Assembly (NCBI RefSeq): GCF_024734075.1
Contig: NZ_CP102850.1
Span: 1,798,001 to 1,862,000, forward strand
DNA from: Gordonia mangrovi
Lineage (GTDB): Bacteria > Actinomycetota > Actinomycetes > Mycobacteriales > Mycobacteriaceae
Reading direction: 5' to 3'
Length of the DNA stretch: 64,000 nt
Of the stretch, positions 1 to 64,000 are shown piece by piece. The notes below the pieces were generated by a model, which ran no database searches, was not told where the DNA came from, and saw nothing but the letters and a program-made list of their open reading frames with translations. Position 1 is the first letter of the stretch, and every line of letters starts with the position of its first letter. The position numbers were made by a program, and so were the translations under genes.

Positions 1-602
1 TCGTCGACGACCAGGGCAACCCGGTCTCGCACGGCGAACAGGGCTACCTGGTGCTCGATCAGCCGTGGCCGTCGATGCTGCGCGGCATCTGGGGCGACGA
101 GGAGCGCTACCGCGACACCTACTGGTCACGGTTCGCCGAACAGGGCTGGTACTTCGCCGGTGACGGCGCCCGCTACGACGACGACGGCGCCCTCTGGGTG
201 CTCGGCCGTGTCGATGACGTCATGAACATCTCCGGGCACCGCATCTCCACCGCCGAGGTCGAGTCCGCACTGGTCGGACATGCCGGGGTCGCCGAGGCCG
301 CGGTCATCGGCGCGGCCGACGAGACCACCGGCCAGGGCATCGTCGCCTTCGTGATCCTGCGTGAAGGGGTTGTCGACACCGGCGACGGCCTCATCGCCGA
401 GCTGCGCGAACAGGTGTCGATCGAGATCTCGCCGATCGCCAAACCCCGTGAGATCAACGTCGTACCCGAGCTGCCCAAGACACGCTCCGGCAAGATCATG
501 CGACGCCTGCTCAAAGACGTCGCCGAAGGCCGAGACCTCGGCGACACCTCCACCCTGGTCGACCCGTCCGTCTTCGAGGCGATCCGCCAAAAGCGCGCAT
601 AA
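1..602 (+). CDS. acsA: acetyl-CoA synthetase, C-terminal part (5' end outside window)
   Basis: The window opens inside this gene; the open frame starts at base 3 and ends with TAA at 600-602 (199 codons visible). Acetyl-CoA synthetase activates acetate with ATP and CoA through an acetyl-adenylate. The visible part is the mobile C-terminal domain. It contains the hinge motif GRVDDVMNISGHRIST and, near the end, PKTRSGKIMRR, whose SGK lysine (codon 492-494) is the adenylation lysine that is acetylated in regulated members. The next genes match M. tuberculosis Rv3669 and Rv3670, which fits acs (Rv3667). The family is certain; acetate as substrate rests on family resemblance and synteny. Confidence 0.93.
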   Translation, partial: VDDQGNPVSHGEQGYLVLDQPWPSMLRGIWGDEERYRDTYWSRFAEQGWYFAGDGARYDDDGALWVLGRVDDVMNISGHRISTAEVESALVGHAGVAEAAVIGAADETTGQGIVAFVILREGVVDTGDGLIAELREQVSIEISPIAKPREINVVPELPKTRSGKIMRRLLKDVAEGRDLGDTSTLVDPSVFEAIRQKRA

Positions 603-640
603 CCCCGGCGACCCCAGGCACCCACCCGCCTGACGGCGGT

Positions 641-740
641 CGAGTGGGCGCTGTTTTCCGTTGCGTGGGCACTCGCCCCCTCGAGCTGCACACATCCGAC
701 GAAACTCAGCGCCCACTCGATGGAAAACAGCGCCCAATCG
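641..740. repeat. imperfect inverted repeat, possible dispersed intergenic element
   Basis: In the 218-bp gap after acsA, bases 641-659 pair with 722-740 at 18 of 19 positions. A third partial copy of the core GAGTGGGCGCTG lies on the minus strand at 707-719. The arms share GTCGAGTGGGCGC and TTTTCCGT with 52826-52862, which lies inside an unrelated coding sequence. The long loop and lack of a T-run argue against a simple terminator. I read it as a dispersed repeat family. Confidence 0.6.
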
Positions 741-820
741 ACACGAGACGTCTCCCCGCCGACGGCCAAGCCGACTTTGGCATGGCAACATAAGCTCGAC
801 ACCGAGGTACGGAGGATTCT

Positions 821-1363
821 GTGAGCCGCAACGAGCCCGGCCAAACCGCTCAGGACGCCGGATCGGCGCCGTCGATCCCGCTGTCAGATCCCACGCAGGG
901 CCGCAACGGTGAACCGAGCATCGGGAACCTGGTCAAAGACGCGTCGGCGAACGTGTCGACACTGTTCCGGTCCGAGGTCGCGCTGGCCAAGGCCGAACTC
1001 GTCGGCGAGGCCAAGAAGGCCGGCGCGGGTACGGGCCTGCTGGTCGTCGCCGGTGTGATGGCCCTCTACTCGAGCTTCTTCTTTTTCTTCTTCCTCGCCG
1101 AACTCCTCGACAACTGGATGCCGCGGTGGCTGGCGTTCCTGATCGTCTTCCTGATCCTGGTGCTCATCACCGTCGTGATGGCGTTCGTCGGGTACCTGTT
1201 CTTCCGACGGGTCCGGGGCCCGAAGAAGACGATCGCGAGCGTCAAGGAAGTGCCCACGGTGTTGCCGGGCAGCCACGCCGGTGGGTCGTCGGAGTCGACG
1301 AAGCGCGCCACCGATCGTGAGCACCCGGCGATCCCGCGCGCGCACGATCCCGCCAAGGGATGA
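821..1363 (+). CDS. putative Actinobacterial holin-X family membrane protein (Rv3669-like)
   Basis: A 180-residue protein with a soluble N-terminus and two membrane helices at about residues 71-93 (including a run of six phenylalanines) and 103-128, followed by a basic, charged tail. The GTG start at 821 is chosen because GGAGG lies at 811-815. The helical hairpin after an amphipathic stretch (residues 33-66) fits the actinobacterial phage-holin-like family. Position between acs and an ephE-like gene matches Rv3669. The stop at 1361-1363 abuts the GTG of the next gene, so the two are probably co-transcribed. The function is unknown, and the holin name does not imply lysis. Confidence 0.75.
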   Translation: MSRNEPGQTAQDAGSAPSIPLSDPTQGRNGEPSIGNLVKDASANVSTLFRSEVALAKAELVGEAKKAGAGTGLLVVAGVMALYSSFFFFFFLAELLDNWMPRWLAFLIVFLILVLITVVMAFVGYLFFRRVRGPKKTIASVKEVPTVLPGSHAGGSSESTKRATDREHPAIPRAHDPAKG

Positions 1364-2311
1364 GTGGTGGCCGGACCGCCTGACCCGTCGAGCGTCCGCA
1401 TCTCCGGCGACTGGCATCACTTCGACGTCCGCGCCAACGGACTGCGCTTCCACGCCGTCGAGGCGTCGGAGCCGGGCACGGCCAACCGGCCGCTGGTGCT
1501 GCTGCTGCACGGCTTCGGCGAGTTCTGGTGGAGCTGGCGCCACCAGATCACCGCGCTGGCCGAAGCCGGTTTCCGGGCCGTCGCCGTCGATCTACGCGGC
1601 TACGGCGACTCCGACAAACCACCCCGCGGCTACGACGGCTGGACGCTGGCCGGTGACACGAACGGTCTGGTCCGGGCGCTCGGCCACGCCGACGCCACCC
1701 TGGTGGGCCACGCCGACGGCGGGCTGGTGTGCTGGGCGACCGCGACGCTGCATCCTCGCGTGGTCAACCGCGTCGCCGTCATCGCCTCTCCGCACCCTCG
1801 TGCGCTGCGCCGCGCCATGCTCGCCGACCGCCGTCAACGCGGCGCGTTCCTACCCGGCTTCCTGCACAACCAGCTACCCAAGCTGGGTGAGCGTCGGCTC
1901 GCGGCGCACGACGGCGGCTACCTCACGCAGTACTTCGCCGAGCGGGCCTCGCCCAGCTGGCAGGCCACCGACGATTACGCGGTCACCGTGGACCGCAACC
2001 GCTCGGCGGTGCAGATCCCCTACGTCGCGCACTCCAGCCTGGAGTACCGGCGCTGGGCGTTCCGGTCTCAGTTCCGCCCCGACGGATCGCGGTTCATGGA
2101 CCTGATGAATCAGCGGCTGCATCTGCCGGTACTCGCGATGCGCGGCGCCGACGACCCGTACATCCTCGATCAGGTGATGTCCGCGAGCCACCGTTATGCG
2201 ACGCACATGGAGTACCGACAGATCGCCGACAGCGGGCACTTCGCCCACCAGGAGCGGCCCGACGTGGTGACCGAGCGGCTGCTCGGATTGCTGCGCAAGG
2301 ACGTGGACTGA
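1364..2311 (+). CDS. alpha/beta-hydrolase, EphE (epoxide hydrolase)-like
   Basis: A 315-residue alpha/beta-hydrolase starting with GTG directly after the previous stop. Visible motifs are the oxyanion segment HGFGEFWWSW (49-58), the strand VDLRGYGDSDKP and the C-terminal histidine in DSGHFAHQ (H292). Epoxide hydrolases carry the nucleophilic Asp in G-H-D-W-G-G. Here the elbow reads G-H-A-D-G-G (115-120), putting Ala117 at the nucleophile position with the Asp one residue later. The protein may therefore not be a canonical epoxide hydrolase. Position and length match Rv3670 (ephE). It faces the marP operon across a 10-bp gap. Confidence 0.8.
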   Translation: MVAGPPDPSSVRISGDWHHFDVRANGLRFHAVEASEPGTANRPLVLLLHGFGEFWWSWRHQITALAEAGFRAVAVDLRGYGDSDKPPRGYDGWTLAGDTNGLVRALGHADATLVGHADGGLVCWATATLHPRVVNRVAVIASPHPRALRRAMLADRRQRGAFLPGFLHNQLPKLGERRLAAHDGGYLTQYFAERASPSWQATDDYAVTVDRNRSAVQIPYVAHSSLEYRRWAFRSQFRPDGSRFMDLMNQRLHLPVLAMRGADDPYILDQVMSASHRYATHMEYRQIADSGHFAHQERPDVVTERLLGLLRKDVD

Positions 2312-2321
2312 GCCGGCGACC

Positions 2322-3521
2322 TCAGGCATGCACGCAGGTCTGCGTGCTGACCCGCGCCGACCGCGCCTCGGAGTCGGTCAGGTTCTGCCGCACCTGCTCG
2401 GCGGTCAGGACGAACCCGGTCTGATCGTTGGTGTCCTCGGCCGCACCGAAGACCACGCCGACGACCTCGCCCGCCGAGTTGATCATCGGGCCGCCCGAGT
2501 TGCCCTGCCGGATCACGCCCCGCACCGTGTACACCTGCCGCAGGATCTGACCGGTGCGGTAGATGTCGGGGCCGGAGAGGTTGATGGTGTCGCGCACCCG
2601 CACCGCGCTGACCGCGAACGGGCCGGCCTCGGGGTAGCCGAGCACGATCGCGTCGTCGCCGGTCTGGGCCTCGCCATCGGCGAAGGTCAGCGCCGGGGCG
2701 GTCAGCCCGGGGACGTCGAGCACGGCGATGTCGTTTTCGCTGTCGAAGAGCACCACCCGGGCGGGCAACTGCTCACCTGCGGGTGATGACACCGTGAGCC
2801 GACGCGTGCCTGCGACGACGTGCGCATTGGTCATCACCCGTTCGGGTGACACCACGAAGCCGCTGCCTTCGAGGGCCTGACGGCAGCTCGGTGCCGTGCC
2901 CTCGATCTTCATCACGCTCGGTCGGGTCTGCGCGACGATCGGCAGCTGCAGCACCGTCGGATCGGGTGGGCCGACCTCGGCCACCGGGGTCCGCCCGAAC
3001 GGCCCGATGACCTGCGGCAACCCGGAGTTGTCGAGGAGCGCGCTGAAGTCCTTCGGCAGATCGCGCAGCCACTGCGGTGCCAGCACGTCCACCCCGGTGA
3101 GCACCTTGGACCCACGCACCGCCGTCGACACCTGTGGCTCGGCCGAGCTGCTCAGCGGGATGGCCAACAGCCACGCCGCGATGAGCACCGCCACGACCTG
3201 CAGCATCGACCCGATCACGCTGTCGATGCGGCGCACACCACGTGATCGGATGCCGCTGCGCGCGGCCCGGCCGAGGATCATCCCGGACACCTCGCCGATG
3301 ATGATCAACCCGACCAGCAACACCACGCCGACCAGCAGCCGGGTGGTGCGATCGGAGAAATTCGAGATGACGTGCGGGGCGAGCAGAATGCCGGCGATCG
3401 CCCCGAGCACCACACCGAGGAACGCCAGCGCCGAGGCGACCGCTCCCTGCCGGAAACCGCTGGCGGCGGCGAGCAGCGCGATCACCACGACGATGAGGTC
3501 GACCCATCCCGATCCGGTCAT
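2322..3521 (-). CDS. marP: membrane-anchored serine protease MarP
   Basis: A 399-residue protein with four membrane helices in a CvpA/colicin-V-production-like domain (about residues 6-125), a linker, and a chymotrypsin-like protease domain on the outside of the membrane. The triad is visible as H234 (TNAHVV), D264 (ENDIAVLD) and S342 (GNSGGP). C213 and C396 sit where the M. tuberculosis enzyme (Rv3671c) has its activating disulfide. MarP is needed there for acid and oxidative stress resistance and cell-wall hydrolase processing. It is last in the operon nth-TlpA-NUDIX-marP, and its ATG overlaps the preceding stop by 4 nt. Confidence 0.95.
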   Translation of the reverse strand: MTGSGWVDLIVVVIALLAAASGFRQGAVASALAFLGVVLGAIAGILLAPHVISNFSDRTTRLLVGVVLLVGLIIIGEVSGMILGRAARSGIRSRGVRRIDSVIGSMLQVVAVLIAAWLLAIPLSSSAEPQVSTAVRGSKVLTGVDVLAPQWLRDLPKDFSALLDNSGLPQVIGPFGRTPVAEVGPPDPTVLQLPIVAQTRPSVMKIEGTAPSCRQALEGSGFVVSPERVMTNAHVVAGTRRLTVSSPAGEQLPARVVLFDSENDIAVLDVPGLTAPALTFADGEAQTGDDAIVLGYPEAGPFAVSAVRVRDTINLSGPDIYRTGQILRQVYTVRGVIRQGNSGGPMINSAGEVVGVVFGAAEDTNDQTGFVLTAEQVRQNLTDSEARSARVSTQTCVHA

Positions 3522-4348
3522 CGGGCACCGCCCTGTGATGCACGGCGCAGGTGCGCGGGCAGTACCGCACCCGGGCCGATCGTCTGCGGGCTACCCGCGG
3601 CCTCGATCGCCTGATCCAGCGGCCGGACATCCGAGGAGTCCCAGGGCACGTCCCACCCGGCGACCTCGCTGATCGCGGCGATGAGCCCGCCGGTGAATCC
3701 CCACACCAGCAGGCCGTCGACCATGAAGGCCGGACCCTTGTAGGCGCGGGCGCCCATCACCGTGCGCTGCACCTGAAACCGACTCTCCGGCGCGAGCAAC
3801 GCACGCAGGTTGACCCGCGCCACCCGCGCGGTCTCGCCGGTGTCGACGACCCGGACCTCACCGGGGTCACGCCAATGCGCCAACACCGGGGTCACGTCGA
3901 AACTGGACACCGGAACCGGGAACGACGGCAGATTCGCGAGCACGTCCACGCCCTCGGACACCAGCCCGGTCTCCTCGGCCGCCTCGCGCATGGCAGTGCC
4001 CACCGGGAACTCGTCGCCGGGATCGAGGCCGCCGCCGGGAAAGGCCACCTGACCGCTGTGTTGACGCAGGGTGGGTGCCCGTTCGGTGAGTAGTATCTCG
4101 GCGTCGGGCGGGAGGCCGCCGGGATGATCGAACGCCTCGTCCCACGACCCGCCGATGAGGACCAGCACCGCCGCCGCGCGCTTGTCGCGGCCGAGCATCG
4201 ACGCCCACCTGGTCCGGTCACCGCCCCGATTGAGCACCGAGTCGGTGACGGCGGCCACGTTGTCGGTGAGGCGCCGCATCCACGGCGGGATCTGCTCGGT
4301 CGGGACCAGGGGGCCTGCGTGGACCCCGGGATCGTGTTCGGCGGTCAT
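3518..4348 (-). CDS. NUDIX hydrolase, CoA pyrophosphatase family
   Basis: A 276-residue NUDIX enzyme (Rv3672c position). The complete Nudix box GX5EX7REUXEEXGU spans residues 107-129 (REAAEETG core). It is preceded by the CoA-pyrophosphatase (UPF0035) signature around LRQHSGQVAFPGG (94-106). The family hydrolyses CoA and its derivatives to 3',5'-ADP and phosphopantetheine, which would clear oxidised CoA. Start and stop overlap both neighbours by 4 nt (ATGA), so translational coupling is likely. The roughly 80 residues before the box are longer than in minimal NUDIX proteins. Substrate assignment is by family signature only. Confidence 0.9.
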   Translation of the reverse strand: MTAEHDPGVHAGPLVPTEQIPPWMRRLTDNVAAVTDSVLNRGGDRTRWASMLGRDKRAAAVLVLIGGSWDEAFDHPGGLPPDAEILLTERAPTLRQHSGQVAFPGGGLDPGDEFPVGTAMREAAEETGLVSEGVDVLANLPSFPVPVSSFDVTPVLAHWRDPGEVRVVDTGETARVARVNLRALLAPESRFQVQRTVMGARAYKGPAFMVDGLLVWGFTGGLIAAISEVAGWDVPWDSSDVRPLDQAIEAAGSPQTIGPGAVLPAHLRRASQGGAR

Positions 4349-5094
4349 GTCCTCACCCCCAGGTATTGCTGTACGACGGCGGCGAGTTCGTCGGGGGTGT
4401 CGAACACCTGCGGCAACACCTGGGCGACCGTGCCGTCGGCGCGCACCAGGATCGTCGACGGGAAGACCCGGGGCGCGCCGAGGGCCGCGGCGATCGTCGC
4501 GTCGGTGTCGAGCACCACCGGTAGCTGTACGTCGTTCTCCATGAGGAACTGCAGCGCCAGGTACGGATTCTGGGCGCCCTCGGCCGCATGGACGGCAAGC
4601 ACGGTCACCTCGTCGCCCGCCTGACGGGCGTAGCTCTCGACCACCGGGAGTTCACGCCGGCACGGCAGGCACCAGACGGCCCACATGTTCACCACCAGCG
4701 GCCGGCCCGCAGTGCCGGCGCCGACGTCGTAGCCCGTGCCGTCGGCCAGGCACGGCCCCGTGACGCCGGCCAGGACGGATTGCGGCCCTTCGGGCAGTCC
4801 GGTCTGTGGGCAGGGCGGTAGGGCCGCGTCGCTGCGCGCCTGCACCAGCTGCGCGTCGTCGACCTGGGCGTCGGTCGCCCTGAGCCCGGACGCGGTCGGC
4901 GCCGTCGGCGTGCCGGGGCCGGCGCTGTCGTCGCCGCGCGGCCAGATCGCCACCACCAACGCCAGGATGACGACGGTGAACACGATGGTCCACCGTGCCG
5001 AGGCCGGAAAACGGCTGGGCCGTCGGGTCGGTGGGGTGGCGGCGGCGTCGTCCTCGTCGGGGCCCGACGCCGCGCTGGTCGGGGTCTGGTTCAC
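4345..5094 (-). CDS. membrane-anchored TlpA/ResA-like thioredoxin
   Basis: A 249-residue protein with a disordered N-terminus, one signal-anchor helix at about 35-51 and an extracytoplasmic thioredoxin-fold domain. The redox motif is CLPC (142-145) in [16 protein letters not shown], typical of TlpA/ResA-type thiol-disulfide oxidoreductases. Two further cysteines (C95, C115) lie between anchor and thioredoxin fold. A longer open frame reaches 5226, but the GTG at 5094 forms a GTGA overlap with the nth stop, matching the other operon junctions, so I chose it. Matches Rv3673c. Probable role: redox handling of exported proteins. Confidence 0.9.
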
Positions 5095-5903
5095 TGTGTC
5101 GCCAGCCCCGCCAGATCCAGTAGATGCTCGGTCTCGGGCCCCTTGACCAGCTTGGCGGCCTCGGCTTTCGCCATCGGGCCGGTGCCGGCGGCCGGGCAGT
5201 CCTTGGCCAGGATGCAGACGCCACACGCCGGTTTACGCGCATGGCAGACGCGGCGGCCGTGGAAGATCACCCGGTGTGAGAAATCAGTCCACTCCTTGCG
5301 CTCGATCAGCTCACCGACGGCGCGTTCGATCTTGACCGGATCGGTCTCCTCGGTCCACCCCCACCGCTGCACCAACCGCGCGAAATGGGTGTCGACGGTG
5401 ATCCCGGGGACACCGAAGGCGTTGCCCAGGACGACGTTGGCGGTCTTGCGGCCGAAACCGGGCAGTGTGACCAGCTCTTTGAGGGTGCCGGGTACCTCAC
5501 CGTCGAACCGTTCCACCAGGGCCTGACCGAGCCCGATGATCGAGTTGGCCTTGTTCCGGTAGAAGCCGGTGGACCGGATCATCTCCTCGAGTTCCGTACG
5601 GTCGGCCTCCGCATACGACCGGGCGGTCGGATAGCGGGCGAACAACGCCGGTGTCACCTGATTCACCCGCACGTCGGTGCATTGCGCCGACAGGATCGTC
5701 GCGACCGACAGCTCGAGCGGAGTGGTGAAATCGAGTTCGCAGTACACATGCGGGAACGCGACCTTCAGGGTGCGGTTCATCCGGCGCGCCCGCCGAACCA
5801 GCCCCAGCCGGGTCTCGGTCTTCGACCGGCGTCCGGCGCCGCCACGGGCGCGCGTCGGTCTCGCCGACTCCTCGACGGAGTCGGTGGTCTTACGTGCGGT
5901 CAC
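5091..5903 (-). CDS. nth: endonuclease III (base-excision repair)
   Basis: A 270-residue HhH-GPD DNA glycosylase/AP lyase that removes oxidised pyrimidines. The helix-hairpin-helix [10 protein letters not shown] carries the catalytic lysine K153, and VDTH carries the catalytic aspartate D171. The iron-sulfur loop has C-x6-C-x2-C-x5-C at C220, C227, C230 and C236. The N-terminus is about 30 basic residues longer than the E. coli enzyme. It is first in the four-gene operon ending in marP. The GTG at 5903 has no clear Shine-Dalgarno; a TAACCT hexamer (minus strand, 5916-5911) ends 8 nt before it, suggesting leaderless mRNA. Confidence 0.95.
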
Positions 5904-6062
5904 GCATTTCAGGTTAGCGACGTCGCGGCCAACGGGGTCGAAGAGCCGACGCCGGCGGTCGGTGAATTGCCGGTCCTGGCCATGCTTCGCGTTGGTAACA
6001 AGTCAGTGAAGCCGGTCGTTCTGGTTGGCGGGAGCCTCATCGAATTGTGTTTACTGGTCCCC

Positions 6063-6332
6063 ATGCAAGGACTCGCCGCGCTGCTTTTCCCGGCTGTGCT
6101 GATGCTCTTCGCGCTCGCGATGGAGAAGGTGCAGACCAGGATCGACCGTCTCGCGGTCACTCAGGATCACGTCGAGGAGTTCTTGGAATCGGCCGGCGCC
6201 GCGCAGGTCGACACCCTGGCCAAAGAGGGTTTCCCCGCCGCACTCGATGAGTTTCGCAGCCGCCGTATGCCCGATACCGCGGGCGCCGGGCGCGATGCTG
6301 CGTTGTCGGCCTCGCCGCAGCGGGCAAGCTGA
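6063..6332 (+). CDS. small conserved membrane protein (Rv3675-like)
   Basis: An 89-residue protein with one N-terminal hydrophobic helix (about residues 2-20, then EKVQTRIDRL) and a hydrophilic tail. Its position between nth and crp matches Rv3675. The helix followed by a charged segment suggests a single-pass protein with a cytoplasmic tail. No known domain is evident. The start is uncertain: ATG at 6063 has no good Shine-Dalgarno, while an in-frame TTG at 6045 lies 10 nt after GGGAG. The function is unknown. Confidence 0.6.
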   Translation: MQGLAALLFPAVLMLFALAMEKVQTRIDRLAVTQDHVEEFLESAGAAQVDTLAKEGFPAALDEFRSRRMPDTAGAGRDAALSASPQRAS

Positions 6333-6508
6333 GGCCGACGTCCGACACAGATCCCGACTCGCCGCTATGTACCGGCCAGTGACCCATTCAACACATATGC
6401 TTGGGGCGAGAGTAGCGTTGCACGAGGCAACACGGCGACCGACGGCATAATTCATCACCGGCGTGGGGTTGCCATGCGAGTGTGGTTAGGACGAGAAAGG
6501 TTCCTTAG

Positions 6509-7183
6509 GTGGAGGACGTACTGGCGCGGGCGGGCATATTCCAGGGTGTCGAGCCCTCCGCCGTCGCAGCGCTGACCAAGCAGCTTCAACCGGTCGATTT
6601 CCCTCGCGGTCACGTGATCTTTCACGAGGGAGAACCCGGTGATCGGCTGTACATCATCCTGTCCGGCAAGGTGAAGGTCGGCCGTCGTTCGCCCGATGGT
6701 CGAGAGAACCTGCTGACGATCATGGGACCCTCGGACATGTTCGGCGAACTGTCCATCTTCGATCCCGGCCCACGCACGTCGTCGGCCACCACGGTGACCG
6801 AGGTGCGTGCGGTGTCGATGGACCGCGACGCACTGCGTGCCTGGATCAAGGATCGCCCCGAGATCGCCGAGCAGCTGCTCCGCGTGCTCGCCCGTCGTCT
6901 GCGCCGCACCAACAACAACCTCGCCGACCTCATCTTCACCGACGTCCCCGGCCGTGTCGCCAAGCAGCTGCTGCAGCTCGCCCAGCGGTTCGGCACACAG
7001 GAGGGCGGCGCGCTGCGCGTCACCCACGACCTCACGCAGGAAGAGATCGCCCAGCTCGTCGGCGCATCCCGGGAGACGGTCAACAAGGCGCTCGCCGACT
7101 TCGCGCAGCGCGGCTGGCTACGACTGGAGGGCAAGAGCGTCCTCATCGCCGACTCCGAGCGCCTGGCACGGCGCGCACGCTGA
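6509..7183 (+). CDS. crp: cAMP receptor protein (CRP/FNR regulator)
   Basis: A 224-residue transcription factor closely resembling M. tuberculosis Rv3676. The N-terminal cyclic-nucleotide-binding barrel ends in the phosphate-binding cassette [16 protein letters not shown] (78-93), with the cAMP-contacting Arg and Ser/Thr. A dimerisation helix follows (about 108-140), then the winged helix, with recognition helix around [14 protein letters not shown] (186-199). GTG at 6509 is preceded by GAGAAAGG at 6493-6500. The intergenic DNA upstream (6333-6508) must hold its promoter; I found no convincing TGTGA-N6-TCACA site in it. The 3' end runs into a large palindrome shared with the facing gene. Confidence 0.96.
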
Positions 7184-7196
7184 CCCACTGACCTGG

Positions 7197-7270
7197 CGTT
7201 TCGTCCCCCGGGTATCGTTTCCTGCCCCTGCGGCCGCCGGGGCAGGAAGCAATACCCGGGGGACGAAACG
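7197..7270. terminator. 32-bp-arm palindrome between convergent crp and hydrolase genes
   Basis: Bases 7197-7228 pair with 7239-7270 at 30 of 32 positions around a 10-nt loop. The structure starts 14 nt after the crp stop and ends 2 nt before the stop codon of the opposing gene, so it could end transcription from both sides. Neither side has a clear T-run. A related half-motif (AGGAACAAAACCCGGGGG) occurs after ponA2 at 17445-17462, so this may be a mobile or repetitive palindromic element recruited as terminator. Confidence 0.7.
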
Positions 7271-7272
7271 TG

Positions 7273-8118
7273 TCAGCGGTCCCGCAGGTACTCCAGCTGG
7301 GCTTTGACCGACATCCGGGCGGCCGGCCAGAGTTTCTTGTCGACGTCGGCATAGACCTTTCGGACCACCTTCATCGGCTTCGCCTTGTGCGCCGGCACCC
7401 CGAGGTCGTCGAGCGCGGCCACGATCTGGTCGATGCGTTCCTCGCGGTGCGCCTTGTAGTACCGCGCGACCGGACCCACCTCGGGATGGTCGGGGCCGTG
7501 CGCGGGGAGCAGCACCGCGTCCTCGCCTTCGACGATGATGCGGTTGAGCGAGTTCAGGTAGTCGCGCAGGGTGCCGTCGGTGGGATCGAGGACGGTGGTG
7601 CCGCTGCCGAGGATGGTGTCGCCCGACAGCAAGGCGCGATGCCCGTCGCACTCGACGAGAAAACTGAGCGAGTCCCCGGTGTGGCCCGGGGTGTGCAGCA
7701 CGGTGATCCGCAGACCCGCCACGTCGATGATCTCTCGGTCGACAAGCGGTGCCGCACCGTGGGTGAACTTGGCCGACCGGGCGCGCACCGGGACATCGAC
7801 CCGTTTCCGCAGCGGTTTGATGGCCCCGGTGTGGTCGAAGTGGCGGTGGGTGATCAGTACGAGTGCGATCCCCGGCTGTTCCGCAATCCGCCTGACATGC
7901 CCCTTCTTGTTCGGCGGGCCGGGATCGACGACGACGCACTCGGGGTGGCCCGGAGCACGCAGGATCCAGGTGTTGGTGCCGTCGAGCTCCATCGTGCCCG
8001 GGTTGTTGCACAACAACACCGACGCGAACGGGGTCACCTCACGGACGACGCCGTACGCCGGGTGTGTCGGGGCTGCTTCCGCGTTTCCGTTCTCGTTGTC
8101 GGTCACAACGTCCGACAC
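7273..8118 (-). CDS. metallo-beta-lactamase-fold hydrolase (Rv3677c-like)
   Basis: A 281-residue MBL-fold enzyme with the zinc motif THRHFDHTGA (H91, H93, D95, H96) and the downstream ligand in HTPGHTGDS. The overall pattern (NNPGTMELDGTNTW near the start, a C-terminal helical region with LEYLRDR at the end) resembles the LACTB2 / glyoxalase-II-like branch, whose members include endoribonucleases and thioester hydrolases. The substrate cannot be told from sequence. The listed GTG (8118) lacks a ribosome site. GTG 8106 lies 9 nt after a TAGTGT hexamer and would give a leaderless start, so it is a real alternative. Converges on crp. Confidence 0.85.
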   Translation of the reverse strand: MSDVVTDNENGNAEAAPTHPAYGVVREVTPFASVLLCNNPGTMELDGTNTWILRAPGHPECVVVDPGPPNKKGHVRRIAEQPGIALVLITHRHFDHTGAIKPLRKRVDVPVRARSAKFTHGAAPLVDREIIDVAGLRITVLHTPGHTGDSLSFLVECDGHRALLSGDTILGSGTTVLDPTDGTLRDYLNSLNRIIVEGEDAVLLPAHGPDHPEVGPVARYYKAHREERIDQIVAALDDLGVPAHKAKPMKVVRKVYADVDKKLWPAARMSVKAQLEYLRDR

Positions 8119-8228
8119 TACCCACGGCCGGCCGCCGGCAGTGGCTCAGGTCACGCCGCCCGCTCGTCGACATCGTCCTCCACGTCGTCGATGAACCTCG
8201 GGCGCGAACGCGGTCTGCAGACTCGAGG

Positions 8229-9551
8229 TCACCGCGGTCGATCGGTCAGCACGTAGATCGCGGCCAGCACACTGATCACGCCCGCGCCGAGCACCAGGGC
8301 CGGATAGCCGAAGAGACCGACGACGACACCGGCCAGCGCACCGGCCACCGCGCCGGCGAGACTCATCAGGGTGTCCGAGATCCCCTGCACGCGTGGTCGT
8401 CGCGGCACCGGCACACTCTCGGTGAGCAGCGTAGAGCCGGCGACGGTGGTGGCCGACCAGCCCAGCCCGAGCAGAACCAGGGCCACGACGAGGCCGGTCT
8501 GACTGTGCCGCAGAGTGAAGCCGGTGACACACGCCGCCAACAACAGCCCCTGCCCGAACACGACGGTCGGTACTCGCCCGAACCGGTCGGTCAGCACACC
8601 CATCACCGGCGCGAGCGCGTACATGCCGGCGACGTGCGCACTGATGGACAGGCCGACGAGCGTGATACTCGCACCACCGTGGGTCATGTGGACGGGCGTC
8701 AGGGCCATCACGGCCACCATCACGGCGTGTGCGGAGACCACCGACACCACCGCGTTGCGGGCCTCGGCGATGCTCCGGATCGTCTGCCAGCCCTGCGCGA
8801 GCGTCGGTTTCACCGTGCCCGTCGAGGTGGACGACGCGGCGGCGGTCGACACGATCAGCGGATCGGGCCGCAGCCCGGCCCACAGCACGACGGCGGCCGC
8901 GCCGGCACCGGCGGCGCCGATCACGAACGGCCCGGCGAGCTCGTCGATGTGCAGCACCCCGGCGACATCGGCGCCCACCGGGAGCAGGGCCGGCCCTGCG
9001 ACCGCACCCACCATCGTCGTCCACACCACCAGCGAGAGGTCGCGGCCACGGGTCCGCGGTTCGGCGAGGTCTGTTGCGGCGAAACGGGATTGCAGGCTGA
9101 CCGCGGTTCCGCTGCCGACCCCGGCCATGCCGACGAGCAGCAGCGGGAACCATCCGATGTCGACCGCGGCCGCGACCACTGCCGCACCCATCGCGGCGAT
9201 CACGAAGCCGGTCGCCAGAGCCGGACGCCGCCCCGACCGCTGCGCGAGCGCCGCCAGCGGCAGACCGGCGGCGGCCGCACCCAAGGTGAGCACCGTGGTG
9301 GCGAGTCCGGCCAGGGACTCCGAGCCGGAGAGCCGCTCGGCGAGAATCGCACCGAGGGCCAGGGACGCGCCCATCGCCAGCCCGCCGAGCACCTGCGCGA
9401 CACACAGCAGTGCGATCGTCCGGTGCTGTATCCGCGTGAGCGTGGCGCGCGGGGGTATCGCGGGGGGCGGGCTGATGGATGTCGGTTCGGGGGTGGCTCG
9501 CTCGGTCACCAGTCCAGCGTGAACCGTCGGAGCGTGCGACACCAGTGGCAT
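8229..9551 (-). CDS. MFS transporter (12-TM exporter)
   Basis: A 440-residue polytopic protein with a proline-rich N-terminus and about 12 membrane helices in two halves. The loop between helices 2 and 3 (LAQRSGRRPAL) and its counterpart after the midpoint (TDRFGRVPTV) are major-facilitator signatures. It is divergently arranged with a GlxA/AraC-type regulator only 23 bp away. ATG 9551 lies inside the shared inverted repeat and 8 nt after a TATACC hexamer, consistent with leaderless translation; an in-frame GTG at 9509 is the alternative. Efflux controlled by the neighbouring regulator is an inference. Confidence 0.85.
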   Translation of the reverse strand: MPLVSHAPTVHAGLVTERATPEPTSISPPPAIPPRATLTRIQHRTIALLCVAQVLGGLAMGASLALGAILAERLSGSESLAGLATTVLTLGAAAAGLPLAALAQRSGRRPALATGFVIAAMGAAVVAAAVDIGWFPLLLVGMAGVGSGTAVSLQSRFAATDLAEPRTRGRDLSLVVWTTMVGAVAGPALLPVGADVAGVLHIDELAGPFVIGAAGAGAAAVVLWAGLRPDPLIVSTAAASSTSTGTVKPTLAQGWQTIRSIAEARNAVVSVVSAHAVMVAVMALTPVHMTHGGASITLVGLSISAHVAGMYALAPVMGVLTDRFGRVPTVVFGQGLLLAACVTGFTLRHSQTGLVVALVLLGLGWSATTVAGSTLLTESVPVPRRPRVQGISDTLMSLAGAVAGALAGVVVGLFGYPALVLGAGVISVLAAIYVLTDRPR

Positions 9552-9580
9552 GAATGCCGGTATACCCTCTATTCATGCCA
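9546..9580. promoter_or_regulatory. divergent promoter and candidate operator between MFS and GlxA genes
   Basis: TGGCATGAAT (9546-9555) and ATTCATGCCA (9571-9580) form a perfect 10-bp inverted repeat with a 15-bp spacer. The spacer contains the palindrome GGTATACC (9559-9566), giving a TATACC hexamer on both strands. The start codon of each divergent gene lies inside one repeat arm, 8-9 nt beyond its hexamer. Both genes therefore appear to have leaderless mRNAs from back-to-back promoters under one operator. Confidence 0.7.
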
Positions 9581-10600
9581 ACCGATCTCGGCACCCACCG
9601 CGTGGTGGTCCTGGTCACCGACGGCCTGGTGATGATGGACATGGCCGCACCCGTCCAGATCTTCGGGCACATCGGCGCGCCACGCTACACGCTGTCCACC
9701 TGCGCCGAGACTCCCGGTTTGGTGCGGACCTGCGCCGGGGTGTCGGTGCACGTCGAGCACGGCCTCGATGCCCTCGTCGATGCGGACACCGTGGTGATCC
9801 CGGGCTACCACGATGCGGCGCGGCGCACTCCGTCGCGGGCGGTGGTCGAGGCCCTCCGGGACGCCCATCGACGCCGGACCCGGCTGATGTCCATCTGCGT
9901 GGGTGCGTTCACGTTGGCCGAAACCGGGCTGCTCGACGGTCGTCGTGCGACCACTCATTGGCTCGACGCGGACGCGCTGGCCACCCGCTATCCGCGGGTG
10001 ACGGTCGACCCGGCGGTGCTGTACGTGGACGACGGCGACATTCTGACCAGTGCCGGCCTCGCCGCCGGCATCGACCTGTGTCTACATCTGGTGGAACGTG
10101 ACCACGGCGCCGATGTCGCACGCGACTATGCGCGCAGGACGGTGGTGGCCGTCCATCGGCCGGGCGGACAGGCGCAGTTCATGCCGGCGGGCACGAGTCT
10201 GCACGACGAGGCCGTCGAGGAGATCGTGCACGGCCGACAGCGCCACGACGTCGCCCGACCGGGCACGCGCGGTCATGCCGCACTGGCGGCCACCACCGCG
10301 TGGGCCATCGGCCATCTCGACCGGCCGCTGACGACGCGCGATCTCGCCGACCACGCGTCGATGTCGTTGCGCACGTTCAGCCGTCGCTTCACCGACAGCT
10401 ACGGGTTGGGCCCGGGTTCGTGGCTCACCGGACAACGGGTGCGCGCGGCCGCGGCACTACTCGAACGCACCGACGAACCGGTCGAGCAGATCGCTGCCCG
10501 GGTGGGTCTGGGACCGGAATCGCTGCGGACTCATTTCCAACGACGGATGTCGTTGTCGCCGAGCGCTTACCGCAACAACTTTCGTCCGCGTTCGCACTGA
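9575..10600 (+). CDS. GlxA-family transcriptional regulator (DJ-1/PfpI + AraC)
   Basis: A 341-residue regulator. Residues about 10-175 form a DJ-1/PfpI-like class-I amidotransferase fold. ICVGAFTLAETGLLDGRRATTHW holds the elbow position, which is Cys as in typical family members. The last 100 residues hold two AraC-type helix-turn-helix motifs (LTTRDLADHASMSLRTFSRR and VEQIAARVGLGPESLRTHF). ATG 9575 is chosen over ATG 9554 because the fold begins close after it and because it sits at the predicted transcription start of TATACC (9561-9566). Likely regulates the divergent MFS gene. A paralogue lies at 29489. Confidence 0.88.
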   Translation: MPTDLGTHRVVVLVTDGLVMMDMAAPVQIFGHIGAPRYTLSTCAETPGLVRTCAGVSVHVEHGLDALVDADTVVIPGYHDAARRTPSRAVVEALRDAHRRRTRLMSICVGAFTLAETGLLDGRRATTHWLDADALATRYPRVTVDPAVLYVDDGDILTSAGLAAGIDLCLHLVERDHGADVARDYARRTVVAVHRPGGQAQFMPAGTSLHDEAVEEIVHGRQRHDVARPGTRGHAALAATTAWAIGHLDRPLTTRDLADHASMSLRTFSRRFTDSYGLGPGSWLTGQRVRAAAALLERTDEPVEQIAARVGLGPESLRTHFQRRMSLSPSAYRNNFRPRSH

Positions 10601-10633
10601 CCGCGCCGCCGGGTCATCCCCGCGACGAGATCC

Positions 10634-11395
10634 TCACCCGGTGACCATGTCGTAACCGAGCTTGCCCACCATCACGACCACCACTGCGAGCAGTACCCAC
10701 CGGACGAAACCGCTGCCCCGTCCGATCGCCATGTGCGCACCGAGTTGCGCCCCGGCGATGTTCGCCGCCGCAAGGGCGAGACCCAACAGCCACAACACGT
10801 TTCCCTGCCAAGCGAACACCGCGAGAGCACCCAGGTTGGTCCCGGTGTTGATCACCTTCGCCATCCCCGAGCTCTCCAGGAACCCGGTACCCACCAGCGC
10901 CGTGAGACTGATGATGAGGAAGGTTCCCGTCCCCGGCCCCATCACGCCGTCGTAGAAAGCGATCACCACACCCGCCAGGACCAGCCCCAGCAGCACCGAC
11001 CACCGGGGCCGCTGCCGTGCGAGACCGGAACCGAAGCCCGGGTTGAGTGCGACGAACAGTCCGACCGCGATGAGCAGACCGAGCACCACGGGGGTGAACA
11101 CGTCGGCCGGCAGTCGACTCGCCGTGTAGGCACCCAGACCCGAGAACACCACCGCACTGATGAACACCGGTGCGAGGCGACGAAGATCGATGGTCAGCCG
11201 ACGGGCGAACGCGACGGCCGCCGATGCGGTGCCGAACACCGCGGCCAGTTTGTTGGTGCCGAGTGCGGTGGCCGGCGCCAGCCCGGGTTGAACGATCATC
11301 AGCGCGGGGATCAGTACCAGTCCGCCACCGCCGACGACGGCGTCGACCCACCCGGCCGCAGCCGCCGCGGCGAGCAGCGCAGCGAGCTCCACCAC
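10634..11395 (-). CDS. TSUP-family permease (TauE/SafE)
   Basis: A 253-residue membrane protein with eight or so hydrophobic segments and the TauE/SafE hallmark near the start: [18 protein letters not shown], then GTNKLA after the second helix. A second copy of the repeat appears mid-protein ([15 protein letters not shown]). The family moves sulfite, sulfoacetate, thiosulfate or other sulfur-containing or organic anions; the substrate here is unknown. It converges on the GlxA gene and is followed upstream by the ridA operon on the same strand (35-bp gap), so it could be read through from there. GTG start at 11395 with a weak ribosome site. Confidence 0.85.
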
Positions 11396-11430
11396 GGGTC
11401 ACCGTCGAGCGCGGCGGCCGGGGCTCGCGG

Positions 11431-11904
11431 TCAGGAGACCTCGACGATCATCTCGACCTCGACGGAGGCGCCCAGCGGCAGCTCGGCGACGCCGACTGCC
11501 GACCGGGCATGCACTCCCGCATCGCCGAAGATCTCGCCGAGCAGATCCGACGCGCCGTTGATGACCGCGGGTTGTCCGGTGAATCCGGGTGCGGACGCGA
11601 CGAAGCCGACGACCTTGACGATCCGCACGATGGAATCGATGCCGACGAGTCCGTCCACGGCTGCCAGCGCGTTGAGTGCGCACTGACGGGCGGCCTGGGT
11701 GGCCTGGTCGGGATCGACCACACCTTCGGCACCCACGTGCACCTTGCCGACCACCTCGAGCTTGCCGTCGACGATGGGAATCTGCCCCGCCGTGAAGACC
11801 AGGTTGCCGCTGCGAACTGCGGGAACATAGCTACCGGCGGGGGTCACCACATCGGGGAGGGTGATGCCCAGTTCGGCCAGTCGCTGCGACCACATCCCTG
11901 CCAT
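11431..11904 (-). CDS. RidA/YjgF-family protein (Rv3678c-like)
   Basis: A 157-residue RidA-fold protein with the family pattern [12 protein letters not shown], then [18 protein letters not shown]-like helix, and the ligand-contact region [18 protein letters not shown] at the end. Canonical RidA deaminates reactive enamine/imine intermediates. This belongs to a longer divergent subgroup (about 155 residues versus 125), and the catalytic Arg of RidA is not obvious in the C-terminal motif, so activity is unproven. ATG 11904 follows AAGGGA by 6 nt and lies 3 nt after the DUF4177 stop, indicating an operon. Synteny matches Rv3678c. Confidence 0.85.
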
Positions 11905-11907
11905 CGC

Positions 11908-12072
11908 CTATCCCTTCGGACGCTTCAGGTAGGCGACGTGCTGCTCGCCGGTCGGGCCGGGCAGGACGGTCACCAGTTCCCAGCCGTCGGCACCCCACTG
12001 GTCGAGGATCTGCTTTGTGGCGTGCGTCAGCAACGGCACCGTCGCGTATTCCCATACGGTCGATTCACTCAT
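11908..12072 (-). CDS. DUF4177-like small protein (Rv3678A-like)
   Basis: A 54-residue protein, MSESTVWEYATVPLLTHATK at the start, ending in VAYLKRPKG. The central WGADGWELVTVLP is the signature of short DUF4177-type proteins (gene order matches Rv3678A of M. tuberculosis). It is too short for usual ORF cut-offs but is clearly coding: it is conserved in position and ends 3 nt before ridA. A TAGGCT hexamer on the minus strand (12085-12080) ends 8 nt before the ATG at 12072, suggesting a leaderless transcript. It is divergent from the ATPase pair. Function unknown. Confidence 0.8.
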   Translation of the reverse strand: MSESTVWEYATVPLLTHATKQILDQWGADGWELVTVLPGPTGEQHVAYLKRPKG

Positions 12073-12116
12073 GGACTAGAGCCTAATGGGTACGCCGTTG
12101 TCGATATGGTGATGCG

Positions 12117-13142
12117 GTGGTGAACGAGACACCGCCCGACGACTCCGGGCACACCAACGAATGGCCGCAGACCGCCGGACGCGCTCGGCTGCACTTCGTA
12201 TCGGGCAAGGGGGGCACCGGCAAGACGACCGTCGCGGCGGCGTTGGCGCTGGCGCTGGCCGCCGACGGCAAAAAGGTGCTGTTGGTCGAATGCGAAGGCC
12301 GTCAAGGCATCGCGCAGCTCTTCGACATTCCGCCGTTGCCGTCCACCGACACGAAGATCGCGACCGCCTCCGGCGGCGGCGAGGTGTCGGCGCTGGCCAT
12401 CGACATCGAGCACGCCCTGCTCGAGTACCTCGACATGTTCTACAACCTCGGTTTCGCCGGCCGCGCGATGAAGCGGATCGGGGCGATCGACTTCGTCACC
12501 ACGATCGCGCCGGGCCTGCGTGACGTGTTGATCACCGGCAAGATCAAAGAACGCATCATCCACACCGACAAGCAGGGCCTGCGGGTGTATGACGCGGTGG
12601 TCGTCGACGCCCCGCCGACCGGCCGGATCGGCAACTTCCTCGACGTCACCCAGGCGATGGCCGACCTCGCCAAGACCGGGCCGATCCGCAATCAGAGCGA
12701 CGGCGTGGTGAAGCTGTTGCACTCCGAGGACACCGTCATCCACCTCGTCACCCTGCTGGAGGCGATGCCGATCCAGGAGACGATCGAGGCGGTCACCGAA
12801 CTGCGCGCGAAGAATCTCACCGTCGGCACCCTCATCATCAATCGGGTCAGTTCCACACACCTGCCGACGGGGTCGATAGACGACATCGCCGAGGGCACGA
12901 TCGATGCCCCGCGGGTGCTCGAGCACCTGACCCAGAGCGGTCTGCATCTCACCGACGGCGACCTGTCGGGGTTGTTGACCGAGACCATCGAGCACGCGAC
13001 ACGCCTGCAGGCCCAGCAGGTCGCCAAGGCCCAGCTCGACGAGGTGGAGCTGCCGACGCTGGAGTTGCCGGCCCTCGGCGACGGCATCGACCTCGGTTCG
13101 ATCTATGAGCTCGCCACCCTCTTGCAGAAGGCAGGTGCCTGA
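12117..13142 (+). CDS. ArsA/Get3-type anion-transporting ATPase 1 (Rv3679-like)
   Basis: A 341-residue SIMIBI-class P-loop ATPase. The deviant Walker A KGGTGKTT occurs at about residues 30-37 and the switch region VVVDAPPTGRIGNFL mid-protein. The family includes ArsA and Get3, which work as dimers coupling ATP hydrolysis to anion efflux or membrane-protein targeting. It forms a two-gene unit with the next ATPase (3-nt gap), matching Rv3679-Rv3680, which are thought to act together. GTG 12117 lies 7 nt after TATGGT (12105-12110), consistent with leaderless mRNA; a second in-frame GTG follows immediately at 12120. Confidence 0.92.
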   Translation: MVNETPPDDSGHTNEWPQTAGRARLHFVSGKGGTGKTTVAAALALALAADGKKVLLVECEGRQGIAQLFDIPPLPSTDTKIATASGGGEVSALAIDIEHALLEYLDMFYNLGFAGRAMKRIGAIDFVTTIAPGLRDVLITGKIKERIIHTDKQGLRVYDAVVVDAPPTGRIGNFLDVTQAMADLAKTGPIRNQSDGVVKLLHSEDTVIHLVTLLEAMPIQETIEAVTELRAKNLTVGTLIINRVSSTHLPTGSIDDIAEGTIDAPRVLEHLTQSGLHLTDGDLSGLLTETIEHATRLQAQQVAKAQLDEVELPTLELPALGDGIDLGSIYELATLLQKAGA

Positions 13143-13145
13143 CCC

Positions 13146-14249
13146 ATGCCGCTCGATCTGAAGATGGCGTCGGTGCTCACCGACCCCGGCACCCGCGTGG
13201 TGATCTGCTGCGGCGCCGGCGGCGTGGGCAAGACCACCACCGCTGCGGCGATGGCGATGTACGCCGCCGAGCACGGCCGCAAGGTCGCGGTGTTGACCAT
13301 CGACCCGGCCCGACGGCTCGCCCAGTCGTTGGGCATGTCCGAGCTCACCAACGATCCGCAGCCGGTAACCGCGGCCGAGGTGGGCGGGTCCGGCTCGCTG
13401 GACGCGATGATGCTGGACATGCGGCGCACCTTCGACGAGATGGTGCTCGAGTACTCGTCACCGGACCGTGCCTCGGCGATCATGGAGAACTCCTTCTATC
13501 AGACGATGGCGTCGTCGTTCTCCGGCACGCAGGAGTACATGGCGATGGAGAAACTCGGCAAGCTCATCGAGGAGGACCGCTGGGACCTGATCGTCGTCGA
13601 CACCCCGCCGTCGCGCAACGCCCTGGACTTCCTCGACGCACCGCAACGTCTCGGCTCGTTCCTCTCCGGCCGGTTGATGAAGATGCTGGTGGGAGGTGGT
13701 CGCGGCGTGGGACGGATGGTCACCGGCGCGATGAGCCTGGCCATGCGCGGGGTGTCCACCATCATCGGCGGCGACATGCTGCGCGACGTCGCGACCTTTG
13801 TGCAGTCGCTGGACTCGATGTTCGGTGGCTTCCAGGACCGCGCGACCAAGACCTACGAGCTGCTCAAACAACCGGGCACGCAGTTCGCGGTGGTCGCCGC
13901 GGCCGAACCCGACGCCCTGCGCGAGGCGGCGTTCTTCGTGGATCGGCTGTCCGAGGAACGGATGCCGCTGGCCGGCCTCATCCTCAACCGCACCCACCCG
14001 AACCTCACCTCGATCTCCGAGTCGTCGGCACGGGCGGCACTCGAGACCGTCGAGGACGAACTGACCCGCGGCGTGCTCGAGATCCACGCCGAACGTGCCG
14101 CCACCGGCAAGCGGGAGCTGCACCTGCTGCAGCGCTTCACCGCCGCGCATCCGGCGGTGCCGATCGTCGGCGTGCCGTCGCTGCCGTTCGAGGTCGCCGA
14201 CGTCGTCGCGCTGCGTGCGGTGGCCGAACAGATCACCAGTCGCGGCTGA
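13146..14249 (+). CDS. ArsA/Get3-type anion-transporting ATPase 2 (Rv3680-like)
   Basis: A 367-residue partner of the previous ATPase. The Walker [10 protein letters not shown] occurs at about residues 23-31, then [11 protein letters not shown] (the A-loop/switch region typical of ArsA-Get3) and [18 protein letters not shown] glycine-rich, methionine-rich amphipathic stretch about residues 178-220 ([16 protein letters not shown]) is hydrophobic enough to contact membrane or client proteins, as in Get3. The two ATPases are similar but not identical, so a heteromeric complex is plausible. The pair is followed by a terminator and the facing whiB4. Confidence 0.92.
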
Positions 14250-14264
14250 GGCCCGGGAACGACG

Positions 14265-14289
14265 ATGGCCGACCCATTGGGTCGGCCAT
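14265..14289. terminator. bidirectional hairpin between ATPase pair and whiB4
   Basis: ATGGCCGACCC (14265-14275) and GGGTCGGCCAT (14279-14289) form a perfect 11-bp stem with a 3-nt loop, 15 nt after the ATPase stop and 20 nt from the facing whiB4 stop. It is followed by TCGTGTGTTCG rather than a strict T-run. It probably serves both convergent genes. Confidence 0.7.
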
Positions 14290-14309
14290 TCGTGTGTTCG
14301 TCCTGCAGC

Positions 14310-14624
14310 TCACACCGCGTCGGCGCGGTGCCTGCGTCGCTGGGCCTCGAAGAACTGGGCCCACGAGGTGACCTCCGGATGCTGGCGGAGCAGGGCCCGC
14401 CGCTGACGCTCGGTCATACCACCCCAGACGCCGAACTCCACCCGGTTGTCGAGGGCGTCCGCGCCGCACTCGAGCTGCACCGGGCAGTGCCGGCAGATCG
14501 TGGCGGCTTTGCGCTGAGCTGCTCCGCGGACGAACAGGTCATCGGGGTTTCCTCCCCGGCATCGAGCTTGGGACACCCACATCAATCGAGCATCATCTCC
14601 GGTGGAAACTGCCGCTATCGCCAT
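14310..14624 (-). CDS. whiB4: WhiB-family iron-sulfur regulator WhiB4
   Basis: A 104-residue WhiB protein. The four cluster cysteines are C22, C44, C47 and C53 (C-x21-CRHC-x5-C), followed by the GVWGG turn and a basic C-terminus (RQRRALLRQH, RRRHR) for DNA or sigma-factor contact. Position between the ATPase pair and ponA2 and the sequence VEFGVWGGMTERQRRALL match M. tuberculosis WhiB4, an oxygen/NO-sensitive redox regulator. ATG 14624 is chosen because it follows GGGG and gives a typical N-terminus; the frame is open to 14858 but the upstream part looks non-coding. Confidence 0.92.
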   Translation of the reverse strand: MAIAAVSTGDDARLMWVSQARCRGGNPDDLFVRGAAQRKAATICRHCPVQLECGADALDNRVEFGVWGGMTERQRRALLRQHPEVTSWAQFFEAQRRRHRADAV

Positions 14625-14987
14625 CCGCCGACCCCTGTCTGTCGTTGCGTCTCGCCGGACCCAAATCGGCGCTGCTGCGCCGCCCGACGGTCCTGACCCG
14701 AATGCCCCCACCCCACCTGCCCGATTCTTTTTCTGTTCACCGGAACACTGGTTGCGGTTCACAAGCTCGGGGTCATTGTTAAGTGAGTCACATTCTGCAC
14801 TCAATTTAAGGATCTGTGCATCACGACGCAAGCCCTGGGGCAAAGAAAATGGCACCATCGTGCAACCCGCAGCGATCTGCGCAGGTCAGCGCGGGTGGTG
14901 GTGTTCAGCCTCGGCCGTGACCGGCTCGCGACCTTTCGGTGGCGCGCGCTCAGACGACTTCGGCGACATCGCACGTATCCTGTGCGT
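14625..14987. other. intergenic region between divergent whiB4 and ponA2
   Basis: This 363-bp gap carries no convincing gene; frames open across it are antisense or low-quality. It is noticeably AT-richer than the surroundings at about 14750-14850 (GTTAAGTGAGTCACATTC, then AATTTAAGG), which suits promoters for whiB4 and other control sites. The right edge carries TATCCT (14976-14981), ending 7 nt before the ponA2 GTG. Confidence 0.5.
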
Positions 14988-17435
14988 GTGCCGAAGTCGA
15001 AGAAGCTGTGGTCACTGGCCGGCGCCTGCCTGTTGGCCGGTGTGCTGGTGGCCGGAATGTTGTACCCCGCGGCCAGCGGCCTGGGCGTGATGTCCAACCG
15101 CGCGGCCGCCGCCGTCGAGAATGTGTCCTCCGAGCTGCTCAACGGCACGCTGCCGGAGGTCACCACGATGACCGATTCGGCCGGCAACCCGATCGCGTTG
15201 CTGTACGACCAGTACCGCTATCAGGTCGGGTACAACGACATCTCACCGGACATGATCCGCGCGATCATCTCCATCGAGGACCGACGGTTCCTCGAACACG
15301 ACGGCGTCGACTGGAAGGGCACCATCCGCGCGGCGCTGACGAACTCGTCGGCCGGCGAGGTTCAGCAGGGCGCGTCGACGCTGGACCAGCAGTACATCAA
15401 GAACTACCAGCTGTTGGTGCTCGCACGCACCGAAGCCGACCGGCAGGCCGCGGTCGAGACCACACCGGCCCGCAAGCTGCGCGAGGTCCGGATGGCGCTG
15501 ACGATGGAGCAGTCGCTCATCGACCAGGCCAAACGCGACAAGGGCCTCGACGACGCCGCCGCCAAGCAGGAGGCCAAGAAGCAGATCGTCACCCGCTACC
15601 TCAACGTCGTGCCGTTCGGCAACAACTCCTACGGCATCGAGGCGGCCGCCCAGACCTACTTCGGCAAGCACGCCATCGACCTCGACGTCGCGGAATCGGC
15701 GCTGCTGGCGGGCATGGTGCAGTCCAGTTCGGCGCTCGATCCGTACACCAACCCCGAGGCCGCGACCAACCGGCGCAACACCGTGCTGGACACGATGATC
15801 GAGAACTTCCCCGACCGCCGCGAGGAACTGGTCGCGGCCAAGGAGTCGCCGCTCGGTGTGCTGCCCAGCCCGCGCACACCGACGCAGGGCTGCATCGGCG
15901 CGGACGCCAACGGCTTCTTCTGCGACTACGCGCTGCAGTTCCTCGCCGAGAACGGGATGGCGCGCGACTCGGTGATGCGCGGTGGCTACATCATCCGCAC
16001 CACCCTCGACCCCCAGGTCCAGCGGTCCACCATCCGCGCGGTCCGCGCCCAGGCCTCACCCGACACCGATGGCGTCGCCAACGTCATGAGCAGCATCCGG
16101 CCGGGCAAGGAGTCCCACGACGTCCTCTCGATGGCGTCGAGCCGCCGCTACGGGCTGAACCTGAAGGCCGGTCAGACCGTGCAACCGCAGCCGTTCTCGA
16201 TGGTCGGCGACGGCGCCGGATCGGTGTTCAAGATCTTCACCACCGCGGCGGCCATGGAGAAGGGGCTCGGCGTGTCCTCGAATCTGCAGGTGCCCAGCTT
16301 CGTCGCCGTCGAGGGGATGGGTAACAGCAGCACCCCAGGGTGTCCGGAGGAGGCCTACTGTGTGCGCAACGCCGGCAAGTACCCGCCGACGCTGACGGTG
16401 ACCCAGGCGCTGGCCCAGTCCCCCAACACCGCATTCGTGAAACTGCTGCAGCAGACCGGCGTGAAGCCGACGGTCGACATGGCGGTCCGCCTGGGTCTGC
16501 GTTCCTACACCGTCCCGGGCTCGTCGGGCTACGGCGAGAAGACGATGGCGCAGTACGTCAAGGACGGCAACTTCGGTTCGTTCACCCTCGGTCCGTTGCC
16601 GATCAACGGACTCGAGCTGTCCAACGTGGGCGCCACCCTCGCCTCCGGCGGCACCTGGTGCCCGCCGAATCCGATCGCATCGATCAGCCGGATCAAGCGC
16701 GACGCCTATGGCAACCGGGTGATGACACCCGAGGGCGAGCCGGCGCTGACCGCGATCCCGTTCGAGACACCGCCATGCGAGCAGGTCGTCGAGGAGGGCC
16801 TGGCCAACACGCTCGCCAACGCCATGGGCCAGGACCACCTGGGCGGTGGCACCGCGGCGGGCGCGGCCGGTTCGGCCGGCTGGACCCTGCCGATGTCGGG
16901 TAAGACCGGGACCACCGAGGCACACCGCTCGTCGGCCTTCATCGGCTTCACCAACCAGATCGCCGGTTCGGCTTACGTCTACAACGACGGACCGAACCCA
17001 ACCGAGATCTGCAGCAGTCCGCTGCGTCAGTGCTATGACGGGACCCTCTTCGGCGGCATGGAGCCGGCGCGCACCTGGTTCCAGGCCATCAAGCCGGTGG
17101 CCACCAAATTCGGGCCCGTGAAGCTCCCGCCGACCGATCCGCGCTACATGCGGGGCAGTGACCGCGGCCGCATCCCGAAGGTCAGCGGACTCACCGCGAG
17201 CGCGGCGACCTCCCGGCTGCAGGCCGCCGGATTCAAGGTCAACCAGCTCGACGTGGACAGCAACCGGCCGCAGGGCACGGTGGTGTTCACCGCACCGTCG
17301 GACTCGGCCATGCCGGGCAGCACGGTGACCATCTACGTCAGCAACGGTCGCCGCTCCGACGGAGCGCAAGGGCCCACCGAGACCACCGTCGAGGTGCCGG
17401 GAGTCGGTCCGGTGGTGATCCAGCTTCCGGGATGA
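14988..17435 (+). CDS. ponA2: bifunctional class A penicillin-binding protein PonA2
   Basis: An 815-residue peptidoglycan synthase. It has a short cytoplasmic N-terminus, a signal-anchor helix (about 8-28), a GT51 glycosyltransferase domain (catalytic E97 in SIEDRRFLEHDGVD), and a transpeptidase domain with S412-x-x-K415, S478-P-N480 and K639-T-G. A C-terminal PASTA domain (about 730-790) carries RIPKVSGLTASAATSRLQAA. GTG 14988 is chosen over the upstream in-frame 14895 because it gives the usual N-terminus and lies 7 nt after TATCCT (14976-14981), consistent with leaderless mRNA. Matches Rv3682 in order and length. Confidence 0.95.
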   Translation: MPKSKKLWSLAGACLLAGVLVAGMLYPAASGLGVMSNRAAAAVENVSSELLNGTLPEVTTMTDSAGNPIALLYDQYRYQVGYNDISPDMIRAIISIEDRRFLEHDGVDWKGTIRAALTNSSAGEVQQGASTLDQQYIKNYQLLVLARTEADRQAAVETTPARKLREVRMALTMEQSLIDQAKRDKGLDDAAAKQEAKKQIVTRYLNVVPFGNNSYGIEAAAQTYFGKHAIDLDVAESALLAGMVQSSSALDPYTNPEAATNRRNTVLDTMIENFPDRREELVAAKESPLGVLPSPRTPTQGCIGADANGFFCDYALQFLAENGMARDSVMRGGYIIRTTLDPQVQRSTIRAVRAQASPDTDGVANVMSSIRPGKESHDVLSMASSRRYGLNLKAGQTVQPQPFSMVGDGAGSVFKIFTTAAAMEKGLGVSSNLQVPSFVAVEGMGNSSTPGCPEEAYCVRNAGKYPPTLTVTQALAQSPNTAFVKLLQQTGVKPTVDMAVRLGLRSYTVPGSSGYGEKTMAQYVKDGNFGSFTLGPLPINGLELSNVGATLASGGTWCPPNPIASISRIKRDAYGNRVMTPEGEPALTAIPFETPPCEQVVEEGLANTLANAMGQDHLGGGTAAGAAGSAGWTLPMSGKTGTTEAHRSSAFIGFTNQIAGSAYVYNDGPNPTEICSSPLRQCYDGTLFGGMEPARTWFQAIKPVATKFGPVKLPPTDPRYMRGSDRGRIPKVSGLTASAATSRLQAAGFKVNQLDVDSNRPQGTVVFTAPSDSAMPGSTVTIYVSNGRRSDGAQGPTETTVEVPGVGPVVIQLPG

Positions 17436-17495
17436 CCGTCGGGTAGGAACAAAACCCGGGGGCGAGCAGCACCCGGATCTGCGTATCCTGGATGA

Positions 17496-18473
17496 ATGGC
17501 TCACCTCGACAACGCCCTCGCCCGCCGCGTCGCGGCTGCGCCAGCTCTCGGGGGGCTGGCCGGCCTGGCGGCTGCGGGTCTCTTCTATTCGACGGTGATC
17601 GAGCGCAACGCGTTCACGTTGCGGCACAACACGCTTGCCGTGTTGGAGCCGGGCGCGGCGCCGTTGCGGGTGTTGCACATCAGCGACCTGCACATGATGC
17701 CCAACCAGCGCCTCAAGCAGGCATGGGTGTCCGAACTCGAGACGCTCGAACCCGATCTGGTGATCAACACCGGCGACAACCTGGCCCACCCGCAGGCGGT
17801 GCCGTCGGTGATCCAGTCGCTCGGCGGACTGCTCTCGCGGCCCGGCCTGTTCGTATTCGGCTCCAACGACTACTTCGGGCCGAAGCCGAAGAACCCGTTC
17901 CAGTACTTCAAGACCGACCACACCCGGACCTTCGGGGAGCCCCTGCCCTGGCAGGACCTGCGCGCCGCGTTCACCGAGCGCGGCTGGCTCGATGCCACCC
18001 ACACCGTCCGCGAGCTCGAGGTCGGCGGGGTGCGGGTGGTGGCGGCGGGCGTCGACGACCCGCACATCGAACGCGATCGCTACGAGACCGTCGCCGGACG
18101 CCCCAACCCGCTGGCGCACCTGCGACTCGGGCTCACCCACTCGCCCGAACCGCGCGTGCTGGACCGGTTTGCCGCCGACGGCTACGACCTGGTGATGGCC
18201 GGCCACACCCACGGCGGACAGCTGTGCCTGCCGTTCGTCGGTGCACTGGTCACCAACTGCGATCTGGATCGCTCCCGCGTCAAGGGGGTCTCGAGCTGGG
18301 GTACATCGATGAAGCTGCACGTCAGTGCCGGCCTCGGCACGTCGCCGTACGCACCTGCGCGGTTCTGCTGCCGCCCAGAGGCGAGTCTGTTGACCCTCAC
18401 CCCGGTCTCGCATGGTGACGCCGCCTTCGACGAGGATCATTCGCTGCCGCAGCTGGCCTCCGAGACCACGTGA
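17496..18473 (+). CDS. calcineurin-like metallophosphoesterase (Rv3683-like)
   Basis: A 325-residue metallophosphoesterase of the YkuE/YaeI type. An N-terminal hydrophobic segment (about 14-33) probably anchors it to the membrane. The metal motifs are in order: SDLHMMP (D64, H66), GDN (93-95), GSND (122-125) and AGHTHGGQ (about 235-242). GSND replaces the more usual GNHD. ATG 17496 lies 7 nt after TATCCT (17484-17489), the same arrangement as at ponA2, so a leaderless start is likely. It overlaps the following gene by GTGA. The substrate is unknown; lipid or nucleotide phosphodiesters are plausible. Confidence 0.9.
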   Translation: MAHLDNALARRVAAAPALGGLAGLAAAGLFYSTVIERNAFTLRHNTLAVLEPGAAPLRVLHISDLHMMPNQRLKQAWVSELETLEPDLVINTGDNLAHPQAVPSVIQSLGGLLSRPGLFVFGSNDYFGPKPKNPFQYFKTDHTRTFGEPLPWQDLRAAFTERGWLDATHTVRELEVGGVRVVAAGVDDPHIERDRYETVAGRPNPLAHLRLGLTHSPEPRVLDRFAADGYDLVMAGHTHGGQLCLPFVGALVTNCDLDRSRVKGVSSWGTSMKLHVSAGLGTSPYAPARFCCRPEASLLTLTPVSHGDAAFDEDHSLPQLASETT

Positions 18474-19174
18474 CCCCGTACCCCCTCGACGGGGTGCGGG
18501 TACTGGCGTTCGACACCTTCGGCACCGTCACCGACTGGTTCACCGGCATCTCCGCCGCGGTCGGTGCGACGGTCCCCGACGTCGACGCCGCCGAGTTCAC
18601 CCGCGAGTGGCGGCGCCGTTACGCGCCGATCCTGGCGCGGGTGGAGTCCGGAGAGCTGCCCTGGCGCCGCCTCGACGACCTGCAGACCGAGACGCTGCAC
18701 GACGTCGCGAGCCACTTCGGCGTCCGACTCGACGACTCGTCGTCGGCGACGCTCGTGCACGCATGGCGCACGATCCCGGGATGGCCCGACGCTGCGCCCG
18801 GTATCCGGCGCCTCAAAAAGCGGTTCATCGTCTGCGCGCTCAGCAACGGGACCGTCGCGCTGCTGACCGAGATGGCCAAGCGCAACGGGTTCGCCTGGGA
18901 CTTCGTCGGCGGCTCCGATCTGTGGGGCCACTACAAGCCGGCGCGGGAAACCTACTGTGGGCTCGCTGCCCTGTTCGAAGCCGACCCGGGCGAGGTGATG
19001 ATGGTGGCCGCGCATCAGGCAGATCTGGATGCGGCCCGGTCCTTCGGCCTGCGCACCGCGTTCGTCGACCGGCCCCTGGAGTGGGGCGGCGCCCCGCATG
19101 ACGACTTCGGCTCCGCCGACAACGATCTGCACGCAACGGATCTCGACGATCTGGCGTACCGGCTCGGCTGCTGA
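18470..19174 (+). CDS. haloacid dehalogenase type II-like hydrolase
   Basis: A 234-residue HAD-superfamily protein. The nucleophile motif FDTFGTVTDW (D15) is followed by a cap domain, motif II LSNGT, motif III lysine in GHYKPARETY, and the type-II-dehalogenase-style final motif MMVAAHQADLDAARSFG. In L-2-haloacid dehalogenases the nucleophilic Asp displaces halide from 2-haloacids. Many such genome-annotated proteins have unknown physiological substrates, so the name is by similarity. GTG start overlaps the metallophosphoesterase stop (GTGA), so the two genes are probably translated together. Confidence 0.88.
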   Translation: MTPYPLDGVRVLAFDTFGTVTDWFTGISAAVGATVPDVDAAEFTREWRRRYAPILARVESGELPWRRLDDLQTETLHDVASHFGVRLDDSSSATLVHAWRTIPGWPDAAPGIRRLKKRFIVCALSNGTVALLTEMAKRNGFAWDFVGGSDLWGHYKPARETYCGLAALFEADPGEVMMVAAHQADLDAARSFGLRTAFVDRPLEWGGAPHDDFGSADNDLHATDLDDLAYRLGC

Positions 19175-19175
19175 A

Positions 19176-19619
19176 TCAGCTCATCGTCACTTCGACGTAG
19201 GGCACCTCGTCGATCGTCTTGCCGATCGATTCCTGGATTACACCGGACAATTCGGCGTAGGCCTTCGGGTGATCGTGCCGGTAACGGGCGACGATCTCGG
19301 CCCTCTCGGCGTCGTCGGCCACCCGCGCCACGGCCCGAACGCGGTGGCGCCGGCCGATCGAGACATGACAATTCGGGTCTGCCTGCAGGTTCTGGAACCA
19401 CTGCGATGTCGTGCCGAAACCCGACGCGATGACCACTCGATCCGGACTCGGCCGCTCCACCGCCTCGAGCACCACGTAGCGCGGCTCGCCGGAGCTCCGG
19501 CCGACGTGTTCCAGCAACAACATCCGGCCGCCGAACACGAAACCCAGCCGTGCCCGGAACAGGACGATCGGTGCGCGTACCAGCCAGCGGGTCCGCAGCA
19601 GCCGAGCGGCAAGACTCAT
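19176..19619 (-). CDS. F420-binding nitroreductase (DDN-like) family protein
   Basis: A 147-residue protein of the deazaflavin-dependent nitroreductase family, a split-barrel fold widespread in mycolata. Diagnostic stretches are the hydrophobic start (RAPIVLFRARLGFVFGGRMLLLEHVGRSSGEPR), VVIASGFGTTSQWFQNLQADPN and the terminal PYVEVTMS. Family members bind F420 or, in some, fatty acids and reduce quinones or nitroaromatics. No specific substrate can be named. It converges with the dehalogenase gene, with stop codons 1 nt apart. Confidence 0.85.
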   Translation of the reverse strand: MSLAARLLRTRWLVRAPIVLFRARLGFVFGGRMLLLEHVGRSSGEPRYVVLEAVERPSPDRVVIASGFGTTSQWFQNLQADPNCHVSIGRRHRVRAVARVADDAERAEIVARYRHDHPKAYAELSGVIQESIGKTIDEVPYVEVTMS

Positions 19620-19787
19620 GTCGGCTCCAATCTCGTTCGCAGAACGAAGGACTCACTCCCCCGCCGAGCCCCAGCCTCTCACGGAATCACCCACTACGGA
19701 TGATGTAGACCGCGCGCCGTCGCGGCCACCATCACGGTGGGGTCACCTGACATCACTCCCGACCCATCGAGAGAAAGCGAAACCGTC

Positions 19788-20189
19788 ATGACCACTCAGC
19801 ACTCCGACCATCCGGTGCAGCAGGGATTCGCCGCGATCGGCGCCATCGGCGCCGCCATCCTGTTGCTCGTCGGCGGTGTCCTCGAACTGCTGCAGGGGAT
19901 CTCGGCTGTCGCCGAAGACGAGCTGTTCGTCGTCGGTCCCGAGTACATCTACCAGCTGGACCTCACCGCCTGGGGCTGGATCCACATCGTGCTGGCGATC
20001 ATCGCGATCGCCATCGCCATCGGCCTGTTCACGGGCGCCACCTGGGCCCGCGTAGGTGCGATCTGCATCGCGTCGCTGTCGATCATCATCAATTTCCTGT
20101 GGCTGCCGTATTTCCCGTGGTGGTCGGTCCTGGTGATCGCCATCGACCTGATCATCATCTGGGCGGTCGCCACCTGGCGGACCGTCTGA
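19788..20189 (+). CDS. DUF7144-family 4-TM membrane protein, copy 1
   Basis: A 133-residue protein with four membrane helices at about 13-35, 60-80, 86-104 and 108-128. The family signature is QGISAVAEDELFVVGPEY, DLTAWGWIHI and FLWLPYFPWWSVLVIAIDL. ATG 19788 follows GAGAGAAAGCG. A close paralogue sits at 23955, so two copies bracket the gcoAB region. Function unknown. It is convergent with the AraC regulator, with 1 nt between stops. Confidence 0.85.
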   Translation: MTTQHSDHPVQQGFAAIGAIGAAILLLVGGVLELLQGISAVAEDELFVVGPEYIYQLDLTAWGWIHIVLAIIAIAIAIGLFTGATWARVGAICIASLSIIINFLWLPYFPWWSVLVIAIDLIIIWAVATWRTV

Positions 20190-20190
20190 T

Positions 20191-21159
20191 TCAGTCCGGC
20201 TGACGAGTCCCGCGCAGACCCCGCAAGGTCTGCGCGGGACTCACGCCGTATCGGCGGCGGTAGGCGGCGGCGAACCGGCTCGGACTGCTGAAACCCCAGC
20301 GCGCCGCGGCGTCGGCGACGGTGCCCTCGCCACGCTCGAGGTCGAGGTGTGCGCGGTCGAGCCGGATGTCGGCGAGCGCCCTCGTCGGTGAGGTCTCCAC
20401 GTACTGCGCGAACGCTTCTTGCAACCGGCGCACGCTGCTCCCGCCGATCGCCGCCATCTCCGCCAACGTCCACGGCCGTCCCGGGTCGTCATGTAAGGCG
20501 TCGAGCACGCGTTTCACCATGCCCGGCCGCATCTGGTCCGTGTCGGCGGAATCGGGGGTGACCGCCAGCAGGAACGCGGTGGTCACCGCGCTGGCCAGCT
20601 GCGGGCCGACCAGCGGGTTGGCCAACAGATCCACCGGCTCGCGGGCCTGCGCCGACAACGCGGTCACCAACGACAGCCACGAAGCGCCCGCATCGGTGGA
20701 CACGTCGATCTGATCCGGCAACGACAGGCGACGACGGATCGGGGCCACGCGGATGCGGTCGGCCTCGCGCTCGAGGTGATCGGCATCGAACTTCACGCCG
20801 AGCACCTGGCAGTCCGCGGTCCACCGGGTGATCAGCGACGGTCGGTCGGCGGTGAAGATCGTGCCCTGACCCGGCGCCGAGACCAGTTCGTCGTGGTCAG
20901 CCCGCGAGTGCAACCGACCCGTCAGCGGCACGTTGACCTCGTAGGCGCCGGGATAGTCGCACGCGATCGATACCGCGGCACCCCAGGTGAGTCGGCCGAT
21001 GGTGACGCCACCGAGTTCGACCGTGCGCATCGTGAGGTCCACGTCGTCGCGCTCATCGAGCGCGCGGAGTTCGTGCGGGAAGTACGCATCGGCGACTGCG
21101 CGGTGCGCTCTATCCCAATCGCGTGTTCCCACGAGCTGCTCGGATGTGGACATGGTCAT
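20191..21159 (-). CDS. AraC-family regulator, probable gcoAB activator
   Basis: A 322-residue AraC-family activator. Residues about 30-200 form the AraC-binding-like sensor domain found in ThcR/AlkS-type regulators. The C-terminus has two helix-turn-helix motifs (LAEMAAIGGSSVRRLQEAFAQ and VADAAARWGFSSPSRFAAAYR), the second with the typical GFSSPSRF recognition helix and the closing YGVSPAQTLR. It is divergent from gcoA across 162 bp that contain repeated TACACATC elements, so it very likely controls gcoAB in response to an aromatic inducer. ATG 21159 or 21153 could start the protein. Confidence 0.88.
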   Translation of the reverse strand: MTMSTSEQLVGTRDWDRAHRAVADAYFPHELRALDERDDVDLTMRTVELGGVTIGRLTWGAAVSIACDYPGAYEVNVPLTGRLHSRADHDELVSAPGQGTIFTADRPSLITRWTADCQVLGVKFDADHLEREADRIRVAPIRRRLSLPDQIDVSTDAGASWLSLVTALSAQAREPVDLLANPLVGPQLASAVTTAFLLAVTPDSADTDQMRPGMVKRVLDALHDDPGRPWTLAEMAAIGGSSVRRLQEAFAQYVETSPTRALADIRLDRAHLDLERGEGTVADAAARWGFSSPSRFAAAYRRRYGVSPAQTLRGLRGTRQPD

Positions 21160-21163
21160 TGTG

Positions 21164-21200
21164 TTCTACCGCATTACACATCCATTCTGCGATACACATC
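21164..21200. promoter_or_regulatory. candidate AraC-type operator upstream of gcoAB
   Basis: TACACATC occurs at 21175-21182 and 21193-21200, 18 bp apart, each preceded by a TTCT element (21164 and 21185). Two direct half-sites at near two-turn spacing are typical for AraC-family activators. The site lies next to the regulator's own start, about 120 bp upstream of gcoA. Confidence 0.45.
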
Positions 21201-21321
21201 ACAACTCGCTCGCGTGATCGGTGTCGGGGTCGCGCGAACGGTATCGATCGATCGCCACTCCTGCGCATAACGTCTGTCGGCACCTGGCCCCCCGGGCCGA
21301 CCTTCGACGAGGAGCAAGCTG

Positions 21322-22533
21322 ATGACCGCAACCGTGTCCTGGCTCGACGACATCACCATGACCGAGCTGGAGCGCAACCCCTACCCCGTCTACGAGCGGC
21401 TGCGCAGCGAGGCGCCGCTGGCCTACGTCCCGGTGCTCGGTTCCTACGTCGCGAGCACCGCGGAGATCTGCCGGGAGATCGCCACCCGCGACGACTTCGA
21501 GGCGATCATCACCAAGGCCGGCGGCCGCACCTTCGGCCACCCGGCCGTCATCGGCGTCAACGGGGAGATCCACGAGGACCTGCGCTCGATGGTCGACCCG
21601 GCCCTGCAGCCGCAGGAGGTGGACCGGTGGATCGACGACCTGGTGCGCCCGATCGCCCGTCGCTACCTGGAGACCTTCGAGGACGAGGGCCGCGCCGAAC
21701 TCGTCGCGCAGTACTGCGAGCCGGTGTCGGTGCGGGCACTCGGCGACCTGCTCGGACTGCAGTCGGTGAGCTCGGACAAGCTGCGCGAATGGTTCCACAA
21801 ACTGTCGCGGTCCTTCACCAACGCCGGCGTCGACGAGAACGGCGAGTTCACCAATCCGGCGGGCTTCGACGAGGGCGACGAGGCGAAGGCCGAAATCCGG
21901 GCCATCGTGGATCCACTGATCGACAACTGGATCGTCAACCCCGACGACAGCGCCATCAGCCACTGGCTACACGACGGTATGCCCGAGGGGCAGACGCGCG
22001 AGCGCGACTACATCTATCCGACGCTGTTCGTCTATCTGCTCGGTGCGATGCAGGAGCCGGGTCATGCGATGGCGTCGACCCTGGTGGGCCTGTTCACCCG
22101 GCCCGAGCAGATGGAAGAGGTGGTCGACGAACCCGGTCTCATCCCGCGCGCGATCTCCGAGGGGATGCGGTGGACGTCGCCGATCTGGTCGGCGACCGCT
22201 CGCATCAGCACCGCCGACGTCGAGGTGGCAGGCGTGTCGCTGCCGGCGGGCTCGGTGGTGCTCATGTCCTACGGCTCGGCCAACCACGACCACTCGGTGT
22301 ACGAGGCGCCGTCGGAGTACGACCTCTCGCGGCCCCCGCTGCCCCACCTGGCGTTCGGGGCCGGCAACCACGCGTGTGCGGGGATCTACTTCGCCAACCA
22401 CGTCTGCCGGATCGGTCTCGAGGAACTGTTCGACTCGATCCCCAACCTCGAACGCGACACCGACAGCGACGTCGAGTTCTGGGGCTGGGGATTCCGCGGT
22501 CCCACCTCGCTGCACACGACCTGGGAGGTGTGA
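21322..22533 (+). CDS. gcoA: aromatic O-demethylase, cytochrome P450 subunit (GcoA)
   Basis: A 403-residue cytochrome P450 that, with GcoB, removes the methyl group of guaiacol-type methoxyarenes to give catechols and formaldehyde. The sequence is close to Amycolatopsis GcoA (CYP255A) throughout. With a constant offset of 4, the substrate-pocket residues described for that enzyme are all present: F71, F165, F391, V237, G241, I288, A291 and T292. The haem ligand is C352 in [13 protein letters not shown]. The I-helix has GAMQEP in place of the usual acid-threonine pair, as in GcoA. ATG 21322 follows GAGGAG. gcoB starts 2 nt downstream. Confidence 0.95.
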
Positions 22534-22535
22534 CG

Positions 22536-23567
22536 ATGACCGCCGCTCACTCCGTGACCGTGGTGGGCTCGGACACCCGTACCGTCGACTGCGCCCCCGG
22601 GCAGCCGTTGCTCGACGCCTTCCTGCGCCACGGTGTCTACCTACCGAACTCGTGCAACCAGGGCACATGCGGCACCTGCAAGGTGCGGCTGTGCAGTGGC
22701 AGCGTGTCGGCACCCGAGGTGTCGGAGACGGTACTCGGCGCCGACGACCAGGCGAACGGATATGTGCTGGCGTGTCAGTCGACGCCCACCTCCGACGCGC
22801 AGATCGAGGTACCCGTGGACGCCGGAAGCGGCCCCCGCCACCCGCTGCGGGATCTGACCGGCACCGTGCACGAGGTCAGCGAGATCGCACATGACACCCT
22901 CGCGGTGACCGTGGGGATCGACGAACCGTTGGAGTTCTCGGCCGGGCAGTACATCGAATTCGTGGTGCCGGGTTCGGGCACCCTGCGGCAGTACTCGATG
23001 GCCAATCCGCCGAGCCGGCCCGACCGACTGGAGTTCCACATCCGGCGCGTACCCGACGGACTGGCCACCGACCGATGGATCTTCGACTCACTCGCCCACG
23101 GGCACCCCGTCGAGATGCGTGGGCCGTGGGGTGATTTCGTGCACGACACCGAGTCCGACGCACCGATGATCCTGCTCGCCGGCGGCACCGGACTGGCTCC
23201 GCTGAAGTCGATCGCACTGCACGCACTCGAACGCGATCCGGACCGGGAGATCCACCTCTACCACGGGGTGCGCCATCGATCCGACCTCTATGACGTGGAG
23301 TTCTGGCAGTCGCTCGCCGACCGACACCCGGGTCTGCGCTACACCCCCTGTCTCAGCCGGGAGGAGGGGTTCGGCCGGCACGGGTATGTCGGCGACGTCC
23401 TCGTCGACGACTTCGACTCATTGCGCGGGTTCTCGGCTTACCTGTGCGGCCCGCCCGCGATGGTCGACGCCGGGGTGAAGGCCTGCAAACGGCGTCGGAT
23501 GTCGGGCCGCAACATCCACCGGGAGAAGTACACCCCCGCCCCGGCGGGCGCCATGGTGCTGACCTAA
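22536..23567 (+). CDS. gcoB: aromatic O-demethylase reductase (GcoB)
   Basis: A 343-residue three-part reductase that passes electrons from NADH via FAD and a 2Fe-2S centre to GcoA. The plant-type ferredoxin domain is N-terminal with C40, C45, C48 and C80 (CNQGTCGTC and VLACQS). Then comes the ferredoxin-NADP-reductase-like part with the FAD motif RQYS (151-154), the nucleotide-binding LLAGGTGLAPLKS and CGPPAMVDAG. This domain order is that of GcoB, unlike most P450 systems with separate ferredoxin and reductase. ATG 22536 lies 2 nt after the gcoA stop with GGGAGG just upstream, so the pair is translationally linked. Confidence 0.94.
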   Translation: MTAAHSVTVVGSDTRTVDCAPGQPLLDAFLRHGVYLPNSCNQGTCGTCKVRLCSGSVSAPEVSETVLGADDQANGYVLACQSTPTSDAQIEVPVDAGSGPRHPLRDLTGTVHEVSEIAHDTLAVTVGIDEPLEFSAGQYIEFVVPGSGTLRQYSMANPPSRPDRLEFHIRRVPDGLATDRWIFDSLAHGHPVEMRGPWGDFVHDTESDAPMILLAGGTGLAPLKSIALHALERDPDREIHLYHGVRHRSDLYDVEFWQSLADRHPGLRYTPCLSREEGFGRHGYVGDVLVDDFDSLRGFSAYLCGPPAMVDAGVKACKRRRMSGRNIHREKYTPAPAGAMVLT

Positions 23568-23627
23568 TTTCAAGTGAGGTGAACGTGCTGGTAACCGAAA
23601 CGTTCACCGCACTCGCATCGAAACGAG

Positions 23628-23661
23628 GAGGCCCGGACCAGGAATCCCTGGTCCGGGCCTC
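23628..23661. terminator. strong hairpin between gcoB and tRNA-Pro
   Basis: GAGGCCCGGACCAGG (23628-23642) pairs perfectly with CCTGGTCCGGGCCTC (23647-23661) around a 4-nt loop. Followed by TTCT on the plus strand and by TCGTTT on the minus strand, it can end both gcoAB and the converging tRNA transcript. A second 9-bp inverted repeat (GGTGAACGT at 23578-23586, ACGTTCACC at 23600-23608) lies just upstream. Confidence 0.85.
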
Positions 23662-23682
23662 TTCTGCTATCTCAACCTAGCG

Positions 23683-23756
<74 letters not shown>

Positions 23757-23954
23757 TGTGCAACCTGCGATAGCTTACCCCCACGTCCCCGCCATAACTA
23801 AATCGCCTGGTCAACCTCGTCGCCGAGCATCCATCGCCGTGACACAGCGGTTGCGACCCGTCTGCGTGTTCTTGGGTTTCTGTCCACATCTGCCCACTAG
23901 GGTTGTTTCAGCGCTTTCGCCTCATCTACCTCGTCGGTATCGAAAGGAACGTTC

Positions 23955-24371
23955 ATGAGCACGCAGGGTGACGACGTCGACTACGGCGTCAAAGAGGGTT
24001 TTGCGTTCGGTATCTCGATCGTCGCGGCCGCATTGCTGTTCGTCGCCGGTATCGTCGCGGTCTTCCAGGGCATCTCCGCTTTGGCCAACGACGATCTGTT
24101 CGTGATCGGCACCGAGTACGTCTACAAATTCGACCTCACCACGTGGGGCTGGATTCACCTGATCATCGGCATCCTCGCGATTCTCGTGGCGGGCGGCCTG
24201 GCGGTCGGGGCCGATTGGGCGCGGATCTCCGCGATCATCATCGCCTCCATCTCGATCATCGCCCAGTTCCTGTGGCTGCCCTACTACCCGATCTGGGCAA
24301 TTCTGATCATCGCACTCGACCTGGTGGTGATCTGGGCGGTCGCGACGTGGAAGCCGTCCAACATCGCCTGA
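23955..24371 (+). CDS. DUF7144-family 4-TM membrane protein, copy 2
   Basis: A 138-residue protein with four membrane helices, sharing most of its sequence with the copy at 19788: QGISALANDDLFVIGTEYVY, DLTTWGWIHLIIGI, FLWLPYYPIWAILIIALDL and VIWAVATWK are near-identical blocks. ATG 23955 follows AAAGGA. It lies just beyond the tRNA, about 3.8 kb from copy 1 in the same orientation. The function is unknown; conserved aspartates and tryptophans at helix ends suggest a structural or transport role. Confidence 0.85.
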   Translation: MSTQGDDVDYGVKEGFAFGISIVAAALLFVAGIVAVFQGISALANDDLFVIGTEYVYKFDLTTWGWIHLIIGILAILVAGGLAVGADWARISAIIIASISIIAQFLWLPYYPIWAILIIALDLVVIWAVATWKPSNIA

Positions 24372-24389
24372 TCCGCACGCACCACCACG

Positions 24390-24428
24390 CACGCCGCTCG
24401 CCCGGTTTTCCGGCCGGCGGGCGGCGTG
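24390..24428. terminator. GC-rich hairpin after DUF7144 copy 2
   Basis: CACGCCG (24390-24396) pairs with CGGCGTG (24422-24428); the stem continues inward as CGCCCG/CGGGCG with a small bulge and a loop containing TTTT. It is followed by TTGCTC. It lies 19 nt after the stop codon and probably ends that transcript before the lipocalin gene. Confidence 0.6.
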
Positions 24429-24523
24429 TTGCTCACTCGACCCATCCGACAACGCCGTGCCTCCGAATCGCCACCGTTCGTCCAGTGACCGAGTCCTTCC
24501 GATGACCCGAACGGAGCCGCACG

Positions 24524-25150
24524 ATGGGTATCACCCGCACGATTCGACGCTTGTTCACCCTTCTCGCGACCACCGCCCTGGCCGTCGCCGCGCTGGTCGC
24601 GAGCACCGGCCCGGCGGCTGCCGCACCGCTGCAACCGATCCCGAAGCTCGACACCGAGCGGTATCTCGGGTCCTGGTGGCAGCTCGCGGCGATCCCGGCG
24701 TTCTTCAACCTGAACTGCGCCAAGGACACCAAGGCCACCTACACCCTCATCGACGCGACCACCATCGGCGTCGAGAACACCTGCACCACCTTCACCGGCC
24801 AGACCAACGGAATCACAGGCCAGGCGAAGGTCGTCGACCCGGTCACCAACGCGCAACTGTCCGTATCGTTCCCGCAGGTTCCGGTGAGCATCGACCCGAA
24901 CAACGCGCCCAACTACATCGTCACCTGGATCGCCGACGGTGCCACCCCGGATGACCCGTACCGGTTCGCCCTCGTCGGCAACCCGACACGCCTGTCTGGT
25001 TTCGTGCTCTCGCGCGAGAAGGTCGTCTCCACCGACACCCTGCGCATGTTGCGCGGACAGGTGGAGAAGGCAGGGTTCAACTCCTGCACCTTCCTGGTGT
25101 CGCCGACCACCGGTGGCCGCACCGACTACTCCCCGCTCTGCACCGTCTGA
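24524..25150 (+). CDS. secreted lipocalin-family protein (Blc-like)
   Basis: A 208-residue protein with a Sec signal peptide (RTIRRLF, hydrophobic core, AAAAPLQ cleavage around residue 34). A lipocalin domain of the bacterial Blc/apolipoprotein-D type follows. The first-strand motif LDTERYLGSWWQLAAIP corresponds to the lipocalin GxW region, followed by NLNCAKDTKATYTL, and the barrel closes with YRFALVGNP and a C-terminal helix (DTLRMLRGQVEKAGF). Cysteines near strands and C-terminus could form disulfides. No lipobox cysteine follows the signal, so it should be released rather than lipid-anchored. The ligand is unknown; hydrophobic molecules are usual. Confidence 0.82.
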   Translation: MGITRTIRRLFTLLATTALAVAALVASTGPAAAAPLQPIPKLDTERYLGSWWQLAAIPAFFNLNCAKDTKATYTLIDATTIGVENTCTTFTGQTNGITGQAKVVDPVTNAQLSVSFPQVPVSIDPNNAPNYIVTWIADGATPDDPYRFALVGNPTRLSGFVLSREKVVSTDTLRMLRGQVEKAGFNSCTFLVSPTTGGRTDYSPLCTV

Positions 25151-25201
25151 CGCCGCCCGATCAGACCGCACCCGGTGCTCACCCGGTCGTAGGCTGACCG
25201 G

Positions 25202-26266
25202 GTGAGCACCGATCCCGACCTCCGGCGGATGCGGTTGGTCGCCGACGCGTATCGGATCGCCGACGACGTGCTGTTCTCCGGTGCCGCCGAGGTGGACCGC
25301 ACCGGCGCGATTCCCGCCACCCACTGGTCGGCGATTGCCGAGGCGGGGTTGTTCGGCATCGCCGCCCCCGCCGATGCCGGCGGCCCGGACCTCGACTTCG
25401 CGCAGGTCATCGAGATCAGTGAGGTGATGGCGAGCGGGTGTCTGGCCACCGCGTTCACCTGGCAACAGCATCACGGCGTGGTGATCTCGCTGGCCACGAC
25501 GGCCAACAACCGACTGCGCGAGGGCCTGTTCGCCGCGACGGCCTCGGGAGCACTGCGCGCGGGCGTGGCCTACGCCGGGGTGGTCCCGACGCCGCCGCGG
25601 ATGCGGGCCACCCGACTGGACGGCGGGTGGCGCTTCGACGGCCACGCCCCGTTCGTGAGCGGGTGGGGCATCGTCGATCTGCTACAGATCTCGGCCCGCG
25701 ACGCCGACACCGATGACGTGCTCGCGGCGATCCTGCCGATCGAGCAGCCGCCGGACGCCATCACCGTCACGCCGCTGCACCTCGGCGTCGCCGATGCGAC
25801 CCGCACGGTGTCGCTGGCGGTCACCGGCCTGGTCGTCCCCGACGATCGCATCGTGAGCCGGGTGACGCTCGACGACTTCTTCGCCACCCAGAACACCGGT
25901 GTCCGGATCAACGGCACCCTGCCGCTGGGCCTCGTGCGGCGGTGCGCCGCGCTGCTCGATGTCGGCGGGCACCCACGGGCCGCTCGCGCATTGCGCGACC
26001 GCGGCAGCACCATCCGCACTGCGCTGGACGCCGGGCTCACCGACGCCGCCACGCTGATCGCGGCACGGGCCGACGGCGCACAACTCGCCGTGGACGCGGC
26101 GGCCACGCTGATCGCCGCCGACGGCGGCAAAGCCCTGCTGCGCGGCGCCCATCCCGAACGCCTCGCCCGCGAGGCCGCGTTCACGTTGGTGGCGGCGAGC
26201 AGGCCGCAGCTCAAGGAACTGCTCGTGGACCGGTTCAGCGCGCGGCCCGGCGCGCGTACTCCCTGA
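25202..26266 (+). CDS. acyl-CoA dehydrogenase-like flavoprotein
   Basis: A 354-residue protein with acyl-CoA dehydrogenase architecture: helical N-terminal domain (WSAIAEAGLFGIAAPADAGG is the usual first-domain signature), a middle beta domain (TRLDGGWRFDGHAPFVSGW) and a C-terminal helical bundle. It is shorter than typical enzymes (about 380), and I cannot identify the catalytic glutamate or the final FAD-binding G-G motif, so it may be an atypical oxidase or monooxygenase-type member. GTG 25202 lies 7 nt after TAGGCT (25190-25195), consistent with a leaderless start. Its 3' end overlaps the convergent M20 gene by 32 bp. Confidence 0.78.
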   Translation: MSTDPDLRRMRLVADAYRIADDVLFSGAAEVDRTGAIPATHWSAIAEAGLFGIAAPADAGGPDLDFAQVIEISEVMASGCLATAFTWQQHHGVVISLATTANNRLREGLFAATASGALRAGVAYAGVVPTPPRMRATRLDGGWRFDGHAPFVSGWGIVDLLQISARDADTDDVLAAILPIEQPPDAITVTPLHLGVADATRTVSLAVTGLVVPDDRIVSRVTLDDFFATQNTGVRINGTLPLGLVRRCAALLDVGGHPRAARALRDRGSTIRTALDAGLTDAATLIAARADGAQLAVDAAATLIAADGGKALLRGAHPERLAREAAFTLVAASRPQLKELLVDRFSARPGARTP

Positions 26267-27605
26267 GGAAGGTGGCCTCGACGATGGCCATGTTCTCGAT
26301 CTCGCCGGGATCGACGCTCTCGTTGGGCGCGTGGATCAGACACGAAGGTTCCTCCACACCGAGCAACATGATCTCCGCCTCCGGGTAGGTTTCGGCGAAC
26401 ACGTTGCACAGCGGGATGGAACCGCCCTGGCCCATCAGCACCACGTCGGTGCCGTAGGTGGCGCGCATCGCATCCACCATGGTGTCGAAGCCGGGCCCCG
26501 AGGTGGTGCCGCAGAACGGGGCGCCGTGGGCCTCGGGTTCGACGGAGACCCGGACGTTCCACGGCGCCGCGGCGATGAGGTGGTCGATGAGTGCCTGCTG
26601 GGCCACCGTGGCGTCCATCCCGGGCGGTACCCGAAGATTGATGCGCGCCCGGGCCTTCGGTTGTACGGCCGCCGACGATCCCACGACCGGCGGGCAGTCG
26701 ATCCCCAGCACCGTGGCGGCCGGTCGCGCCCAGACCATGTCCGCGACGGCACCCGAGCCGATGACATCCACCCCGTCGAGGACACTGGCGTCGGCGCGGA
26801 AGGCCTCGACCGGGTACTCGACGCCCGGCCAGGTCGCCGATGCGTCCAGCCCGGCGACGGTGGTGTTGCCGTCGGCGTCCCGAAGCGAGGCCAGCATGGC
26901 GATGAGCGCCGCCAGCGCATCCGGCGCGGCCCCGCCGAACATTCCGGAATGCATTGCTGACGAGAGTGTTTCGACGGTCACCACAACGTTGGCGATACCC
27001 CGCAGACTGGTCGTCAGGCTGGGCCGGCCGACGGCGAAGTTACCTGAGTCGCACACCAGGATGGCGTCGGCACGCAGCAGGTCCGGGTTCTTCGGGACGA
27101 AGTCCTCCATCCCGCCGGTGCCCTGTTCCTCCGAGCCCTCACCGACGATGGTGATGTTGACCGGGATGTCGCCGCCGAGTGCGCGCAACGCGGCCAGGTG
27201 GACCGCGATGTTGCCCTTGCAGTCCGCGGCGCCGCGCCCGTACCAGCGACCGTTGCGTTCGGTGAGTTCCCAGACCGGAGAATCCCATTCGTCGGCACCC
27301 AGCGGCGGCTGCACGTCGTGATGGAAGTACAACAGCACCGTCGGCGCGTCGTCGGGGCCGGCCAGATGGCCGGTGACCGCCTTGCTGCCGTCGGCGGTCA
27401 CATGCGATTCGACGTCGGCGAAACCCAACTCCGTGAACGTGCCGAGCAACCAGTCGACCATCCGGTCACAGTCTTCCGGGGGCGCACCGCTGGGGTCGTA
27501 GACGGATTCGAACGCGACCATCTCGGCGAGTTCGTCTTTCGCCTGCGGCATCAGATCTCGTACACGTTCGCGCAGCGCTGCGCCGGCCATCGTGTCATCG
27601 GTCAT
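26235..27605 (-). CDS. M20-family metallopeptidase (dipeptidase)
   Basis: A 456-residue M20 enzyme. The first metal motif is FHHDVQPP (H95, catalytic D97), then GRGAADCKG (bridging D128) and EGSEEQGTGG (catalytic E159, metal E160); the late histidine is in CLIHAPNESVD. The dimerisation lid domain sits between (about 210-330). It resembles cytosolic dipeptidases of the CNDP/ArgE-DapE class, which cleave dipeptides or N-acyl amino acids with two zinc ions. No signal peptide. ATG 27605 follows GAGGGA. A GTGACA-N6-TGTCAC palindrome lies 26 nt upstream. The 3' end overlaps the acyl-CoA dehydrogenase-like gene. Confidence 0.92.
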   Translation of the reverse strand: MTDDTMAGAALRERVRDLMPQAKDELAEMVAFESVYDPSGAPPEDCDRMVDWLLGTFTELGFADVESHVTADGSKAVTGHLAGPDDAPTVLLYFHHDVQPPLGADEWDSPVWELTERNGRWYGRGAADCKGNIAVHLAALRALGGDIPVNITIVGEGSEEQGTGGMEDFVPKNPDLLRADAILVCDSGNFAVGRPSLTTSLRGIANVVVTVETLSSAMHSGMFGGAAPDALAALIAMLASLRDADGNTTVAGLDASATWPGVEYPVEAFRADASVLDGVDVIGSGAVADMVWARPAATVLGIDCPPVVGSSAAVQPKARARINLRVPPGMDATVAQQALIDHLIAAAPWNVRVSVEPEAHGAPFCGTTSGPGFDTMVDAMRATYGTDVVLMGQGGSIPLCNVFAETYPEAEIMLLGVEEPSCLIHAPNESVDPGEIENMAIVEATFLREYARRAAR

Positions 27606-27630
27606 GGGCGTCCCTCACTGTCGTATCCCG

Positions 27631-27648
27631 GTGACACAACCCTGTCAC
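27631..27648. promoter_or_regulatory. palindrome upstream of the M20 peptidase gene
   Basis: GTGACA (27631-27636) and TGTCAC (27643-27648) form a perfect 6-bp inverted repeat with a 6-bp spacer, in the 5' region of the peptidase gene. The geometry suits a dimeric regulator. It does not fit the CRP consensus, whose GTGA and TCAC halves are 6 rather than 10 bp apart. Confidence 0.35.
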
Positions 27649-27709
27649 GATGTTCGCGGACGGGTGCGATAACAGACGGGTGACGGCAGGCCGACCTCGG
27701 GACCCGGAT

Positions 27710-29053
27710 TCACACGAGATCGTGGGTCTCCAGCCGCCCGCTGCGGATCGCATCGAGCATCGCTGCGTGATCGTTGTCATCGATGTCGGCGTAGGCCACC
27801 GAGAAGTCGGCGATGGCGTCGGCGAAACCCTTGGCGCTACCGAGATAGTCGGCGATCTCCAGACGTGAACCGGTACGCGCGTGCGCATGGGCCAGCGCCC
27901 GGCCGCACAGTTTCGCGTACAACTTCATGTCGTCGGGGTTCAACGCCTCGATCACGACCGATCCCTTGCCGTCACGCAACTGACGCACATAGAGGTCGCG
28001 CTTCTCGTCGTTCTCGTCGAGGCCCGAGGTCCAGCCCAGGAACACGTCGCTGGCCGCCTGCAACAACCGCTGCCCCTCCACGACCCGCTGCCCCTGATTG
28101 GCGTACTGCTGGGCCGGTACGTGGTCCGCGAGCACCGATCGCTGGGCCTCCTTCATCTGCAGGAACAGCGGGTCATCGGACCGGGCACCGTGCAGCAGCA
28201 CGATCCAGGCACGGGTCCCGACGCTGCCCACACCCACCACCTTGCGCGCCACGTCGACGATGGAGAACTGGTCGAACAGCGCCCGGATGTGGTCGGGCAG
28301 CATCGTCCGGTACTCGCCCACCCGGCTCGCAACACGATTGGCCACTTCATCGGCACGTGCATCCGGGAACAGTTCATGAATCGGGACGAGCAACGGCGGA
28401 TCGCTGCGGATGTGCACATTGCCGTCGGCATCGATCACACAGAGTTTCGCCACGGCCTGGGCGCTGTTGCGGTGCTGTGCCTTCCGCAGTCCGCGCAGGG
28501 TGCGCTCCTCGGTCGAGGTGTCGAGCTTCGTGGAGACCTTTGTCAGGATGTCGTCGGCGTCGATCCGGGCGTACCAGCAGTCCATCGTCGACATGGTGGC
28601 GCTGGCCATCATCCACTTCTGATACGACTTGGCGACGTCGCGGGCGTGCTTGCGGGTGGTTGCGGCATCGAAGCCGTTGCCGCGTCCGGCCACGGTGAAG
28701 CTGGCCGCGAGGCGCTTCACATCCCATTCGAACGGGCCGGGCGCCGTTTCGTCGAAGTCGTTGAGATCGAAGATCATCCGCCGCTCCGGGGTGTTGAACA
28801 AACCGAAGTTGCTCAGGTGCGCGTCCCCGCAGAGTTGCGTCATCACACCGGAATGCGGCACCGCGGCGAGGTCGGCGGCCATCACCGCGGCCGCGCCGCG
28901 GAAGAAGGTGAACGGCGTCGCCGCCATCCGCGAATTGCGCACGGGAACGAGTTCGGGGACGCGCGAGGCGGCCTGCCGGGTCAGGATCGCGATCGCATCA
29001 TCTCGACCGTCGGGGTCCACGCACGTGGCGAGATCGGTGATGGTCGCCGTCAT
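27710..29053 (-). CDS. DUF2252 family protein
   Basis: A 447-residue cytoplasmic protein of the DUF2252 family, distantly related to protein-kinase-like/aminoglycoside phosphotransferase folds. Family blocks seen are TPFTFFRGAAAVMAADLA, LCGDAHLSNFGLF (kinase-like catalytic-loop analogue H-x-x-N), FDLNDFDETAPGPFEWDVKRLAAS (metal-binding D-x-N-D-F-D) and VVGVGSVGTRAWIVLLHG. The activity is not established. ATG 29053 follows TAGGAGG at good spacing. It lies alone between the M20 gene and a small membrane protein, both on the same strand with gaps over 100 bp. Confidence 0.85.
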   Translation of the reverse strand: MTATITDLATCVDPDGRDDAIAILTRQAASRVPELVPVRNSRMAATPFTFFRGAAAVMAADLAAVPHSGVMTQLCGDAHLSNFGLFNTPERRMIFDLNDFDETAPGPFEWDVKRLAASFTVAGRGNGFDAATTRKHARDVAKSYQKWMMASATMSTMDCWYARIDADDILTKVSTKLDTSTEERTLRGLRKAQHRNSAQAVAKLCVIDADGNVHIRSDPPLLVPIHELFPDARADEVANRVASRVGEYRTMLPDHIRALFDQFSIVDVARKVVGVGSVGTRAWIVLLHGARSDDPLFLQMKEAQRSVLADHVPAQQYANQGQRVVEGQRLLQAASDVFLGWTSGLDENDEKRDLYVRQLRDGKGSVVIEALNPDDMKLYAKLCGRALAHAHARTGSRLEIADYLGSAKGFADAIADFSVAYADIDDNDHAAMLDAIRSGRLETHDLV

Positions 29054-29223
29054 CGACGCCTCCTACTGATACGAGACGAACGACGGTGTGGGCCGCAGCT
29101 GCATGGTCCGCGCCGGTGTGAACGTCGGGGTGTCTCCGGTGTGAAAATTCTTCCACCCCGGCCATCCGTTCGCAGGAGGATCGACGATCACCCGCCGGCG
29201 GACCCATTTTCGACCGGTGCAGG

Positions 29224-29430
29224 TCAAGCGCTGTCGCGACGCTGAAGAAACAGGAGATCGAGTTCCGCGCGGATGCGCTCGGCGTCGGGGCCGAGCCCGG
29301 ACGGCGGCCGATTCCGCGGCGGGGCCCAGCCCTCGGTCCGCTGTATCAGGATCGCGACCGGCGCGAGGATGACGATGAGGAGTGCGAGCAAGATGAGTAC
29401 GTTCATGACAGAAAGTATGTTCTCGTACAC
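29224..29430 (-). CDS. small single-pass membrane protein
   Basis: A 68-residue protein with one strong hydrophobic helix (NVLILLALLIVILAPVAILI) near the start and a charged cytoplasmic-type tail ending in an amphipathic helix (ERIRAELDLLFLQRR). Two ATG starts are possible, 29430 and 29406; the first has GGCGGA immediately upstream, the second lies 8 nt after a CATACT-like hexamer. It is divergent from the second GlxA regulator with a 58-bp gap, so it could be that regulator's target. No family recognised. The tail composition and lack of stops in a clean frame support coding. Confidence 0.6.
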   Translation of the reverse strand: MYENILSVMNVLILLALLIVILAPVAILIQRTEGWAPPRNRPPSGLGPDAERIRAELDLLFLQRRDSA

Positions 29431-29488
29431 ATTCCGCCAACAGTGGCTGTGATGACATTGTTCGCAAATTTTCCGCCATACTGGTGGG

Positions 29489-30439
29489 GTGCTCAGGAAA
29501 GTCGCCGTCGTACTGCATCGTCAGGTGGCGCTGTTCGAGTTCGGTGTGGTCAATGAGGTCTTCGGCCTCGATCGCACTGATGACGGCGTCCCGGCCTTCG
29601 AGTTCCTGGTCGCATCACCCCAGCCGGGGGTCCCGCTCAGTATCGGACACGGCGCAACCGTGGTGCCACCACACGCGCTCGACGACTGCGCCGACGCCGA
29701 CCTGGTGGCCATCCCGGGCGGTAGCACCACCCCTGATTTCGCCCCTGAGGTTCTCCAGACGTTGCGCACCGTGGTCGACAACGGCGGACGGGTGCTGACC
29801 GTGTGCACGGGCGCCTTCGCCGCCGCCGAGGCCGGACTGCTCGACGGCCGCCGCTGCACCACGCATTGGCGTCACGGCGCCGAACTCGCACGCCGGTATC
29901 CCGCAGCCATCGTCGACACCGATGTGCTGTTCGTCGACGACGGGCCCATCACCACCAGCGCCGGCACGGCCGCCGGGATCGACGCGTCCTTGCACCTCGT
30001 CCGCGAGGAATTCGGGCCGGAAGTGGCCAACCGCATCGCACGCCGGATGGTGGTGTCACCGCACCGCGACGGCGGTCAGCGCCAGTTCGTGGAGGCACCG
30101 GTTCCCGCCTGCGAGTCCGACGGGTTCGCCGCGGTGCTCGACTGGATGGTGGAACACCTCGATGTCGACATCACCGTCGACGACCTGGCAGCGAAGATGC
30201 ACATGTCGACCCGTACCTTCGCCCGGCGTTTCGTCGACGAGGTCGGCGTGTCCCCCCACCGATGGCTCACCGAGCAACGGGTGCTGCAGGCGCGTCGACT
30301 ACTCGAATCCACCACCCTGCCCATCGACGAGGTCGCCTCGCGCGTGGGTTTCGCCTCCGCCACGCTGTTGCGGCATCACTTCAATGCCAACGTCGGGGTC
30401 ACGCCGACGGTCTACCGCCGCCGGTTCGCCGCCGGCTGA
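29489..30439 (+). CDS. GlxA-family transcriptional regulator (DJ-1/PfpI + AraC), second copy
   Basis: A 316-residue paralogue of the regulator at 9575. The DJ-1/PfpI domain holds the elbow VCTGAFAAAEAGLLDGRRCTTHWRHG; the AraC half holds VDDLAAKMHMSTRTFARRF and IDEVASRVGFASATLLRHHF, ending in the standard TPTVYRRRF. GTG 29489 lies 7 nt after CATACT (29477-29482), so a leaderless start is likely. Divergent from the small membrane protein. Family members in actinobacteria often sense metabolites through the amidotransferase-like domain, but the ligand is unknown. Confidence 0.88.
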   Translation: MLRKVAVVLHRQVALFEFGVVNEVFGLDRTDDGVPAFEFLVASPQPGVPLSIGHGATVVPPHALDDCADADLVAIPGGSTTPDFAPEVLQTLRTVVDNGGRVLTVCTGAFAAAEAGLLDGRRCTTHWRHGAELARRYPAAIVDTDVLFVDDGPITTSAGTAAGIDASLHLVREEFGPEVANRIARRMVVSPHRDGGQRQFVEAPVPACESDGFAAVLDWMVEHLDVDITVDDLAAKMHMSTRTFARRFVDEVGVSPHRWLTEQRVLQARRLLESTTLPIDEVASRVGFASATLLRHHFNANVGVTPTVYRRRFAAG

Positions 30440-30443
30440 CCGG

Positions 30444-30914
30444 TCAGGAGTCGGTGGACGCGCCCTCGGTGGCATAGGACTCGACAAAGGAGACGCGCGG
30501 CGTGGTGGCCGCATGCACGAGTGCCATCACCGCGAAGGTCACGGTGGCCAGCGTGAACACCGCTGCCACCACGAGAGCGCCGATCTGCGCCACGGTGTAG
30601 AGCACCCCGTCGCCGGCCGATGCGGCAAGGGCCGCCGTCATCGACAGCGCGGCACCGAGAACCGCCCACGCGGCGCTTCGGATGCGCGGGCCGACCACCG
30701 ACACATAGAAGAGTCGCTGATAGATGGCCAGCTCGAACTCGTCGACCGACGCGCGGCGGACCTCGTCGGTTCCGGCCAGATCGCGCAGGTCGCGGGCCAG
30801 AGCCACGTCGTGCTGCAACGTCGCGGTCTCACGCTGCCGGTAGCGCACGAACGCGACGACCCCGATGGCCGCCGCGAGTAGCCCCAACCCCACTACCACT
30901 GCCCAACTGTCCAC
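30444..30914 (-). CDS. uncharacterised membrane protein (three hydrophobic segments)
   Basis: A 156-residue protein with an N-terminal helix (about 5-22), a charged cytoplasmic-type stretch (RDLRDLAGTDEVRRASVDEFE) and two adjacent helices (about 80-100 and 106-135). I do not recognise the family with confidence; the layout resembles DUF2721-type proteins. GTG 30914 lies 7 nt after a TAGCGT hexamer (minus strand, 30926-30921), suggesting a leaderless transcript. It converges with the GlxA gene, 4 nt between stops. Confidence 0.6.
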   Translation of the reverse strand: MDSWAVVVGLGLLAAAIGVVAFVRYRQRETATLQHDVALARDLRDLAGTDEVRRASVDEFELAIYQRLFYVSVVGPRIRSAAWAVLGAALSMTAALAASAGDGVLYTVAQIGALVVAAVFTLATVTFAVMALVHAATTPRVSFVESYATEGASTDS

Positions 30915-31001
30915 GGTGCCACGCTACAGGCGGACGATCGGCCCAGTGCGCCGGGTCACAGTCGGGTCGGCGTCGCCACCACAGCGCTCCCGGACACGAC
31001 G

Positions 31002-31038
31002 ACGCCGACATGACCGGGGCTGTCGGTCATGTCGGCGT
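31002..31038. terminator. hairpin downstream of dps
   Basis: ACGCCGACATGACC (31002-31015) pairs perfectly with GGTCATGTCGGCGT (31025-31038), 9-nt loop, 13 nt beyond the dps stop. No T-run follows on either strand. It is probably the end of the furA-dps transcript. Confidence 0.7.
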
Positions 31039-31051
31039 ATCCGAGCAGGCG

Positions 31052-31528
31052 TCAGACGGCCTGCGCCTGCCACATCCAATGCAGCTGCTCGAGCTTCGAC
31101 ACGATCTCGATCAGGAGATCCTGCGTCACCGGGTCGGCCGACTCGGTGGCCTCGACGCGCTCGCGCAGTCCGCTGATCACCGACTGCAGATTCTCGATGA
31201 CCGCGGCGACGACGTCGGTGTCCTGGGTCCAGCCCTCGCCGAATCCCTTGGTGTTCGCGGTCTTTGCGACGGTTTCCGCGCGACCGTCCGGGCTGACGCC
31301 GATCGCGGTCGCACGCTCGGCCGCGGCGTCGGTGAACTCGCGTGCGACGGAGACCAACTCGTCGAGTTCGAGGTGCACCGAACGGAACTGACGTCCGACG
31401 ACGTTCCAGTGCGCCTGCTTGGCGATGAGGCTGAGGTCGATCAGGTCGACCAGGGTGTCCTGCAACGCCTTACCGGTGACGGCCTTCTGGTCGTCGGTGA
31501 GTGTGCTGGTGATGGGGGTGGTGGTCAT
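31052..31528 (-). CDS. dps: Dps-family ferritin-like DNA-protection protein
   Basis: A 158-residue Dps protein, which stores iron by oxidising Fe(II), usually with peroxide, in a dodecameric shell. The intersubunit ferroxidase ligands are visible: H40 in KQAHWNVVG, H52 and D56 in SVHLELDELV, with D67 in the following helix. The frame is open to 31633, but ATG 31528 gives the normal N-terminus and follows AAAGGA. The N-terminus lacks the lysine-rich DNA-binding tail of E. coli Dps, so DNA binding is uncertain. It lies 62 bp after furA on the same strand, so iron or peroxide control by FurA is likely. Confidence 0.92.
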   Translation of the reverse strand: MTTTPITSTLTDDQKAVTGKALQDTLVDLIDLSLIAKQAHWNVVGRQFRSVHLELDELVSVAREFTDAAAERATAIGVSPDGRAETVAKTANTKGFGEGWTQDTDVVAAVIENLQSVISGLRERVEATESADPVTQDLLIEIVSKLEQLHWMWQAQAV

Positions 31529-31590
31529 GGGGAACCATTCCTTTCGTTGTGGTGGGCTGTACTCAACGGTGCAGGTCGGCACCGCACCCG

Positions 31591-32031
31591 TCACTGTCGT
31601 TGCATGGCAGGGATTTCGAGGCATCGCGGGCACTCACCCCAATAGGTGAGCTCGGCTTCGTCGATGCGATAGCCGTGGTCGTCGTCGGGCAGCGCACACG
31701 GGGCCTGCCCGGCGGCACAGTCGATGTCGACGATCTCTCCGCAGCGGCGGCAGATCAGATGGTGATGATTGTCGCCGGTACGCGTCTCGTAGCGGACCGG
31801 CGATCCGGCCGGCTCGATTCGCCGCAACAAACCCCGGTTCGTGCATGCCCGCAGGACGTCGTAGACGGTCTGCGTGGACACACCACCGAGGTGTTCCCGC
31901 ACTCCGGTGGCCACGAAATCCGCGGTCGAGTGCGGATGGTCGTCCAGGATCTCGAGCACCGCGACGCGTGGGGCGGTGACCCGCATGCCCGCGTCGCGAA
32001 GCCGACGATGGAACTGGTGACGATCCGACAT
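31591..32031 (-). CDS. furA: Fur-family regulator, FurA-like
   Basis: A 146-residue Fur-family repressor. The winged helix is at residues about 12-80 (TAPRVAVLEILDDHPHSTAD, STQTVYDVLRACTNRGLLRR), then the metal region GDNHHHLICRRCG and the structural-zinc cysteines C94, C97, C134, C137. The sequence is close to mycobacterial FurA, normally paired with katG; here the downstream gene is dps. ATG 32031 lies 7 nt after TACGGT (minus strand), indicating leaderless mRNA, and a TCTGGA-N5-TCCAGA palindrome covers the -35 region, so autorepression is likely. Divergent from the dioxygenase gene. Confidence 0.92.
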   Translation of the reverse strand: MSDRHQFHRRLRDAGMRVTAPRVAVLEILDDHPHSTADFVATGVREHLGGVSTQTVYDVLRACTNRGLLRRIEPAGSPVRYETRTGDNHHHLICRRCGEIVDIDCAAGQAPCALPDDDHGYRIDEAELTYWGECPRCLEIPAMQRQ

Positions 32032-32037
32032 GACTCC

Positions 32038-32085
32038 ACCGTAGCACTTATCTGGAATACGTCCAGAAATAGGAGTGACTCCAGA
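32038..32085. promoter_or_regulatory. furA: furA promoter and candidate FurA operator
   Basis: On the minus strand TACGGT (32043-32038) ends 7 nt before the furA ATG. Upstream, TCTGGA (32051-32056) and TCCAGA (32062-32067) form a perfect inverted repeat over the -35 position, and a third half-site TCCAGA lies at 32080-32085. Position and symmetry suit a Fur-type dimer site that could also affect the divergent dioxygenase gene. Confidence 0.6.
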
Positions 32086-32270
32086 AAATTCGGTGAGCCT
32101 CGCCTCACACCCTCACGACGAGCACGCCCAGCGGATGTCACCTATGCTCTGAGGCCAGAGTTCGTATGTAGCAGCGGGCCAGAGTCCCGGTGTTCGCGTC
32201 CGCGGTGTCCTCATCTCTCAGGTGCCGCGTCGAAAAGCGCATGCGGACTCATCACCACGAGAGAGAACTC

Positions 32271-33290
32271 ATGTCCGACGTCACCACCGCCACCCCTACT
32301 CGTTCTGTCCGGGCCGAGGAGATGGCCGAGCTGCACCGCGAACGCGCGATGGGCGGACTCGGCACCGAGACCACCGACCGCGAGGTCCGGCGCATCAGCC
32401 TCGCCGACTTCGCGCAGCGACGCGGTCAGATCGCCGACGACCTCTGGTCCGCGGCCACCGACATCGGCTTCTTCCAGGTCGTCGACCACGGCATCGACCT
32501 GGCCGAGGTCGACCACGCGTTCGAGATGTCGGAACGCTTCTTCGCCCTGCCTCGTGCGGTCAAGGACCGGTATCCGCTCGAGAAGGGCCAGAATGCGGGC
32601 TGGGAGTACATGAGCCAGGTCCGGCCCTCGGTCGGCACACCCGACCAGAAGGAATCCTTCCAGGTCACCCGCCCCCGCATGGACGGGCTCTGGCCGAGCA
32701 ACGACGAGCTGGCCGGATTCCGCACCACGATCGAGGATTTCGAGCGCAGGTGCTGGCGGCTGGCGATGGACCTGCTCGGGTGCTTCGCCGACAAACTCGG
32801 GCTCGACCGCGAATTCTTCACCCGGGCACACGACCCGGCGTCGAGCACCTACCAGAGCACGCTGCGGCTGCTGCACTACTACGCCTTCCCCGACGAACTC
32901 CTCGACGAGGAGTCCGTGTGGCGGGCGGGCGCCCACACCGATTTCGACGCGCTGACGCTGCTGTTCCAGCGCTCCGGCCAGGGCGGGTTGCAGGTGCTGC
33001 CCGGCGCCGAGGCCGACGGTCAGGCGTGGACGCCGGTCGAGCCGTCCGACGACGCCATCACCTGCAACATCGGCGACATGCTGATGCGGTGGTCCGACGA
33101 CCGGCTGCCGTCCAACTTCCACCGCGTGCGCGCCCCGCGACGCGGCGAGTACAGCGGACCGCGCTACACGATCGCGTATTTCGCGCAGGCCAACACCGAT
33201 GTGCTGATCGAGAGCGCTGCAGGCAGCTACCCACCGATCACGGCGGCCGACTACATCGCGCAACGCGTCGCCGCCAACTACGGCAAGTAG
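32271..33290 (+). CDS. 2-oxoglutarate/Fe(II) dioxygenase, isopenicillin-N-synthase-like
   Basis: A 339-residue non-haem iron oxygenase. The iron facial triad is H222 and D224 (GAHTDFDALTLL) with H284 (SNFHRV), and the 2-oxoglutarate-binding arginine is R298 in RYTIAYF. The N-terminal DIOX-N-type region (GFFQVVDHGID) is typical of isopenicillin-N-synthase-like enzymes. ATG 32271 follows GAGAGAA; the longer frame to 32190 adds an implausible N-terminus. The next gene, an amidohydrolase, starts 8 nt downstream, so the two probably act on one nitrogen-containing substrate. Divergent from furA. The substrate is unknown. Confidence 0.88.
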   Translation: MSDVTTATPTRSVRAEEMAELHRERAMGGLGTETTDREVRRISLADFAQRRGQIADDLWSAATDIGFFQVVDHGIDLAEVDHAFEMSERFFALPRAVKDRYPLEKGQNAGWEYMSQVRPSVGTPDQKESFQVTRPRMDGLWPSNDELAGFRTTIEDFERRCWRLAMDLLGCFADKLGLDREFFTRAHDPASSTYQSTLRLLHYYAFPDELLDEESVWRAGAHTDFDALTLLFQRSGQGGLQVLPGAEADGQAWTPVEPSDDAITCNIGDMLMRWSDDRLPSNFHRVRAPRRGEYSGPRYTIAYFAQANTDVLIESAAGSYPPITAADYIAQRVAANYGK

Positions 33291-33298
33291 GCGACGTC

Positions 33299-34594
33299 GT
33301 GAGCACGCCCGCATTCACCGACGTCTCCGTCTACACGGCCGGCGTTTGGCGCCCCCACCAGGATGTCCACCTCGACGACGGTGTGGTCGCGGCGATCACC
33401 GATACCGCGCACCCCGGCGACGGGAACGGTCACCTGATCCCCGGTTTCGTCAACACCCACACGCACTTGCAGCAGTCCCTGATGCGTGGGATCGCCGAGT
33501 GCACCCCGTTGCTCGAATGGTTGCTGGCCGTCGGCGAGGAGTCGGTGGCCATCACGCCGGAGCGCGCCTATCTGGCGGCAGTGTCGGCCTGCCTGGAAGC
33601 GCTACGTTCGGGGACCACCACCGTCGTCGAGCACATGTGGCCGCATCCGTCGCCCGAGGTCCACGGTGCGGTCATCCAGGCGTTGCGCGATACCGGCATC
33701 CGCGCCGTCCTCGGCCGCGGGGTTGCCGACCGGCCCGACGCCACCCGCAAGTGGGGTTTCGAGCCACGCCTGATGCAACCGCTCGACGACGTGCTCGACC
33801 ATGTGGATCAGCTGCGCGACCAGGTCGCGGGTTCGCGCATCTCGATGGCCCTCGCTGTGCCCAACCCGCGGTCGGTGACAGAGGCGGGGATGGGGACGGT
33901 GCGGGAGTTCGCGCGCAGCCGCGACCTCCCGGTGTCGATCCACCTGCTCGAAACCCCGACCGACGACCGGATGTGTCTGGCGCACGCCGGCGTCGGCGCC
34001 GTCGAGTATCTCGACGGAAACGGGTTCTTGTGGGACCGGGTGCTCGCCGTGCACTGCGTGGAACTCGACGACATCGGCCGGCGGATCCTCGCCGAGCGCG
34101 GGGTGGCCATCTCGCACAATCCGCTGTCGAACATGCGGCTGGGCAGCGGTGTCGCGCCGGTTCCGGACATGCTCGGGCGCGGCATGCGGGTGGGGCTGGG
34201 CGTCGACGGGGCGGCGAGCAACGACACCCAGGACATGCTGGAGACGTTTCGGATCGCCGCCTACCTGCAACGGGCGGTACACCGGCGCGCCGACCTACTG
34301 GGCTTCGGCGAGATGCTCGACATCGCCTGCGGCGGGGCGAATGCGGCTCTCGGACTCCCTGCGGTCAGCGGCGGGGTCACCGTCGGGGCGCCGGCCGATC
34401 TGACGTTGTTCCGGTTTGATCGCGACCATGCAACCCTGCCGGTGCGCGATCCGGGTGCATCGCTGCTCACGACCGGTTCGCCGCGGATCGTCGACACCGT
34501 GATGGTCGGCGGTGAGGTGGTGGTCGCCGACGGCCGCAGCACCCGCATCGACGAGGCAGAGTTCACCAAAGAGTTGATGGCGCTGGAGGTCTGA
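33299..34594 (+). CDS. amidohydrolase-superfamily deaminase/hydrolase
   Basis: A 431-residue metal-dependent hydrolase of the cytosine deaminase / TrzN-AtzA / guanine deaminase group. The TIM-barrel metal ligands are H54 and H56 (NTHTHLQQS), H215 (SIHLLETP), H252 (VHCVELDD) and D303 (GVDGAASND), a one-metal deaminase-type set. Short beta-sandwich segments lie at both ends (VVVADGRS). GTG 33299 is the only sensible start, 8 nt after the dioxygenase stop. The pairing suggests hydroxylation followed by deamination or dechlorination-type hydrolysis of a heterocycle or purine-like compound; that is inference. Confidence 0.87.
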   Translation: MSTPAFTDVSVYTAGVWRPHQDVHLDDGVVAAITDTAHPGDGNGHLIPGFVNTHTHLQQSLMRGIAECTPLLEWLLAVGEESVAITPERAYLAAVSACLEALRSGTTTVVEHMWPHPSPEVHGAVIQALRDTGIRAVLGRGVADRPDATRKWGFEPRLMQPLDDVLDHVDQLRDQVAGSRISMALAVPNPRSVTEAGMGTVREFARSRDLPVSIHLLETPTDDRMCLAHAGVGAVEYLDGNGFLWDRVLAVHCVELDDIGRRILAERGVAISHNPLSNMRLGSGVAPVPDMLGRGMRVGLGVDGAASNDTQDMLETFRIAAYLQRAVHRRADLLGFGEMLDIACGGANAALGLPAVSGGVTVGAPADLTLFRFDRDHATLPVRDPGASLLTTGSPRIVDTVMVGGEVVVADGRSTRIDEAEFTKELMALEV

Positions 34595-34620
34595 GGTTCG
34601 TCGACGTATCGAAACCCTTG

Positions 34621-35271
34621 CTACCGCTCCCGGAACACCCGGGTCGGACGCATCCGCGTGGAATCGGGCAGCCACTGATTGACGTTGCGCCGCAGCGTGA
34701 ACAAGGCTGCGAGGATCAACAACCCGAACTGCAGCCAGGCGATCACCGACATCGCCGACCACACCTCCGGGTAGTCGAACAGCAGGTCGATGCCGATCGG
34801 GATGCACAGGAGGTTCACCGCGACGGCGGCCAAGAAGAAGTTGCGGCTGTTGCGGCTGTGCCGCGACGCCGCGGCGACCAGCAGTGCGTATTCGACCACC
34901 AGGAACACCACGATCATCACCAGCATGAACGGCGGGAAAAAGCCGGCGAGGGTGTCGACCTGATCCTCGGGACTCGCGTTGCGCGGATCGGTCAGCACAC
35001 CCTGGAGCAGGCGTGCACGCAACAGATCGGTGATCAGTCCGAGGTTGATGAAGCCGTAGACCGCGCTGACGAGGCCGGCGATCGCGGCGCCCCACCAGGC
35101 GACCCGCGCATGCAGGCTCAATGCCGCCGGCGGCGGGCCCGGATCGCCGGGGCGTGGTGGATACAGGTTCGCGTGGTCGCGGTCGCGGGAGGTGTGCGCG
35201 ATCTCGGCCAGGTCCTCGGCATCGAGTTCGGCCTGCGTCGGGATCCGATCCGGGTCGTCAGGGTCGGTCAT
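34621..35271 (-). CDS. uncharacterised membrane protein
   Basis: A 216-residue protein with an acidic, proline-rich N-terminal domain (about 60 residues, MTDPDDPDRIPTQAELDAED at the start) and four membrane helices (about 60-82, 109-130, 141-163, 174-192). No catalytic motif seen. ATG 35271 is chosen over the longer frame to 35343. It converges with the amidohydrolase and is preceded by the secreted propeller-like protein gene on the same strand, 29 bp away, so the two could be co-transcribed. Function unknown. Confidence 0.65.
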   Translation of the reverse strand: MTDPDDPDRIPTQAELDAEDLAEIAHTSRDRDHANLYPPRPGDPGPPPAALSLHARVAWWGAAIAGLVSAVYGFINLGLITDLLRARLLQGVLTDPRNASPEDQVDTLAGFFPPFMLVMIVVFLVVEYALLVAAASRHSRNSRNFFLAAVAVNLLCIPIGIDLLFDYPEVWSAMSVIAWLQFGLLILAALFTLRRNVNQWLPDSTRMRPTRVFRER

Positions 35272-35300
35272 GGGATCGATTGTTCCACGGCCGTCACCGG

Positions 35301-36731
35301 TCACCGAGTGATCTTCAGCATGCGTCCGATCGTCGCCTGCCACAGGGTTCCATCACGCGCGATGGTGCCAGTGAGTTCGAGCGGTTCGTCGATCGGGGCA
35401 TCCCCCACCCGGAGTGTGCGCACCCGTTTGCCGGTCGCGAAATCGGTTGCCACGTAATAGACCGGGCCCAGCTGCTGCACCGACCCCGGCACGTATGGGC
35501 CGTACCCGAGTGCGTTGATCAGACCGTCCCCACGGGACAGCCGGGGCAGGGTCGCGAGGCGATCGCCGTTCTCCCAGACCCGCCGGCACCCACTGTCCGA
35601 CACATCGATCCGGGTCGACCCGCCCACGAATGGCGCGTCGGCCGGCGAGCTCGGCCCGGTCACCGCCATCGGCGGATACTGATAGCCGTAGGTGCTCGGG
35701 ATCACCAGCGAGTCGCCCCACGCGATGATCGAGTTCTCGGTGCCCTGCCCGGACGTACCGAAGGCCGCCATCCGGCAGACCGTCGCACCGGTGTCGCTGT
35801 GGTACACGGTGAGCTGCGGGCGCTCGCCGTTGTCGACGATGGCCACCCACCCGTCCCCACCCGGACCGAAATAGGTGGGCGTCGTGCCCGAACCCCAGGT
35901 CAGCTGGCCGGGCCGCCGGGCCTCACCACGGTCGTAGGTCCGCCGCCACACCACCTGTGGCGTGCCGTCTCCGCCGGCGCGCATCTCGTAGAGCGCGTGG
36001 GTGGACAGCACCGAGACACCGGACTCCCGCACCGACAGCCCGTTACCCAGATCCTCACCCGGCGGCAGATGCATTGAACGGGCCCGTCCGCCGGTGACCG
36101 TACCCACCACCCCGTGCGTCGTGGCGAACCAGACGCGGTGCGCGAAATCCGGCGCCAGACCGGTGATCGCATCCCCGTCCGGGATGTGCGCCGATACATC
36201 GACCCGGTCGTCGACGTAGAGTTGCCAACCCGAACCGGCCCGACGATGCGCGACCCGCAAGATCGCGCCGGAACCGTCCGCCACCACCACCCGGTCGCGG
36301 CTGTCGAGATAGCCGTACACCCCGCCGAGCAGCCCGCCTTTGGTCAGCTGCAGCCGGGCGACCGGCGTGGCCGTCGCGGGGTCGAACAAGGCGACGGTCG
36401 GCACCGCGAACTCCGGCGGCGAGGTTCCCACGAACTGCGTGCACAGCGACACGGGCATCCCGTCGCGGCCGATGAACGTCGCCGCGCACGCCCCGCCCGG
36501 TACCGCCGACGCGACCAGCCGGGCGGTGCGACCCGGACCGTGAAACGGTGTCGAGTCGGTCGACCACAGGTCGCCATGCATGAGCGACGTTCCCACCGGC
36601 CCCACACCTGTCGTGGGTTGTGGCGCGGCTGCCGGGACCGCCGTGGCCGGCGGGGCGACGATCATCGTCAGCACTGCGGCGACCACCGCAGCGAACGTCG
36701 ACATCCGAATCCGGCCTCGGTACCCCCACAT
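35301..36731 (-). CDS. secreted protein, probable beta-propeller
   Basis: A 476-residue exported protein with signal peptide (RGRIRM, hydrophobic core, PPATAVPAAAP). The mature part is all-beta in appearance, with repeated blocks of the form GY-x-DSRDRVVVADG, HRVWFATTHGVVGTV, GGDGWVAIVDNG and RDGTLWQATIG at roughly 50-60 residue spacing, as expected for a PQQ/SMP30-like beta-propeller. Two cysteine pairs may be disulfides. No catalytic residue can be assigned. The frame is open to 36791; ATG 36731 gives a normal signal peptide. Function unknown. Confidence 0.65.
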   Translation of the reverse strand: MWGYRGRIRMSTFAAVVAAVLTMIVAPPATAVPAAAPQPTTGVGPVGTSLMHGDLWSTDSTPFHGPGRTARLVASAVPGGACAATFIGRDGMPVSLCTQFVGTSPPEFAVPTVALFDPATATPVARLQLTKGGLLGGVYGYLDSRDRVVVADGSGAILRVAHRRAGSGWQLYVDDRVDVSAHIPDGDAITGLAPDFAHRVWFATTHGVVGTVTGGRARSMHLPPGEDLGNGLSVRESGVSVLSTHALYEMRAGGDGTPQVVWRRTYDRGEARRPGQLTWGSGTTPTYFGPGGDGWVAIVDNGERPQLTVYHSDTGATVCRMAAFGTSGQGTENSIIAWGDSLVIPSTYGYQYPPMAVTGPSSPADAPFVGGSTRIDVSDSGCRRVWENGDRLATLPRLSRGDGLINALGYGPYVPGSVQQLGPVYYVATDFATGKRVRTLRVGDAPIDEPLELTGTIARDGTLWQATIGRMLKITR

Positions 36732-36800
36732 GGTCGACAGCTCACCACGTCTCGCCGTCGGCCGGTGCCGTCTTGGGTGAGAAGGTCGCAATTGCCGGCG

Positions 36801-38072
36801 CTACTGATCGAAATGTGTGAGCAGGAACTGGGTGCCGGGCAGCAGGGTGGTGAGCATCGGCAGCGCATGATTGACCACCAGCCCGGGGAAGATCGGCGGG
36901 ATCTGGTTGGTCACCAGCGCGACGTCGGCACCCTGCGCGCGCCAGTCCCGATACAGTTGCTCGACCTGGTTGTAGGAGATGACGTCGTCATTGATGCCGC
37001 CTTCGAGCAACACCGGGGCGTTGGGGGTCAACCGACCGATGTGCTGATCGTCGACGGCCTTTCGCGCGGCCGGCGTGCGCTCGATGACCGCCGACAGCGG
37101 CTCACCGGTGCGGGTCCACTGGTTGGTGCGCTGGAAGCCGAATGCCAGACCGGTGTCCCCGATGCACTGCGTGGCCAACTGAGCGAGCACCCGGCGTCCC
37201 GTCGGAGCGGTCTCCCGTTCGATCACCGACTGCAGCGCAGGGTATCGAGCGGCCAGACCATTGATCGCGTACCCGAGGACACCCGTGATGAACGTGCCGT
37301 CGACCTGCCGGGTCACCTTCGCGAGATCGGCCGGCGGGGCGCCCGCGTAGGTGGCCTTGACGTTCAGTTCCGGAGCATAGGTCTGGGCCATCTCCGCTGC
37401 CGATGCCGCGGCTCCGCCACCCTGCGAATAGCCGGAGAAGCCGACCGGGGCGTCGTCGCCCGCCTTGGAGAGCGACAATGCCACCCGCGCACCGTCGAGC
37501 ATGGCCGCACCCGATTCCCGGCGGTTCACGTAGGTGTGGATGCCAGGTGTGCCCATTCCGATGTAGTCGGTGATGAACACGCGCACGCCGTTGAGCAGCA
37601 AGAGATTCAGTTCGAGGGCGGTGTAGTTGACCGCGATGCTGGGCTTCGCGGGATCGATCGCGAGGGGGAAGTTCATCAGTTTCGAGCCCGCGCACTGGTC
37701 GCCCTGACCGACAGTGCCCGGTCCGAGCACGACGGTCGGTCGCGCGCCCCGCCGCTGCCACGGCGCAGTCGGTTCGACCAGCGTGCCGGTGACCGCTGCC
37801 GGCGTCCCGTCCTGATACTGCGAGGTGTACATGACGCGCGTCGCCGTACCCGGCCACTGATTTCCCATGCCGGGGATCTGCAGCAACAGCGGACTGGGTT
37901 CGCTACGGATGACCGACCCGGGCTCGGTGTCGAACCGGGCGGGCGGTGTGTAGAAGTTGCCGACAGCCGACGCGGCGGGCGTACCCACCACCAGACCGGA
38001 GCCGGCGATCAGACCGGTGACGACGAGCGCGATGACCCGTCGGGTCGCCTGGAGTTCAGGAAATCGCATCAT
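36801..38072 (-). CDS. secreted lipase (LIP/triacylglycerol lipase family)
   Basis: A 423-residue exported alpha/beta-hydrolase of the PF03583-type secretory lipase family, frequent in mycolata. Signal peptide about residues 11-36 (ending AASA). The nucleophile elbow is GFSGYSQGGGA (S216), preceded by VFITDYIGMGTPG, and the acid and histidine lie near NDDVISYNQVEQ and the C-terminal VVNHALPML. Two conserved cysteines (CAGS, QCIG) fit the family disulfides. ATG 38072 follows GGGGGAAC at good spacing. Substrate range is unknown; family members cleave triacylglycerols and other esters. Confidence 0.87.
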   Translation of the reverse strand: MMRFPELQATRRVIALVVTGLIAGSGLVVGTPAASAVGNFYTPPARFDTEPGSVIRSEPSPLLLQIPGMGNQWPGTATRVMYTSQYQDGTPAAVTGTLVEPTAPWQRRGARPTVVLGPGTVGQGDQCAGSKLMNFPLAIDPAKPSIAVNYTALELNLLLLNGVRVFITDYIGMGTPGIHTYVNRRESGAAMLDGARVALSLSKAGDDAPVGFSGYSQGGGAAASAAEMAQTYAPELNVKATYAGAPPADLAKVTRQVDGTFITGVLGYAINGLAARYPALQSVIERETAPTGRRVLAQLATQCIGDTGLAFGFQRTNQWTRTGEPLSAVIERTPAARKAVDDQHIGRLTPNAPVLLEGGINDDVISYNQVEQLYRDWRAQGADVALVTNQIPPIFPGLVVNHALPMLTTLLPGTQFLLTHFDQ

Positions 38073-38206
38073 TGAGATGTTCCCCCAGATTTGTCTCATA
38101 CCTTGGTAAGCTACCGCACAGTAACAACTGCGGGTGAGCGGGGTCATCCCATAACCGAAAGGTCCGGTTGTCCTCGAGGGTCAGGACGGGCGGCTCCACG
38201 CGGTCG

Positions 38207-38710
38207 TCACGCCCGGTCGCACTCCTGGAGCAGTGCCACGGTTTGCCCGACGATCACCGCCACGTCCTGGTCTACGTCAACCACACCACCGGCCTCGTCG
38301 GAACCGAGTGGCTCGAGGGTGTCGAATTGGGACTCCAGCAATGCCGCGGGCATGAAATGTCCAGGACGGGACGCCTGCCGACGGGTGATGACCTCGATCG
38401 GGCCGTCCAGATGGACGAAGAAGACCAACGGCGCATGGGCGCGGAGCTGGTCGCGGTAGGAGAGCTTGAGGGCCGAACAGCTCACCACGCCACCGTCGGC
38501 GTGCTCGGCCAGCCACTGCCCGACCGCGTCGAGCCACGGACGCCGATCATCGTCGTCGAGCGCTGAACCCGACGACATCTTGGCGACGTTCTGCGGCGAG
38601 TGGAAATCGTCTGCGTCGGCGAACGGGACCTGTAGGCGCCGGGCCAGCGCCATCCCGACCGTCGATTTTCCCGATCCGGACACTCCCATCACCACGACCG
38701 ACGATCGCAT
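38207..38710 (-). CDS. gntK: gluconokinase
   Basis: A 167-residue kinase of the shikimate-kinase/gluconokinase fold. The P-loop GVSGSGKST is at residues 9-17, followed by FADADDFHSPQNVAKMSSG (gluconate-binding signature), SCSALKLSYRDQLR (LID/Walker B analogue) and RPGHFMPAALLESQFDTLE, diagnostic for GntK. It phosphorylates D-gluconate to 6-phosphogluconate for the pentose phosphate pathway. No gluconate permease is adjacent. It sits downstream of lysC-asd, separated from it by a strong terminator, so it is transcribed independently. Confidence 0.93.
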   Translation of the reverse strand: MRSSVVVMGVSGSGKSTVGMALARRLQVPFADADDFHSPQNVAKMSSGSALDDDDRRPWLDAVGQWLAEHADGGVVSCSALKLSYRDQLRAHAPLVFFVHLDGPIEVITRRQASRPGHFMPAALLESQFDTLEPLGSDEAGGVVDVDQDVAVIVGQTVALLQECDRA

Positions 38711-38753
38711 GTGTGCTCCTCAGCTGTTGTCGGCGACGGCCCGAAAAGCGAAA

Positions 38754-38783
38754 AACGTCACGAGGGCAGTCCCTCGTGACGTT
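38754..38783 (-). terminator. rho-independent terminator of lysC-asd
   Basis: AACGTCACGAGGG (38754-38766) pairs perfectly with CCCTCGTGACGTT (38771-38783) around CAGT. On the minus strand it is followed by a T-rich tract (TTTTTCGCTTTTC), giving a textbook intrinsic terminator 45 nt after the asd stop and before the gntK start. Confidence 0.9.
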
Positions 38784-38827
38784 CTCGCACGCTCACCTGC
38801 GCAGGCGCATCGGCGGACAGAGTGGTG

Positions 38828-41118
<2,291 letters not shown>

Positions 41119-41447
41119 GTCGACCACCTTTCGGGGGTTGTCGGATGTGCATCGCCCCAGTTCGGAGTGCTCGACGTTGAGCATCGGGGCGAACCTGGAG
41201 ATCCTGTCCGCACGTTCGTCGGGGTATTCGGACGAACTTGCGATCAGCACCACTTAGCGGCCATCACCTTACCGGCGGCGACCTTCATGCCCGAATCCGC
41301 CACCCACGCCGGTGTGAGACCGGCCATATATGCGGACGCGGTCGTCGGTGCCGCCACGCCGATTCCCTCGGACCAGATGTGACTGACCGCCGATGGCCCG
41401 GCGAGTGTGGTGGTGGCCATGTCGCGGGTCGTCCTACCATCGCTGAG
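41119..41447. other. intergenic region between lysC and the GT-C-like gene
   Basis: This 329-bp gap holds the lysC promoter (no clear hexamer chosen), a possible small minus-strand gene (41244-41420) and, at the right edge, TACCAT (41435-41440), ending 8 nt before the next start. A CATATATG stretch near 41328 is the most AT-rich point and a candidate promoter element. Confidence 0.4.
41244..41420 (-). CDS. candidate small protein upstream of lysC
   Basis: A 58-codon frame, [20 protein letters not shown] at the start, [12 protein letters not shown] at the end. It has strongly GC-biased third positions typical of real genes here, and lies on the lysC strand. It has one weakly amphipathic region and a C-terminal cysteine. 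There is no clear ribosome site and no recognised family, so it may be a chance frame. Its end lies 125 nt before the lysC start, so it could be a leader gene. Confidence 0.3.
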
Positions 41448-42719
41448 GTGGCCACCGGAACCGACATCGGTGCCTCCGCACGCGGTGGGCGCGTGCCGCG
41501 GCGCACTGCACACTCCACCACCGCACGCACGTCCCGGGGCCGCGATGCGACGGTGTGGGAGTTCCTCGCTCGCCCCTCGGTCCTGCGGTGGATCGAACCG
41601 ATCGTCGTCTTCCTGGTCATCCGTGCGATCGGCATCGCGGTGCTGGCGCGTTTCGCCGAGCTACGCGACACCACGCTCGGCGACACCCTGTGGCTCTGGG
41701 ACGGACAGTGGATGGTGGCGATCGCCGAGTACGGCTACCGCAATGTGCCGTTCACGCAGACCGATGCGCGCGGACTGCACACCCCGGATACCGCCTACGC
41801 GTTCTTCCCGGGATATCCGGTGCTGGTGGGTGGGGTGGCCAAGTTACCGCTGATCACCCCGTACGGCGCAGCGATCGCGGTGAATGTGGTGTTGGGGTGT
41901 GTGGCCGCGGTCGGCGCCGCCCGGCTCGGTGCGTGGTGCGCGCGGCTGATGGCGCGGCGCTCGCCCCTCGGTCCGGCCGACCCCCGGCGCACGGGACTGT
42001 TGGTGGTGGCGTTGTTCGCGGCCACACCGATGTCGGTGGTGCTGAACATGGCGTACACCGAAGCGCTGTTCTGCGCGCTCGCGGTGTGGGCGTTGATCGG
42101 GGTGCTGGAGCATCGGTGGCTGCTGGCCGGCACCTGTGCGCTGCTCGCCGGGCTGAGTCGCCCGACCGGTGTGGTGGTGGTCGGGGTGGTGGTCCTCGCC
42201 GCCGTGCTGGCGCGGCGCGACGGATGGCGGGCATGGGCGGCGGTGGTCATCAGCCCGCTGGGATACCTCGGCTATCTGGCGGTCGTCTGGTGGCGCACCG
42301 GCTCGCCGACCGGCTGGTTCCGCATCCAGACCGAGGGCTGGGGCACCCGGTTCGACTGGGGACGCACCACCTTCGCGTTCGTCAACGACTCGCTGGTGCA
42401 TTCCGGTGAGGTCGCACCCGTGGCGACATCGGGGATCATCATCGGCACCCTGGGCCTGCTGATCCTCGCGGTGTGGTCGCGGCTGCCGTGGCCGGTGCTG
42501 CTCTACGGGGCGCTGGTGGTCGCGTCGATCGTGCTGTCGAGTGGCCTGATGATGAGCCGGGCACGGCTCCTGTTGCCGGCGTTCGTCCTGCTGATCCCGG
42601 TGGCCGTGATCATGGCCCGGTGGCGGCCGGGGGTCGCGGCCGCGGCGCTGACCCCCGTCGTGCTGGGCAGCGCCTGGTTCGGCGCGCACATGCTGACGGT
42701 GTATCCGCACGCGATGTGA
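41448..42719 (+). CDS. polytopic membrane protein, probable GT-C glycosyltransferase (PIG-V-like)
   Basis: A 423-residue protein with about ten membrane helices. The first extracytoplasmic loop carries WLWDGQWMVAIAEYGYRNVPF, matching the W-D-x-x-W-Y-x-x-I-x-E-x-G-Y motif of PIG-V/mannosyltransferase-like GT-C enzymes, where the Asp is catalytic. This is followed by AYAFFPGYPVLV. Such enzymes transfer mannose from polyprenyl-phosphate donors to lipids or proteins outside the membrane. GTG 41448 lies 8 nt after TACCAT, consistent with leaderless mRNA; the frame upstream to 41238 is non-coding in character. Acceptor unknown. Confidence 0.75.
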   Translation: MATGTDIGASARGGRVPRRTAHSTTARTSRGRDATVWEFLARPSVLRWIEPIVVFLVIRAIGIAVLARFAELRDTTLGDTLWLWDGQWMVAIAEYGYRNVPFTQTDARGLHTPDTAYAFFPGYPVLVGGVAKLPLITPYGAAIAVNVVLGCVAAVGAARLGAWCARLMARRSPLGPADPRRTGLLVVALFAATPMSVVLNMAYTEALFCALAVWALIGVLEHRWLLAGTCALLAGLSRPTGVVVVGVVVLAAVLARRDGWRAWAAVVISPLGYLGYLAVVWWRTGSPTGWFRIQTEGWGTRFDWGRTTFAFVNDSLVHSGEVAPVATSGIIIGTLGLLILAVWSRLPWPVLLYGALVVASIVLSSGLMMSRARLLLPAFVLLIPVAVIMARWRPGVAAAALTPVVLGSAWFGAHMLTVYPHAM

Positions 42720-42743
42720 ACCCGCGCCGGGAGGCCCACAGAC

Positions 42744-43430
42744 TCAGCGTTCGCCACGGGCGGCGAACCCCTCGCACAGGTAGGCGATCCCGTCGTCGAG
42801 ACGGCTACGCGGGTCCAGCAACCCCGGCGCGACCGGACTCGCGGCGAGTCCGGACAGATGCGGCGCGAGCGCTTTGGGCTCACCCGCGATCAGTTTCGCC
42901 AGCCCGTCGGGGCCCTCAGAGGGTTTCTCCGCGCGCAGCAGATCATCGCTCACCGCCACCAGCGCCACGCCATGCACGTGACTCCACACGGTCAACGCCA
43001 TGCCGGTGGCCTCCACCAGGTCGACGCCCAGGTCGAGGAACCCGGCGGCGAACCAGTCCAGACACCGCAGCGACTCGTCGCCGAAGCTGTGTCGTGGCGA
43101 CGAATAGGCCAGGACGACCCAGGGATGTCGCCGATACAGCTTCCAGTCGATGTCGACCACCACCCGCACCCGGTCCCGCCAGCCCCAGTGCGCGGGGTCA
43201 TCGACCGGATACGGGAACCGCCGGCCGATCTCCTCCGACATCTCCTGCAGCAGCGCATCCTTGTCGTCGACATGGCGGTACAGCGACATCGCCCCGACGC
43301 CCAGGTCGTCGGCGATGCGGCGCATCGACAACGCGCCGATCCCGTCGCGGTCGGCCACCGCGATGGCCGTGTCCACGATCGCCTCCAGGGTCAGCTTCAG
43401 GCTCGCGGTCCCCTTGTCCGCTGACGCCAC
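42744..43430 (-). CDS. TetR-family repressor of the adjacent MFS pump
   Basis: A 228-residue TetR-family protein. The N-terminal helix-turn-helix is IGALSMRRIADDLGVGAMSLYRHVDDKDAL (about residues 31-60), and the longer C-terminal ligand domain is of the TetR class-C type (VWSHVHGVALVAVS). GTG 43430 follows AAGGGAG; the longer frame to 43544 runs through the operator region and is rejected. It is divergent from the MFS pump, with twin GCGTAC-N3-GTACGC sites between them, so it is presumably that pump's drug-responsive repressor. Ligand unknown. Confidence 0.9.
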   Translation of the reverse strand: MASADKGTASLKLTLEAIVDTAIAVADRDGIGALSMRRIADDLGVGAMSLYRHVDDKDALLQEMSEEIGRRFPYPVDDPAHWGWRDRVRVVVDIDWKLYRRHPWVVLAYSSPRHSFGDESLRCLDWFAAGFLDLGVDLVEATGMALTVWSHVHGVALVAVSDDLLRAEKPSEGPDGLAKLIAGEPKALAPHLSGLAASPVAPGLLDPRSRLDDGIAYLCEGFAARGER

Positions 43431-43491
43431 CGACGACTCCCTTCCGTGCCACCCGCGTGTGTGCACCACCACCTGCGGGAATAAATGATTT

Positions 43492-43539
43492 GCGTACAGC
43501 GTACCCACGTGGAGTACCGTCGTTGCGTACGGCGTACGC
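43492..43539. promoter_or_regulatory. twin TetR operators at the MFS pump promoter
   Basis: GCGTACAGCGTACCC (43492-43506) and GCGTACGGCGTACGC (43525-43539) are two copies of one hyphenated palindrome; the second is perfect. They flank TACCGT (43515-43520), a likely -10 element for the MFS gene, so one site covers the -35 region and the other the transcription start. This arrangement allows repression by steric block. Confidence 0.75.
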
Positions 43540-43583
43540 GACACCGTTCGTCGCCGCCGCGAGCAGAACCGAGGAGCACTCCC

Positions 43584-45143
43584 ATGTCCGTCATCATCTC
43601 GTCATCCGATCGGCACCGGAACCCGTCCGGCGCCGATCGACGTGTGTGGTGGGGTCTGGCGGTGCTGACGCTGCCGGTGCTGCTGGTGTCGATGGACTTC
43701 TCCGTGCTCTATCTGGCGATCCCCGCCATCACCGACGCATTGGCCCCCACCGCCGCGCAGCAACTGTGGATCCTCGACATCTACGGCTTCCTGATCGCCG
43801 GGTTGCTCATCACGATGGGCAACGTCGGCGACCGCATCGGTCGGCGTCGGGTGCTGCTGGCCGGCGCCGCACTGTTCGGCCTGGCCTCGGTCATCGCCGC
43901 GTTCGCACCGAACGCGGCGGTGCTGATCGCGGCACGCGCGCTGATGGGCGTCGGTGGCGCCACGCTGATGCCGTCGAGCCTGTCGCTGCTGGCCAACATG
44001 TTCCCCGATGCCCGCGAGCGGGCCAAGGCCATCGGCGTGTGGACCGCGGCGTTCGCCGGCGGCAGCGCGATCGGGCCCGTCGTCGGCGGCGTGCTGCTGC
44101 ACCATTACTGGTGGGGTGCGGTGTTCCTGATCAACGTGCCGGTGCTGGCGGTGCTGTTCGTCGCCGCCCCGCGACTCGTGCCGGAGTACCGGGCCCCGGT
44201 GGTGGCGCGGTTCGACGTGGTCGGCGTCGTGCTGTCGCTGCTGGGCATCCTGCCGGTGGTGTACGCGGTCAAGACGATGGCCGCCGAAGGCCTCGACGGC
44301 GGCGTCGTCGTCATCGGGTTGTTCGGCCTGGCGATGCTGGTCACGTTCCTGGCGCACCAACGCCGGGCGCCCGCACCGCTGCTCGATCTCGCCCTGTTCC
44401 GCAACCCGCAGTTCAGCGCGGCGGTGTCGACAGCACTCGTCGGCATGATGGCACTGGGCGGTATGTCGTACCTGACCGGCGTGTATCTGCAGTCGGTGCG
44501 CGGGTTCGACGTGCTCACCGCGGCGCTGGCCGGCCTGCCGATGGCGGTCGCGGTGGCCGTGTTCTCCATCGGGGCCTCCCGGGTGGTGGTGGCGTTCGGG
44601 CTGCGTACCGCATTCGTCGGGGCGGTGCTGTTCGCCGCGCTCGGAAACCTCGGATTGCTGGCACTGTCGCTGTCGAGCCCGCTATGGGTGTACCTGGCCT
44701 TCACCTCGATCGCGGGCATCGGCTACGGCATCGTGTTCAGTCTGGTCTCCGACGTCGTCGTGGGGTCGGTGCCGGTGGAACGCTCCGGCGCCGCATCCGG
44801 CATCTCCGAGACGAGTTTCGAGCTGGGCACCGCGATGGGTCTCGCGCTGCTCGGTTCACTGGCGACGCTGGTGTTCCGGGAACGCTCCGACGGCTGGAGC
44901 TTCGGCGACACCCTGGGCGACACGTTGCATCGGGCAACCGAGATGGGCAGCAGTGGCACCGAACTCGCCGGCGCGGCGCGGGTCGCCTTCGTCGACGGGA
45001 TGCACGCCGCATCGTTGGCAAGCGTGATCGCACTCGGCGTGCTCGCGGTGGTGCTGACCGTGGTGATGCGCCCCCGGCCCGCTCCCGCTGCCGGCCGACC
45101 GACGTCACCGACGGTGACCGGCGCCGAGGTCGTGCACCCGTAG
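43584..45143 (+). CDS. MFS drug exporter, DHA2 family (14 TM)
   Basis: A 519-residue transporter of the 14-helix DHA2 family (EmrB/QacA/SmvA type). Signatures are LYLAIPAITDAL after helix 1, GNVGDRIGRRRVLLAGA (motif A), ARALMGVGGATLMPSSL and the motif-C stretch GGSAIGPVVGGVLL typical of antiporters. It should export cationic or hydrophobic drugs using the proton gradient. ATG 43584 follows CGAGGAGC; the frame upstream to 43485 covers the operators. Regulated by the divergent TetR gene. A nitroreductase gene starts 10 nt after its stop but with its own promoter hexamer. Confidence 0.92.
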   Translation: MSVIISSSDRHRNPSGADRRVWWGLAVLTLPVLLVSMDFSVLYLAIPAITDALAPTAAQQLWILDIYGFLIAGLLITMGNVGDRIGRRRVLLAGAALFGLASVIAAFAPNAAVLIAARALMGVGGATLMPSSLSLLANMFPDARERAKAIGVWTAAFAGGSAIGPVVGGVLLHHYWWGAVFLINVPVLAVLFVAAPRLVPEYRAPVVARFDVVGVVLSLLGILPVVYAVKTMAAEGLDGGVVVIGLFGLAMLVTFLAHQRRAPAPLLDLALFRNPQFSAAVSTALVGMMALGGMSYLTGVYLQSVRGFDVLTAALAGLPMAVAVAVFSIGASRVVVAFGLRTAFVGAVLFAALGNLGLLALSLSSPLWVYLAFTSIAGIGYGIVFSLVSDVVVGSVPVERSGAASGISETSFELGTAMGLALLGSLATLVFRERSDGWSFGDTLGDTLHRATEMGSSGTELAGAARVAFVDGMHAASLASVIALGVLAVVLTVVMRPRPAPAAGRPTSPTVTGAEVVHP

Positions 45144-45152
45144 CCTGGCGGA

Positions 45153-45743
45153 GTGCACGAACTCATCGCCGGCCGGCGCAGTGCGCGCGGCTACGACCCC
45201 GATGCGACCATCACCGCCGCCGACCTGACCGCCGTCCTCGAGGCCGGACGCTGGGCGCCCACCTGGGGCCGCATGCAGCCGGTGCGGTTCGTCGTCGGCG
45301 TGCGCGGCGATGCCACGTTCGCCGGACTCACCGAGATCCTCACCCGTGGCAACGCGGGATGGGCGCCGGCGTCGGCGGCGCTGGTGCTCGTGTGCACCAG
45401 CGCCGAGCCCGACGACGAGAAGGCCCGCACCTACGCCGCAGTCGATGCGGGTTTGGCTGTGTCCCAGATGATCCTGCAGGCGGGCGCGCTCGGCTTCAAC
45501 GGCCATCCGATGGCCGGTTTCGACCCCGACGCGGCCCGGCGGCGGTTCGGCATCCCCGACGACCGGCGTCCGCTCGTGTTGCTCGGCATCGGCCGCGTGG
45601 CCGACCCCACGAACGTGGCACCGGAGATCCGCGAACGCGACGCCCGGCCGCGCACCCGATTGCCGCTGGCCGAGGTCGCCTTCGCCGACACCTGGGGCAC
45701 CCCGTATCGGCCGTCCGACCGACGTTCGCCAGAGGGCATTTGA
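45153..45743 (+). CDS. nitroreductase-family FMN oxidoreductase
   Basis: A 196-residue member of the nitroreductase fold. FMN-binding and active-site stretches are LIAGRRSARGYDPDATIT (the conserved RRSxRxY start), EAGRWAPTWGRMQPVRFVV and GLAVSQMILQAGALGFNGHPMAGFD. The family reduces nitro compounds, quinones or enones; no substrate can be given. GTG 45153 lies 7 nt after TAGCCT (45141-45146), a hexamer overlapping the MFS stop codon, so the gene probably has its own leaderless transcript as well as read-through from the pump gene. Its 3' end is followed at once by the leucine leader. Confidence 0.87.
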   Translation: MHELIAGRRSARGYDPDATITAADLTAVLEAGRWAPTWGRMQPVRFVVGVRGDATFAGLTEILTRGNAGWAPASAALVLVCTSAEPDDEKARTYAAVDAGLAVSQMILQAGALGFNGHPMAGFDPDAARRRFGIPDDRRPLVLLGIGRVADPTNVAPEIRERDARPRTRLPLAEVAFADTWGTPYRPSDRRSPEGI

Positions 45744-45776
45744 TCCGCGACCGTGGCGGGGAGTACAGTCCAGCAC

Positions 45777-45818
45777 ATGCAGCGTGCACTCCTTCTCGGT
45801 TGCCGCGGCGGGGTCTGA
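45777..45818 (+). CDS. leuL: leucine leader peptide
   Basis: A 13-codon ORF, MQRALLLGCRRG-like (exact reading MQRALLLGCRGGV), with three consecutive leucine codons CTC CTT CTC at 45789-45797. It lies 79 nt before leuA. TACAGT (45764-45769) ends 8 nt before its ATG, so the leader itself appears leaderless. Ribosome stalling at the leucine codons when leucyl-tRNA is scarce would alter folding of the following hairpin, the attenuation mechanism known for actinobacterial leuA leaders. Confidence 0.85.
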   Translation: MQRALLLGCRGGV

Positions 45819-47750
<1,932 letters not shown>

Positions 47751-47845
47751 CACCACGCGCAGCACATCCCGATCACGGCGGCGGTCTGACGCCGCCCGAT
47801 GACCCGCGATGCCCGGACGACCTCCGCGCGCATCGTGCCAGAGAC

Positions 47846-47894
47846 TGGGCCGGAACCAGCCGGGCGGGCGATCCCCGCCGAGGGTTCCGGCCCA
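47846..47894. terminator. branched hairpin terminator after leuA
   Basis: TGGGCCGGAACC (47846-47857) pairs perfectly with GGTTCCGGCCCA (47883-47894). An inner hairpin GGCGGG/CCCGCC sits in the loop, and TTCTCG follows. It lies 95 nt after the leuA stop. The rest of the 303-bp gap (47751-48053) shows no gene; its right end carries AGGAGGAG before the next ATG. Confidence 0.75.
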
Positions 47895-48053
47895 TTCTCG
47901 TGTGTGGCCCGTTGTCCGGCCCGAGTCATCGGACCCGATGCAATCACCCGTTCCGGATGACCGGCCCGGGACGGTTGTCACACACAATCGAAGGTATCCA
48001 CGATCAGGTCGTCTCAACGACCTCGAACCCATCCCCCCGGCGAGGAGGAGCGC

Positions 48054-48506
48054 ATGGTGGCCTCGACCGGACACGAACCGTGCGAGCTGGGTCCGATCGA
48101 CTATCTCGTCATCGAACTTCCCCAGGGCACAACGACTCTGACCGAGCAGATGACCGACCAGATCATCCGCTCGGTGTCGGATCGCACGCTGCGCATCCTC
48201 GAGTTGCTCATCGTCGAACGCGATGGCGCCGGCGACCTCACGGTCACCGAGTTCGAGGAATTGACCGACCGGGGATTACGCGGACTGGACGCATCGCTGG
48301 TGGAGATACTCGCCGGTGAGGATGTGCACAATCTGGCCAGTGCGATCGCGCCGGGCCGGTGTGCGGTGGTGATCGTGTGGGAATACCTGACGGCGACCTC
48401 CTTCACCGCAGCCGTTCGCGCGTCCGGGGCAACGCTGGTGGCGCAGGGGCGCATTCCCGCCCAGGCGATCGCGGCCACCCTGCGGGGCGACGACGAGGAC
48501 GCCTGA
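48054..48506 (+). CDS. DUF6325-like small cytoplasmic protein
   Basis: A 150-residue acidic protein. The sequence pattern GPIDYLVIELPQG...DRTLRILELLIVERDGAGDLTVTEFEEL...IAPGRCAVVIVWEYLTATSFTAAVRASGATLVAQGRIPAQAI is that of DUF6325/DUF1269-like ferredoxin-fold proteins. These are often encoded beside SHOCT-domain or small membrane proteins and of unknown function. ATG 48054 follows AGGAGGAG. It converges with the large LuxR-type regulator, 8 nt between stops. A stress role is often guessed for the family but nothing here demonstrates it. Confidence 0.75.
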   Translation: MVASTGHEPCELGPIDYLVIELPQGTTTLTEQMTDQIIRSVSDRTLRILELLIVERDGAGDLTVTEFEELTDRGLRGLDASLVEILAGEDVHNLASAIAPGRCAVVIVWEYLTATSFTAAVRASGATLVAQGRIPAQAIAATLRGDDEDA

Positions 48507-48514
48507 GCCGAACC

Positions 48515-51187
48515 TCAGATCAGGTGGCACTCCTTCGCCCGGTCCACCGCGTCCCGGCGGGAGGACACCCCGAGCTTGCGGTAGATCGACTGCTGGTGGG
48601 TCTTCACCGTGTTCACCGATACGAACAGATCCGCGGCGATCTCGGCTGCCTTGTACATCGTCGGCAGGTAGCGCAGCACCATCAACTCGCGGTCGGTCAG
48701 CGATTCCATCGGCGGCGGCACAGCGGATGTCGCCTCCACCATCTGACCTCGACCACAGACACCGATCAGCTCACGCAGGAACTCCGGCTCGTCGGTGGTC
48801 GTGTGGTCCAGGCGGGTGAGCAACCCGGCCGTCCACGGCCCACCGGCCACGAACGGCCGAATCTGTCGCACCGGCGCCGCCAGCCGTACCGCCGTCGCCA
48901 GGTGTTCCAGCGCCACCGACTCCCGGTGCAGCCGAGCCCAGGCCACGGCTGAGAGCAGTTCGGCCTCGACCGCCTGCAGCCGGTGCGGTGCGAACCCGGC
49001 CGTGAGGCCCAGCGCGTCGATCGCCGCTGCGGGCCGGTCGGCCGCCAGATGCGCCTTGGCCAGCACGACGCGCGTCAACGCACCGGAGTAGGTGGCCGCC
49101 GACGACGACTCCCCCAGGAAGGCGATCACGGATTCGGCCTCGCCCATCAGGATTCGTGTCTCCGCGACCACCACCTCGTGCCAGCTGCACAGCAGCGCAG
49201 GCAGCCCGGACGACATCTGCCGGGCTGCCTCGAGGCGCCGGCATGCCGCGCGTGCCCCGTACGCGTCGGCCCGGAGAACCGCGATACCCGCGGCGGCGGC
49301 CTCGACGATCAGCAGTGCTGCGATGTCACACCCCGGACCGACGGCGCGGCGTCCCATCCATACCGCCCGGTCGGCGGCATCGAGATCATTGCGTTCGAGG
49401 TGCAGCAGTGCCTGCGACGCGTACAGCGCCACCGCTTGTGGCTGCCGCGTCCACCCGTGACCGTCGACCACTACGGTCATCGCAGCGATGCGCTCGGCGA
49501 CCACGGTCAGATCTCCGCGTACCAGATCCGTCAACGCGAGATAGGTCTCGGCGGCCAATGCTGTCAGATCCAGGCCGAGATCCTCTGCGGTGGCGCGACT
49601 TGCCACGAGTTCTCTTGCAGCCGCATCGATATCACCACGGTGAAACAGCCCGATCCCTCGATTGTTGCGAGCCAGCAGCGCGTAGGCCTGGGCCGCGGGG
49701 ACCTCGACGCGGGATGCCTGCGCCACCAGCGCCAGCACGTCGTCGCAGCGGTCGATCAGTTCGAGCAGCCGACTGGTGCGCGCGGTGACCATACGGGTCA
49801 GCGCGATCAGTATCCGCGAACCCGGCGACGAACGGTGAGGGTCGGCATCCAGAAGCCGACCGGCATCCTCGGCACTGCGCGACATCTCGGCGAAGTCACC
49901 GCGGTGATAGCAGAGGACAGCTGTGGCCAGCAGGGTATCGGCGGTGGGTCGGCGCGCCGCCTCCGTCGCCGCCGCCTCGAGTTCGGCGGCCAGCGACGAT
50001 GCCTGTGGGGACACCACCAGCGGGCCGGCCACGTTGCCGAGCACGGCGGTCACGTCGTGCCAGGCACCGGCCCGGGCGAAGTGGCCGATCGCGGCGATCG
50101 GGTCACCGTTGTCCACCCACCAGCGCGCCGCACGACTGTGCAGATCGGCGGGCGCATCCGGATTCTCGGCGCCGAGCCGATAGACGAGCAGTTCCCGGAA
50201 CAGCGGATGGTAGGCGTACCAATCGGGTCGGTCGGCCAGTCGCACGGTCAGCACGTTGCCGGCAACCAGGTTGTCGAGGACCCGGCGACTGTCCACCCGC
50301 CCGGTCAGCGCGTGGGCCAACGACGGTGTGATGGTCTCCACGACCGACGTCGCCAGCAGGAATCTGCGGTCGGTCGGGGCAAGGTCCTCGAGCACCTCTT
50401 CCAGCAGATAGGCCGCCACAAGTTCGTTCTGCCCGGTGAGTCGCGGGGTCGTGACATGGCCGAGGTCGTCGCGCGCGCTGAGCACCGCCAGGCGCAGTCC
50501 GGTCGCCCATCCCTGGGTTCGCTCGAGGAGCGCATCGACGTCGGCGGCGGTGAAATCGGTGCCGACGCACCTACCGAACTCGACGACGTCGTCGGCGGTG
50601 AACTGCAGGTCACGCGTGGTGATCTCGGTGAGCCGGCCGTCGAGCCGCACCCGCTGGAGCCGCAACTCGGCCGCCGTACGGGTGATGAGGATCAGTCGCA
50701 GCCGCTCGGGTTGGCGCGCGATCAGATGGCGGATCGAATGCATGACCTCGGGCGCGCGGATGCGGTGCAGATCGTCGAGGACCAGCGTCACCGGGGCAGG
50801 TGCGGCGGCGATCCCGTCGATGATCAGATCCACCTCGGACTCGGCGAATGCCATGGCGGGCGCGATGTCGTGGAGTCCGCTCGGCCCGGTCGGCGCACCG
50901 GCGGCACCGAGCGCGCCGAGCACGTCGTTCCAGAAGCCGCGAAGCCCACCGCGCTCGCCGACCGCGAGCCACGCGACCGGACCGTCGACGGCCCGTCGCT
51001 GTAGCCACGCCGAGACGGCGAGCGTTTTCCCATACCCGGGACCGGCCGCGACCACAGCGACATCGCCGGGCCCGCACGCGGTCAGGGCGTCGTCGAGCCG
51101 GGCCCGATGGACGTAGGTCGGCGGCAGGGCGGGCCGGGCAGTACGTAGCCGCAACCTCGGCGACAGTCGACCTCTCGGCGTGTCCAC
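48515..51187 (-). CDS. large ATP-binding LuxR-family regulator (MalT-like)
   Basis: An 890-residue signal-transduction ATPase of the MalT/LAL type. The P-loop AAGPGYGKT is at about residues 46-54, Walker B LVLDDLHR at about 132-139, then a winged-helix/arm region, a long helical TPR-like sensor (about 370-780), and a C-terminal LuxR helix-turn-helix (LTDRELMVLRYLPTMYKAAE...VSVNTVKTHQQSIYRKLGV). Such proteins activate transcription when ATP and an inducer are bound. GTG 51187 is preferred; the open frame to 51331 adds residues of poor quality. The target is unknown; no obvious regulon gene is adjacent. Confidence 0.85.
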   Translation of the reverse strand: MDTPRGRLSPRLRLRTARPALPPTYVHRARLDDALTACGPGDVAVVAAGPGYGKTLAVSAWLQRRAVDGPVAWLAVGERGGLRGFWNDVLGALGAAGAPTGPSGLHDIAPAMAFAESEVDLIIDGIAAAPAPVTLVLDDLHRIRAPEVMHSIRHLIARQPERLRLILITRTAAELRLQRVRLDGRLTEITTRDLQFTADDVVEFGRCVGTDFTAADVDALLERTQGWATGLRLAVLSARDDLGHVTTPRLTGQNELVAAYLLEEVLEDLAPTDRRFLLATSVVETITPSLAHALTGRVDSRRVLDNLVAGNVLTVRLADRPDWYAYHPLFRELLVYRLGAENPDAPADLHSRAARWWVDNGDPIAAIGHFARAGAWHDVTAVLGNVAGPLVVSPQASSLAAELEAAATEAARRPTADTLLATAVLCYHRGDFAEMSRSAEDAGRLLDADPHRSSPGSRILIALTRMVTARTSRLLELIDRCDDVLALVAQASRVEVPAAQAYALLARNNRGIGLFHRGDIDAAARELVASRATAEDLGLDLTALAAETYLALTDLVRGDLTVVAERIAAMTVVVDGHGWTRQPQAVALYASQALLHLERNDLDAADRAVWMGRRAVGPGCDIAALLIVEAAAAGIAVLRADAYGARAACRRLEAARQMSSGLPALLCSWHEVVVAETRILMGEAESVIAFLGESSSAATYSGALTRVVLAKAHLAADRPAAAIDALGLTAGFAPHRLQAVEAELLSAVAWARLHRESVALEHLATAVRLAAPVRQIRPFVAGGPWTAGLLTRLDHTTTDEPEFLRELIGVCGRGQMVEATSAVPPPMESLTDRELMVLRYLPTMYKAAEIAADLFVSVNTVKTHQQSIYRKLGVSSRRDAVDRAKECHLI

Positions 51188-51352
51188 GCGGCACCCACTC
51201 CGTGTCAACCCCGACCCGACCTCGGGGACCCTCGAGAAGATGATATCGGCAAGCAGACCCACGGGCGAGTGATCATCCGGCCGGGATGAGCACCCTGACC
51301 ACGCTGACCTGGCATCATCGAGGGCGACCACCGCTCGAGGGAGGCGATCTCA

Positions 51353-51508
51353 ATGCCTATGCGTCACGGCCGGTTCACCCGGCGTGCAGTGATCGGACAC
51401 CCCGTCGTCCGATCACCCGCACCCATCGACTCGGCGTCGTTGGTGGCAAAGGGGGTGGCCCGCCGCAAGGCCCGCGACGGCCACGGCGCGACCGACCGAT
51501 CCGACTGA
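51353..51508 (+). CDS. small basic protein candidate
   Basis: A 51-residue frame, MPMRHGRFTRRAVIGHPVVR at the start and rich in Arg, Ala and His throughout. ATG 51353 is preceded by GGGAGG (51340-51345) at 7-nt spacing, and third positions are GC-rich, which supports translation. No homologous family is recognised. It sits in the 324-bp gap between the LuxR regulator (divergent) and the membrane protein that converges on it, ending 3 nt from that gene's stop. The rest of the gap shows nothing else. Confidence 0.45.
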   Translation: MPMRHGRFTRRAVIGHPVVRSPAPIDSASLVAKGVARRKARDGHGATDRSD

Positions 51509-51511
51509 GCG

Positions 51512-52954
51512 CTACTGCGCGGCCTCGACCTGCCGGTCCCGCCGGGCCGGCCGCATCGCGATCTCGAGCGCCGCGAGCACCAGGCAGGTGATCACGACCG
51601 TCCAGATCACCACCAGCCCCGTCGGATAGGACCAGAACATCAAGATCAAGGCGGCCGCGACCACGACGGCGATGCGTACCGGAATCCGTGCCTGATACAG
51701 CGCCTGTTCGACGGCGTTGGGTTCGCGTTGTTTGCGTCGTGCGTCCAGCGCCCCGATGCCACCACTGAAGCCGCGCCGGACAGCCTGCGCGGACCGGGAC
51801 CCGCCGGCGAAGAACACGACGACGGCCACCACCAGCGCGGCCACGGCCACCGCCCGCAACGCCAGCCGCAGCGGGTTGACGACGGTATCGAAGATCGCCC
51901 GGGCGGCATCCGGTGCGAGTACGTCGGCGGGGATCTCACTCATGTACACCGCGCGCCCGATGAGCAGCCCGATCGCCAACACGAGCATGGCGACGGCAAT
52001 CGAGATCGCGACAGCCGCGGTCATCCGTAGCCGGCTCCCCGTACCGATCACCAGAATGGCGCCGATCGCGGCGGCGAGCGCCAGCCACGGCAACACGTCG
52101 GCGACCTTGTCCAACGCGTTGACCCAACGTTGCGCATCGGCCAGCTGCGGTGATTCGAACACCACGAAGCTCTTGTCGACCTCGGGGATGTTGTTGGCGA
52201 AGGAGAATCCCCGGTCGGCCAGCCGTTGTTTGACCTGTTCGATGATCGGGCCGAGCTCGATGCTGATGGTGCCGTTGGGGTCGACCTCGACGGCGCCGCG
52301 CTCGGTGTCGCCGGTGAGGACGGCGACCACCGACTGGTGTGCGGCGCGGTTGGCTGCCATCCACAGTTGTTCGAATTCGTTGGACTGCACGAATCGGCTG
52401 ACCGTCTGCTGGATGAACGATTCCGCCTGGTTGGCCAGGACCGGGGCCAGCCCCACAACGGTCTGATCGAGGCGGGGTCGCTCGGCCGGGGTGAGGTCGA
52501 CGAGCTGCTGCAGGGCGTCCTCGGTGATCTGCCGGATGTCGACCTGCTCATCGATTGCCGCGGTGATCGAGTCGGTGACCTGATTCTGCACCGCGGGATC
52601 GGAGGCGAGCGGTGCCACCGTCGAGACATAGTGGTCGGTGTCGAGGAGTTCGCCGCGCACATAGCGCGTCGTCACCGACAGCAGGGTCAGTACGGCGCAC
52701 AACACCACGAGCACCACCGCGGCGAAACGTCGCCAGAACATGCGACGATGCGGCGCCGGCGCTCGGGTCGCGGTGAGGTCGGCGACCTGCGCCCGTAAAC
52801 GTTCGAGTTCCGCACGCTCGTCGGTGTCGAGTGGGCGCCCTTTTCCGTCGACTGGGCGCTCAGCAGCGGTGCCCGCGGACCGTTCCGCGCCGGCGTCCTC
52901 CGGATGATCGCCACCCGCGTCTGGTTCTGCGCGGTCCCCGGTCGGCTCACTCAC
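51512..52954 (-). CDS. conserved actinobacterial membrane protein
   Basis: A 480-residue protein: acidic disordered N-terminus, short coiled coil (ERAELERLRAQVADL, about 46-60), helix (about 74-95), a roughly 190-residue extracytoplasmic domain (TDHYVSTVAPLASDPAVQNQV onward), and five further helices (about 280-330, 355-385, 425-470). The layout is common in mycolata but the function is unknown; no catalytic motif is visible. GTG 52954 has GCGGAGA upstream. Bases 52826-52862, coding for the N-terminal region, match the dispersed repeat found after acsA, so part of this disordered segment may derive from a repeat insertion. Confidence 0.75.
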   Translation of the reverse strand: MSEPTGDRAEPDAGGDHPEDAGAERSAGTAAERPVDGKGRPLDTDERAELERLRAQVADLTATRAPAPHRRMFWRRFAAVVLVVLCAVLTLLSVTTRYVRGELLDTDHYVSTVAPLASDPAVQNQVTDSITAAIDEQVDIRQITEDALQQLVDLTPAERPRLDQTVVGLAPVLANQAESFIQQTVSRFVQSNEFEQLWMAANRAAHQSVVAVLTGDTERGAVEVDPNGTISIELGPIIEQVKQRLADRGFSFANNIPEVDKSFVVFESPQLADAQRWVNALDKVADVLPWLALAAAIGAILVIGTGSRLRMTAAVAISIAVAMLVLAIGLLIGRAVYMSEIPADVLAPDAARAIFDTVVNPLRLALRAVAVAALVVAVVVFFAGGSRSAQAVRRGFSGGIGALDARRKQREPNAVEQALYQARIPVRIAVVVAAALILMFWSYPTGLVVIWTVVITCLVLAALEIAMRPARRDRQVEAAQ

Positions 52955-53192
52955 GTCATGTCTCCGCTCTGTCGATCCCCGCGAAATCCTCGCACGGCGA
53001 GATCGAACCCGCCGGTCAACGCTCCGACCGTCTCACGCTGTGGACCCGAAGACATCCTCCGTGACGGGTGAATCGGCGACGACGAGACGAAGTCACCCGT
53101 TCCAGGTGATCCCCAGTGGGTTCGCAGCAGGCATGCTGGCCTGACGATCCGTCTGCGGCATCGCCATGCCGCCGCGTTCAAGGAGTGACGAC

Positions 53193-53573
53193 ATGTGGGA
53201 TTCGTTCTGGGATTTCATCTGGTACACGGTGGTGATCTTCATCTTCGTGGCCTATCTGATGATGCTGTTCTGGATCATCAGCGACCTCTTCCGGGATCGG
53301 GCACTGTCCGGCTGGTGGAAAGCCGTGTGGATGGTGTTGCTGATCTTCATCCCGTGGTTGACTGCACTGGTCTACCTGATCGCTCGCGGGCCGGGGATGT
53401 CGCGACGCGCCGCCGAGGCGCAGAGCCAGATGCAGCAGCAGTCCGACGCCTACATCCGGTCGGTGGCCGGTAAGTCGTCGGCCGACCAGATCGCGGATGC
53501 GAAAGCGCTTCTCGACGCCGGCACGATCGATCAGCAGGAGTTCGAGTCGCTCAAGGCCAAGGCGCTGAGCTGA
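53193..53573 (+). CDS. PLDc_N/SHOCT membrane protein
   Basis: A 126-residue protein with two membrane helices (about 10-30 and 43-65) of the phospholipase-D-nuclease N-terminal (cardiolipin-synthase N-terminal-like) type. A linker follows, then a C-terminal SHOCT domain (DQIADAKALLDAGTIDQQEFESLKAKAL). The SHOCT motif is a short oligomerisation helix pair common in actinobacterial membrane proteins. There is no catalytic HKD motif, so it is not an enzyme. ATG 53193 follows AAGGAGTG. It converges with the secreted lipase gene. Function unknown; envelope stress proteins often have this layout. Confidence 0.85.
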   Translation: MWDSFWDFIWYTVVIFIFVAYLMMLFWIISDLFRDRALSGWWKAVWMVLLIFIPWLTALVYLIARGPGMSRRAAEAQSQMQQQSDAYIRSVAGKSSADQIADAKALLDAGTIDQQEFESLKAKALS

Positions 53574-53604
53574 CCGCGACGGCCCCCCAACCGGGTGATC
53601 CGCG

Positions 53605-53654
53605 ACCCGGTGATCCCCAACCCGGGTGCGGTCATCCGGCGGGGATCACCCGGT
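53605..53654. terminator. inverted repeat between PLDc_N/SHOCT gene and lipase
   Basis: ACCCGGTGATCCCC (53605-53618) pairs with GGGGATCACCCGGT (53641-53654) at 13 of 14 positions, 22-nt loop. The right arm lies inside the last codons of the lipase gene. A further CCGGGTGATCC copy at 53591 repeats the motif directly. It may be a terminator for the converging genes, but there is no T-run. Confidence 0.4.
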
Positions 53655-54777
53655 CCAGGAAGTCCAGGACATCGTCCATTCCGCCGTCGGCACGCAGGTC
53701 GGTGTGATCGGTGTTGATCGTCTCGAGCTCATAGTCGGTGCCGGCCTCACGGAACTCGCGCAACAAGCGAAGGGTCATCGGGATGGGCACGGTGATATCG
53801 CGCAGTCCGTGCACAATGAGGATCGGTCCGCCTTGCTCGGCCACCGGCACCGTCATGTAGTCGCGGAGAGCGTCCCGAAAGGCGTCGTCGCCGAGTGGCT
53901 TCGACAACAGCGCGTCCGGCCGTTTGCCGTCGAGGATCGACTCCCAGTTCGGACCGCACGATCGACCCACCTCGTCGACGGCACGCTTGCCGAAATCGGA
54001 GAGGTAGGACGCCACGTCGACATCCTGCTGATTGGCCGACATCCCGGCCAGGATGGCCGCGAGCGGTCCCGACATCGCCCGGGGCAACGCGGGGATACCG
54101 GGGCGCATCAACCAGATGACGTCCTCGAAGTTCGATGCCGGGGCCAACGCCGCCGTGCCGCGGAAGTCCAGTTCGGGCGCATATCTGTCGGCGTAGTGGC
54201 CCGCCGCCAATGCGGCATGGCCACCCTGCGATGATCCGGCCGCCGCCCACGTGTCCGAGAGCCCGATGACCACGGTGCGGGCGGCTTTGACGATGTCGAT
54301 GACGGCGGTCGCCTCCGACCGGGTGTGCAGGTAGGCGTGTGGGCCGAGCGAGTCCGGGCCGAGCCCGATGTAGTCGGTGGCCACCACCGCATACCCCGCG
54401 TCGGTGAGCGCTTCGACCACCGGCGCCGTCGACCGGATCAGATCGTCGGAGTCCGCGAGCCCACAGCTCTCCCCGAGTCCGGAGGTGCCATGTGCCCACG
54501 AGACGACCGGCCATCCGTCGCGGGGCCGCGGACCGTCGGGGAGCCGGACGATGCCGCTCGCGGGTACCACGGCACCGCGCGCGTCCTTGGTCAGATACGA
54601 CAGCCGCACGACACGGTCCAGACCGCCCCACTGCCCCAGCTGGGAGAGCGCGATCGCCCGACCCGGCTCACCGATGGCCGAGTGCGCGGCGGCGTATGGT
54701 GCGCCGACCAGCGCAGACGCCACCAGGGCCACGGCACTCAGCAGTACGAACGGTGTCGAGTATCGGAATCGACGCAC
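53632..54777 (-). CDS. secreted lipase/esterase (LIP family)
   Basis: A 381-residue exported alpha/beta-hydrolase. Signal peptide about residues 1-31 (hydrophobic LLSAVALVASALVG, AYAAAH-like cleavage). Motifs are WAHGTSGLGESC (oxyanion region with family cysteine), VATDYIGLGPDS, nucleophile elbow AAGSSQGGHAAL (S183), SCGPNWES and ILIVHGLRDITVP (catalytic Asp), with histidine in INTDHTDLRAD. It is distant from the lipase at 36801 but of the same secretory-lipase type. GTG 54777 lacks a good ribosome site. It likely cleaves short-chain esters or cell-envelope lipids; substrate unknown. Confidence 0.87.
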   Translation of the reverse strand: MRRFRYSTPFVLLSAVALVASALVGAPYAAAHSAIGEPGRAIALSQLGQWGGLDRVVRLSYLTKDARGAVVPASGIVRLPDGPRPRDGWPVVSWAHGTSGLGESCGLADSDDLIRSTAPVVEALTDAGYAVVATDYIGLGPDSLGPHAYLHTRSEATAVIDIVKAARTVVIGLSDTWAAAGSSQGGHAALAAGHYADRYAPELDFRGTAALAPASNFEDVIWLMRPGIPALPRAMSGPLAAILAGMSANQQDVDVASYLSDFGKRAVDEVGRSCGPNWESILDGKRPDALLSKPLGDDAFRDALRDYMTVPVAEQGGPILIVHGLRDITVPIPMTLRLLREFREAGTDYELETINTDHTDLRADGGMDDVLDFLDRVIPAG

Positions 54778-55012
54778 GTGTCACACACCGTCCGTGGATG
54801 TAGGGCTCCCAACCATCAGCGGCTGCGGGACTCCTCCGTTCGGACAATGCGTCACATGGCCACAGTAGCGATGGCCTGCGCCGTCGCTCTGGTGGCGGTG
54901 TTCGACCCCAGGGCCCTCCCGTGAGATGCGCGTCACAGGTACGCTCGCGCGAGTAGTCCGGACACACTGCGCAGGGACACACCGCGCACCGGCCAACCGA
55001 GGTGAGGACCGT

Positions 55013-55168
55013 ATGAACCGACCGAAGACGCGTCTGAACTGCCCGTGCGGCGAGGCGATGAAGGGCACCGACGAGGACGATCTGGTGCAGAAGGTCCGCG
55101 AGCATCTCAAGGAGAATCACCCGGGGCACGACTACAGCCGCGACGAGATCTTGTTCATGGCGTATTGA
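55013..55168 (+). CDS. DUF1059 small protein
   Basis: A 51-residue protein of the DUF1059 family (predicted small metal-binding proteins). It carries the CPCGEAMKG motif near the N-terminus and the helical VREHLKENHPGHDYSRDEIL, whose cysteines and histidines could bind zinc. ATG 55013 follows GGTGAGGA. It precedes the trypsin-nuclease fusion gene by 130 bp on the same strand. Its 3' end lies in a set of imperfect 17-bp repeats that continue beyond the stop. Function unknown. Confidence 0.85.
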   Translation: MNRPKTRLNCPCGEAMKGTDEDDLVQKVREHLKENHPGHDYSRDEILFMAY

Positions 55169-55210
55169 CCTTGTTCGTGGCGTCTCGACCGTAGTTCGTG
55201 GCGTCTCGAC
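55153..55210. repeat. three tandem 17-bp imperfect repeats
   Basis: GTTCGTGGCGTCTCGAC occurs at 55173-55189 and 55194-55210, exactly repeated with a 21-bp period. A diverged copy GTTCATGGCGTATTGAC occurs at 55153-55169, overlapping the last codons and stop of the DUF1059 gene. Slippage or duplication of the gene end is the simplest explanation. Confidence 0.65.
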
Positions 55211-55298
55211 GCAACGTGATTGGGGTAGTGCGCTACGCATGTGGCGCGGCGCAGACTCCGCGATCCTGGGGATCACACCCGATCCGGAGGTTGCGGTC

Positions 55299-57359
55299 AT
55301 GGTCACCCTGTTCGCCGAATCCGACCCCGCACGATTGCAGCGTAGGCTCGCCGCCGTCACCAACGGTGACCTCAGCGACACCGAGGTCACGAGGCTCGCC
55401 GACGGCGACGCCTCCGTGCTCGGCGAGTTGGCGCCGATGACCAAGCAGAAGGTTGCCGCGCTCGTCGCGCCCGCGAACCGGGACACCCTCGAGGCGCTGG
55501 TCGGTGGTGCCACCCCGGACTACGTGCCCATCTGTTTCCTCGACCTCGCCCGCACCTCGGCGGCGGCGGTCGCCCGCGTTCTCGACGACCGGCGCCGCCC
55601 GCGCGGGACCGGGGTCATGGTGTCGCCGCACCTGTTCCTCACCAACCACCACGTCATCGAATCCGACGCAGTGGCGGCCGGCGGCAGCATCCAGTTCGAC
55701 TACCAGCTCGGGGTGGATGATCTGCCCGAACCGGTCAGCGAGTACCGGCTGGATCCCTCCACGTTCTTCTGGACGTGCCCGGTCGACGAGCTCGATGTCA
55801 GTCTCGTCGCGGTGGGCCCGCGGCTCACCGGTGACCGCGATCTCGCGACCTTCGGGTGGACCGCGTTGTCGTCGGCAGGGGACAAACACGCCGAAGGTGA
55901 TTTCGTCACCGTGGTGCAGCATCCCGACGGAGACTTCAAACAGATTGCGCTGCGCGAGAATCGGGTGCTCGGCCGGGGCAGCAAGGGCACTACCCTCTAC
56001 TACTCCGCGGACACGCTACGCGGCTCGAGTGGCAGTCCGGTGTTCAACGACGAGTTCGATCTGGTGGCCCTGCACCACGCCGGTGGGTCACACAACGACA
56101 CCCGACTCGACGACGGCCGACCGGTCCCCGATGAGTGCAACGAGGGCATCCGGATCAGCGCGATCGTCACGGCGCTGCGCGGCGTACACGACACTCTCCC
56201 CCCAGGACGCCGAAACCTGTTGGCGGAAGCCCTCAATCCGCCGACCACAGGCATGACTCCACCCGTGTCGGCCGGTCGCGGCGTGGGCGCTCGCGAGCCC
56301 ACGATGGCCGACATCGCCGATGCACCCACCGTCACGATCGCGGCCGGCGATCTCCGGCTCCCACAACTGGTCATCACCCAGGACTCCCGACGACCCGACA
56401 TCGCGGCCGGGGCACGCCCACAGGCGACCACACCGGCTGCGGTCCCCGCCGCCGTGGACTCCATCCCCCTCGAACGCAACGATGCTCCCGACAAGCACTA
56501 CGACGACCGCCGCGGACACCACGACGACTACCTGCCGGTCCGCGTCGGGCCGCCGAAACTGTCTGCGGCACTGCTGAAGGAATGCGCGGTGCCCGGTGGT
56601 GGACGAGCCACCGCCGCGTCGACTCTGCTGCGGTATCACCATTTCTCACTGGTCGTGCACGCGACGCGACGGATGCCGCTGTTCACGATCGTCGACGTCG
56701 ACGGCCGCCGGCTGCGCAGCATCAATCGGCGCACCGGCGCGGTCGAGGCCGCCGAGGTCTGGTACACCGATCCGCGCATCCCCGAGCACGCTCAGCTCGA
56801 TCAGAGCCTGTTCGCTGCGCAGCGGCCCCGGGTGTTCGACCGCGGCCATCTGGTGCGCCGGCTCGACCCGGCCTGGGGCAGTCCCGAAACCGCCAAACGT
56901 GCCGCCGATGACACCTTCCATTTCACCAACTGCTGTCCACAGATCTCGTCGTTCAATCAGCATCTGTGGCAGGGCATCGAGAACTACGCGCTGCGTAACG
57001 CGGCCACCGACAGGGCGCGGATCATCGTCGTCACCGGACCCGTGTTCGGCGTGGACGATCCGCGCTACCGCGAGGTCGCGATCCCGCGCGAGTTCTGGAA
57101 GATCGTCGCGCGTGTGCAGGACGGGCGGCTGCGTGCCACCGGCTTCCTCGCCGACCAGGGCACGGCGCTGGACGCCGCGCTCGCCACCGGCCCGGAGTCG
57201 TTCGCCGACCTCGACGAACTCACCGTGTATCAGACCCCGATCACCGAGCTGGAAAAGCGGACCGGGCTGGGGATGGCGACTCTACGCACCGCCGACACCA
57301 TGCCCGCAGCACTGGAATCGGCTGCCGCGCTCGATGATCTGGGCGACGCGCACTGGTGA
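55299..57359 (+). CDS. trypsin-like serine protease fused to a DNA/RNA non-specific endonuclease
   Basis: A 686-residue two-enzyme protein without a signal peptide. Residues about 1-75 are an unassigned helical N-terminal region. Residues about 78-300 form a trypsin-like protease with H118 (LTNHHVI), D166 (ELDVSLV) and S244 (GSSGSP). A proline/alanine-rich linker follows (about 310-400). Residues about 430-680 form a beta-beta-alpha-metal endonuclease of the NUC1/Serratia type, with DRGHLVRR (general base H517) and FNQHLWQGIEN (metal ligand N553). ATG 55299 is set by GGAGG at 55286-55290; the frame to 55239 is extra. The layout recalls conflict or programmed-death effectors in which proteolysis could release a nuclease. 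This role is inference. Confidence 0.9.
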   Translation: MVTLFAESDPARLQRRLAAVTNGDLSDTEVTRLADGDASVLGELAPMTKQKVAALVAPANRDTLEALVGGATPDYVPICFLDLARTSAAAVARVLDDRRRPRGTGVMVSPHLFLTNHHVIESDAVAAGGSIQFDYQLGVDDLPEPVSEYRLDPSTFFWTCPVDELDVSLVAVGPRLTGDRDLATFGWTALSSAGDKHAEGDFVTVVQHPDGDFKQIALRENRVLGRGSKGTTLYYSADTLRGSSGSPVFNDEFDLVALHHAGGSHNDTRLDDGRPVPDECNEGIRISAIVTALRGVHDTLPPGRRNLLAEALNPPTTGMTPPVSAGRGVGAREPTMADIADAPTVTIAAGDLRLPQLVITQDSRRPDIAAGARPQATTPAAVPAAVDSIPLERNDAPDKHYDDRRGHHDDYLPVRVGPPKLSAALLKECAVPGGGRATAASTLLRYHHFSLVVHATRRMPLFTIVDVDGRRLRSINRRTGAVEAAEVWYTDPRIPEHAQLDQSLFAAQRPRVFDRGHLVRRLDPAWGSPETAKRAADDTFHFTNCCPQISSFNQHLWQGIENYALRNAATDRARIIVVTGPVFGVDDPRYREVAIPREFWKIVARVQDGRLRATGFLADQGTALDAALATGPESFADLDELTVYQTPITELEKRTGLGMATLRTADTMPAALESAAALDDLGDAHW

Positions 57360-57384
57360 GCCCGGGATCCGCCGGGTCCGCTGG

Positions 57385-58119
57385 TCACGGTAAGGGACCG
57401 ACGTTGCGCAGCGACCACCAACCGACCAGGCCGGCGAGGAGAACCAGCGCAAATGACTCGACCCCGTTGTGGCGCCGATCCGGATTCGGGCCGACCCGAC
57501 GTTCGGTGTACAGCACCGCCGAGACGACGACCATCACGATGAGGCTGTGAATCAGCACCATCGTGAGCATCGCGACGCCGCAGGTGATCACACAGCGCCG
57601 GCCGCTGACCAGGCCGTGGCGAGCGCAATCACCCAGCGCCCGCCATCCGGTCACCGCGACGAACGGTCTTCCACCACAACGCGTCAAGGTCTGGCGCCGG
57701 ACCGGTGTGAGCTGCCACGCGGCGGCCGCGAGCAGAATGGCGAGGACGGCGGCCGTCGGCGCACCGTGCGGCCAGAGAACACTCGCCGCGCTGATGCCGA
57801 GCGCGCCGATCACGACCCACACGGCCAGGTAGCCGGCGAGGAAGGCCACCAGCGATGGCAGTCGACGGGACCGTAAACCGGCCTCGCACACACGGACCGC
57901 GTCGTCGGCGACCAGCGGGAACATCATCGCGATCACCATCAGCGTCCACCACATCACCGCGACGCCCAGCGTCGTCAGCGGTGGACCGTCGCGCGCCATC
58001 GGCGTCGCGTGGTGCGCGCCGGCATGCCAGGCCAGCACGGCGACACCGGCCACCACCGCTGACGTGTACACCAGCAGCCGTGGCGCGGGCGTGGGCCACA
58101 CCACCAGCGCGCGGGTCAA
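57385..58119 (-). CDS. DUF2182 predicted metal-binding integral membrane protein
   Basis: A 244-residue protein with about seven membrane helices. The DUF2182 hallmark is the helix TLMVIAMMFPLVADDAVRV (AMMxP motif). A second metal-type region follows (TRCGG, DCARHGLVSGRRCVITCGVAMLTMVL), whose Cys/His positions could bind copper or another metal. It starts 10 nt after the tyrosinase stop, so the two form an operon, and a role in supplying copper to the tyrosinase is an attractive guess. The listed TTG start at 58119 is uncertain; GTG 58104 is possible. Confidence 0.82.
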   Translation of the reverse strand: MTRALVVWPTPAPRLLVYTSAVVAGVAVLAWHAGAHHATPMARDGPPLTTLGVAVMWWTLMVIAMMFPLVADDAVRVCEAGLRSRRLPSLVAFLAGYLAVWVVIGALGISAASVLWPHGAPTAAVLAILLAAAAWQLTPVRRQTLTRCGGRPFVAVTGWRALGDCARHGLVSGRRCVITCGVAMLTMVLIHSLIVMVVVSAVLYTERRVGPNPDRRHNGVESFALVLLAGLVGWWSLRNVGPLP

Positions 58120-58129
58120 CGCTTCACCG

Positions 58130-59602
58130 TCACGCCAGCACCACGACGACGCGGGCGGCGCGGATGTCGGGTGTGGTCGCGGTATCTGCGGGGCCGTCGC
58201 CGAGCACCGCCGGACCGGTCGGGCCGACCGGTTCGAAGCGGACGGTCACCGTGTCGGGGTCCCACAGACCGTCGGCGAGCAGCCGATCCCGCACCGCGGT
58301 GATGTCGAGAACCTTGGTGACCCCGGTGCCGTCCTGTGCGCGACTCGGCACCGACGCCTCCGCGACCCCGAAGGTGGCGATGGTGCCGGCGAGGCGCTCC
58401 GGGAAGTCGGCCGCCGGCGTACCGGCGGGAATGTTCAGGTACACGGTGTAGAGCGGTGCGCACACCATGCCGGTGATGCCCTCCAGCCGCAACAGCACCC
58501 GCCGCTCGTCGAGCGATTCGAGTCCGCGGGTGGCGGGACGCGCCATCTCGATGGTCGTGGCCGTGTCGTCGAAGAGCGGCACGTCGACGACTCCGCCGAC
58601 GACCTCGGGCCGACCATCGCGTGGCGGACCCGATGCGACCTCGATCCGTTCCAGTGGGCCGCGGCGGGCAACCGAGGCGATCGCCGACGGCGCTGCGCTG
58701 CTCTCGTATACGTAGCCCAGCGCCCGGGTGTCGACGACGTCGCCGATCGACCACGACACGTCCCCGCCGGCGAATGCGGGAAAGGTGAAACGCGTGTCGC
58801 GCCAAGCGCTCTCGCCGACTGGGTTGGTGCGGTCGGGATCGATGTCGAGCCACACCTGCCACAGCCGGTCGATATTGGCGTGATGCAGCCAGAACACCGG
58901 ATCGAGTGCCGCGGTGTCGAATTGTCCCATCCAGCCGCGACGCAGCGGTGTGCCGTCGGCGGCGGTGATGACACCGCCCACCAGCACGTGGACGCTGCCG
59001 TGCGGGGCGTCTTCGAGCGACCCCTGCTCGCCCCCGCTGTAGGCCGGCCGGTCGCGTCGCCCGCCGCCGAACGAGTTGGTCCCGTCGTCGGTCGCGTACA
59101 CGTCGTCGCCGAGGGCGCTGAGCACGGCCGGTGCGAGGAAGTCGAGTCCGTCGAGCGGTCGGCCGGCGTTCATCTCCGCAGAGCGCTCGGCGGTGAACAG
59201 CTCGTTGTCCGCCGCCGGATCTCGAAAAGCCGGTGGCAGCGCAGCACCGGCCGGGTCGTCGGGGTCGATGGCGTACCAGTAGGGCAGTGACCAGTCGTCG
59301 TCGTCGAGGAAGCCCTGGATGAGCAGTTCGAAAGCCGCCAGATACATCCGATGCCAGGCGAGGAAGAACCAGCTCCCGTGCTGACACGCACTCCAGCCGT
59401 GGCGGGTGTCGGGGCGGCCGTCTGCGCGGTTTCGGCCATGCAGCGCCGCCTGGAACTGCCACGACCGTGGCTCGGTGGGCGACCCGCCTGGGGGTGGGTC
59501 CAGATCACGCATGGCCCGCACTGCCGACCGATAGGCTTCCAGCACCTCCGGCCAATCACCGTCGTCGCGGGTCAACCGCCAGACATCGTGTCGTGTGCGC
59601 AT
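58130..59602 (-). CDS. tyrosinase/polyphenol-oxidase-type binuclear copper enzyme
   Basis: A 490-residue type-3 copper oxidase. CuA ligands are H55 (ALHGR), H75 and H84 (CQHGSWFFLAWHRMYLAAFE). CuB ligands are H201 and H205 (HGSVHVLVGG) and the histidine pair H240/H241 in DPVFWLHHANIDRLW. C73 sits two residues before H75, as in fungal tyrosinases and plant polyphenol oxidases where a Cys-His thioether forms; typical Streptomyces tyrosinases lack it. A C-terminal domain (about 310-490) may shield the site. No signal peptide and no MelC1-type caddie gene nearby. ATG 59602 follows GAGGAAGG. It could oxidise catechols such as those made by GcoAB. Confidence 0.92.
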   Translation of the reverse strand: MRTRHDVWRLTRDDGDWPEVLEAYRSAVRAMRDLDPPPGGSPTEPRSWQFQAALHGRNRADGRPDTRHGWSACQHGSWFFLAWHRMYLAAFELLIQGFLDDDDWSLPYWYAIDPDDPAGAALPPAFRDPAADNELFTAERSAEMNAGRPLDGLDFLAPAVLSALGDDVYATDDGTNSFGGGRRDRPAYSGGEQGSLEDAPHGSVHVLVGGVITAADGTPLRRGWMGQFDTAALDPVFWLHHANIDRLWQVWLDIDPDRTNPVGESAWRDTRFTFPAFAGGDVSWSIGDVVDTRALGYVYESSAAPSAIASVARRGPLERIEVASGPPRDGRPEVVGGVVDVPLFDDTATTIEMARPATRGLESLDERRVLLRLEGITGMVCAPLYTVYLNIPAGTPAADFPERLAGTIATFGVAEASVPSRAQDGTGVTKVLDITAVRDRLLADGLWDPDTVTVRFEPVGPTGPAVLGDGPADTATTPDIRAARVVVVLA

Positions 59603-59676
59603 GGCGAGCCTTCCTCATCCCCGATGGGTTGAGGTCGACGTTAGTTGCCGTTGTCGGCGCGCACATGCGTACTGCG

Positions 59677-60534
59677 CTACTCGACGTGCACCGGACACCC
59701 CGGCGCGAACGTGCCCATCGTCTCGATGTCGTATCCGTTGGGATAGGACCGGATTCGCGGCATGTTCTGCACCAGCGCCGGCTTGCGACGGGCCGGGAAG
59801 AACCGCAGCAGCCCGGCGCGGGCCTTGAGTGCGCCCACCGACAGCGCTCGGGCGACCGGACCGGGCTCCGGATACCGGAATGCGGTGATCAACGGTTCGT
59901 CCATGAGTGACCGGCTGAAGATGTTCACCCCACGTTTGGCGACGGACGGGTAGAACGAGGCCATCAGATCCATCGTCGAATCGGCGACGCGCCGCGCACC
60001 GGCGTCGAATGCGAAGTGCTTGTCCTCATAGGTGTCCATCAGGGTCTCGAACTCCTCGTAGGTGTCCGGGATGTCCTTGATGGCCATGTGCCGTCCGAGA
60101 TCCTGGTAGTAGCGCACCATCGCGAGTCGCTCGGTGTCGGTGAGCTCGCGCCAGCCGAACTGCGCCAGCCAGCGCACCGGGACCACCACGAACGTCGACA
60201 GCACGTACCGCATGTCGTCATTGGAGATGTCGTACATCTTGTGCATCTGGTTGATCCGGCGGATGGCGGCTTTGCCGGAAGCGCTGTCGAACCCTTCGAC
60301 GAGGGGCACCTCGAGCAGGATCGCGGTGTCGTCGTAGCGCTTCTGCGTCTGCTGCGTGAACGCACCGGTGCGGTCGAGCAGGTTACCGATGCTGGGGACG
60401 GCGTAGGTACGGAACAGTGCGAAGCTCAGCGACTGGTTGATGTCCCACGGGAACTCATAGGTCGACAGGTTCCGATAGATCTGCGTGTACTGGGTCTCCG
60501 GGTCCAGCCCGGTATTGCGGTTCGATGTGCTCAC
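59677..60534 (-). CDS. MpaB/DUF2236-family haem oxygenase-like protein
   Basis: A 285-residue member of the MpaB/DUF2236 family, which includes the fungal oxidative-cleavage enzyme MpaB and bacterial rubber oxygenase (Lcp)-related proteins that bind a b-type haem. Family stretches are FRTYAVPSIGNLL, TQKRYDDTAILLEVPL, INQMHKMYDISNDDMRYVLSTFVVVPVRWL and VRYYQDLGRHMAI. The histidines in MHKMY and GRHMAI are candidate haem or active-site ligands. GTG 60534 follows CAGGAGAG. Divergent from a TetR regulator across a 77-bp gap that holds the palindrome TAAGTCGACTTA. Substrate unknown. Confidence 0.83.
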   Translation of the reverse strand: MSTSNRNTGLDPETQYTQIYRNLSTYEFPWDINQSLSFALFRTYAVPSIGNLLDRTGAFTQQTQKRYDDTAILLEVPLVEGFDSASGKAAIRRINQMHKMYDISNDDMRYVLSTFVVVPVRWLAQFGWRELTDTERLAMVRYYQDLGRHMAIKDIPDTYEEFETLMDTYEDKHFAFDAGARRVADSTMDLMASFYPSVAKRGVNIFSRSLMDEPLITAFRYPEPGPVARALSVGALKARAGLLRFFPARRKPALVQNMPRIRSYPNGYDIETMGTFAPGCPVHVE

Positions 60535-60563
60535 TGCGCTCTCCTGTCCGAATGCAGCAAGCG

Positions 60564-60612
60564 TAAGTCGACTTATGGTTTTGTGCAAGCAGTCACATCT
60601 ACACTGACCCTG
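60564..60612. promoter_or_regulatory. palindromic operator and TetR promoter
   Basis: TAAGTCGACTTA (60564-60575) is a perfect 12-bp palindrome midway between divergent mpaB-like and tetR genes. TACACT (60600-60605) ends 7 nt before the tetR GTG, so its mRNA is probably leaderless, and the palindrome lies near the -35 region. It is the obvious candidate TetR binding site. Confidence 0.55.
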
Positions 60613-61196
60613 TGACGTCCACCGACAAGAAGGCCAGTACGCCGTCCCATTCGGCCCAGGTCCGATATCTGGATGCGGGACTGCGAGTTCTCGCAGATCG
60701 AGGGCATGCAGGACTCAAGTTGGCCACCGTATGCGAGGTGGTCGGCGCCACCACCGGCTCGTTCTATCACGCGTTTCCGAACTGGCCGGCGTACACGGCT
60801 GCACTCATCCGCCATTGGCGCGAACAGGAGAGTCGGCGCCCGATCGCCGAAGCCCGGACGGTGACCGATCCGGTCCGGCGCCTGCAGTTCCTCACCGACA
60901 TCGCGATGCGGTTGCCCCACGACACCGAGGCGGCGATCCGGGTGTGGGCCGAACACGACCCCGACGTGCGCGCCGTCCAGGTCGACGCCGACGCCGAACG
61001 GCGCCGGTTCATCTCCGACACCTATCTCGAGGTGCTGGGAGATCGAACCGACGCCGATCGTTACGCCACGGCGGCCATGTATCTGCTGGTGGGCTACGAG
61101 AACGGCAGCCACCGCTCTCGGGAGACGCTCGCGTGGGCGTTTCAGACGTTCATCGACAAGACCCTTCGGGACGCCGGCCTCACCGACGACTCGTGA
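60612..61196 (+). CDS. TetR-family regulator
   Basis: A 194-residue TetR-family regulator. Helix-turn-helix at about residues 33-52 (LATVCEVVGATTGSFYHAFPN), followed by an all-helical ligand-binding domain (VRRLQFLTDIAMRLPHDTEAAIRVW). GTG 60612 has no Shine-Dalgarno but lies 7 nt after TACACT. It is divergent from the MpaB-like gene, with a perfect 12-bp palindrome between, so it most likely represses that gene. The inducer is unknown. The gene is immediately followed on the other strand by a short-chain dehydrogenase remnant whose stop lies 5 nt away. Confidence 0.88.
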   Translation: MTSTDKKASTPSHSAQVRYLDAGLRVLADRGHAGLKLATVCEVVGATTGSFYHAFPNWPAYTAALIRHWREQESRRPIAEARTVTDPVRRLQFLTDIAMRLPHDTEAAIRVWAEHDPDVRAVQVDADAERRRFISDTYLEVLGDRTDADRYATAAMYLLVGYENGSHRSRETLAWAFQTFIDKTLRDAGLTDDS

Positions 61197-61200
61197 CCGG

Positions 61201-61317
61201 TCAGCGGTCCACCAGACCACCGTCGATCAGCACGGCCTGACCGGTCATGTAGTCCGCGCTCCAGAGTTGCAGTGCGTTGCGGACGAGACGCGCAACCCCC
61301 TGCAACCCTCCCGCCAT
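61201..61317 (-). pseudogene. C-terminal remnant of a short-chain dehydrogenase/reductase
   Basis: Reading the minus strand, 38 codons encode MAGGLQGVARLVRNALQLWS and then ADYMTGQAVLIDGGLVDR before TGA. The segment MTGQAVLIDGGL is the C-terminal end typical of SDR-family 3-ketoacyl reductases and related enzymes. A stop codon (TAG at 61327-61329) cuts the frame, and the expected roughly 200 upstream residues are absent because the next gene follows. It is a deletion remnant, probably of a lost neighbour of tetR. Confidence 0.65.
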
Positions 61318-61378
61318 CGGTGTGATCTACGCCATAGTGACTCCGCGCAGCAGTCACTGCCGAGAACGAGGAGCCGTC

Positions 61379-61753
61379 ATGACCGTCCCGATGGACCGCC
61401 ATCTGCGGGCGATGATCGACCATGCCCTGCGATGGATGCCGTTCGACGGCGCCGACGACCTGGTCTTCGTCGAGTTCGGTACCGCGCCGATCACGTTCTA
61501 TCGGCGAATCACCGAGGCACTCGGTCGTTCCGACATCGTCGGGCACCTGGCATCCGACGAACGCGAGGCCCTGCGCGATCAGTGCCGACGGAAGCTGCGA
61601 CATCTTGCCGGCGTATCCCGGCAGGATTCCCAGATCACGTCGGGCCGACGGCCGCCGCAGATGCCGCCAGGTGACCGACGACATCGGCCACCGCCCGCCG
61701 ACGTCCCGGTCGGGTCAGCGCCTCGTAGACGCGGGCCGCGCGAACTCCCTTGA
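61379..61753 (+). CDS. DUF3263-like small protein with abnormal C-terminus
   Basis: A 124-codon frame. Residues 1-70 (MTVPMDRHLRAMIDHALRWM at the start, then TAPITFYRRITEALGRS and EREALRDQCRRKLRHL) resemble DUF3263 proteins, small actinobacterial proteins with a winged-helix-like fold of unknown function. ATG 61379 follows CGAGGAG. The last 45 residues, proline- and arginine-rich, are read from DNA antisense to the lysR gene (119-bp overlap), so the natural C-terminus may have been lost through the same rearrangement that left the SDR remnant. Confidence 0.6.
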   Translation: MTVPMDRHLRAMIDHALRWMPFDGADDLVFVEFGTAPITFYRRITEALGRSDIVGHLASDEREALRDQCRRKLRHLAGVSRQDSQITSGRRPPQMPPGDRRHRPPPADVPVGSAPRRRGPRELP

Positions 61754-62522
61754 GCGTCAGCCGCTTCACCCCGGGGTGGCGCACCGCGAAGCGGGGTATC
61801 AGTGCGATGCCGTGGTCGGCGGCCACGATGGACTGGATCGTGCCGAAATCGAGCATGCGCTGGGTCACCCGCGGCGCCACCCCGGTGATCGCCGACATCG
61901 ACAGCAGCACGTCGTCCACGGGGAAACCGCCTTCCACGCTGATCCAGTCGCAGTCGGCCAGGTCACCGACCGCGACCTCGCCGCGATCGGCGAACTCGGA
62001 ACCGGCGGCGACCACCACATCGACCGGCTCCCGCATCAGTTCGGTGACCTCGACCCGCGGTTCCCGTACGGGTGGCGTGCGCTCGTCACGATGGGTCACG
62101 ACGATGTCGAAGTCCGCGAGCGCGGGAGCTGCATCGGGATAACCGACGTCGAGTTCGGCGGCCGCCACCTCGACGCCGGACCCGACCACGCGGTCGAGGA
62201 CGCCCGGCAACAACAGCGCTGCACCCGACGGGAACATCGCCAGCCGCACCGTCGTGGCCCCCGACCGGTACCCTTCCATCTCCTCCTGAGCCCGCTGCAC
62301 CGCGGCGATCACCTCGTCGGCCCGCAAGACCAACGCGCGACCGGCGTCGGTCAGCCGGATGCGGCGGCCATCCTGCTCCAGCAGGTCCACGCCTGCCTCT
62401 TTCGCCAGCACCTTCAGTTGTTGCGACACCGCCGAAGGCGTCATGTGCATCGCGTCGGCCACCGCTCCGATCGACCCGCGGTCGGCGAACTCCCGCAGCA
62501 ACCGCAGCCGCTTCACATCCAC
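61635..62522 (-). CDS. LysR-family transcriptional regulator
   Basis: A 295-residue LysR-type regulator. The N-terminal winged helix (MDVKRLRLLREFADRGSIGA, then MTPSAVSQQLKVLAKEAGVDLLEQ) is followed by the substrate-binding domain of two alpha/beta lobes (VRLAMFPSGAALLLPGVLD, VTELMREPVDVVVAAGSEF). It is divergent from the flavin-dependent monooxygenase gene with 63 bp between, the usual arrangement for LysR control of a catabolic gene. Its 3' end overlaps the convergent DUF3263-like frame. ATG 62522 follows GAGGGGG. Effector unknown. Confidence 0.9.
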   Translation of the reverse strand: MDVKRLRLLREFADRGSIGAVADAMHMTPSAVSQQLKVLAKEAGVDLLEQDGRRIRLTDAGRALVLRADEVIAAVQRAQEEMEGYRSGATTVRLAMFPSGAALLLPGVLDRVVGSGVEVAAAELDVGYPDAAPALADFDIVVTHRDERTPPVREPRVEVTELMREPVDVVVAAGSEFADRGEVAVGDLADCDWISVEGGFPVDDVLLSMSAITGVAPRVTQRMLDFGTIQSIVAADHGIALIPRFAVRHPGVKRLTLKGVRAARVYEALTRPGRRRAVADVVGHLAASAAAVGPT

Positions 62523-62585
62523 CCCCTCAACCTACGTCGGAACCAGCGCACGGAATAAAGCGGACCGGAGTATCATTTACCGGTC

Positions 62586-63605
62586 ATGAAGAACATCGGA
62601 TTCCTGTCCTTCGGGCACTGGTCGGATGCACCCGGATCGCAGGTGCGATCCGGGTCGGACGCACTGCTGCAGTCGGTCGACCTCGCGGTTGCCGCCGAGG
62701 AACTCGGGGCCGACGGCGCCTACTTCCGCGTGCACCACTTCGCCCGACAGCTCGCTTCTCCGTTCCCGCTGCTGTCGGCGATCGGCGCGAAGACCGACCG
62801 CATCGAGATCGGCACCGGCGTCATCGACATGCGTTACGAGAACCCGCTGTACATGGCCGAGGACGCCGGTGCGGCAGATCTGATCGCCGGCGGCCGGTTG
62901 CAGCTCGGCATCAGCCGCGGATCGCCCGAGCAGGTGATCGAGGGCTACAAGTACTTCGGCTACGTACCACCGGAGGGCTCGACCGACGCCGACATGGCGC
63001 GCCACCACACCGACGTCTTCCTCCAGGTCATCTCGGGAGGCGGCTTCGCGCAACCGAATCCGCGTCCGATGTTCCCGAACCCGCCGGGGCTGTTGCCCAT
63101 CGAACCGCAATCACCCGGGTTGCGTGATCGCATCTGGTGGGGCGCGGGCACCCGCGCGACCGCGGAATGGACTGCGCAGCAAGGCATGAACCTGATGAGT
63201 TCGACGCTGCTCACCGAGGACACCGGCGTACCGTTTCACCAGCTGCAGGCCGAACAGATCGAACGGTTCCGCAAGGCCTGGACCGAAGCCGGACACACCC
63301 GTGAGCCACGGGTGTCGGTGAGCCGCAGCATCTTCGCGATCGTCGACGACCTCGACCGCGCGTACTTCGGCCGCGGCGGTTCCGACGACGATCAGGTGGG
63401 CGTGATCGACAACGCCGTCGCGCGGTTCGGCCGCAGCTACGCCGATGAGCCGGACAAGCTGATCGAGCAGTTGGGCGAGGACGAGGCCATTGCCGCCGCG
63501 GACACCCTGCTGCTGACCGTGCCCAATCAGCTCGGCGTGGACTACAACGCCCACGTGATCGAATCGATCCTGACGCACGTGGCGCCCGCCCTCGGCTGGC
63601 GGTGA
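62586..63605 (+). CDS. LLM-class flavin-dependent monooxygenase
   Basis: A 339-residue luciferase-like monooxygenase, a (beta/alpha)8 enzyme using FMNH2 or F420. Family stretches are ADGAYFRVHHFARQLASPFPLL, RIEIGTGVIDMRYENPLYMAEDA, AGGRLQLGISRGSPEQVIEGY and the C-terminal ADTLLLTVPNQLGVDYNAHV. Whether it uses FMN or F420 cannot be decided. ATG 62586 lies 10 nt after TATCAT (62571-62576). Divergent from LysR, which presumably controls it. The 3' flank contains two AT-rich palindromes leading to the EamA transporter gene. Substrate unknown. Confidence 0.88.
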   Translation: MKNIGFLSFGHWSDAPGSQVRSGSDALLQSVDLAVAAEELGADGAYFRVHHFARQLASPFPLLSAIGAKTDRIEIGTGVIDMRYENPLYMAEDAGAADLIAGGRLQLGISRGSPEQVIEGYKYFGYVPPEGSTDADMARHHTDVFLQVISGGGFAQPNPRPMFPNPPGLLPIEPQSPGLRDRIWWGAGTRATAEWTAQQGMNLMSSTLLTEDTGVPFHQLQAEQIERFRKAWTEAGHTREPRVSVSRSIFAIVDDLDRAYFGRGGSDDDQVGVIDNAVARFGRSYADEPDKLIEQLGEDEAIAAADTLLLTVPNQLGVDYNAHVIESILTHVAPALGWR

Positions 63606-63619
63606 CCATACCACCGAAA

Positions 63620-63664
63620 CAATGAAGTAGAACTTCATTGTAGGTGCATAACAATTCGATTGTT
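63620..63664. promoter_or_regulatory. two AT-rich palindromes upstream of the EamA gene
   Basis: CAATGAAGT (63620-63628) pairs with ACTTCATTG (63632-63640), 3-nt spacer, and AACAAT (63650-63655) with ATTGTT (63659-63664), 3-nt spacer. Both are perfect. Their low GC stands out from the surroundings, and they lie 23-76 bp before the EamA start. They look like regulator sites; the first could also end the monooxygenase transcript. Confidence 0.5.
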
Positions 63665-63686
63665 CTTGATCGAACTTGTGCCGACG

Positions 63687-64000
63687 ATGGTCGTCATGAC
63701 CAACCGCGACCGGCTCCTCGGGCTCGCAGTGGTGGCGCTCTGGGGACTGAACTTCATTGCGATCCGCCTCAGCCTCGACCACTTCCCGCCGTTCTTCTGC
63801 GCAGCGCTGCGCTTCGCGGTGATGGCGATTCCGGTCATCGCGTTCGTCACCTTCCCGCACGTCCACCTGCGCTGGTTTCTGCTGTACGCCTGCGGATTCG
63901 GGTTCGTCCAGTTCGCCTTCCTGTTCCTGGCCATGCACCTGGGGATGCCGACGGGACTCGCGTCGCTGGTGCTGCAGACATCCGCGCCGTTCACCGTGCT
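63687..64000 (+). CDS. EamA/DMT-family transporter (3' end outside window)
   Basis: An open frame running off the right edge: ATG 63687 (or 63696 in the same frame), NRDRLLGLAVVALWGLNFIA, then RLSLDHFPPFFCAALRFAVM and ASLVLQTSAPFTV. The pattern WGLNFIAIRLSLDHFPP with the RF motif of the second helix and P-x-G-L-A-S-L-V-L-Q is the EamA (drug/metabolite transporter) signature. It encodes the first about 105 residues with three to four helices of a normal 10-helix exporter. It lies on the same strand as the monooxygenase but is separated from it by two palindromes, so it is probably controlled separately. Substrate unknown. Confidence 0.85.
   Translation, partial: MVVMTNRDRLLGLAVVALWGLNFIAIRLSLDHFPPFFCAALRFAVMAIPVIAFVTFPHVHLRWFLLYACGFGFVQFAFLFLAMHLGMPTGLASLVLQTSAPFTV

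What the first reader, a model, noticed from the sequence alone, without database searches (positions are those of the whole stretch)
55299..57359. Serine protease fused to a NUC1-type endonuclease, without a secretion signal
One polypeptide carries an intact trypsin triad (H118, D166, S244) and an intact beta-beta-alpha-metal nuclease (DRGH with H517, N553) joined by a long Pro/Ala-rich linker, plus about 75 unassigned N-terminal residues. Both active sites look functional and no signal peptide is seen, so the enzyme is probably cytoplasmic. A protease that could free or activate a non-specific nuclease suggests an inducible self-killing or anti-phage effector.
Basis: partly seen in the sequence, partly recalled or inferred. 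Interest (0 to 1): 0.8.

Follow-up and report, generated by a model that had tools for sequence, protein, structure and literature searches.

The report
Fused protease–nuclease, a known conflict-protein family
This gene makes one protein that is both a protein-cutting and a DNA/RNA-cutting enzyme and seems to stay inside the cell; it belongs to a scattered but widespread family already suspected of acting in bacterial self-killing or defence, and its sequence suggests where it may cut itself.

Summary
Window 55299-57359 (+) encodes a 686-aa protein: N-terminal extension, V8-like (S1B) serine protease with H118/D166/S244, Pro/Ala-rich linker, NucA/EndoG-type nuclease with H517/N553/E561. A hydrophobicity scan found no signal peptide or membrane segment in it or in 91 related fusions. 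Both catalytic sets are conserved and both domains evolve under purifying selection.

It is not a new kind. Kaur et al. 2020 predicted a 'NucA-trypsin' conflict system, including single-chain fusions. Caulobacter LypC (2026) has this architecture: its peptidase is needed for programmed lysis, its nuclease active site is not. The expected defence-island context was not found; the window gene stands alone.

Additions here: fusions in bacteria and archaea; probable lateral acquisition of the window lineage; companion proteases without signal peptides (M43 or S8) beside some relatives; an almost invariant Glu65 before the protease; and, in most relatives, a Glu (392 here) at the linker-nuclease boundary, close to which two natural gene splits fall. 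With V8-type pocket residues these suggest self-cleavage after Glu as the switch that matures the protease and frees the nuclease. That is inference. No structure prediction could be run, and nothing was tested in cells.

The parts
55299..57359 (+). Protease-nuclease fusion gene, 686 aa plus stop
   Evidence: sole PF01223 match of the genome
55286..55290 (+). GGAGG ribosome-binding-like sequence, 8 nt before ATG
   Evidence: read; relatives L002-L004 have a Met at the same place
55299..55490 (+). Residues 1-64: N-terminal extension, variable among relatives, no Pfam match, no signal peptide by the scan; proposed propeptide or regulatory segment
   Evidence: pN/pS of residues 1-65 is 0.43 against the sister gene
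55491..55493 (+). Glu65, in 90 of 92 fusions; proposed protease-maturation cleavage site
55605..56072 (+). Trypsin_2 / S1B (V8, SplB-like) protease, residues 103-258
55650..55652 (+). Catalytic His118
55794..55796 (+). Catalytic Asp166
56028..56030 (+). Catalytic Ser244
56214..56492 (+). Linker, residues 306-398, Ala/Pro-rich, the least constrained part
56352..56378 (+). Residues 352-360 (LRLPQLVIT), the window's counterpart, by eye, of the conserved linker strand 'IPLEVTV'; it narrowly misses the pattern used
   Evidence: pattern in 50 of 92 linkers against mean 1.5, maximum 5, in 200 shuffles; the window row is not among the 50
56472..56474 (+). Glu392 at the linker-nuclease boundary; proposed release site
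   Evidence: LERNDAP in 7 of 7 members of its clade; Glu at -8/-9 from the conserved Tyr in 61 of 92
56616..57272 (+). Endonuclease_NS (NucA/EndoG-type) domain, residues 440-658
56847..56849 (+). Catalytic His517 of DRGH
56955..56957 (+). Metal-site Asn553 (role by homology, recalled)
56979..56981 (+). Glu561 of the nuclease set
55153..55210 (+). Three 17-nt direct repeats, spacing 20-21 nt, upstream of the gene; possible operator

Best explanation
A cytosolic, single-chain, protease-controlled nuclease of the 'NucA-trypsin' conflict kind. The V8-like protease is held inactive in the intact chain. On an unknown trigger (oligomerisation, a stress or an invader signal) it cleaves itself after Glu65, which matures it, and after Glu392, which frees the nuclease; the free nuclease degrades nucleic acid and the cell dies or stops growing. 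Shown here: domains, conservation, no export signal by a hydrophobicity scan, constraint on both domains, scattered distribution, signs of lateral spread, companion proteases beside some relatives. Inferred: Glu specificity, the two cleavage sites, latency, trigger, and lethality.
For: Both active sites conserved; pN/pS 0.19 protease, 0.30 nuclease, 0.56 linker against the sister gene. No export signal in 92 of 92 by the scan. No neighbour family shared by the loci in a clustering of 87 loci, hence no obvious common immunity gene or export system; that clustering is not fully sensitive, it missed the M43 genes found later. The protease is S1B-like: SplB 5.6e-15, V8 1.1e-13; T239 and H259, each in 91 of 92, align with V8 residues that I recall as part of its Glu-recognising pocket. 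Glu65 in 90 of 92 and in 4 of 4 stand-alone protease homologues of the genus. Linker Glu in 61 of 92 against 5.4% per column in the upstream linker. The separate nuclease genes of G051 and Mesorhizobium huakuii begin close to this place. Relatives sit beside a second protease: M43 in 5 loci, S8 in 2, M10 in 1; four genomes of the genus pair a stand-alone protease homologue with S8. Published: the system prediction; protease-activated pro-nucleases in other systems; LypC peptidase essential for lysis.
Against: LypC nuclease mutants lyse normally. The linker Glu is absent at -8/-9 in 31 of 92, among them most cyanobacterial rows, the Sinorhizobium rows, the Bacteroidales, Pedobacter and Chryseobacterium rows and three of four Amycolatopsis, so release at this site cannot be universal. 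The window gene has no sensor, companion protease or defence gene among its annotated neighbours, and M43 and S8 relatives were not found in its genome at strict cut-offs. SplB, the best structural relative, is recalled not to be strictly Glu-specific. No structure could be predicted, so gating was not examined.
Confidence: 0.45

Rival explanations
1. LypC-like: the protease is the functional switch, cleaving another, unlinked effector or the cell envelope machinery; the nuclease is structural or only clears DNA after death.
For: In LypC S296A abolishes lysis whereas H471A, N505A and the double mutant do not; overexpressing LypA and LypB without LypC gave no ghost cells. The protease is the most constrained part of the window gene. 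Stand-alone homologues of the protease exist without a fused nuclease, in four genomes of the genus, each beside an S8 protease.
Against: By linker length and active-site spacing the window protein is in a different subfamily from the short-linker proteins that LypC resembles (LypC sequence itself not seen). No LypA/LypB-like genes among the ten neighbours scanned (genome-wide search not done). All 92 nucleases keep H/N/E (H partly ascertained) and the nuclease is under purifying selection.
Confidence: 0.25
2. A non-classically exported or lysis-released scavenging enzyme that digests protein and nucleic acid outside the cell.
For: V8, Spl proteases and NucA are secreted enzymes (recalled). 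In two Bradyrhizobium loci an S1/P1 nuclease with a signal-like start (by eye) lies next to the fusion, and in one Cupriavidus plasmid the gene lies inside a type II secretion cluster.
Against: No signal peptide or membrane segment in 92 of 92 by the scan; ten companion proteases also lack strongly hydrophobic starts, though for two only the matched part, not the true start, was scanned; no neighbour family shared by the loci.
Confidence: 0.12
3. A polymorphic toxin delivered to other cells.
For: Nuclease toxins of this fold are common (recalled); one Lysobacter relative lies 17 nt from a gene that looks to me like a DUF2235/Tle1 protein (not searched).
Against: No delivery domain in Pfam for 66 of 66 members scanned; no recurring neighbour that could be an immunity gene in the clustering, which looked only at ORFs of 60 aa or more.
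Confidence: 0.06
4. A housekeeping degradative enzyme used in developmental or starvation autolysis.
For: Present in cyanobacteria and filamentous actinobacteria, many of which I know to be multicellular; Kaur et al. report an association with multicellular habit (29 of 45 organisms).
Against: Sporadic: fusions in 5 of 59 genomes of the genus, and any match at E 1e-30 or better in 3 of 148 other genomes of the phylum; signs of lateral spread.
Confidence: 0.12

Closest known systems
NucA-trypsin 'System 3' (Kaur, Burroughs, Iyer, Aravind 2020, eLife, PMC7159879; section 32 read, other passages seen)
   Same: Endonuclease_NS plus trypsin-like peptidase, fused or in one operon; a further S8 peptidase in some; proposed proteolytic deployment of the nuclease.
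   Different: Described as mostly alphaproteobacterial (45 organisms in its Table 1); the window member is, by its relatives, actinobacterial and solo, without an EAD1 match, TM segment or STAND neighbour. M43/M10 companions, Glu65/Glu392 and the V8-type assignment are not in the passages I read.
LypC of Caulobacter crescentus LypABC (Banks et al. 2026, Nat Microbiol, PMC13236601; abstract, sections 9, 10, 13 and passages read)
   Same: N-terminal serine peptidase, flexible linker, C-terminal endonuclease in one chain; genomic setting outside defence islands.
   Different: Works with CARD-peptidase LypA and NLR-like LypB; shorter linker (S-to-H 175 residues by the paper's numbers, 273 in the window); its nuclease residues are dispensable for lysis.
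Nuclease-protease pairs of Hachiman/AVAST/Lamassu/DRT, and Canu (Tuck et al. 2025, Science, PMC12799240; parts 1-2 of 6 and passages read)
   Same: A protease (trypsin-like, or caspase in Canu) that activates a pro-nuclease by cleavage; shown there experimentally.
   Different: Nuclease is of the metallo-beta-lactamase type and a separate gene; cleavage after Ile in gating insertions (conserved Gly proposed in Canu); part of larger immune systems.
V8/SplB/glutamyl endopeptidase (S1B) proteases
   Same: Sequence family, catalytic triad, T239 and H259 positions.
   Different: Those are secreted enzymes without a nuclease (recalled).
NucA / EndoG nucleases
   Same: DRGH-type nuclease with conserved N and E.
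   Different: Those carry export or mitochondrial targeting and no protease (recalled).

Membership tests
NucA-trypsin System 3 | Endonuclease_NS domain | tested here: met
   Pfam 6.2e-41
NucA-trypsin System 3 | Trypsin-like peptidase in the same chain or operon | tested here: met
   Pfam 8.9e-20, same chain
NucA-trypsin System 3 | EAD1 fusion or EAD1 partner (only in a subset) | tested here: inconclusive
   No EAD1 in the protein or genome, but the family rang in none of 14 control genomes, so absence is not proven; not required by the definition
NucA-trypsin System 3 | Additional peptidase or STAND gene in the operon (some members) | tested here: not met
   Ten neighbours scanned, none such; relatives of the M43 and S8 companions not found in the genome at E 1e-20 and 1e-60. 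Optional feature
NucA-trypsin System 3 | Proteolysis deploys the nuclease | not testable with these tools
   Needs protein experiments; also only a prediction in the source paper
LypABC / CARD-NLR | Peptidase-linker-endonuclease protein | tested here: met
LypABC / CARD-NLR | Adjacent CARD-peptidase and NLR-like genes | tested here: not met
   Flanks are DUF1059, PpoB2, tyrosinase, lipase, SHOCT protein; a genome-wide search for LypA/LypB was not made
LypABC / CARD-NLR | LypC-like short linker | tested here: not met
   S-to-H 273 against 163-166 in L123/L021 and 175 in LypC by paper numbers
Gated MBL nuclease-protease pair | MBL-type nuclease as a separate gene | tested here: not met
   Nuclease is Endonuclease_NS, same chain
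S1B (V8-like) protease | Sequence relation and aligned triad | tested here: met
   Profile search E 5.6e-15 to SplB, 1.1e-13 to V8; the name S1B is recalled
S1B (V8-like) protease | Glu specificity | not testable with these tools
   Only pocket residues T239/H259 seen
Defence-island gene | Enrichment of defence genes nearby | tested here: not met
   76 PADLOC families over 139 adjacent genes, 148 over 74 distant ones; family counts, not gene counts, and only the first 25 families of each are shown

The most novel reading that the evidence does not exclude
A one-gene, one-chain switch: a Glu-specific V8-like protease, inactive until it cuts itself after a nearly invariant Glu at its own N-terminus, which then cuts after a second Glu to free an EndoG-type nuclease; a cytosolic zymogen cascade folded into a single polypeptide and spread laterally through bacteria and archaea, needing no sensor gene.
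Probability: 0.2. Interest if true: 0.7.

Novelty: new member of a known kind. Interest (0 to 1): 0.42.

Why it matters
EndoG is a nuclease of animal cell death, and protease-activated nucleases are a theme shared by bacterial immunity and apoptosis. A self-contained version without sensor or partner would be a compact model for how a protease gates a nuclease. The conserved Glu65 and Glu392 turn a general prediction into two point-mutation tests, and the LypC result makes it worth asking which of the two activities kills.

Tried and rejected
Defence-island membership: rejected on the PADLOC near/far comparison. These tables give families, not genes, one gene can match many models, and proteins over 560 aa were left out, so they argue only against a clear enrichment. 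Of 164 adjacent genes 139 were scanned; of 84 distant ones 74. Single cases exist: SIR2 and HerA-like genes near the Rhizobium johnstonii copy, a ThsB/TIR-like neighbour (1 of 139; I take it to be the one next to the Afipia copy) and a BrxL neighbour (1 of 139).

Phage carriage: 4 weak nuclease-only hits among phage records and 2 weak, protease-part hits of 45 pattern stretches in viral contigs; rejected. Plasmid carriage is real: 124 records match in some part, 21 with one place covering at least 80% of the protein, rhizobia most numerous.

Extra domain in the N-terminus: none in Pfam for 66 of 66 scanned members. Conserved neighbour family: none, but my gene caller missed or misjudged some genes (six loci without a called fusion, and the M43 genes did not cluster), so weaker associations may be missed. 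A metallophosphatase theme (5 of 139 neighbours) was looked at and not pursued. E65 as exact counterpart of the mature V8 N-terminus: only approximate, by extrapolating the alignment some 3-4 residues away; the distance to the catalytic His is 53 here, 55 in most relatives, 50 in V8 (recalled). Literature: ten searches in open PMC papers; I found no experimental study of the long-linker subfamily in those listings, which does not show that none exists. PA1327 as the PAO1 name of the Pseudomonas relative is recalled; only the listing was seen.

Rows dropped: L097 and L099 (frame differs between the two ends of the match) were left out of the 92-row alignment; five long-branch rows (L021, L056, L089, L090, L091) were left out of the AU test. 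The group for that test was named after the tree had been seen, and the five rows of the window's unnamed genus were put in it as actinobacterial by inference.

Full report
What is there. The open reading frame at 55299-57359 (+) is as described. Pfam finds Trypsin_2 and Endonuclease_NS above their cut-offs and no third family. The best solved nucleases are EndoG and NucA; the best solved proteases, with a 51-row profile, are SplB, V8, other Spl proteases, glutamyl endopeptidases and exfoliative toxins, a group I know as S1B. The gene is the only match to itself, and the only Endonuclease_NS match, in its 5.39-Mb genome.

Family and distribution. The best 80 were kept, and in 78 of them one open frame spans the match to both domains. 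They come from Actinomycetota, Pseudomonadota, Cyanobacteriota, Bacteroidota, Planctomycetota, Acidobacteriota, Chloroflexota, Bacillota and archaea. 124 plasmid records match in some part, 21 over at least 80%. In the window's genus 9 of 59 genomes match: five full fusions and four with a stand-alone protease homologue, two of these four also with a separate nuclease match. In an even sample of the phylum 3 of 148 other genomes match at E 1e-30 or better. In a quick tree the window gene, three genes of its genus and three of Mycolicibacterium form one group (SH-aLRT 100) inside a mixed, largely proteobacterial part, away from the main actinobacterial group that holds the fifth genus member. 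A tree with all actinobacterial rows together is rejected (p-AU 0.006; five long-branch rows left out, group chosen after seeing the tree). I read this as lateral acquisition. GC of the gene (68.6%) matches the window (68.0%), so nothing marks it as a recent foreign insert. Of 16 loci compared, only the sister genome G041 keeps the flanking genes.

Conservation. In 92 fusions the protease triad is intact in 91 and the nuclease set in 92, with the ascertainment noted above. None has a hydrophobic segment beyond my thresholds. Between the window gene and its sister, pN/pS is 0.19 for the protease, 0.30 for the nuclease, 0.56 for the linker and 0.43 for the N-terminal 65 residues; two other pairs show the same order for linker against domains. 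So both enzymes are being kept.

Neighbours. A clustering of 87 loci found no neighbour family shared widely; it missed some genes, as the next lines show. In the 81 loci where the fusion was gene-called, 21 had a co-directional gene within 120 nt upstream and 17 downstream. What recurs, in a minority, is a second protease of another family: M43 in five loci within 2.5 kb (G047, Rhodococcus jostii, R. maanshanensis, Actinocorallia, Actinomadura; in G047 almost touching), S8 in two Pseudarthrobacter loci, M10 beside the Stanieria gene. In the genus this M43 gene occurs in 1 of 59 genomes, beside the fusion, and this S8 clade in 4 of 59, exactly those with the stand-alone protease homologue and next to it each time, plus one extra copy elsewhere in G008. 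Ten companion proteases showed no strongly hydrophobic start; for two of them (L045, L098) only the matched part was scanned. The window genome has neither companion at the cut-offs used.

Candidate switch. Glu65 is kept in 90 of 92 fusions, just before the protease core, in most rows as E-[RAKS]-[IVL]-[IVL]-G-x-x-D; extrapolating the alignment to V8 places it some 3-4 residues before the mature V8 N-terminus. T239 and H259, each in 91 of 92, align with V8 residues that I recall as part of its Glu-binding pocket. At the other end of the linker a Glu lies 8 or 9 residues before a conserved Tyr in 61 of 92; it is followed by Ala, Arg or Lys in 50 of these 61, as position 66 after Glu65 is in 80 of 92. 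The window's is Glu392. Between them a short strand-like motif (IPLEVTV) stands in 50 of 92 linkers against a mean of 1.5 in shuffled ones; the pattern was drawn after looking at some rows, and the window's own version narrowly misses it. The stand-alone proteases of the genus, and the split protease of Mesorhizobium huakuii, end some 10-35 residues after a similar strand (by eye), and the separate nucleases of G051 and M. huakuii begin close to the place of the second Glu. These facts fit self-cleavage at both Glu residues. 31 of 92 lack the second at this place, so other members must differ.

What is known. Kaur et al. 2020 describe the combination as a predicted conflict system. Tuck et al. 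2025 show, for another nuclease type encoded by a separate gene, that a trypsin-like protease turns a pro-nuclease on. Banks et al. 2026 show that LypC, of the same architecture, needs its peptidase but not its nuclease residues for lysis, that LypABC overproduction kills, and that the operon lies outside defence islands.

Verdict. A real and probably functional gene; a member of a described family in a solo, apparently laterally spread form.

Noticed in passing
window 55153-55210: Three 17-nt direct repeats (GTTCRTGGCGTMTYGAC) at 20-21 nt spacing between the DUF1059 gene's end and the fusion gene; the pattern has exactly 3 exact occurrences in the whole genome, all here.
   Followed up: partly
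window 57388-59602 (-): PpoB2-type copper chaperone next to a tyrosinase with DUF7868, convergent with the fusion gene; both kept beside it in the sister genome G041.
   Followed up: no
   Followed up: partly
L123 (G144) and L021: Short-linker fusions that resemble LypC by active-site spacing, 43% identical to each other and far from the window lineage.
   Followed up: partly
L018, L080 (Bradyrhizobium): Fusion gene directly followed by an S1/P1 nuclease gene.
   Followed up: no
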